A stretch of 32,792 bases of DNA from Akkermansia muciniphila (lineage in GTDB: Bacteria; Verrucomicrobiota; Verrucomicrobiia; Methylacidiphilales; Verrucolacustridaceae). A model generated the notes under the pieces. It was not told the DNA's origin and ran no database searches. It saw only the letters and a program-made list of their open reading frames with translations. Of the stretch, positions 1-32,792 are shown piece by piece. The stretch is from positions 1-32,792 of the forward strand of contig CAMDXQ010000008.1 of the NCBI GenBank assembly GCA_945878585.1, read 5' to 3'. The position numbers were made by a program, and so were the translations under genes. Position 1 is the stretch's first letter. The number at the start of each line of letters is the position of its first letter.

Positions 1-689
1 TCAAAATCGGCGGGAAGAAGGTGACGCAGCGATGATTTCTGATTCGCAAAAAACTCAGTCTCATCCACGGACTCAGCCAAGTGGGTTGTGAAGGGGAGAT
101 GATTCTGAGAGGCCATAGCCGAAAGTTCGTGGTAAAGAGATGGGGAAGCTGTGTAGGGGGCGTGTGGAGAAAGGGCCAAGTGCCAATCGGCATTCGGATG
201 ACGTGAGATCCACGAGGTCGCCTGATTCACAATCTCGGCAAGGTTTGGTTTTTCCCTGAGATCGGAAAATTCAAGCGCCCACCAAACTCGTGTAGGGGTT
301 GAAGTTAAGCCAGCAAGAGCTGTGCGTTGAGTCAGAATGGAGAGAATCGAGGTCGTGCCTGAATGGGCGGCATGCCGAGTTGAGGTTAGAATGGAGCTAC
401 GGCGCACTTCGGGAGTGAGAGTGGGTAGAAGGGGAAGGAGCTCTTCCAGCCAACCCGAAAAAGTGTTCCCCTTACGTAGGAGTCCAGATAGTGCAGACAA
501 CTCAAGATGTGCGTGAAGGTTGATCCATCCCGGGGCCAACGTGATTTCAGGAATGGAGAGAACCTCTTCGCCAGGAAGGGGTGCGAGGTTAGATCCAACC
601 GCGAGAATTTTGCCTTTTTCCATGCGAAGGTGACCTGGACGATGAACCCGGTTGGCGGATTCAATCAGGGCACCCGCACGAATCAGCAT
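1..689 (-). CDS. Metal-dependent amidohydrolase (cytosine deaminase/chlorohydrolase-like), 3' end outside window
   Basis: Open reverse-strand frame from ATG at 687-689 to the window edge (not in the ORF track because no stop is present); translation starts MLIRAGALIESANRVHRPGHLRMEKGKILAVGS and contains LAPGWINLHAHLELS, the amidohydrolase HxH metal-site motif. Confidence 0.85.
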   Translation of the reverse strand, partial: MLIRAGALIESANRVHRPGHLRMEKGKILAVGSNLAPLPGEEVLSIPEITLAPGWINLHAHLELSALSGLLRKGNTFSGWLEELLPLLPTLTPEVRRSSILTSTRHAAHSGTTSILSILTQRTALAGLTSTPTRVWWALEFSDLREKPNLAEIVNQATSWISRHPNADWHLALSPHAPYTASPSLYHELSAMASQNHLPFTTHLAESVDETEFFANQKSSLRHLLPADF

Positions 690-695
690 AAGGCC

Positions 696-1271
696 CTACT
701 TCCTAGGTGGCTGATTTTGTAGAAGTTTTTCAAGTTCTGGTGCGAGAGTGCGTTTTGCATCTGGGGACATGCGATCGATAAAGAGAACGCCCATCAGATG
801 GTCAACCTCATGTTGTAATGCTCGTGCCAAGAGACCACCCGCAGTCAGGGTTGTTGCACGCCCTTTAAGATCGAGATAATCCATCTGGATGCGGAGACTG
901 CGTCGGACGGGGCCATGAAGACCAGGGAAACTTAGGCATCCTTCATCCTCATCCTCCCTGCGACGGGTAAGTGTAATCACGGGATTGCAAAAGAAGAGGG
1001 GCATGTGAACGCGCCAATCCACGGGCTTTCCGTGGAGTTCCATTGTGGAGGGGCGCTTCTCGACTTTTCTGAGATCAACCAAGGCAATTTGAAGGGAGAT
1101 ACCGATCTGGGGGGCGGCAAGACCGATGCCCTCCGACTCTCGCATTGTATTCTCTAGGACTCGTGAAAGATCCATGAGCTTATCATCCGGCGGCCGAACG
1201 GGTGTGGCTGTCTGGCGTAGAACAGGGTCACCGTAGAGACGAACAGGAAGAGTCGGGGAGAGCGATTTCAG
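696..1271 (-). CDS. def: Peptide deformylase
   Basis: All three deformylase motifs: GIGLAAPQIG, EGCLSFPG, QHEVDHLMG. ORF track extends to a GTG at 1337 inside exbD; a CTG at 1271 overlapping the exbD stop is another possible start. Confidence 0.93.
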   Translation of the reverse strand: MKSLSPTLPVRLYGDPVLRQTATPVRPPDDKLMDLSRVLENTMRESEGIGLAAPQIGISLQIALVDLRKVEKRPSTMELHGKPVDWRVHMPLFFCNPVITLTRRREDEDEGCLSFPGLHGPVRRSLRIQMDYLDLKGRATTLTAGGLLARALQHEVDHLMGVLFIDRMSPDAKRTLAPELEKLLQNQPPRK

Positions 1272-1750
1272 GGGTTGGCAGTGGCGCCACCGATCTTGGA
1301 GGTACGGACGGAGATCGGGACGCCGGCGTCCTCGCACGCATCAAAGAATTTGAAGAAAATAGCAATGGGAGTCGTCTCATCAAAGTTGAGGATCAGATTC
1401 TTGACGTTCCTATCTTTGAGAGTCTTGGCCAGATCCGCGCGAAATGTGTCAGATTTGACGTTTAGTTTTAGAATTTGATCCCCTAAGTAGAGTGGAAATT
1501 CATCCGCATTGTAGAGTTTGGCATAGTCATCCGCTTTCTTGGATTTCATGGTTAACTCGGGAGGAGCTGTTTTCGCCTCCTCAACCTTTTCGGTGCCCTT
1601 TTCTGACTTGGGGGGGGTGACATCCACCGAAGCGGTTTTTTTCTTAAAAGTAGTCGTGACGATGAAGAAGATCAGAAGCATGCACAAGATGTCGATCAAC
1701 GGAATTACGTTGATTTCGGCTCGGCGGCGTCGGCTGGGATTAAACTTCAT
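1268..1750 (-). CDS. exbD: ExbD/TolR-family biopolymer transport protein
   Basis: MKFNPSRRRRAEINVIPLIDILCMLLIFFIVTTTF: basic N-terminus, single TM with the conserved Asp, ExbD C-terminal region. Internal ATG at 1748-1750 preferred over the longer ORF. Confidence 0.92.
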   Translation of the reverse strand: MKFNPSRRRRAEINVIPLIDILCMLLIFFIVTTTFKKKTASVDVTPPKSEKGTEKVEEAKTAPPELTMKSKKADDYAKLYNADEFPLYLGDQILKLNVKSDTFRADLAKTLKDRNVKNLILNFDETTPIAIFFKFFDACEDAGVPISVRTSKIGGATANP

Positions 1751-1772
1751 CGCGGGCGAGCCCGGAACGGCC

Positions 1773-2420
1773 TTAGGCGGCGACTTCTTCGGTGTAGAGC
1801 TTCTTGAGGAGGAGCATGGAATACTCTTCCAATTCCACTGCCAAAACATCGACCTTTTTGCTGAAGAATGTGAAGGGAAACAGCATGACGATAGCCGTAC
1901 CGATACCCAGAACGGTGGTGTGAAGGGCTTCGGCGATACCGGCGGAAATCTTTCCAGGATCCGCATTTTCAGTTCCGACGGCAGCGAAGATGGTGATCAG
2001 GCCGGATACTGTTCCTACGAGGCCGAGGAGAGGTGAGGCACCCACAAAGATTTCAAGGTAGACGATGCCGCGTTCCAGTCGGGCAACTTCGGTTCGGGCC
2101 AAGGTTTGGAGAACTTCCACATTTTCCCCTCTGGGAAGCGAGGAGTGTTCCAGGGAACTATTCACCAAGCGAGCGAGGGGGGAGTCGTTACGGACGCAGA
2201 GGCGTACGAGCGTTTCCGTATTTCCGCCCGCCTTGAGAGCCCGAATGGCATCAATAATTTCTTTAGGGGCAACCCGTTCGCGGCGGAGCCGCATAAAGAT
2301 CACGGTCGATAGAAAAAGGCCGGAAATTAGGCATGAGACGAGGGGAAAAAGGATGGCTGCGATGATGAAAGGACTGACCTTGGTCAGATCTTGCAAACTG
2401 CTGATGACATCGGGTCCCAT
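1773..2420 (-). CDS. exbB: MotA/TolQ/ExbB proton channel family protein
   Basis: Three TM segments and ExbB motif ASPLLGLVGTVSGLITIFAAVG; adjacent to exbD. Confidence 0.92.
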   Translation of the reverse strand: MGPDVISSLQDLTKVSPFIIAAILFPLVSCLISGLFLSTVIFMRLRRERVAPKEIIDAIRALKAGGNTETLVRLCVRNDSPLARLVNSSLEHSSLPRGENVEVLQTLARTEVARLERGIVYLEIFVGASPLLGLVGTVSGLITIFAAVGTENADPGKISAGIAEALHTTVLGIGTAIVMLFPFTFFSKKVDVLAVELEEYSMLLLKKLYTEEVAA

Positions 2421-2468
2421 AAATGGAATACCTTAACGATGGTTGAGGGTTTGGCGAGTCCCGATCCT

Positions 2469-3536
2469 TTAGTAGATGCGAAAAGCAAGTTGCCAAGGAA
2501 AGCCGTTAGGCATTTCCGCTTTTAAGTCTGCCGGGAATGGTCCGATCAGATTGCTGGACTGCTTGATCGAGTCGCCACTGATCATTCCAAGTATCGAATT
2601 GGGGTTGCCTTGGACGATATCGATATCGGAGATGGTTCCGTCTGAATTTACATGAAATCGAACAACGACTCGATCGACTCCGATTTGAGCCATCGTTTGA
2701 GCCACCTTCGAATTCCATCGAGATCCGATGGCGAGGTAAAGCTTGTGCTGATAACGTCCCAAGGCCGTCGCCATCGAGGCAAAAGATGCATCCTGCCCCA
2801 TTTGGGCACCTCCCGAGACGGCGCTTCGGTCTCGGAAGATATCGGGTGGGGGTGCCATGGCAGAGGAGGAGTCGGAGGCGTTCGAAGCCGCTTGGGCGGC
2901 GGAGGGGGGAGAGTCGCTTTGGTCTTGGCTAGGGTCATCTTTTGCCTCAGGGGTGTCATTAACTTTTTCGATGGGGGTGCCCGTGCCAGGGGTGGGTTTC
3001 AGGAGATCGGCTTTGGGGAGTGGGGGGGCAGGTTTTGGGGGTTGGGCAGCAGGTTTGGGGGTGGAGGGACTAAGTCTTGCGGAGGGAGGGGGTGAAGCAG
3101 GGTTGGGAGAGAATTGGCTGTCACGCATGGTCAGGGAGTCATCTTTTTTCCCTTCCTGTCCGCCCAACGTTGGGTCGGTTCCGTTCACCACTTTACTGGA
3201 GGCCGCGGTATTTCGATCGCTTTGCAAGGCAGTCCGAGGATCCGGTTTATCCACCTCCTTGAGTCCAGAGGCGTCGACAAATTGGCTTTGCATGGGGGGA
3301 GCCATCGGAGCTGGGGCCTGCATGATCCGTTGGATTTTTAAATTAGTTCTCAGAGGGCTATCGGGTGCTTTTTTTTGTAGAGCCGTAAGGGTTTGGGAGG
3401 AAATCCAGAAAAAGGCAAAAAGCAGGAAGTAGAGAATGGTAAAAATTCCGGCGACAATCATGTCCCGCCGTTCACGTGCCTCCTCGCTGGCGTAAGGAAT
3501 CGGAGAAACCCCATCGGGGGGGATAGCCATCGTCAT
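2469..3536 (-). CDS. TonB/TolA-like energy transducer
   Basis: Single N-terminal TM (MIVAGIFTILYFLLFAFFWIS), long Pro/Ser-rich periplasmic linker, C-terminal TonB-like region (DRVVVRFHVNSDGTISDIDIVQGN); directly upstream of exbBD. Confidence 0.75.
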   Translation of the reverse strand: MTMAIPPDGVSPIPYASEEARERRDMIVAGIFTILYFLLFAFFWISSQTLTALQKKAPDSPLRTNLKIQRIMQAPAPMAPPMQSQFVDASGLKEVDKPDPRTALQSDRNTAASSKVVNGTDPTLGGQEGKKDDSLTMRDSQFSPNPASPPPSARLSPSTPKPAAQPPKPAPPLPKADLLKPTPGTGTPIEKVNDTPEAKDDPSQDQSDSPPSAAQAASNASDSSSAMAPPPDIFRDRSAVSGGAQMGQDASFASMATALGRYQHKLYLAIGSRWNSKVAQTMAQIGVDRVVVRFHVNSDGTISDIDIVQGNPNSILGMISGDSIKQSSNLIGPFPADLKAEMPNGFPWQLAFRIY

Positions 3537-3562
3537 AAATTGAAAGTAGGAAGCAAAAGCGG

Positions 3563-6500
3563 TTAGGACAAGGTCGAGGGTTGTGTTTTTCGTGCCGGGA
3601 TAAGCCGATCGATCAGAACATAAAATGCTGGAACTAAGTAGAGGGTCAGAAAAGTAGACGAGAGCATGCCTCCCACTACGGCGACCCCAAGCGGGCGTCG
3701 ACTTTCTGCTCCCGCCCCAAGGCCTAGGGCGATGGGCACGATTCCGATAATGGTGGAGAGAGCCGTCATCAAGATGGGACGAAGGCGAACAGCCCCAGCT
3801 TGACGCATCGCCTCGACCGCGGAGATGCCGAGGGCACGGCGTTGGTTGGCAAACTCAACGAGAAGAATTGAATTTTTTGTGACGAGACCCAGAAGTAGGA
3901 CTAAACCGATCAGGCTATACAAGTTCAAATTCATGGAGGGAATCTCGGGCAGGATTCCAAAAATCCATGCAACTGGGGCAGGGAGTGTCCCGGGGGGGAC
4001 ATACTGGGGAATAACTGCTAACTGATTGATGAATCCCAGAGAAAAAAGAAGAAGCAGAGCTCCAAATACTGCCAAGGGGAGGGCAATCATGATCGTGAAA
4101 GGGTGGACGAGGCTTTCAAACTGTGCTGCCAAGGCCATATAGACGATCAGAAGGGCGAGAAAGATGATTTGCCAAGCTTCTCCACGCCCTGAGCGAAGCT
4201 CCCGTGCTTCTCCGTCAAATTCCAGGGTCACTTCTGGCGGAAGAATTCGTTTTGCGATTTCTTCTGTTTTTTCGATCGCCTGACCCAGCGTGACTCCTTG
4301 GGGTTGGCCCGTAATGGAAGCACTTCGTTGACGCAGAAAATGGTAGATCGAGTTCACGGAGCCTTGTTCGGTTGTGTTGACAAGATTGCGGATCGGCACG
4401 AGCTGCCCGCTCTTTGTCCGAACGTAAAGGGAGTTAAGTTCGTCGGGAACAAGGCGGTCCGCTCGCTTGAGCTGGGCGATCACGTCGTACTGTTTGCCCT
4501 CGTAGTTAAAACGTGAGATGTCGAGGCCTCCCAAAAGGATCTGAAGAGCCTCGGAGATGTCCCTTACCGAAACTCCTAAATTGGCAGCACGATCGCGGTC
4601 GATGGCCAGGCTGAGCTGGGGTTTCTCATAGTTGAAATTGGTGCGAGGTTGGCTAAGAAAGCCCGCATTTGCGATTTCATCGCGCAATTGGCGGGCTGTT
4701 TTTTCCAGCAGAGCAAGATTGGAGGATTGAAGAATGACTTGGAAGGACTCTCCAAAGCCGCGTCCCACGGCCTTAGGAAGAAAGGGGATCACCACGGCTC
4801 CTTGGATTTCAGAAATCATGCGGGTGAACATCGATCCTCTGGCACCTGGCCGGGCAAGTTGAAGGGCGGAACGGTCTCGGTCCTTTTTGAGGCGGATGAA
4901 CATAATTCCCAAGTTGGACTGGCCAGGGGCTCCGCGAGAAAGAGCGACGGCACTGAAGTAACTCAATACTTCGGGATATTCGGAGGCGATCTTTTCGGCT
5001 TGGCGAAGATAACGGTCGGTGGATTCGGAGGTCGATCCCTCCGGAGTCACGATTACAGCAATGATGGTGCCCTTGTCCTCATCTGGTAGAAACTCTTGGG
5101 GAATGGCTCGGTAAAGAAGAACCGTCAGAGCCAAGATTCCCGCCCCCAAGCCGATCAGGAGGCGAGGGGAGCGAAGCGCGAATCCAAGACTGGATGCATA
5201 TTGGGCTGAAAGGCGGTAAAGAATTCGTTCCACCCATCGGGAGAAAGCGGTGGCGTGGTCTGTTTTGGGTTTTAGAAAGTGTGCGCCTAGGGCTGGGCTG
5301 AGAGTCAGGGCTACAAACGCGGAAATCGCAACGGATCCTGCCAAGGTGATCGCAAATTCACGAAAAAGAATGCCTGTAGTTCCGCTTTGGAACGCGATGG
5401 GTAGAAAGACAACGATGAGACTGGCAGTGATGGCAAGAACGGCCCCCGTGATTTCCTTCATCGAAAGAATGCTGGCTTCAAAAGGAGACATGCCCTCGTC
5501 GATATGTCTCATGATATTCTCGAGCACGACGATGGCGTCGTCCACCACGATCCCGATCGCTAAAACAAGGGCGAGAAGGGTGAGAATGTTAATGCTGTAG
5601 CCAAGGAAGTAGAGAAGCCCGAACGTCGCAAGAATAGAGAGGGGAATGGTCGAGGAGGGGATTACTGTGGCCCGGACATTGTGAAGGAAGAAATAGATGA
5701 GCAGCACGACAAGAACAAAGGAAAGAGCAAGCGTGGATCCAACCTCCTCGATGGCGGCTTCGACGTAGAGGGAGGAGTCATATGGAATATCGATTCGAAC
5801 GTCCGGAGGCAGTGCGGGTTTGATCTTTTCCAGTTCACGGCGGACGGCCCGAGCCACATCGACAGCGTTTGCATCGGACTGTTTGACAACGCCGAGGCCG
5901 ACAGCGGGTTGACCGCTAAAACGGGCGATTGTTTCCTCCACCTCGGGACCAATTTCGATGGTTGCAACGTCTCGTAGGTGAATTGTCGAGCCCTCGTTTT
6001 CGCGAACGATTAGGTCGGCATACTGTTCGGGGCGGTCCATCCGACCTCGGGATAGGATGCTGAGGGAGCGGGTTTGACCCTCAATTTTGCCTGATGGAAG
6101 CTCAACATTTTCGCGTTGAAGTAGGGCTCGAATATCTGCCGCGGTCACTTGGCGGGATGACATTTTTGAGGAGTCGAGCCAGATCCGCATCGACGGTCGT
6201 TTTTCTCCTCCGAAGTTGATGCCGCCTACTCCTTGGAGGATTTGCAGGCGGTCTTTGATCTGCCTCTCCGCTAGATTGGAGAGTTCCAAAGTGGATCGAG
6301 AGGGGCTGGAGAGGGCGACCCACATGACCTCTTGAGCGTCGGCATCCTGCTTGGCGACGATGGGCTCTTTGATGTCCTCGGGGAGTTTGTCCCGGACTCG
6401 GCTGATTCGATCCCGGATATCCTGAGCGCCAATATCCACATCGCGATTCAGCTCAAACTCAATCGTGATCGCACTAACCTGTTCGCGGGATTCGCTTCTG

Positions 6501-6739
6501 AGGATTTTGATTCCAGGAATATTATTAATTTCCTGCTCCATGGGTTCAGTCACATCGGCTTCGACCAGCTCGGCATTGGCGCCAGGGTAGATCGTCGTGA
6601 CGGAGACTACGGGGGGGTCGATGTCAGGAAGTTCACGAACGGGAAGCCTAGAGAGACCAACCACACCAATTACCGCGAGGGCCAGGTTGAACATGACGGC
6701 CGCAATGGGTCGTCGTATGCAAAATTCTGGAAGGTTCAT
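3563..6739 (-). CDS. Efflux RND transporter permease subunit (AcrB/MexB-like)
   Basis: 1058 aa; RND motifs including GIVVDDAIVVLENI (TM4 Asp pair) and GLVTKNSILLVEFAN (TM10 Lys); two repeated TM/porter halves. Confidence 0.96.
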   Translation of the reverse strand: MNLPEFCIRRPIAAVMFNLALAVIGVVGLSRLPVRELPDIDPPVVSVTTIYPGANAELVEADVTEPMEQEINNIPGIKILRSESREQVSAITIEFELNRDVDIGAQDIRDRISRVRDKLPEDIKEPIVAKQDADAQEVMWVALSSPSRSTLELSNLAERQIKDRLQILQGVGGINFGGEKRPSMRIWLDSSKMSSRQVTAADIRALLQRENVELPSGKIEGQTRSLSILSRGRMDRPEQYADLIVRENEGSTIHLRDVATIEIGPEVEETIARFSGQPAVGLGVVKQSDANAVDVARAVRRELEKIKPALPPDVRIDIPYDSSLYVEAAIEEVGSTLALSFVLVVLLIYFFLHNVRATVIPSSTIPLSILATFGLLYFLGYSINILTLLALVLAIGIVVDDAIVVLENIMRHIDEGMSPFEASILSMKEITGAVLAITASLIVVFLPIAFQSGTTGILFREFAITLAGSVAISAFVALTLSPALGAHFLKPKTDHATAFSRWVERILYRLSAQYASSLGFALRSPRLLIGLGAGILALTVLLYRAIPQEFLPDEDKGTIIAVIVTPEGSTSESTDRYLRQAEKIASEYPEVLSYFSAVALSRGAPGQSNLGIMFIRLKKDRDRSALQLARPGARGSMFTRMISEIQGAVVIPFLPKAVGRGFGESFQVILQSSNLALLEKTARQLRDEIANAGFLSQPRTNFNYEKPQLSLAIDRDRAANLGVSVRDISEALQILLGGLDISRFNYEGKQYDVIAQLKRADRLVPDELNSLYVRTKSGQLVPIRNLVNTTEQGSVNSIYHFLRQRSASITGQPQGVTLGQAIEKTEEIAKRILPPEVTLEFDGEARELRSGRGEAWQIIFLALLIVYMALAAQFESLVHPFTIMIALPLAVFGALLLLFSLGFINQLAVIPQYVPPGTLPAPVAWIFGILPEIPSMNLNLYSLIGLVLLLGLVTKNSILLVEFANQRRALGISAVEAMRQAGAVRLRPILMTALSTIIGIVPIALGLGAGAESRRPLGVAVVGGMLSSTFLTLYLVPAFYVLIDRLIPARKTQPSTLS

Positions 6740-7764
6740 CCGCTGGGCGTGGCGGGGTTGAGGATCAGTTTTCTTCCAGGGGCTAATCGCAGATTTCCAG
6801 AACGGGCAACCTTATCTCCCGGCTTGAGGCCCTCGAGAATTTCGATTTTTCCAGGAGTACGAAAACCAACTTTAACGGGAACCAGTTCTGCCACGCCATC
6901 GGTCGCGCGATACACGGCGAAGCCCCCGTCATGCGGAAAGAGGCAATCCTCTGGGAGGGTAAGGGCTTTTTCCTTAGTGCCGACGGTCAGGGTAAGATTC
7001 GCAAACATGCCGGGTTTAAGGCGATGATCCGTGTTGGGAACGATCGCACGTACGCGTACGGTTCGGGTGGCTACATCGACTTGCGGTTCAATCAGGTAAA
7101 TTTCGCCTGAGAAAGACTCCTCGGGGTAAGAAGCAACGGTTAGTTTTAATGTTTGGCCGGGGGTGACACGGGCGCTGTATCGCTCCGGAACACTGAAATT
7201 GAGTTTCATTCGATCCATGGCGTAGATGCTGACCAGAATCGTTTGAGGGCTGACGTACTGGCCGACACTCACATTGCGTTGGCCGAGAATTCCATCAAAT
7301 GGAGCGGTCAACGTGTATTCGTGCATTTTTTTGCGTGCGAGGTTTAGTGTGGCCACAGACCGTTGGTAGGCAGCGCGTGTCTGATCGTGTTCCTGTTGCG
7401 AAATGGTGCCGTCTTGAAGGAGAGTGTCGGAGCGTTGCATCGTTTGCTTTGCGTAGTTGTAGTCGGCCTCGGCTTCTGCAACTACGGCAGCTTGTTTTGA
7501 CTCATCAATCTGGAGGATGGGATCGCCCTGTTTGACCGAACTTCCCTCCGTCATCTGAATCGATGTGATTTCGCCTTCCACCTCAGGTTTGAGATAAACG
7601 GACTCATCAGCTTCAATGGACCCGATAGCCTCTAAAGTCTCTTTGAGAGGTCCCACTTCAACCGAGACTAGCTCTGCAGGGACAGGGGGGTCTTTGGGTG
7701 GCCCCCCTCCCTTCATACAGCCAGCAAGGGCAAGGAGCAGACATGGGATGAAATAATGTTTCAT
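6736..7764 (-). CDS. Efflux RND periplasmic adaptor subunit, lipoprotein
   Basis: Lipobox LALAGC near the N-terminus, lipoyl/barrel-sandwich and HlyD-like sequence (LTAPFDGILGQRNVSVGQYV); 4-nt overlap with the RND permease. Confidence 0.94.
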   Translation of the reverse strand: MKHYFIPCLLLALAGCMKGGGPPKDPPVPAELVSVEVGPLKETLEAIGSIEADESVYLKPEVEGEITSIQMTEGSSVKQGDPILQIDESKQAAVVAEAEADYNYAKQTMQRSDTLLQDGTISQQEHDQTRAAYQRSVATLNLARKKMHEYTLTAPFDGILGQRNVSVGQYVSPQTILVSIYAMDRMKLNFSVPERYSARVTPGQTLKLTVASYPEESFSGEIYLIEPQVDVATRTVRVRAIVPNTDHRLKPGMFANLTLTVGTKEKALTLPEDCLFPHDGGFAVYRATDGVAELVPVKVGFRTPGKIEILEGLKPGDKVARSGNLRLAPGRKLILNPATPSG

Positions 7765-7805
7765 ACTATGAATGATTAATAATGTGAAGTATCTACCCTA
7801 CCGGG

Positions 7806-8801
7806 TCAAGCCGGGAGGGATTTCCGGATCGCGTCGAGAAGAGCGGGGAGGCCTTCTCCACTTTTTGCGGAAATAGGAAAGATAGCCCTTCGGGCGGCAG
7901 ACCGAAGTGCAGCCAGATTTTTGGCCGACTCTGGAAGGTCGCTTTTGTTGGCGGCAACGAGAAAGGGGCGTTTTCCGAGAGCAGCATCGTGCAGTCGAAG
8001 TTCCTTGCGAAGCAAACGATAGTCCTCGGCGGGGTTCCTTCCGTCGACCCCTGCCGTATCGATGACGAGAAGAAGGACGGAGCATCGTTCGATGTGGCGG
8101 AGAAAATCATGGCCAAGACCTTTGCCCTCGTTCGCTCCTTCGATCAGTCCTGGAATATCGGCGAGAGTGAATCGGGTTTCTTCAGGTGACCCGACCACGC
8201 CGATGTAAGGAGCCAGAGTGGTGAAAGGGTAGGAGGCGATTTTGGGGCGGGCGGCAGAAAATGCAGCCAAGAGGCTGGATTTTCCCGCGTTGGGAAGTCC
8301 GACGAGCCCGACTTGGGCGATCGATTTTAAAATGAGAATAAATTCTCCCGCCTCTCCTGGGCGACCGTCCTCCGCATGGCGGGGGGTTTGTCGGGTCGAG
8401 GTGGCAAATCGAGAGTTCCCCCTGCCTCCACGGCCTCCATGGCAAAGGACAAACTTTTCTCCGGGATGGGTTAAGTCGACCAAGGGGTCTCCCGCTTCTC
8501 CCGGCGGAAGTGGATAGACCACGGTTCCGGGAGGGACTTTCAGCACGCAATCTTCCCCTCCGCGACCTGTGCACTGTTTTCCACTACCGCTTCCCCCGTG
8601 ACGGGCGCGGGCGTGGGGTCGGTACCGAAGATCGATCAGGTTGTTGAGTTGGGGATCGACGATGAGAACAACGTCTCCTCCTTTTCCTCCGTCTCCCCCG
8701 TCGGGTCCACCTTTGGGCACGAATTTTTCACGCAAGAAACTGACAGCTCCACGGCCTCCGTTTCCTGCGTTCGCATGGAGCCGGACCCGATCAACGAACA
8801 T
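7806..8801 (-). CDS. obg: GTPase Obg/CgtA
   Basis: Gly-rich Obg domain (MFVDRVRLHANAGNGGRGAVSFLREKFVPKGGPDGGDGGKGGDV), G1 GLPNAGKSS, G3 DIPGLIEGA, G4 NKSD; no extra C-terminal domain. Start taken at the internal ATG 8799-8801. Confidence 0.96.
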   Translation of the reverse strand: MFVDRVRLHANAGNGGRGAVSFLREKFVPKGGPDGGDGGKGGDVVLIVDPQLNNLIDLRYRPHARARHGGSGSGKQCTGRGGEDCVLKVPPGTVVYPLPPGEAGDPLVDLTHPGEKFVLCHGGRGGRGNSRFATSTRQTPRHAEDGRPGEAGEFILILKSIAQVGLVGLPNAGKSSLLAAFSAARPKIASYPFTTLAPYIGVVGSPEETRFTLADIPGLIEGANEGKGLGHDFLRHIERCSVLLLVIDTAGVDGRNPAEDYRLLRKELRLHDAALGKRPFLVAANKSDLPESAKNLAALRSAARRAIFPISAKSGEGLPALLDAIRKSLPA

Positions 8802-9990
8802 AGGAGGCCTCCATCCAATGTCGTAATCGGGGAGCGAGGAGGGTGGCAAAAAAGGCTCCGACCGCCAGGGGCAATGCGCCGGAGTAGCCCTCCGTCTTGG
8901 CGGCGATCCAACCGGCACCCATCACGATTCCAGCCAAGGCCAGTCCCTCGAGGAGACAAACTCGTCCCCGATGTCCGGAGGAAAGACCCAGAAGGGAACC
9001 GAGAAGAAGAACAACAAGAATCACCCAAGAGGGAGGGTGAAGAATGGGTGCGGGGCCACGGCTTAAACCGGTCCAAGTCCGAACAACCGCTTCAGCAAGT
9101 GATCTTTGGCCAATGGGGGATTCAATGATCGGATCCACTTCGGCCAATCCTCCGGCAAGGATCACGGGTCTTTTCGAAAGATTTTTCAAATCATAGTATG
9201 GTCGAACACCGATCCGTTCCTGCTCGGCGGCGAGGACGACTCCGCGAATTTCCATTTTTTCAGGGAGTTGATCGGGGTGGCTCCAATCCACGGGAACCGA
9301 TCCACGTAAATCGAGCGGGATCGATTGGAGTTCAAAATCCTGGCGGTCGCGGAGGATGAGCCGGCGTCCCTGGAGGCTGGAATGAGAAAGATCTGCGCCT
9401 AGGGCTTGAGCGTAGAGCTGAAGAAGCCAAGAGGGTGTGACGGCATTTTCGTGGCGGAAGACGAGGGGAAGGCGTTGAAGAATTCCGTTCGATTCGGGAG
9501 TGACTCTCCAGGCAGCTGTTTGTCCTGTGCGGCGCAGGCTTTGTTCAGGAGCAAGAAATGATTCGGCAGGGCGAAGAGAGGAAATCGAACCGGTATGGGG
9601 GATTTTTGGAAGAGAGAGAGTTTCCGCCTGCGGGAGGGAAGCCAAGGCGGTTGCCGGCAAGGCAGGGGAAAGATAGGCGGAGAGGGCTCGGGCAAGTTGG
9701 TCGTCCTGAACTGGCTCAAAGGTATCAGGAGCATCGAGGGGGAGAAGGAGACCGACCGGTTCGGGTCGGTAAGGAGACATCGCCCGAAGGGCGAGCGTGA
9801 GATCGAGTCGGGGCCAAGGCCAAGATTCCCCCGCCAGATCTTCGATCGAAATCAGAACCGGTGTGGGGACTGTTTTTGCTGGTGGGGGGAGGTGGGGAAG
9901 GAATCGCTGGGAGTATGGAACGAGAAGAACGGCGACCCAAAGGCCAAAGGCGGCAGCAGAAAGGAGGGCGAGAGTGCGGGAAACGAACAT
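8791..9990 (-). CDS. CHASE2-domain-like membrane protein
   Basis: N-terminal TM, CHASE2-like segments (VLISIEDLAGESWPWPRLDLTLALRAM; ILQRLPLVFRHENAVTPSWLLQLYAQALG) and a C-terminal TM cluster; no kinase or cyclase domain follows. Start placed at ATG 9988-9990. Confidence 0.55.
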   Translation of the reverse strand: MFVSRTLALLSAAAFGLWVAVLLVPYSQRFLPHLPPPAKTVPTPVLISIEDLAGESWPWPRLDLTLALRAMSPYRPEPVGLLLPLDAPDTFEPVQDDQLARALSAYLSPALPATALASLPQAETLSLPKIPHTGSISSLRPAESFLAPEQSLRRTGQTAAWRVTPESNGILQRLPLVFRHENAVTPSWLLQLYAQALGADLSHSSLQGRRLILRDRQDFELQSIPLDLRGSVPVDWSHPDQLPEKMEIRGVVLAAEQERIGVRPYYDLKNLSKRPVILAGGLAEVDPIIESPIGQRSLAEAVVRTWTGLSRGPAPILHPPSWVILVVLLLGSLLGLSSGHRGRVCLLEGLALAGIVMGAGWIAAKTEGYSGALPLAVGAFFATLLAPRLRHWMEASYVR

Positions 9991-10070
9991 AATTCTTCTT
10001 AGCGGAAATCGGACAAAAGGCGATGCGGGAAGCGGATTGAAAAGGAGGGGGGAGGAACTAGGATTCAGAG

Positions 10071-10376
10071 ATGCGTGCAGGGATTTTTGAAACACCTACA
10101 CTCTCCCCTACTCAGGAAAGCGATTTTTCGGAAGCTTTTGCAAAGGGTTGGCAGGTGTTGGTCTGGAATGACCCTGTGAATTTAATGAGTTACGTGGTTT
10201 TTGTTTTCCAAAAGGTTTTGGGCTTTGATGAGGTCAAGGCCAAGAAACACATGCTGGAGGTTCATCAGCAAGGTCGAAGTGTGGTTGCAATTGAGACGCG
10301 GGAAAAAGCGGAGATGTACTGCCACCGTTTGCAGGAGTTGGGGTTGCAATCGACACTCGAGGCCCGGCCGGCTTGA
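10071..10376 (+). CDS. clpS: ATP-dependent Clp protease adaptor ClpS
   Basis: VLVWNDPVNLMSYVVFVFQKVLGFDEVKAKKHMLEVHQQGRSVVAIETREKAEMYCHRLQELGL matches the ClpS core (NDP motif, HxxGR). Confidence 0.93.
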   Translation: MRAGIFETPTLSPTQESDFSEAFAKGWQVLVWNDPVNLMSYVVFVFQKVLGFDEVKAKKHMLEVHQQGRSVVAIETREKAEMYCHRLQELGLQSTLEARPA

Positions 10377-10864
10377 GAATTGAGAGGGGAACTTCGGGGG
10401 GCCGAGATTTCGAATTCGCGGCTCCGGAAGCGGCTCTTTTGCGGCAGGCACTGGAGACCACACTGTTGGCTTATCAGACTCCTCCTGCGGAACTGGATCC
10501 GATGGTGGGAAATGTTTGGTATCGGCAAGCGGGGTTGCGAGAGGCGGGGATTCGCGGGGAGGATGCTCTTCATTGGGTGGAGGGACTGCACGAGGTCAGA
10601 TTAGAAAGGGGAAAGCTCGGGCGTCGTTGGATGAAAACTCTTCCCCCAGTTGGGCAAGCGGGCCGTTGGTTTTTGCCCAAGGATGAAGTGGAAGCATTTG
10701 TCGCCACGTTGAATGATCATCGGTTGCGGCGTGCGGCGGAGTTTGACTTGGGCGAGGGGGATTTGGAGGTGCGAGCGATGGAGAAGGCCAAAGGGGATAA
10801 AAGGGTGGCTTTAGTGGAGATTCATTTCCTCGCTTGGATGATAGAACTCATTCTCCAAGAGTGA
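10373..10864 (+). CDS. Conserved hypothetical protein, DUF2017-like
   Basis: Immediately downstream of clpS with a TTG start overlapping the clpS stop (TTGA). Size, helical composition and position resemble the clpS-linked DUF2017 family. Confidence 0.55.
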   Translation: MRIERGTSGGRDFEFAAPEAALLRQALETTLLAYQTPPAELDPMVGNVWYRQAGLREAGIRGEDALHWVEGLHEVRLERGKLGRRWMKTLPPVGQAGRWFLPKDEVEAFVATLNDHRLRRAAEFDLGEGDLEVRAMEKAKGDKRVALVEIHFLAWMIELILQE

Positions 10865-10936
10865 ATTAGATTTGTATTAAGGTCCTTTTACTTGGTGTTC
10901 TGAAAATAGGTGCTAGTACATCGAGTAACCGATTTC

Positions 10937-12211
10937 ATGAGTAGAAAGACCGATATCATTGTTGTGGGGGCAGGACCTGCGGGTTGTGCCGTTGCGAGAG
11001 CTTATGCTTTGTCCGGAAAAAAAGTGATTTTGTTGGAAGCGGAGCCGGAGGGGAAAAGTCGCAAACGTTTTGCCGGCGAATGGCTTCATCCCCAAGGGGT
11101 TGAAGCTTTGCAGGAGCTGGGTTTTGGGGCGATCACTTCGATGCAGGGGCGGCCCCGTGGTAGGGGTTTTGTGGTTTACCCAGGGCATGGGGAAGCTCCG
11201 GTAAAATTAGACTACGTGGAGGGACAAAGGGGTTTGGCTTTTCATCACGGAGATTTGGTGGATGAAATGCGGCAACTGGTGGCCAAGACCGAGGGGGTAA
11301 ATTTTCGGCAAGGAGTCCGTGTTGCTACGGTGGATGATGGTGGAGTCACCTTAGAGGGTGGGGAGAGGTTAGAAGCGAATCGTGTTGTGGGGGCGGATGG
11401 TCGTTCCAGCGTCGTCCGCAGAAGTTTGCGTGGGGCAGGCAATCATAAGGCGATGTCGGCCATGACAGGAATTTTACTAGAGGGAGTGAACGCCCCCTAT
11501 CCCGATTACGGACACGTCTTTCTGGGGAAACCCAGTTTCCTTCTCGGGTACGAGATTGCTCCGTCGGTGGTCCGAATCTGCGTGGATGTTCCCCTAAAGT
11601 ACAAAACGGAGATGAAGGATCCCGAATGGCTGATTGCAGCCACTCGTGAAACCTTGCCACCTGTCTGGAGGCAACCTTGTGAGGAACAGATCCGTGCGGG
11701 TCATCTTCGTTGGCAAGCCAATCACTTTTTGGCCCGAGCCGACTATGGAAACGGACGCAGGGTTTTGATCGGGGATGCTGCAGGCCACACTCATCCGTTG
11801 ACGGCGACGGGAATCACAAACGGATTGATCGATGCAATGGAGCTCGTCCAAAAGCAAGACTTCCGGGAATTTGCCCGCGCCCGTCGTCGGGCATGCCGGG
11901 TTCCGGAACTTCTGTCCCGAGCTCTCTATGACTGTTTTTCCAAAGAGGATGCTTTTTCCCAATCTTTGCGCCGAGCGGTCGTTTCTCTTTGGCGCAATGA
12001 CGAGAAGGAGAGAGATCGGACGATGGGATTGCTCATGGGAAATGGTCGTTCCTTCCTTACGTTTGCAGGACCTTTTCTAAAGGCTTTGGTCGGAGCATGG
12101 AGGGGGCGAGACAACACCACGACGATGGGAGCGGATTTGGCTTCGATCGCAAGTTGGATTCGGTTGCCGATGGCGTATGCGATGGCGGGTTGGGTGCGGG
12201 CGAAATCGTAG
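10937..12211 (+). CDS. FAD-dependent monooxygenase, squalene monooxygenase/epoxidase-like
   Basis: Rossmann GAGPAG near the N-terminus; GEWLHPQGVEALQELG resembles squalene epoxidase GELLQPGG...LQELG; GADGRSSVVRRSL (DG motif); GDAAGHTHPLTATGITNGLIDA (GD motif, HPLT as in SQMO). Start at ATG 10937; the ORF track GTG at 10910 is possible. Confidence 0.7.
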   Translation: MSRKTDIIVVGAGPAGCAVARAYALSGKKVILLEAEPEGKSRKRFAGEWLHPQGVEALQELGFGAITSMQGRPRGRGFVVYPGHGEAPVKLDYVEGQRGLAFHHGDLVDEMRQLVAKTEGVNFRQGVRVATVDDGGVTLEGGERLEANRVVGADGRSSVVRRSLRGAGNHKAMSAMTGILLEGVNAPYPDYGHVFLGKPSFLLGYEIAPSVVRICVDVPLKYKTEMKDPEWLIAATRETLPPVWRQPCEEQIRAGHLRWQANHFLARADYGNGRRVLIGDAAGHTHPLTATGITNGLIDAMELVQKQDFREFARARRRACRVPELLSRALYDCFSKEDAFSQSLRRAVVSLWRNDEKERDRTMGLLMGNGRSFLTFAGPFLKALVGAWRGRDNTTTMGADLASIASWIRLPMAYAMAGWVRAKS

Positions 12212-12247
12212 AATTCCTATCTACGCCCCAAAAGGTGGCGGCCTGAT

Positions 12248-14191
12248 TTACGAGCGCAAAAAAGCTGCAAAAGCTTTCAAAGGGAAGGCGCGTTTGTAGT
12301 GGTCGTAGCGAATTAACGTAGTTCGGTAAAAGAGGCCGGGAATCGGTTGCGGAGGAAAATCTCCATCCGGCTGTTGCTGTTGTAAGAGAAATTTCAGCCC
12401 TCGAGTGACGGAAGGGTCGTCTTTCGGTCCGCTGGAGAGGAGGGCAATCACTGCCAAGGCGGTGGCTTCGATCAGTCCTTTTTGGCTCGGAATCGGTCGT
12501 CGTTCGACACAGGAATCCGGATGTTCCCCCCAGCCGCCATCAGCCAACTGGTGTTCCAGAAGAAATTTTCTGCCTCGGACAATGCGTGGGTCATCGATGG
12601 GAAGGCCCGCGGCGCGAAGACCGGGCAGAGCAAAGGAGGTTCCGTAGTTGAAACAGATTCCCCAGACCGCTTCCCAGGATCCGTCTGTTTTTTGAGTTTC
12701 GGTCAGGTAACGCAATCCGTTCCGGATCGCCTGATCCACACCGGTTCGCTGCATGTCGGGGTAGGTTTTGCGGATGAGGGCAAGAGCCGAAAGAACCGAT
12801 CCCGTGCACTCGGCAAAGGAGTGATCCACCATGATGTCGGCAAAGACATGGGACGCGTTGAAAATTTCGATCCATTGGGGACCAACCACCTGGTCACAAC
12901 TTCCCCAGCCTCCATCACGGTTCTGGTAACTCAGAATGAAGCGAACTCCTGCCTTGATCACCGTGTGGGGAGCGGGGCTTGGTAGAAACGGCTCCGCATC
13001 GACCAAAGCGAGAAGGCTTTCGGCGGTGCAATCCGCGATCGACCAGCCGTTCTGGCGCTCGCTGAAGGGCCATCCGCCTTTTCGTGGAAGTCGGTGATAA
13101 CGACGGGGGTTGGGAAGTTCGTCGACCACCTGATTTTCCAAAAGGTAGCGACATCCTTTTTCGATCACCCCTCGGGGGGCGAGTTCAGAACTGAGGTGAG
13201 TCATTCCCTGGAGGGTGAACGCGGTGTCCCAGACTTTTGAGGAGGTGAAGCCTTGGCAGGCGATGTGGTCCGGGTGATGCCAAAGGTAACGGGGGAGTTG
13301 ACGCCAACTGCGTTCGACCCGATCGGTCTGTCCCTCCACAAAATGAGCCAAGGTATTATAGCAGGCGTTGACAGGGGCTTGCCGGATGTAGTCCGACTGT
13401 TCGTCCTCGTAACAGATATGCTCATAGGTCAGACGGAGAGCTTTTTTGCGTAGAAACGAAGGAATCCAATTTTCGATTTTGCGTACGATCGGCATGGCAA
13501 GTCGGACGAGGAGGCTTTCTGGAACGATATGATCGGTGGGAGCGAGATCGGCACGATGACGGGGCCAGTCGATCTGATCGAATCCTTGCGGGAAAAGTTC
13601 TTCTCTGAGTTCTTGGAGTAGGGGATCCAGCGGGGCCTGCCATCGGCGACCGTAGAAGTAGGCCATCGGGAGGTAAACAATCCGGACGTAGCCGGAAATG
13701 TTGATCGGTTGAACCGGAACCCAGGAAGGAAGTAGATACAGCTCGGGTGGTACGGGGGTGACCCCGGACCAGTCGTAGAGGTTGAGAATCGCGAGGATGA
13801 ACTTTCCCCAGGCGGCGGCTTTAACGGGTGTTCCAGAGGTGTGGATCCAATCCCTGAGGCGACGTAATTCCGCACGATCCGGCTTTTCACCTAAAAGACG
13901 AAGAGCGACGTAGGAGATAGAGCTCGTAAAGACGGCTCCCTTCTCTGACTCCTCATGAAGTCCGATCGATCCGTCCTGCAGTTGAGGGCGAAGGAGTCCG
14001 GCGACGAACTTTGTGCGCTCGGCTTCTTGCACCTTGCGTTTCGTGAGGTAGGTGGTGATGACATAGAGCGGGAGGAGAAAGTTGGGGCCTGTGTAGGGGA
14101 CCGACCAACTTCCGTCGGCAACTTGGGTCCGTTCAAGGAAACCGAGAAGTCGCCGGGTTGAGTCAGTGACCGACGCTTGCAGGTGGCTCAT
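12248..14191 (-). CDS. Oxidosqualene cyclase (lanosterol/cycloartenol synthase superfamily)
   Basis: 647 aa; DCTAE active-site motif (GWSIADCTAE), DGSWEAVWGICFNYGT, GGWGEHPDSCVERR, RIVYLPMAYFYG, TYEHICYEDEQSDYI, VWDTAFTLQ, YDHYKRAFPLKA, plus multiple QxxDGSW repeats. These match eukaryotic-type OSC rather than SHC signatures. Confidence 0.9.
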   Translation of the reverse strand: MSHLQASVTDSTRRLLGFLERTQVADGSWSVPYTGPNFLLPLYVITTYLTKRKVQEAERTKFVAGLLRPQLQDGSIGLHEESEKGAVFTSSISYVALRLLGEKPDRAELRRLRDWIHTSGTPVKAAAWGKFILAILNLYDWSGVTPVPPELYLLPSWVPVQPINISGYVRIVYLPMAYFYGRRWQAPLDPLLQELREELFPQGFDQIDWPRHRADLAPTDHIVPESLLVRLAMPIVRKIENWIPSFLRKKALRLTYEHICYEDEQSDYIRQAPVNACYNTLAHFVEGQTDRVERSWRQLPRYLWHHPDHIACQGFTSSKVWDTAFTLQGMTHLSSELAPRGVIEKGCRYLLENQVVDELPNPRRYHRLPRKGGWPFSERQNGWSIADCTAESLLALVDAEPFLPSPAPHTVIKAGVRFILSYQNRDGGWGSCDQVVGPQWIEIFNASHVFADIMVDHSFAECTGSVLSALALIRKTYPDMQRTGVDQAIRNGLRYLTETQKTDGSWEAVWGICFNYGTSFALPGLRAAGLPIDDPRIVRGRKFLLEHQLADGGWGEHPDSCVERRPIPSQKGLIEATALAVIALLSSGPKDDPSVTRGLKFLLQQQQPDGDFPPQPIPGLFYRTTLIRYDHYKRAFPLKAFAAFLRS

Positions 14192-15042
14192 TTCTTTGGG
14201 GCCAACTTTTCGATGCGGGCAAGAGTTTGGGTGCGGAAGAGGTCGAGGGCAGATCCGACAAAATTATGGAGGGAAAGATTGGTTTCAAGGAGGGGGCGTA
14301 GATCGAGGGCAAGGACAACCTCCTGTTCGGAATCGGGCTGAGTCGGATTTCCGAATGTGGCTTGGGCGTGTCTTCGACCCAGTGCAGCTCGGTCGTACCG
14401 TTTTCCGCCTTCGACTTGGGAGTGAAAGCAGTTAAGGAGAGAAGTCCCGAGATTTTCAGGGGCGGAACATGGGAGGCGGACGACGTGGGAAGAGGGAACC
14501 CAGTCGAGATCTCCCCATACTTCGCAGCCATAGATTTCCTTGGGTCGAGCTGAGACGGGCAGTTGTTGTAAGGCCTCGAGACAGGCCAGAAGAACGGCGA
14601 TGTGGGTTTCATGTCGGTCGGCAGGGTTGTGTAGATAAAGAGTCTGGGGTCGGGCTACTTCGAGAATCTGGATGAGATCTCCAATCACGGCGGATCGATC
14701 GGTTTGGCGGACGGTTGAGCTGGGGTGAGTCAGTTGAATGACGGAGGCGTATTGCCCGAGATCGGCGGCTTGGCGTTGTTCGGAACGACGGATCTGCATC
14801 AGGTCGGCATCCGAGGTTCGTGCGAACGGGCCGGAGCGTGGAGCTCCCGCACCATCGGTGACCACGACTCCAGAAAAACGATTTTTGGGATGCTGAAAAC
14901 AGGCGGCAATTCCTGGGAAAGCGAGAATTTCGAGGTCATCGGCATGGGCACCGATCCCGAGATGGGTGGTGGAGGAGAGCTCAGCCAAGGGATCTTTTCC
15001 GCTTGGGGCATAGAGGTCTGCAGAGGGTTGAAAGAATTTCAT
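14188..15042 (-). CDS. PIG-L/LmbE-family deacetylase
   Basis: GAHADDLEI (AHxDDxE motif) and NPADRHETH second metal-site motif. ATG at 15040-15042 overlaps the GtrA stop (ATGA); stop overlaps the OSC start (ATGA). Confidence 0.85.
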   Translation of the reverse strand: MKFFQPSADLYAPSGKDPLAELSSTTHLGIGAHADDLEILAFPGIAACFQHPKNRFSGVVVTDGAGAPRSGPFARTSDADLMQIRRSEQRQAADLGQYASVIQLTHPSSTVRQTDRSAVIGDLIQILEVARPQTLYLHNPADRHETHIAVLLACLEALQQLPVSARPKEIYGCEVWGDLDWVPSSHVVRLPCSAPENLGTSLLNCFHSQVEGGKRYDRAALGRRHAQATFGNPTQPDSEQEVVLALDLRPLLETNLSLHNFVGSALDLFRTQTLARIEKLAPKK

Positions 15043-15599
15043 CGGCGAAAGACCCAAAGAGAGGCGAAGAGGTAGTTGAGGAGGGAACCGGTTGCCACGG
15101 CGACGGCATTGAGGACAGCCGTCTCAATGGGGCGATCGGTTTCGAGAAGAAGAAGGAGAAGATTGAGGAGAAAGATCTGAAAGAGAAAAGCGAGGGCAGC
15201 GGAGAGGTAGTAGTTTTTGGCCTGTCTCCACGAGGGGGGCCAAGCATGGAAAGTCCATGCTGCGTTCAGGAGGAAGTTCGTCCCGCAGCAGACAATCCAA
15301 GCCAGCAAGGCAGCTCCCGTGGCAACCCGATGACCGCCTGGATCGAGCCCAAGAAAAATGCTTCCGAGGGAGAGAAGTCCCCACATGAGGAGAGCGTTGA
15401 GAAGGGTTCCAGCGCCACCGACGAGTCCAAAGCGAAGGATTCGGTTGATCTCTTTCGGAAAGGCGCGGGTTCGGGCTCGGGTATGTGGATGGGCGACTTG
15501 GGGCACGGAAACCAGAATGCCGAAAAAGGAGCCGATCGGCAAACGGGGAAAGGCTGGTAGGACTTGCCATCGTCCTGTGGGAAGCGAAGTTCGGGGCAT
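15039..15599 (-). CDS. GtrA-family membrane protein
   Basis: Four hydrophobic segments with GtrA-like pattern: ILRFGLVGGAGTLLNALLMWGL, CGTNFLLNAAWTFHAW, TGSLLNYLFASLWVFRR. Confidence 0.82.
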   Translation of the reverse strand: MPRTSLPTGRWQVLPAFPRLPIGSFFGILVSVPQVAHPHTRARTRAFPKEINRILRFGLVGGAGTLLNALLMWGLLSLGSIFLGLDPGGHRVATGAALLAWIVCCGTNFLLNAAWTFHAWPPSWRQAKNYYLSAALAFLFQIFLLNLLLLLLETDRPIETAVLNAVAVATGSLLNYLFASLWVFRR

Positions 15600-15751
15600 T
15601 GGGAACTGGGTAAAGTTGTGGATTATTCATTATGGGTATGAACCAAAAAAAATCGAAACAGAGGTCTACTCAGCGTTCTGTTCATGGCGAACGTTCTGCG
15701 AACTCCCGAACAAGAGAGGGATCGGGGGTAGGAATTGGCAAGCGGGGGCCG

Positions 15752-16423
15752 ATGAGTCCGAAAATATTTTGGGCCGGTTGTGTTCTGATCGGTTTGGTTG
15801 CCTTGGGAATGGGACGTTCGGGCGATTCGATTCCAGCCTCCGAGTTGCGGGGTAAGGGGGATCTCTTTTATCGGCAGGGAGAAACGGAGCCATTTACGGG
15901 AACGGCGGTCACTCAAGTAGGGGGCAAAAAAACAGAAGCGGAGTTTTGGCAGGGGCGGATGCACGGGGCATATCGGAGTTGGTTTGCGAATGGTCAGATG
16001 GAAGGAGAGGCGTACTTTGAAAAAGGAGTGCGGGAGGGGCGGGCTAGACTTTGGAATAAGGATGGGCAGATGATCAAGGAGACGCGGTTTCGGGAAGGAT
16101 TGGCGGATGGACCTGCGACTGAGTGGTATCCGAATGGAAAAATGGAGCGACGAACCTCTTGGCGGGCTGGGAAGCGGCACGGGGAGATCGAAACTTGGTT
16201 TTCGAGCGGGCAGCGGAAAGGGGTAGGGAATTATGATCAAGGGGAAAGGAGCGGAACATTCGTTGTATGGTGGGAGAGCGGTAAAAAAAGGCAGGAGACG
16301 AATTACAAAAGAGGGGTGCCAAATGGTTGGTGGGTAGAATGGACAGAAAATGGGGAGCCGGAGAAAAAGGCGTACTTTGTAAATGGAAAAGCCAGCTCGG
16401 GTCCGACACAGGGTGAGTCTTGA
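15752..16423 (+). CDS. MORN-like (YwqK-type) repeat protein with N-terminal TM/signal anchor
   Basis: Repeats of form G.M.G..R.WF.NGQ...E..F..G...G (HGAYRSWFANGQMEGEAYFEKGVREGRARLWNKDGQMIKETRFREG). Start at ATG 15752 places the hydrophobic segment at the N-terminus; upstream ATG 15632 is also open. Confidence 0.78.
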   Translation: MSPKIFWAGCVLIGLVALGMGRSGDSIPASELRGKGDLFYRQGETEPFTGTAVTQVGGKKTEAEFWQGRMHGAYRSWFANGQMEGEAYFEKGVREGRARLWNKDGQMIKETRFREGLADGPATEWYPNGKMERRTSWRAGKRHGEIETWFSSGQRKGVGNYDQGERSGTFVVWWESGKKRQETNYKRGVPNGWWVEWTENGEPEKKAYFVNGKASSGPTQGES

Positions 16424-16461
16424 ACCGATCGGGCGGTGGGATTAGGCTTTCCCTTCCAGAA

Positions 16462-16535
16462 GCACCCGTAGCTCAACTGGATAGAGTGTCGGCCTCCGAA
16501 GCCGAAGGTTGCCAGTTCGACCCTGGCCGGGTGCA
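16462..16535 (+). tRNA. tRNA-Arg (anticodon CCG)
   Basis: Acceptor GCACCCG/CGGGTGC, D-stem GCTC/GAGT, anticodon stem TCGGC/GCCGA with loop CTCCGAA, T-stem GCCAG/CTGGC with loop TTCGACC. CCA not encoded. Confidence 0.95.
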
Positions 16536-16574
16536 GAATCAAACCGGATTGGCCCAAGGGGAACAGAAAAGTGG

Positions 16575-16646
16575 CTCCGGAGGCTGGGATCGAACCAGCG
16601 ACCAATGCATTAACAGTGCATCGCTCTACCGCTGAGCTACTCCGGA
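16575..16646 (-). tRNA. tRNA-Asn (anticodon GTT)
   Basis: Reverse strand TCCGGAG-TA-GCTC-AGCGGTA-GAGC-G-ATGCA-CTGTTAA-TGCAT-TGGTC-GCTGG-TTCGATC-CCAGC-CTCCGGA-G gives a full cloverleaf. Confidence 0.95.
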
Positions 16647-16706
16647 AAGCAGTTTGGTAACCTACCGAAAAACTGGAGAGGACTCAACCCCCACGGATGA
16701 GTGAAA

Positions 16707-18287
16707 TTAAGTCCACCGGGGCAAAAGAAAGTAGGAAAGGCTATCGGTGAGCGCAAGGGCGCTTGCCTCGAGAATATTGCTTGAGACACCCACGGTGCCC
16801 CATTCGCGGGTTCCGTCGCTTGATTCCACCAGAACCCGAATCCGGGCGGCGGTACCCCCGCGGGAGCTTACAATGCGGACTTTGTAGTCGATCAGCTTCA
16901 TTTTTCGCAGGGAAGGAAAGGCCGGGAGGAGCGCTTTACGAAGTGCAGCATCGAGGGCGTTCACAGGTCCGTCTCCCTTGGCAGAAGTTTTTTGAATCTT
17001 TTTTCCGATGCGGACGGAGATCGTGGCGTGACTGGTTTCACGGGCCGAGGGACGGGCCCGGACCACCTCCACTTTGTAGGACTCGATCTGAAAAGGGGCA
17101 GGGATCTTTTCGAGAGACCGGCGAACCAGGAGCTCGAAGGAGGCATCGGCTGCCTCAAATTCGTAGCCGTCTTTTTCCAGCTTTTTTATTTTTGCAAGGA
17201 TGGCGCGGGTTTGCGGGGATTTCTCCTCGACGGCGATGCCAAGTTCGCGGGCCTTCATCATCACATTCGCTCCGCCGGAGAGTTCGCCGACAAGAATCCG
17301 TTGGTGATTCCCCACGCTGGCGGGATCGATGTGCTCGAAACTGGAGGCAATCTTGTTTACGGCGTTGACGTGCATCCCGCCTTTATGGGCAAAGGCGGTA
17401 CGGCCAACAAAAGGGGCGCGGGGATCGTGATGGAGGTTGGCCAGTTCGTCGACAAAAGCGGAAAGTTCGGAAAGTTGTCGGAGATTTCCCTCGGGCAGGA
17501 TTTTTTTTCCGAGTTTGAGTTCGAGAAGGGGTAGGAGAGTGGTGAGATTACAGTTTCCCGTGCGCTCCCCGTACCCGTTCATTGTTCCTTGGACTTGCAA
17601 TGCGCCCTCTTCTACTGCGGCTACAGCATTCGCAACGCCGAGTCCGCAGTCGTTGTGGGTATGGATGCCGACCTTGGTTTTTGGAAAGCGGTTGCGGACA
17701 GTGCGAACCGTGGTGGCGATTTCCGACGGAAGACGACCTCCGTTCGTGTCGCAGAGGACGAGGTAATCGGCTCCTGCTTCGGCGGCAGCTTCCAAAGTGC
17801 GGAGTGCGTATTCGTTGTCGGCGGTGAAGCCGTCGAAGAAGTGTTCTGCATCGTAGATAACCTCACGGCCCTCTTTCTTAAGAAAGGCAACGGAGTCGGC
17901 GATCATACGAAGGTTTTCCGTGGGGGTGGTACGGAGGACTTTTTCGACGTGAAGGAGCCAGCTTTTTCCGAAGATGGTGACTACGGGGGTTTCGGCTTCG
18001 AGGAGGAGTCGGATCTGAGAATCGGCAGAGGCGTCAATGTCGGGGCGGCGGGTGGAGCCGAAAGCGGCGAGTTTGCAGGAACCCCATGAAAGTTTTCCTG
18101 CCTCGGCAAAAAAATCGCGATCCTTGTCGTTGGAACCGGGCCACCCGCCTTCCACATAGTCGAGCCCGTAAGAAGCGAGTCGTTCGGCCAAGCGAAGTTT
18201 GTCGGAAAGGGAAAAGTGGACTCCTTCCGCTTGGGCGCCGTCGCGAAGGGTGGTGTCGTAAATAGTGAGATGGGGGGCAGCGGACAT
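16707..18287 (-). CDS. cimA: Citramalate synthase (LeuA/HMGL-like family)
   Basis: IYDTTLRDGAQAEGVHFSLSDKLRLAERLASYGLDYVEGGWPGSN, HTHNDCGLGVANAVAAVEEGA, NGYGERTGNCNL and a C-terminal LeuA_dimer regulatory domain; CimA-type rather than LeuA. Confidence 0.9.
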   Translation of the reverse strand: MSAAPHLTIYDTTLRDGAQAEGVHFSLSDKLRLAERLASYGLDYVEGGWPGSNDKDRDFFAEAGKLSWGSCKLAAFGSTRRPDIDASADSQIRLLLEAETPVVTIFGKSWLLHVEKVLRTTPTENLRMIADSVAFLKKEGREVIYDAEHFFDGFTADNEYALRTLEAAAEAGADYLVLCDTNGGRLPSEIATTVRTVRNRFPKTKVGIHTHNDCGLGVANAVAAVEEGALQVQGTMNGYGERTGNCNLTTLLPLLELKLGKKILPEGNLRQLSELSAFVDELANLHHDPRAPFVGRTAFAHKGGMHVNAVNKIASSFEHIDPASVGNHQRILVGELSGGANVMMKARELGIAVEEKSPQTRAILAKIKKLEKDGYEFEAADASFELLVRRSLEKIPAPFQIESYKVEVVRARPSARETSHATISVRIGKKIQKTSAKGDGPVNALDAALRKALLPAFPSLRKMKLIDYKVRIVSSRGGTAARIRVLVESSDGTREWGTVGVSSNILEASALALTDSLSYFLLPRWT

Positions 18288-18349
18288 AGAGGGAGATCCT
18301 AACTGGGAATAAAGAGAGGCGAAAGAAGGAAGGAATCGGCTCCGAGGGG

Positions 18350-19693
18350 CTAAACTTGACCGGCACGAAGGTCGGATTCGGCAATTCGGGTGGCGGCCAC
18401 TTTACGAACATGGGCAGCAAAGTCCGGGAACTGTTCAAGAACGAGGGAGAAGGTTTCCCGATCAATCAGGGAGAGGGCACAAAAGGTTTTTGCACGGACA
18501 TCGGCCAAACGGGGGCGATCTGGATCGAGTAGGGCCAGTTCTCCAAAATATTCGCCCTCCCCCAAGGTGGCCACTACGCCTTGTTTCGGGTCCACGACTT
18601 CGACTTCGCCGCGGTTGATAAGGTACATGGCCGAGCCGGGTTCACCGTGGTGAATGATGGTGTCTCCTGGGGTATAGACGACGGAGGTCAGTCCACTGAT
18701 CAAACGGTGGAGGACGGGTGTTTCTGCACCACGAAGCATCGGAATTTGCTCCAAGATATGGCGGTTGAGGAAAAGTCCGACCGACCGGCGCAGGCCAGGG
18801 GAGAGATCCCCAAGGAGGTCATCATGATCATGGCCCAACCCGGTCTGCCAGAGGTATTCATGATATCCGAGGATCTGTTTCTGCAGGGAGTCGGGCATAT
18901 TTTTGTATTTCATGAGGGTGTTCAATCGTTCGATTTTTGAATCAAAAGCGGCCCGAGCGCTGTCGGAGCGTGAGATGAGCGAAGCCACGTTCGCCACGAC
19001 GGTGGCATAGAGACCTGCCCCGAGAATCATGGCCAGCATGGTATAGATCATCTGAGGTTCAGTTTTTGGGGTGATATCGCCAAATCCGGTTGTCGAAACG
19101 GTGGTGACCGACCAGTAGAGAGCTCGGATGTAGGTATGGCCGGCGGTGAGACCGTGGGTCACTCCATCTACGGCGATCCACCCACAGGCAAGAAGGTGAA
19201 TGACCAGAGTGATCCAAAGAAGGAATACAGTGAGTCGTCGGGCAATGAAAAATCGGGAGGGAGTGCGGACAAAATCCTTGCTGAAGACCACGACGCGGGC
19301 CAACCGGAAGAGGCAAAGAAAGGAGATGGGCTCCGACCAGACTCCTTGGGGAAGGAAAAGATTGCTGATGAAACCCCATGGTAGGGACCCAATGAGATCC
19401 CAGAAAAAGTAGGTCTCTAGATAATGAAGGCGGGCCTGCTTTCCGTGCAGAGTGCCGCGTGCTGTGGAAACAGGGCGTTGGAAGCGGAGTAGAATATCGA
19501 ATATTAAAAGGAGGGAAGTCGTGAGGTTTACACTGAGTACCAAAAGGGGGGCTGACTGAAGAAATTTGAGTGCGACGATGGCCGGGAGTTCGACGCTGCG
19601 AAAAACAGCCACAGAAACGACCAGCCAATCCAAGAACTTCCAGAACCAAGAGGTCCCTTCGGAAAGCGTAATTTTAGTTTCCTTCGATTTCAT
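18350..19693 (-). CDS. Cyclic-nucleotide-gated (CNG/HCN/KAT-like) potassium channel
   Basis: Six-TM architecture, pore YWSVTTVSTTGFGDITP, C-linker-like SKIERLNTLMKYKNMPDSLQKQILGYHEYLW, C-terminal cNMP-binding domain with GEGEYFGELALLDPDRPRLADVRA. Confidence 0.9.
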   Translation of the reverse strand: MKSKETKITLSEGTSWFWKFLDWLVVSVAVFRSVELPAIVALKFLQSAPLLVLSVNLTTSLLLIFDILLRFQRPVSTARGTLHGKQARLHYLETYFFWDLIGSLPWGFISNLFLPQGVWSEPISFLCLFRLARVVVFSKDFVRTPSRFFIARRLTVFLLWITLVIHLLACGWIAVDGVTHGLTAGHTYIRALYWSVTTVSTTGFGDITPKTEPQMIYTMLAMILGAGLYATVVANVASLISRSDSARAAFDSKIERLNTLMKYKNMPDSLQKQILGYHEYLWQTGLGHDHDDLLGDLSPGLRRSVGLFLNRHILEQIPMLRGAETPVLHRLISGLTSVVYTPGDTIIHHGEPGSAMYLINRGEVEVVDPKQGVVATLGEGEYFGELALLDPDRPRLADVRAKTFCALSLIDRETFSLVLEQFPDFAAHVRKVAATRIAESDLRAGQV

Positions 19694-19936
19694 GAAAGCG
19701 CCTGAGGATACTGTCCCTTTTTATCTGAAAAACAGATGCAAATAGAGCTGATTTTTATAGGAGATAGTCAACTAGGTGGCTGATTCCATAAGTAATTGAT
19801 AGTCATAGTAATTTAGTTTTTTTTGCTTGAACTTTTTTGGCATCAAGTTGTCTAAATTCTCCAATGGCGAAAATAATATTTTGGGGTAAGTTTGGGAAGA
19901 GGAATTTAAAGAAATCAAGCAATATGTAAGTTCATA

Positions 19937-22900
19937 ATGAATAGATACTTAAAAATCTTTTCAGGGTTGATTTTGCTGGCTCTTTTTGGTGCCTTTTTTC
20001 TTTTCTTTGCTTGGAGCGAAAAAAAGTTTCCAAATCAGATAAACAAAGTCCCGGTCGCGACTCATGAGAAACCCAAGACCGATGATCCTCATTTACAAGA
20101 ATCGAAAAAAGATGCTCCGCAAAGTTCCGGTGTCGCCTCCTTACCCGGAACAACAACCCCCAACACGCAACTTTCCTTCGTTAAGGCGGATGGCTCACCC
20201 CTACCGAATGTCATTTATCTGAATGCGGGACCGATTGATACGGATCTACCGGGGACAAAGGCCCGGCGACAACCCTTGGCCTACTTTTCGGGAAAGCAGC
20301 TTCAGTTGATCCAGTGGAATGGACCGGTACAAGCGGGGTGGATCGATGAATTGAATCGCCTCGGCGTCGAGATCATTGATTACATTCCAGAGAATGCTTT
20401 CTTGGTCTACGGCGACTGGAAAGTTTTGAGCGCCATGCAAAAAAAGATGGCAGACAAGGATTATGTTCGGTGGGAGGGCTCCTATCGGCCGACGGATAAG
20501 ATCCAGCCTGGCGCATTGGACGCAAGTCGAGAGGAGCCCGATCTTTTTGCGGTACAGATGGTGCTCAACCCGCAGTCCAATCCCGAAACCTTAAAAACCA
20601 TCCGTTCCCTTCAGATTTCTGAAACCATTAAGGAAGAACCTGCTGGAAAGTACTATAATGTCATCACTCGTTTGCCTCCGGTAAAGATTGCCAATCTAGC
20701 AGAGCGACCAGACATCATTTCCATCGGACCCTACACCATCCCAAAAATGTTTTGTGAGCGTCAAGCCATCATCATGACGGGTCAGTTGAATGGAAATGTT
20801 CCAGTGCTGGGGTCTGGGTACCTGACTTGGCTAGCTGGAAAAGGTTTTACTCAAGCGCAGTTTGACGCCTCGGGTCTTGTGGTTGACGTGACGGACTCCC
20901 CAATCGACAACGGCACAGTGAGCCCCAATCACTTCGCCTTATATAAAGGCGGCGATATCGTGAATGCATCAAGGATGGTTTATTCGCGTTTGGAGGGAAC
21001 GGCGAATTCAGGGAGCCGCACTCAAGCAGTCGACGGGCACGGAAATCTGAATGCCCATATCATTGGGGGGCAGGTCAACATGAACACGTCGCCCCATATG
21101 GACTCTTCTGGATTTCATTTTGGGATGGGGATCTGTCCTTTTGTCAAAGTGGGTGGATCGATCATTTTTGACACCAGTTTTTTCACGAACCCGAATTATC
21201 CCAATCTGGCGGCACGGGCCTACCGGGACGGAGTGAGGATCAGTTGTAACTCATGGGGAGCAGACACGGCAGGAGCCTACGATTTGGATGCACAGAGCTA
21301 CGATGCGTTGGTACGGGATGCCCAGCCGACGGGTTCGGCTGTGGCTACGGCTGGCAACCAGCAGGTGACCTTTGTTTTTGCGGCCGGGAATGCCGGATCC
21401 GGGGCTAAGACCGTGGGGTCGCCTGGAACGGCGAAGAATGTGATCACGGTCGGTGCAGCAGAAAATGTTCAAGCATTTGGCGGTGCGGACAGCAGCGGGG
21501 TAGCCGACTCCGGGGCGGATAGTGCGAACGACATCATTGATTTCTCAAGCCGAGGTCCTTGCTCGGACAGCCGAGCCAAGCCGGATATTGTCGCGCCAGG
21601 AACTCATATTTCAGGCGGTGTGCCTCAGGCAGTGAAGACCATGAGTGGAACGGGAACCAAATTGTCTGTTTTTGACGGGTCTGGAGTAAGTGGAGGGGTG
21701 AGCAGCATCTATTTCCCATCGGCTGGACAGCAGTTTTACACTGCCTCTTCCGGAACGAGCCACTCCACTCCCGGAGTCGCGGGAGGGGCAGCGCTCGTTT
21801 ATCAGTGGTTTTTGAACCGAGGATCTGCCGCACCTAGTCCTGCGATGGTGAAGGGGTTTATGATGAATTCTGCCCGTTATATGTCGGGAGTTTTCGCCAA
21901 CGATAATCTTTATTCCAACAACCAGGGAATGGGTATGGTGAATTTGGAAACCTCGTTCGATGGTGTTCCACGTCTGTTGAGGGATCAAGTGACGGCGGAT
22001 CTTTTTACGGCTACCGGACAAAGCCGGACTTGGACGGGGACCGTGACTTCCACAGGAAAGCCGTTCCGGGTGACAGTGGCGTGGACGGATGCGCCAGGGT
22101 CAACCACGGGAAATGCTTATAAAAACAATCTCGATTTGACCGTGGTCGTGAATGGGACGACATACAAAGGAAATGTTTTTACTGGGGCCAATTCGACTTC
22201 CGGTGGGGTGGCTGATGCCAGGAACAATGTGGAAAGCGTGTTTTTGCCTGCGGGTACGAGCGGAAATGTGGCAATCACCGTCGCCGCGACGAACATCAAC
22301 TCGGACGGGGTGCCGAACTACGGGACAACGGTGGATCAAGACTTTGCTTTGGTTGCCTATAACTTTGCGGAAGGGAATCCAGCTCCGACCGTTGTCATGA
22401 CCGCTCCGACAGAGGGTACAACCGTGCTACCCAATGCTCCGGTGACATTAACTGCTACGGCGACTGATCTGACTCTGACAGGTTCGGCAGGAGTAGTGAG
22501 CAAAGTGGAATTCTTTGATGGTACAACTTCCTTGGGTTCCGTGAGTTCTGCCCCTTATTTGGTCGTATGGACTCCAACAGTCAGCGGAGTGCATGTCCTC
22601 ACCGCGAAAGCGACCGACAGTGAAAACGCGGTGGGAATTTCCCCCGCCGTGAACCTGAGGGTTTTGTCGGAAAGCGGGCAACCAACTTTGACCTCCTTCT
22701 CGCCAACCAGCGGAGTAGCTGGAAGCTTGGTGACCATTTCAGGCGATAACTTTGCGGTCGGAGCGGGCACTTCCGTGAAGTTTAATGGGGTGGACGCCGC
22801 ATTCACGGTCAATTCCTTGAATCAGATCACGGCAACGGTGCCCGCCTCAGCCACCACTGGAGTAATCACCGTGGCCACGGCTTATGGGACTGTGGTCAGT

Positions 22901-25858
22901 TTGGGGAACTATACGGTTGTACCGATTGTGTTGAGTGAAGATTTCTCGGCGTTAACGGCAGGAGATAATACGACGACCAGCGGGTCATCTACAGCGTGGA
23001 CGGGAGACACTTTGTTCCCGACCGTGGTGAGAGCATATCAGGCAGGTGGTGCGGTGAAGCTTGGGACGAGTAATGTCATTGGATCGATTACCAGTAAGAC
23101 CTTGGATTTGAGTAGTGGGCCTTTCGACGTGAGTTTTGATGTCAAAGGGTGGAATTCGGCAGGTGAGATCACTGTGACCGCAAATGGCCAAACACAAAAT
23201 GTGACATACACGAGCATTATGAGTGGAAGTTTCGAAACCAAGATTTTGCGTTTTTCGGCCGGTACGGCAAATACTGTGATTACTCTCTCAACCACTAGCG
23301 CAACGAAGAGGGCTTTTTTGGATAACATCATTGTGACGAAAGCGGCCTCGGCTGTCAGTGCGCCTGTAATCAGCAGCTCCCTGACACAGACGGGGACGGT
23401 GGGTGCCACGTTTAATTATCAGATCACGAGCTCTGGAAGCCCGACCTCTTATGGAGCTGCAGGTTTACCTGAGGGACTTGGCATCAACACATCGACGGGA
23501 GCAATCACAGGAACTCCGACTGTGACGGGAACCTCGAATGTGACGATTTCCGCAACGAATGGTTCGGGAACAGGAACGGCCACATTGGTGATTACGGTGA
23601 ACTCATCAGCTTCAGCTCCTGTCATTAGCAGTTCCCTGACACAGTCCGGCCAGGTGGGAAGCATATTTAATTATCAGATCACCGCTTCTGGAAGCCCAAC
23701 CTCCTATGGAGCAACAGGGTTGCCCGTGGGATTGAGCGTCAGCACATCCACTGGGGCAATCACAGGAATTCCGACAGTGGCGGGAACATCAAATGTGACG
23801 ATTTCTGCAACGAACGGATCGGGAACAGGAACGGCCACCCTGGTCATCACGGTGAATCCGAGCAGTGGTGGAGTCACAACTTTACTAAGTGAGGATTTTT
23901 CATCACTCACGACAGGAAGTGAGGCATCACCTTCGACAGTTGAGGTCACGAGCAACCTAACAGCTAACTTTCCAGCATCCATAAAGGCTTTTTCCGCTGG
24001 AGGTAAAGTGAAACTGGGAAACAGCAGTTTGGCTGGTTCCGTAACAAGCAAAACGCTGGATTTAAGTGCGAATGGGGGTGTTTTCAATGTCAGCTTTGAT
24101 GTGAAGGGTTGGACGACTGTAGAAGGTTCAATCAAGGTAACAGTCGGTTCTCTCGCGCCTCAAACAGTTGCCTACAATGCCACGATGTCGTCTGCCTCAT
24201 ATGAGACCAAGACTCTAAACTTTACAGGTGGGCAGGCTAATTCGACGGTTAAAATTGAGACAACCGCGAAACGCGCTTTTATTGATAATGTGATTGTAGC
24301 CACCTCGGGCTCATCCTCGGCACCTGCAGTCAGTGTGAGTGGAACGCTGTCGGCAGTGAACACGACGTATGGAACTGCATCCCCGGTACCGACCAGTTTC
24401 ACAGTCTCCGGTTCAAATCTGACGGAAGGGATTTTGATCAATGCGCCATCGGGTTATGAAGTCTCCCAGACGCCGGGAGGTGCTTCTGGTTACGCCCCCA
24501 CGCAGACGGTAGGTACGGCAGGGACAGTGTCGGGGACAACGATTTATGCGCGCTTGCAGGCGACGGCCCCCGTGGGCACGTATTCCGGAAATATCACTTG
24601 CAACAGTGCCGGATCGGCCGGAGCCATTTTAGCCACGGTGGAAAGTTCTGTGGCAAAGAAGCAGCTTACGATCAGCGGTCTTGTTGGGTTGGATAAAGAG
24701 TATGATGCAACTAATTCAGCAGGAGTTACTGGAACGCCAACTTACCTCGGATTAGTCAACGGAGATGTCTTCAGTGTAACAGGGGTCCCCACCGCCACTT
24801 TTGCAGACAAAAATGTGGGAATAAACAAAGCCGTGACCACCTCAGGATTTACCGACCCAAATGGAAACTATACAGTCACGGCTCCGACGGTGACGGCCAG
24901 TATCACGCCCAAAGAGGTAGTCATCTTGGGGTTAAGCGGGGTTAATAAAACCTATGATGGAACGTCTTCAGGCGCCTTGAGCGGAACGGCTAGCTTGTTG
25001 GGGGTTGAGGCAGCAGATCAGCCAAGTGTGATATTGGGTGGAACTCCATTGGTTTCGTTTGTCAGCGCCAATGCCAGCCCAGCGGTAGAAATGGTGATCT
25101 CCGGATACTCGTTGAACGGTGCAGAAGCAGCGAATTATATATTAATCCAGCCGATCGGTTTGGCAGCGGATATCACTCCGAAGCCGGCCACGATTGTGGC
25201 GAATGACCTTTTCAAGGTTAGTGGTACAACGCTGGTTTTAGGAGCAGGCCAGACAGAATTCACCTCAAGTGGCCTGGTCAGCGGCGAACGAATCGGCTCG
25301 GTGACGCTAATGGCGAGTGGGGGAACGGAAGCGGGTGCACCCCGAGGTATCTATTCCATCACCCCCTCTCATCCCGTGGCTGCGATCACCATTCCTTCGA
25401 ACACATTTCGTGAGGGGAACTATGAGATGACCTACACTCAAGGAAGCTTGAGTGTGATTGATTCTCCGACGACTATCACTCTTTCGGATTGGGCGGATCA
25501 AAATGGTCTTACCGGGGTAGATGCCTTGCCTGATTCGGATCCTGACAAGGATGGAATGTCCAATTTGATGGAGTACTATCTAGGACTTAGTCCAAACAGT
25601 TCTTCAGGTTCAGGAGGAATGTTCAGCCTCTCTAGGGGACTAAATAACACAGTTTCATTAACTTATCGTAGAGCCAAGGGCGTCAGCGGGGTGTCGGCTG
25701 AGGTACAAGCCACCGGGGACCTTTTCAGTATTTGGGGAACGAGTGGGGTGAAGGAAACAGTGGTGGATAAGGGCACTTACGAAGAGGTGACGGCTACGGT
25801 GACAAATGCACCGGGTGAGACGAAAAAGTATATGCGGTTGAGGGTGACTGCGCCGTAG
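19937..25858 (+). CDS. Large secreted S8-family (subtilisin-like) serine peptidase with Ig-like, IPT/TIG, putative-Ig and MBG/YDG-type domains
   Basis: 1973 aa; N-terminal hydrophobic segment; subtilase Asp (VVDVTDSPIDNG), His (DGHGNLNAHIIGG), oxyanion Asn (FAAGNAGSG) and Ser (SGTSHSTPGVAGG); then Ig-like, IPT/TIG, two putative-Ig repeats, KxYDxT-type MBG/YDG repeats and a DSDPDKDGMSNLMEYYLGLSP C-terminal segment. Confidence 0.9.
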   Translation: MNRYLKIFSGLILLALFGAFFLFFAWSEKKFPNQINKVPVATHEKPKTDDPHLQESKKDAPQSSGVASLPGTTTPNTQLSFVKADGSPLPNVIYLNAGPIDTDLPGTKARRQPLAYFSGKQLQLIQWNGPVQAGWIDELNRLGVEIIDYIPENAFLVYGDWKVLSAMQKKMADKDYVRWEGSYRPTDKIQPGALDASREEPDLFAVQMVLNPQSNPETLKTIRSLQISETIKEEPAGKYYNVITRLPPVKIANLAERPDIISIGPYTIPKMFCERQAIIMTGQLNGNVPVLGSGYLTWLAGKGFTQAQFDASGLVVDVTDSPIDNGTVSPNHFALYKGGDIVNASRMVYSRLEGTANSGSRTQAVDGHGNLNAHIIGGQVNMNTSPHMDSSGFHFGMGICPFVKVGGSIIFDTSFFTNPNYPNLAARAYRDGVRISCNSWGADTAGAYDLDAQSYDALVRDAQPTGSAVATAGNQQVTFVFAAGNAGSGAKTVGSPGTAKNVITVGAAENVQAFGGADSSGVADSGADSANDIIDFSSRGPCSDSRAKPDIVAPGTHISGGVPQAVKTMSGTGTKLSVFDGSGVSGGVSSIYFPSAGQQFYTASSGTSHSTPGVAGGAALVYQWFLNRGSAAPSPAMVKGFMMNSARYMSGVFANDNLYSNNQGMGMVNLETSFDGVPRLLRDQVTADLFTATGQSRTWTGTVTSTGKPFRVTVAWTDAPGSTTGNAYKNNLDLTVVVNGTTYKGNVFTGANSTSGGVADARNNVESVFLPAGTSGNVAITVAATNINSDGVPNYGTTVDQDFALVAYNFAEGNPAPTVVMTAPTEGTTVLPNAPVTLTATATDLTLTGSAGVVSKVEFFDGTTSLGSVSSAPYLVVWTPTVSGVHVLTAKATDSENAVGISPAVNLRVLSESGQPTLTSFSPTSGVAGSLVTISGDNFAVGAGTSVKFNGVDAAFTVNSLNQITATVPASATTGVITVATAYGTVVSLGNYTVVPIVLSEDFSALTAGDNTTTSGSSTAWTGDTLFPTVVRAYQAGGAVKLGTSNVIGSITSKTLDLSSGPFDVSFDVKGWNSAGEITVTANGQTQNVTYTSIMSGSFETKILRFSAGTANTVITLSTTSATKRAFLDNIIVTKAASAVSAPVISSSLTQTGTVGATFNYQITSSGSPTSYGAAGLPEGLGINTSTGAITGTPTVTGTSNVTISATNGSGTGTATLVITVNSSASAPVISSSLTQSGQVGSIFNYQITASGSPTSYGATGLPVGLSVSTSTGAITGIPTVAGTSNVTISATNGSGTGTATLVITVNPSSGGVTTLLSEDFSSLTTGSEASPSTVEVTSNLTANFPASIKAFSAGGKVKLGNSSLAGSVTSKTLDLSANGGVFNVSFDVKGWTTVEGSIKVTVGSLAPQTVAYNATMSSASYETKTLNFTGGQANSTVKIETTAKRAFIDNVIVATSGSSSAPAVSVSGTLSAVNTTYGTASPVPTSFTVSGSNLTEGILINAPSGYEVSQTPGGASGYAPTQTVGTAGTVSGTTIYARLQATAPVGTYSGNITCNSAGSAGAILATVESSVAKKQLTISGLVGLDKEYDATNSAGVTGTPTYLGLVNGDVFSVTGVPTATFADKNVGINKAVTTSGFTDPNGNYTVTAPTVTASITPKEVVILGLSGVNKTYDGTSSGALSGTASLLGVEAADQPSVILGGTPLVSFVSANASPAVEMVISGYSLNGAEAANYILIQPIGLAADITPKPATIVANDLFKVSGTTLVLGAGQTEFTSSGLVSGERIGSVTLMASGGTEAGAPRGIYSITPSHPVAAITIPSNTFREGNYEMTYTQGSLSVIDSPTTITLSDWADQNGLTGVDALPDSDPDKDGMSNLMEYYLGLSPNSSSGSGGMFSLSRGLNNTVSLTYRRAKGVSGVSAEVQATGDLFSIWGTSGVKETVVDKGTYEEVTATVTNAPGETKKYMRLRVTAP
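23360..23860 (+). repeat. Two in-frame tandem copies (period 255 nt/85 aa) of a putative-Ig domain
   Basis: Copy 1 about 23360-23605 (APVISSSLTQTGTVGATFNYQITSSGSPTSYGAAGLPEG...) and copy 2 about 23615-23860 (APVISSSLTQSGQVGSIFNYQITASGSPTSYGATGLPVG...) are near-identical at protein and high-identity at DNA level. Confidence 0.9.
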
Positions 25859-25963
25859 GGCGTGTTGCTTTCCTAACGGTTAGGGGAGGTGGGTTGGTAA
25901 GTTTTGGAGATTTGATTTACCCCTTGAATGACAGGGGGGCCTGAAAAGATGGTGGGGCGGGTA

Positions 25964-26980
25964 TTAATCCCGTTGCTCGGCGGGGACGGGGAGAATGATT
26001 GATTCGGGTTCGGGATCGGGCTGGGAGGCCATACGTGCTTTGATTCGATGCTGAGAGATCAGAACGACATCCTTTACGAGTCCAAGTTTTTCGAAAATCC
26101 AAATCAACCAGGCCGAGGAATCAGGCTGAGTCCAGTGCATGCCGTGGCGGGCAGAACGCGGAAAGGCGTGGTGGTTGTTGTGCCAGCCCTCGCCCATGGC
26201 AAGCAGACCGAACAGCCAATTGTTTCGGCTGGCATCGGTAGTTTCAAACGAGCGCTTTCCAAAGGTGTGACAGATCGAATTGACCGACCAGGTGATGTGC
26301 TGGTTTAGAAAAAGGCGAACAAATCCGCCCCAAACCAGACCCCCGAATGAGCCAAGAAGGACCGATTGCCCGAAGTAGCCAGCGGTTAGTCCGCCAATGG
26401 CGGTAGGGATGAGAAGGCCGGTAAAGACCCAGAGCCACCAGGTGTTGTTGATGGCAACAATGATGGGATCTTTCAAAAGTGCGGGAGCGTAGCGTTGGAT
26501 GTCAGGTTTGAAATTGTCGAGGATCCATCCCGCGTGGGCGTGCCAGAGGCTTTTCAGGGGGCTATGTGGATCTTCCTCTTCGTCCGAATTGGCATGGTGT
26601 TGGACGTGGGTGGCGGCCCAGTGAAGGGCTGGGCCCTGCATGGCCATTGAGCCACAGATGAGAAGGAAAGTTTTCAGCCAAGGATGAGCCTGAAAGCTTT
26701 TATGGGTCAGCATTCGATGGTAGCCGAGGGTGATTCCGTAGCCGCAAAGGGTGAAAAAAGTGAGAAGAAGGGCGAGATCGACCCAGGTCACGTACGAGTT
26801 CCATAGAAGGAAAATTGCGGAAACGATTCCAAAAATGGGCAGCCAAACCAGAGCCAAAAGGATGAGCTTGGTCAGGGGAGTCGTTGCGTGAGCGTGGGAG
26901 ATGGACGAGGACAAGGAACTAGTATGGTTCAGAATATGTATGGGGGCAAGTCTGGGGGTAAATTTTCTTCGATACGTCAC
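25964..26980 (-). CDS. Membrane fatty-acid desaturase (acyl-CoA delta-9 type)
   Basis: Three His boxes: HRMLTH, HVQHHANSDEEEDPHSP, GWHNNHHAFPRSARHG; multiple TM segments. Confidence 0.93.
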   Translation of the reverse strand: MTYRRKFTPRLAPIHILNHTSSLSSSISHAHATTPLTKLILLALVWLPIFGIVSAIFLLWNSYVTWVDLALLLTFFTLCGYGITLGYHRMLTHKSFQAHPWLKTFLLICGSMAMQGPALHWAATHVQHHANSDEEEDPHSPLKSLWHAHAGWILDNFKPDIQRYAPALLKDPIIVAINNTWWLWVFTGLLIPTAIGGLTAGYFGQSVLLGSFGGLVWGGFVRLFLNQHITWSVNSICHTFGKRSFETTDASRNNWLFGLLAMGEGWHNNHHAFPRSARHGMHWTQPDSSAWLIWIFEKLGLVKDVVLISQHRIKARMASQPDPEPESIILPVPAEQRD

Positions 26981-27022
26981 CTCCCTCCACAGATGGGCTT
27001 TAAAATCGCAAGAGGTTGAGGC

Positions 27023-27319
27023 TTAACGAGGGCCGCGGGGTGGGTGCCGCATGACGGTGAAAAAGAAGAGAAACTCCAAGGCATAGATCAGAAGAAGGGC
27101 TAGTAGAAAAAAGTCGAAACGGGCGAGGGGTAGAGAGGTCAGCCAACGAAGAAGCCCATATGCGGCCAGAGGAATCCCAAACATTTTGGTGGAAAGAGCG
27201 AGGCGAGGGCGGAGCTCCCTATAGCGGGGGTGGAGAACGGAGAGGGCGAGGGTGATGGCGACCGACCCGATGGTGATGAGGAGCAAAAGAACTAAGGAGA
27301 TTTCTTCGGTGGCTTCCAT
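27023..27319 (-). CDS. Small hypothetical membrane protein
   Basis: 98-aa ORF with three hydrophobic segments, fits the gap between desaturase and kinase genes on the same strand. Confidence 0.55.
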   Translation of the reverse strand: MEATEEISLVLLLLITIGSVAITLALSVLHPRYRELRPRLALSTKMFGIPLAAYGLLRWLTSLPLARFDFFLLALLLIYALEFLFFFTVMRHPPRGPR

Positions 27320-27340
27320 TGTCCGAAGAGTAGCACGAAA

Positions 27341-28246
27341 TCAGGGATGGGGATTGATCAGGCGGGAAAGTTCTTTTCGGCGTGTTTCGAGATCTTTTGG
27401 GGAAAGGGAAGCGAGTCGGTTCAGGCTGAAATCCTCCACGGCAAAAGAGGCGAGGAGGGTGCCCTCGAGAACCCCGTGGGCCAACGTTGAGAGATTAATC
27501 TCCTTTTGGCCGGCGAGGTATCCGGTTAAGCCACCGGCAAACGTGTCTCCCGCACCGGTGGGATCGAGGACTTTATCGAGCGGAATGGCGGGTGCTGCAA
27601 AGGCGCCCTCTTTTCCCGATAGAAAACATCCGTGCTCCCCTTTTTTGATGGCTACGTAGCGGGGACCCCGTTCGCGAAGCCAGCGGGAAGCGCGGAGAAG
27701 ATTCGATTCCCCTGTGAGGAGGGCGGCCTCGGAATCGTTTAGGATTAGCATGTCGATCCGGGGGAGGAGTTCGAGCAGGCGGGGTCGAGCGATATCGATC
27801 CAGAGGTTCATGGTGTCGGCCACGGTGAATTTCGGCTTTTCCATCTGGTCGAGAACGAGGTGCTGGAGGTCGGGGGCAATATTGCCCAAGAGTACGAAGG
27901 GGAGTTTCTTCTGTGCGTGGGGAAGTTCGGGTTTGAAATCGGCAAAGACATTCAGTTCGGTGGAAAGGGTGTGCCGATTGTTCATGTTCTCTTCGTAGCG
28001 CCCGTGCCAACGGAAGGTTTTACCCTGGGCGACTTGAAGTCCGGAAAGATCGATTTTCCGTTTTTCCCAAACGGCACGGTGATGGGCGGGGAAGTCGTCA
28101 CCAACGATGCCGATCAGACTAACCGGAGCATGGAAACTGGCGGCCAGACCGGCGAAAGAGGCGGAGCCACCCAGAAGATCGGAACGGTCTTCCTGAGTGG
28201 TTTCAATCCGGTCGATGCCGACCGATCCAACAACGAGTACGCTCAT
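27341..28246 (-). CDS. PfkB-family carbohydrate kinase
   Basis: GGSASFAGLAAS N-terminal motif, NDSEAALLTG, and C-terminal DPTGAGDTFAGG signature. Confidence 0.92.
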   Translation of the reverse strand: MSVLVVGSVGIDRIETTQEDRSDLLGGSASFAGLAASFHAPVSLIGIVGDDFPAHHRAVWEKRKIDLSGLQVAQGKTFRWHGRYEENMNNRHTLSTELNVFADFKPELPHAQKKLPFVLLGNIAPDLQHLVLDQMEKPKFTVADTMNLWIDIARPRLLELLPRIDMLILNDSEAALLTGESNLLRASRWLRERGPRYVAIKKGEHGCFLSGKEGAFAAPAIPLDKVLDPTGAGDTFAGGLTGYLAGQKEINLSTLAHGVLEGTLLASFAVEDFSLNRLASLSPKDLETRRKELSRLINPHP

Positions 28247-28929
28247 GGCTGTTTAGCATCCTTGAATATGGGCTTGGTGCCAAGTCGGGAAAGAATTTCG
28301 CTGGCGGCTTTTGCCGGATCGGGGGCAAGAAGAAGATGGCTGACGACGCAGACCCGAGTCGCCCCAAACGAGGTAGATTCGGTGACACGCTCGGGGTTCA
28401 GTCCGCCGATACAAAAAAAGGGAATGGTGATGTGGGTTGCGATTTCGCGAATTTTGGCGGGGCCGATCGGAGTGTAATCGGGTTTCGTTCCGGTGGCGTA
28501 GAGAGGACCAAAGCCGAGGTAGTCGGCACCAAGAGCCTGTCCGGCTTCGGCCTGGCAGGGGGAGTGAGTCGAGAGTCCAAGAAGGGTGGCAGAGCCGAGC
28601 AGGCGACGGGCTTCCGGAATGGCGAGGTCGTCTTGGCCGAGGTGGCAACCTGCCGCGCCTGAGGGTGCGACCAGATCGGGGTGATCGTTGAGAATGAGGG
28701 GGAGACCTCGCTGGGCAAGGAGAGGGGCAAGGATTTTTGCAGAGGTGAGGATTTCATCTTTCGTGAGATTTTTTGCGCGGAGTTGAAAGATTCCCGCACC
28801 ACCTTCAGCGAGTTGGGTCGCAAGGGTGGGCCAATTCGAGGGAGGGGAGTAGGAGGCGTCGAGAATAGCGTAGAGGCGGGCTTGAAGCAGGGCGGACCGG
28901 GCACGGGCAGGATCCAGAGCTGGAGCCAT
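28243..28929 (-). CDS. thiE: Thiamine phosphate synthase
   Basis: GAGIFQLRAKN, LILNDHPDLV, GCHLGQDDL, LGLSTHS, GLNPERV; ThiE pattern. ATGA overlap with the pfkB-family gene. Confidence 0.88.
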   Translation of the reverse strand: MAPALDPARARSALLQARLYAILDASYSPPSNWPTLATQLAEGGAGIFQLRAKNLTKDEILTSAKILAPLLAQRGLPLILNDHPDLVAPSGAAGCHLGQDDLAIPEARRLLGSATLLGLSTHSPCQAEAGQALGADYLGFGPLYATGTKPDYTPIGPAKIREIATHITIPFFCIGGLNPERVTESTSFGATRVCVVSHLLLAPDPAKAASEILSRLGTKPIFKDAKQP

Positions 28930-28932
28930 GGA

Positions 28933-30294
28933 TCAGGAGGGAGTTTCGACTTTGCGCTCGAAAAACCGTTCTAAGAAGTGGGTGGAGTATTTTCCACGGC
29001 GGAAGTCCTGATCGCGCACGATCCGTTGGCCCATAGGGATGGTTGTTTTAACCCCGCGGATGATTGTTTCATCGAGGGCGCGTTGCATGCGGGCAACGGC
29101 GGTCGCACGATCGGGACCAGAGGCGATGAGCTTGCCGATCATCGAATCGTAGAAGGGTGGGACGGTGTAGCCGCCGTAAAGATGGGAATCGAGACGGATA
29201 CCGATGCCCCCTGGGGGGTAGAAGAGGTTGACCGTACCAGGGCAGGGGCGGAAGTCGTTCGAAGGGTCCTCCGCATTGATACGGAACTCAATGGCATGGC
29301 GGAGGGGGCGAAGGTTGTCGAATTCGGAGCCGAGCCGTTCTCCGGCCGCGATTTTGATCTGCTCCTTCACAAGGTCGATCCCGTACACCTCTTCCGTGAC
29401 GGGGTGTTCGACTTGAATCCGTGTGTTCATTTCGAGGAAGTAAAAGTGCCCTGCATTATCGACGAGGAACTCCATGGTACCTGCGTTTTCGTAATGAACG
29501 GCTTCGGCGAGCTTAATGGCGGCTTTTCCCATCCGTTTGCGTAGATCGTTATCGAGAAGGGGAGAGGGGGATTCTTCGAGAAGCTTTTGGTGGCGACGTT
29601 GAATTGAGCAATCGCGTTCCCCGATGTGAATAATCTTCCCGCGCTTGTCCCCGAGGATCTGGAATTCGATGTGATGAGGTTCTTCGATGTATTTTTCGAG
29701 ATAGACATCGGGATTTCCGAAGGCTTTTTCCGCCTCCATACGTGCGGCGAGGAAGCCTTTGACCAAGCTGACGTCATTGTGAGCGGGACGCATTCCTTTG
29801 CCCCCACCACCAGCAACCGCCTTAATCATGACGGGATAGCCGATCTTTTTAGCCGCTTTGATGGCTTCCTGCTCAGAGGTTACCGGGCCATCGCTTCCTG
29901 GTGGAATGGGGACTCCAGCCTTGCGGGCATTTTCCCGAGCCAAAGATTTATCCCCCATTCGGCGAATCGATTCGGGGGAAGGACCGATGAAGCGGATATT
30001 GCAGGATTGGCAAACCTCGGCGAAGTGGGCGTTTTCAGATAGAAATCCGTAGCCGGGGTGAATGGCGTCGACATCCCCGACCTCGGCGGCAGAGATGATC
30101 CGGTCGATTTTTAAGTAACTTTGGGCACTGGGACCGGGTCCGATGCAGATCGCCTCGTCGGCCGCTTGGACGTGGAGAGAGTCGTGGTCGGGTTCGGAAT
30201 AGACAGCGAGGGAGCGAATGCCCATGTCTTTGCAGGCGCGAATGACGCGGAGGGCGATTTCACCACGATTTGCGATTAGGATTTTTTCGAACAT
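28933..30294 (-). CDS. accC: Acetyl-CoA carboxylase biotin carboxylase subunit
   Basis: [29 protein letters not shown]-grasp [26 protein letters not shown]. Confidence 0.97.
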
Positions 30295-30320
30295 GGTTGG
30301 GAGTGGGTTCGGGAATGGGT

Positions 30321-30339
30321 TCGGGAGTGGGGCTCCCGA
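30321..30339. promoter_or_regulatory. Hairpin in the accB-accC intercistronic gap
   Basis: TCGGGAG-TGGGG-CTCCCGA: 7-bp perfect arms, 5-nt loop, within the 51-nt gap. Confidence 0.45.
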
Positions 30340-30345
30340 GGTGGG

Positions 30346-30819
30346 TTAGGCAGGGCGGATACGGAAGAGTGGCTTTCCGAACTCAACCGGTTTTCCGCTC
30401 TCCACGAGAATTTCGGTAATGGTGCCGGACATTTCCGCTTTGATCTCGTTCATCACCTTCATGGCTTCGATGATGCAGACAACGCTTTCGGGGGTGACGA
30501 CCTTTCCGACCGATACATAGGGGGGTGCGTCGGGGGCGGGAGAGGCGTAGAAGGTGCCAACCATGGGTGAATTTATCGAGGGCAGGGATTCGGCCGCGGG
30601 GCCGGGAGCTGGGGTTGGAGCCGCCGGGGTGGGGATGGCCAAAGGAACGGGAACAAGCGCAGGGGCAGTGGCTACGCCTGGGGTGGTGGTGAAGACTTGG
30701 GGTTTTCCGTCGGGACCCCGTTGGATCCGGATTTTTGTACCGTCTTTTTCGTATTCGAACTCGGTCAGGCTGTTTTTCCTCATCAAATCGATCACCGCCT
30801 TGATCTCTTTAATATCCAT
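30346..30819 (-). CDS. accB: Acetyl-CoA carboxylase biotin carboxyl carrier protein
   Basis: C-terminal biotinyl motif EAMKVMNEI, Pro/Ala-rich linker, adjacent to accC. Confidence 0.96.
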   Translation of the reverse strand: MDIKEIKAVIDLMRKNSLTEFEYEKDGTKIRIQRGPDGKPQVFTTTPGVATAPALVPVPLAIPTPAAPTPAPGPAAESLPSINSPMVGTFYASPAPDAPPYVSVGKVVTPESVVCIIEAMKVMNEIKAEMSGTITEILVESGKPVEFGKPLFRIRPA

Positions 30820-30865
30820 ATAGTGGTAATATTACTTACCGTTTTGGCATAAAATCAAAAGAAAA

Positions 30866-30885
30866 ATACTTTATCATTAAAGTAT
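30866..30885. promoter_or_regulatory. Inverted repeat in the AT-rich region upstream of accB
   Basis: ATACTTTA-TCAT-TAAAGTAT: 8-bp perfect arms, 4-nt spacer. Confidence 0.4.
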
Positions 30886-30959
30886 GTGTAAAACATAGAT
30901 AATATTGATATAAAATAGAAGAATTAGACAGGTGGATATAAAGGTTTGCCTTGGATTTG

Positions 30960-31817
30960 CTAGGTTAGGCCTGCGATACGGAGGCAAGATACTTCGATGG
31001 CGAGGGTAGGGTCGATATTCCGAGCGAGGGCGAGGCGGAGTTTTTCCAAGGCATCTATTTCCCGGACGATTTCGGGGCGGAGGTTCGATTCGGCACGGGC
31101 CCAGGCAGATCGGATCAGGTGGGTAATGATATCTTCCCGGACGCGAACCAGTTGGCCGGCCAAGTTTGCGGATTGGGCGGATTCATTCTCGTCTCCTTCT
31201 TCCTCGGCTTCCGGATCGTTTTGGGTGTTGAGTCGATCCCGAGTCGAGAGAAGAAAGGATTGTAGGAGGGAGGCACGGCGGTAGGCAGCGAGGGCTGTGG
31301 GTTCAGAGGATTCGGCCCAGAGGCGGGTGAGTTCGTCGATGCCATGGATCGGACTGGGGTTTTGGTCGGGAAGGATCGGGAAGGTGAGACAACGGGAGCG
31401 GACGGTCGGAAGAAGCTGTTCGGGGCGGTCGGAGGTGAGGATGAGAAGGGAGTGGTCGGGGGGTTCCTCCAAGGTCTTGAGGAAAGCGTTCGCCGCCTCA
31501 GCGGGAGGGAGGCACATCCGTTCCGCCTCGAGGATCAAAGCGACTTTGAGAGGGGCTCGGTGAGGTTTGCGGGAGAGGGAGTGTTCCAACTGGCGGACTT
31601 GGGCGATCGAAACCCGTCGGGATTTCGATTCTGGTCGCAGAATAAAAAAGTCGGGATGTCCCTCAAGATCGGCATCGAGAAGGTTGGCGGCCAAGCCTCG
31701 TCCGAGGGATTCCAGTTCGGAAGGAGGAGCTCCGGTCAGAAGATGAGCGTGGGCCAAGCGCCCTTCCTTGGCGGCGACTTGAAACAGTTCCTCAACACGG
31801 GAGGGTGGGAAAGGCAT
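30960..31817 (-). CDS. holB: DNA polymerase III delta' subunit
   Basis: AHAHLLTGAPPSELESLGRGLAANLL, NAFLKTLEEPPDHSLLILTSDRPEQLLPTVRSRCLTF (clamp-loader SRC motif). Start at internal ATG 31817; downstream of tmk. Confidence 0.88.
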   Translation of the reverse strand: MPFPPSRVEELFQVAAKEGRLAHAHLLTGAPPSELESLGRGLAANLLDADLEGHPDFFILRPESKSRRVSIAQVRQLEHSLSRKPHRAPLKVALILEAERMCLPPAEAANAFLKTLEEPPDHSLLILTSDRPEQLLPTVRSRCLTFPILPDQNPSPIHGIDELTRLWAESSEPTALAAYRRASLLQSFLLSTRDRLNTQNDPEAEEEGDENESAQSANLAGQLVRVREDIITHLIRSAWARAESNLRPEIVREIDALEKLRLALARNIDPTLAIEVSCLRIAGLT

Positions 31818-32445
31818 GGCGCAGCTCCTTTTGGATGCGGGCAAAGGTCTCTTCACGGGAGCCAGAGGCGTCGATCAGTTTGACCCTTTTGGGTTCCCGC
31901 TGAGCGAGGGCACGATACCCTTCGGAAACTTTTTGATAAAAGCCGAGGTCGAGATCTTCGAGCCGATCCTTTTGGCCAACGGGCCGAGGTCGGCGGAGGG
32001 CTCGGGTGCGGGCCTCGGCAGGGTCGAGATCCAGAACAAGGGTCAGATCGGGTTCGCGGTGAGCAATGGCAAAGCGGTTAATGAAGCCTACCTCTTCCAT
32101 GGGGAGGCCACGGGCATTCCCTTGGAAAACGGTGGTGGAGTCGTGAAAGCGGTCGGCAATGATCCACTCTCCTCGGGCCAGGGCAGGAAGAATGGTTTGG
32201 CGTACGAGTTCGGCCCGGCTGGCGGCAAAGAGAAGGAGTTCGGTTTCAGGCTTCATCGATTGGCCGGCGGGATCGTGCTTGAGCAGTTGGCGAATGGTTT
32301 CCCCGAGGGCGGTTCCTCCGGGTTCGCGGACTTCGTGAACAGTGAGTTTTGCGCTGCGAAGCCAGGAAAGAGTGGAGGTGATTTGTGTGCTTTTGCCGCA
32401 CCCTTCGCATCCCTCAAAGGTGAGGAACCGACCTGAGGCGGTCAT
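31792..32445 (-). CDS. tmk: Thymidylate kinase
   Basis: P-loop FEGCEGCGKSTQ, REPGGTALGE, DRFHDST; TMK pattern. Confidence 0.96.
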   Translation of the reverse strand: MTASGRFLTFEGCEGCGKSTQITSTLSWLRSAKLTVHEVREPGGTALGETIRQLLKHDPAGQSMKPETELLLFAASRAELVRQTILPALARGEWIIADRFHDSTTVFQGNARGLPMEEVGFINRFAIAHREPDLTLVLDLDPAEARTRALRRPRPVGQKDRLEDLDLGFYQKVSEGYRALAQREPKRVKLIDASGSREETFARIQKELRHAFPTLPC

Positions 32446-32792
32446 TCGGGAACGTCGAGGGCAGCGACGGCAAGGGCGGCAATGCCATCACCCCGACCAA
32501 TGAAACCGAGCTTTTCGTTTGTGGTGGCCTTCATGTTGACTCGGTCGACGGGCAAACCGAGGGCGGCGGCGATTTTGGCGCACATGGCGGGAAAGTGAGG
32601 AAGTAGTTTGGGAGCTTCAGCCAAAAGGGTGGCGTCCACATTTAAGATTATGGCTTTTTTTTCTTTGGCGAGTCGGGCGGACTCGGCAAGGAAGAGGGTA
32701 CTAGCGACATTCTTCCATTTTGGGTCGGTGTTCGGGAAGTGGGCTCCGATATCGCCCGCACCGAGGGCTCCGAGAACCGCATCGGTCAGAGC
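32442..32792 (-). CDS. ispF: 2-C-methyl-D-erythritol 2,4-cyclodiphosphate synthase (5' end outside window)
   Basis: Reverse-strand frame open to the window edge: ALTDAVLGALGAGDIGAHFPNTDPKWKN...NVDATLLAEAPKLLPHFPAMCAKIAAALGLPVDRVNMKATTNEKLGFIGRGDGIAALAVAAL, diagnostic for IspF. ATGA overlap with tmk. Confidence 0.93.
   Translation of the reverse strand, partial: ALTDAVLGALGAGDIGAHFPNTDPKWKNVASTLFLAESARLAKEKKAIILNVDATLLAEAPKLLPHFPAMCAKIAAALGLPVDRVNMKATTNEKLGFIGRGDGIAALAVAALDVPE

What the first reader, a model, noticed from the sequence alone, without database searches (positions are those of the whole stretch)
10937..14191. Putative bacterial sterol/triterpenol locus: squalene monooxygenase-like FAD enzyme convergent with an oxidosqualene cyclase
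Seen: the 647-aa cyclase has GWSIADCTAE and WGICFNYGT, so the catalytic Asp and both partner Cys of oxidosqualene cyclases are present (codons 13031-13033, 13028-13030 and 12653-12655 by my count), and no DDTA squalene-hopene motif. Its neighbour, 36 bp away tail-to-tail, is an FAD monooxygenase with SQMO-like GEWLHPQG and HPLTATG motifs. Established: oxygen-dependent sterol synthesis starts with SQMO plus OSC, known in few bacteria (e.g. Gemmata, Methylococcus). Inference: this organism makes 2,3-oxidosqualene and cyclises it.
Basis: partly seen in the sequence, partly recalled or inferred. Interest (0 to 1): 0.85.

Follow-up and report, generated by a model that had tools for sequence, protein, structure and literature searches.

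The report
Lake bacterium's non-sterol triterpenol gene pair
A common, uncultured lake bacterium carries a squalene-oxidising enzyme next to an oxidosqualene cyclase whose active site resembles those that make five-ring arborane-type lipids rather than sterols, which makes it a testable candidate source for the unexplained isoarborinol found in sediments.

Summary
Window 10937-12208(+) encodes a squalene-monooxygenase (SQMO) homologue and 12248-14191(-) an intact oxidosqualene cyclase (OSC), convergent, 36 bp apart. The organism belongs to the uncultured freshwater/brackish Verrucomicrobia clade LD19 (subdivision 6, sister to Methylacidiphilum). Both genes occur in all 20 sampled congeners and are under strong purifying selection. 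No close OSC homologue was found in 393 other Verrucomicrobiota genomes. The genome also has HpnC, HpnD and its own squalene-hopene cyclase.

The inference that oxidosqualene is made and cyclised is well supported. The word "sterol" probably is not. The OSC forms a 99/100-supported clade with Eudoraea (Bacteroidota) OSCs, known for arborane triterpenols, and shares their pocket: W230S, H232Y, T/Y381F, Y503C/V, N697Y (human numbering). The H232/Y503 dyad credited with ending the lanosterol cascade is intact in every other bacterial OSC I compared. P450s (20 of 21 genomes) and C4-oxidase relatives (0 of 13) are missing.

Best reading: a two-enzyme pathway from squalene to a pentacyclic, arborane-type triterpenol, beside hopanoids. 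LD19 is then a candidate aquatic source of isoarborinol-type biomarkers. The product is inferred, not shown.

The parts
10937..12211 (+). Squalene monooxygenase (squalene epoxidase) homologue, 424 aa; FAD site GAGPAG, 'FAGEWLHPQG', 'AFHHGD', 'GDAAGHTHPLTATG'
   Evidence: Pfam SE 77.6 bits; human SQLE best PDB sequence match; AlphaFold model pLDDT 84 whose first three Foldseek PDB hits are all human SQLE (E 4e-31, TM 0.86; next 6.5e-23, TM 0.64); groups with OSC-linked bacterial SQMOs, 93/88
12248..14191 (-). Oxidosqualene cyclase, 647 aa, Eudoraea (arborane) type
   Evidence: human lanosterol synthase 450 bits; TIGR03463 562 bits; clade with Eudoraea OSC 99/100, 100 with active-site columns masked, 100 with 25 further Myxococcota OSCs
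13028..13033 (-). catalytic D387 (13031-13033) and C388 (13028-13030) of the ADCTAE motif
   Evidence: aligned to human D455/C456
12806..12808 (-). C462, equivalent of human C533, second hydrogen-bond partner of the catalytic Asp
13688..13696 (-). Y168 (13688-13690), equivalent of human H232 (final-deprotonation dyad), and S166 (13694-13696), equivalent of W230
   Evidence: H232 present in every other bacterial OSC compared, Y only in LD19, Eudoraea and the plant OSC 8j5z
12896..12898 (-). C432, equivalent of human Y503 (second half of the dyad); V in Eudoraea
13244..13249 (-). F315 (human T381, 13247-13249) and T316 (human N382), shared with Eudoraea
14188..15036 (-). PIG-L/LmbE-type deacetylase, overlaps the OSC start by 4 bp (start codon uncertain); genus-conserved neighbour, probably not part of the pathway
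   Evidence: Pfam PF02585 54.7 bits; upstream of OSC throughout the genus; orthologues in families without OSC
15039..15599 (-). GtrA/DPMS-type membrane protein, genus-conserved neighbour
   Evidence: Pfam PF04138 61.4 bits

Best explanation
The pair is a short, oxygen-dependent triterpenol pathway. HpnC and HpnD (elsewhere in the genome) supply squalene. The SQMO (10937-12208) epoxidises it to 2,3-oxidosqualene with O2, FAD and an unidentified reductase. The OSC (12248-14191) protonates the epoxide with D387, helped by C388 and C462, and cyclises it. Because the H232/Y503 pair that deprotonates the tetracyclic cation in lanosterol synthase is replaced by Y168/C432, the cascade is not stopped at the sterol stage but runs on to a pentacyclic, 3-hydroxylated product of the arborane (isoarborinol/eudoraenol) type, as in Eudoraea. 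No later sterol-modifying enzyme of the searched families was found, so this triterpenol, possibly conjugated, is probably an end-product membrane lipid made alongside hopanoids (own SHC). Shown here: the genes, their families, clade, active-site residues, conservation, and absence of the later genes searched. Inferred: enzyme activity, product skeleton, membrane role.
For: OSC clade with Eudoraea 99/100 on a long stem (1.18), unchanged with 40 active-site columns masked and SHC removed and with Group-1-like Myxococcota OSCs added. The two lineages share S230, Y232, V233, I235, Q335, A336, F381, T382, L695, Y697 and loss of Y503; every other bacterial OSC compared keeps H232 and Y503. H232/Y503 are described as the lanosterol deprotonation dyad (PMC9236903), and H232 to Tyr is discussed as leading to pentacyclic products in plant OSCs (PMC6515059). 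Eudoraea's OSC is, from my own knowledge, the subject of Banta et al. [quoted passage not shown] the paper itself is not held). Eudoraea was likewise listed with only SE and OSC among the sterol genes (PMC4919349). P450 missing in 20/21 genus genomes, FA_hydroxylase/ERG25-type missing in all 13 genus genomes searched. HpnC and HpnD over their cut-offs, SHC equivalog 652 bits. SQMO fold and tree; its nearest outside relatives include Methyloceanibacter, whose M. caenitepidi makes cycloartenol with SE GL4_3111 beside OSC GL4_3110 (PMC4919349).
Against: Only 45% identity to Eudoraea OSC, with pocket differences (S/V452, I/V453, A/S454, C/V503, C/M378), so the exact product may differ. Plant isoarborinol synthase TaIAS is closest to cycloartenol synthases (PMC9169793), so H232Y is not known to be required for arboranes. 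The PF01222 (ERG24) search had no positive control. The MAGs are 63-96% complete. No lipid data exist for this clade that I know of. I could not read Banta 2017 and rely on its title and memory for the Eudoraea product.
Confidence: 0.6

Rival explanations
1. Protosterol producer: the OSC makes a tetracyclic sterol (lanosterol, cycloartenol or parkeol) as end product, as in Gemmata or Stigmatella.
For: General OSC homology to lanosterol synthase. I453 (window I385) was reported to mark cycloartenol synthases among tested bacteria (PMC4919349). Gemmata shows that unmodified protosterols can be end products. Nearest SQMOs are from a genus that makes cycloartenol.
Against: H232 and Y503 lost, W230 and N697 replaced; H232 and Y503 are invariant in the other bacterial and human sterol-type OSCs compared. 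The V/I453 rule labelled Eudoraea a lanosterol synthase, whereas its OSC was later reported to make arboranes, so the rule appears not to hold in this clade.
Confidence: 0.17
2. Pentacyclic (or other non-sterol) triterpenol of a non-arborane skeleton, for example a hopane-, oleanane- or dammarane-type 3-ol.
For: Y232 and F381 are also found in the plant OSC 8j5z, and Tyr at 232 is described for plant amyrin and lupeol synthases. The pocket differs from Eudoraea at several sites.
Against: The larger set of shared residues (S230, Q335, A336, T382, L695, Y697) ties it to Eudoraea rather than to the plant enzyme.
Confidence: 0.17
3. The FAD enzyme is not a squalene epoxidase (other PHBH-fold monooxygenase or reductase), so the OSC acts as a squalene cyclase or not at all.
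For: Only 25% identity to human SQLE; NCBIfam best hits are weak generic families far below cut-off.
Against: Top three structural matches are SQLE with a clear gap to the rest; Pfam SE over cut-off; paralogous flavoproteins of the order fall outside (78/89, weak); adjacent to OSC genus-wide; relatives adjacent to OSC in other phyla (though those loci were chosen for their OSC).
Confidence: 0.04
4. Misassembly or contamination of the bin by a eukaryote or another sterol-producing bacterium.
For: MAG with 4.4% contamination.
Against: Same gene order from CimA to Obg in independent MAGs of the genus from different studies, and no close homologue outside the genus.
Confidence: 0.01

Closest known systems
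Eudoraea adriatica OSC (G504DRAFT_2316; L070), arborane triterpenol synthase (Banta et al. 2017)
   Same: Sister clade at 99/100; same non-sterol pocket signature; SQMO gene adjacent; no later sterol genes listed
   Different: 45% identity; different phylum; V453/V503/V452 where LD19 has I/C/S; its SQMO is human-like and only ~25% identical to LD19's; genes divergent rather than convergent; only one cyclase matched in its genome while LD19 also has SHC
Methyloceanibacter SQMO-OSC pair (cycloartenol; GL4_3111/GL4_3110 in M. caenitepidi)
   Same: Among the nearest outside relatives of the SQMO (37-38%; 93/88 group); two-gene neighbourhood
   Different: Its OSC is of ordinary sterol type with H232/Y503/I453 and is not sister to the LD19 OSC; genes co-directional
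Human lanosterol synthase (1W6K)
   Same: Full-length homologue, catalytic Asp and both partner Cys kept
   Different: H232, Y503, W230, N697 and T381 all replaced in LD19
Squalene-hopene cyclase
   Same: Same superfamily; LD19 has one of its own
   Different: The OSC lacks the DDTA motif and prefers OSC models by about 340 bits

Membership tests
Oxidosqualene cyclase | Homology over full length, better than to SHC | tested here: met
   450 bits to human LSS; TIGR03463 562 vs TIGR01507 219 bits
Oxidosqualene cyclase | DCTAE with catalytic Asp plus both partner Cys | tested here: met
   D387, C388, C462
Oxidosqualene cyclase | Cyclises 2,3-oxidosqualene | not testable with these tools
   needs expression and GC-MS
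Sterol-type (lanosterol/cycloartenol) OSC | H232/Y503 deprotonation dyad | tested here: not met
   Y168 and C432; dyad role from PMC9236903
Sterol-type (lanosterol/cycloartenol) OSC | Groups with lanosterol/cycloartenol synthases | tested here: not met
   sister to Eudoraea instead
Bacterial sterol biosynthesis pathway | Later genes such as CYP51 and C4-methyl oxidase (not universal: Gemmata ends at lanosterol/parkeol) | tested here: not met
   P450 in 1 of 21 genus genomes, PF04116 in 0 of 13 genus genomes; PF01222 none but without control
Eudoraea-type arborane OSC | Clade membership | tested here: met
   99/100; 100 with pocket columns masked
Eudoraea-type arborane OSC | Shared pocket residues | tested here: met
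   10 shared departures from the sterol-type pattern plus loss of Y503; several other pocket sites differ
Eudoraea-type arborane OSC | Makes arborane triterpenols | not testable with these tools
   no lipid data
Squalene monooxygenase | SE domain and SQLE fold | tested here: met
Squalene monooxygenase | Groups with SQMOs, apart from GGR/UbiH/PHBH-like paralogues | tested here: met
   (93/88 with bacterial SQMOs; split from paralogues 78/89, weak)
Squalene monooxygenase | Epoxidises squalene | not testable with these tools
   needs assay
Squalene-hopene cyclase (considered) | DxDDTA motif and SHC clade | tested here: not met

The most novel reading that the evidence does not exclude
LD19, a globally distributed freshwater bacterioplankton clade, is a major aquatic source of the isoarborinol/arborane lipids of lake and ancient sediments, having paired an arborane-type OSC with an epoxidase of separate ancestry.
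Probability: 0.3. Interest if true: 0.88.

Novelty: new member of a known kind. Interest (0 to 1): 0.7.

Why it matters
Aromatised isoarborinol derivatives occur in Permian and Triassic rocks that predate flowering plants, and their source is described as often ambiguous (PMC10646143). The only bacterial arborane makers known to me are marine Eudoraea. A genus-wide, purifying-selected arborane-type OSC in a widespread lake and brackish plankton clade (LD19; BACL9 per PMC4699468) would give an aquatic, oxygen-requiring bacterial source, and would make a long-standing biomarker question testable by expressing two genes or by lipid analysis of LD19-rich water. It also warns against calling bacterial SQMO+OSC pairs 'sterol' loci without checking residues 232 and 503. 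The 2015 genome paper on this clade noted hopanoid capacity but its main text has no mention of sterol or squalene.

Tried and rejected
PIG-L (14188-15036) and GtrA (15039-15599) as pathway members: conserved upstream of the OSC across the genus and 4-bp overlapping, but PIG-L has 38-50% orthologues in OSC-less families on contigs that do not carry the DUF2017 neighbour, so I regard it as an older neighbour; a role in conjugating the triterpenol is not excluded. V/I453 product rule: gives cycloartenol here but mislabels Eudoraea, so not used. 'Empty site' comparison with other families: PIG-L and DUF2017 lie on different contigs there, no shared site found. Banta 2017 and the PNAS paper with DOI 10.1073/pnas.2101276118 (from memory, Hoshino and Gaucher 2021) are not held, so prior mention of LD19 OSCs cannot be ruled out; Wei 2016 lists one 'Verrucomicrobiaceae bacterium' OSC. 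Promoter/terminator scans were at shuffle level.

Full report
What is there. The 647-aa minus-strand protein is an oxidosqualene cyclase: it aligns nearly end to end with human lanosterol synthase (450 bits) and prefers OSC models over hopene cyclase by about 340 bits. The 424-aa plus-strand protein is a squalene monooxygenase relative: Pfam SE, human SQLE as the best PDB sequence match, and an AlphaFold model (pLDDT 84) whose three best structural matches are all human SQLE (E 4e-31 to 1e-29, TM 0.83-0.86), the next being 6.5e-23.

Whose it is. The window is one contig of a 1.48-Mb bin, 87.7% complete. Relatives found by name are mostly Verrucomicrobia subdivision 6 bins, from lakes and reservoirs as far as the record titles tell, plus the Baltic BACL9 (the lake reading is partly my interpretation). 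BACL9 carries 16S genes 99% identical to the freshwater clade LD19, sister to Methylacidiphilum (PMC4699468). Both genes are hit in all 20 sampled congeners, tail-to-tail wherever the contig allows, in a fixed order CimA, MORN, GtrA, PIG-L, OSC, SQMO, DUF2017, ClpS, CHASE2, Obg. They are absent from the other nine families sampled in the order (only SHCs at about 30% and generic flavoproteins match), and none of 393 other Verrucomicrobiota genomes has an OSC at E 1e-80. dN is 0.06-0.20 with near-saturated dS: the genes are maintained.

Squalene and hopanoids. HpnC and HpnD score over their NCBIfam cut-offs and the separate cyclase at C2:58932-60758 is an SHC equivalog, 652 bits. LD19 therefore has two triterpene cyclases, one for squalene and one, by homology, for oxidosqualene.

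Why probably not sterols. In a tree of bacterial OSCs from the genome scan, human and plant OSC, and the genome's SHC, the LD19 OSCs are sister to Eudoraea OSCs with 99/100 support on a stem of 1.18. The join stays at SH-aLRT 100 when 40 active-site columns are masked and three long branches dropped, so it is not an artefact of pocket convergence, and stays at 100 with 25 further Myxococcota OSCs, including a Group-1-like set. The two lineages share W230S, H232Y, 233V, 235I, 335Q, 336A, 381F, N382T, V695L, N697Y and loss of Y503. Every other bacterial OSC compared keeps H232 and Y503. H232 and Y503 are believed to form the dyad that deprotonates the lanosterol cation (PMC9236903), and Tyr at 232 is discussed as the reason plant amyrin and lupeol synthases proceed to pentacyclic products (PMC6515059). 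Eudoraea's enzyme is reported to make arborane triterpenols (Banta et al. 2017, seen here only as a citation; the assignment to Eudoraea is from memory). In 2016 it had been labelled a lanosterol synthase by the V453 rule, which suggests that the rule does not hold in this clade; the same rule would call the window enzyme a cycloartenol synthase.

Later sterol genes. P450 (PF00067) occurs in 1 of 21 genus genomes, with good controls; PF04116 in none of 13 genus genomes; PF01222 in none, but that search had no positive control. Eudoraea adriatica likewise was listed with only SE and OSC.

Two ancestries. The SQMO tree puts LD19 with Methyloceanibacter, Bradymonadaceae and Polyangiaceae SQMOs (93/88), while Eudoraea's SQMO sits next to human SQLE (100/98). 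So the arborane-type OSC is partnered by different lineages of epoxidase in the two groups, and gene order differs too: convergent in LD19, divergent in Eudoraea, co-directional in Methyloceanibacter. Methyloceanibacter caenitepidi makes cycloartenol, organism-level evidence that this SQMO lineage supplies oxidosqualene.

How sure. That the pair makes and cyclises oxidosqualene: about 0.9. That the product is a non-sterol pentacyclic triterpenol: about 0.75. That it is of arborane type: about 0.6. Nothing was measured; pocket differences from Eudoraea leave the exact product open. Sample limits: named Gemmata, Methylococcus and Labilithrix OSCs were not in the tree, and the genome scan used two short peptide patterns, so other members of this clade could exist.

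Significance. The link from LD19 to lake isoarborinol is my inference; that isoarborinol in lakes has been suspected to have an aquatic source is from my own knowledge, while the ambiguity of its source and its pre-angiosperm record are in PMC10646143.

Noticed in passing
window 14188-15599 (-): GtrA-type membrane protein and PIG-L/LmbE-type deacetylase directly upstream of and overlapping the OSC, conserved across the genus; PIG-L orthologues exist without OSC in other families. A role in making or moving a glycolipid conjugate is open.
   Followed up: partly
L053 (JASGCJ010000001.1): Record titled 'Candidatus Paceibacterota bacterium' carries the LD19 locus in full synteny and falls in this genus; the title looks like a mislabel.
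   Followed up: partly
L043 (G016:C106): The only genus genome with a cytochrome P450 (E 2e-40); identity not examined, it could be contamination or a triterpenoid-tailoring enzyme.
   Followed up: no
G013:C9 and G013:C19: SQMO and DUF2017 sequences occur on two contigs in this bin (6% contamination), probably two strains.
   Followed up: no
window 19937-25858 (+): 1973-aa subtilase with Ig-like and YDG repeats, large for a small genome.
   Followed up: no
L134-L148 (Myxococcota): A second myxobacterial OSC group with Y230, A381, F697 (Group-1-like) distinct from the W230/Y381/N697 group; several lie in open frames over 1100 aa, possibly fusions.
   Followed up: no
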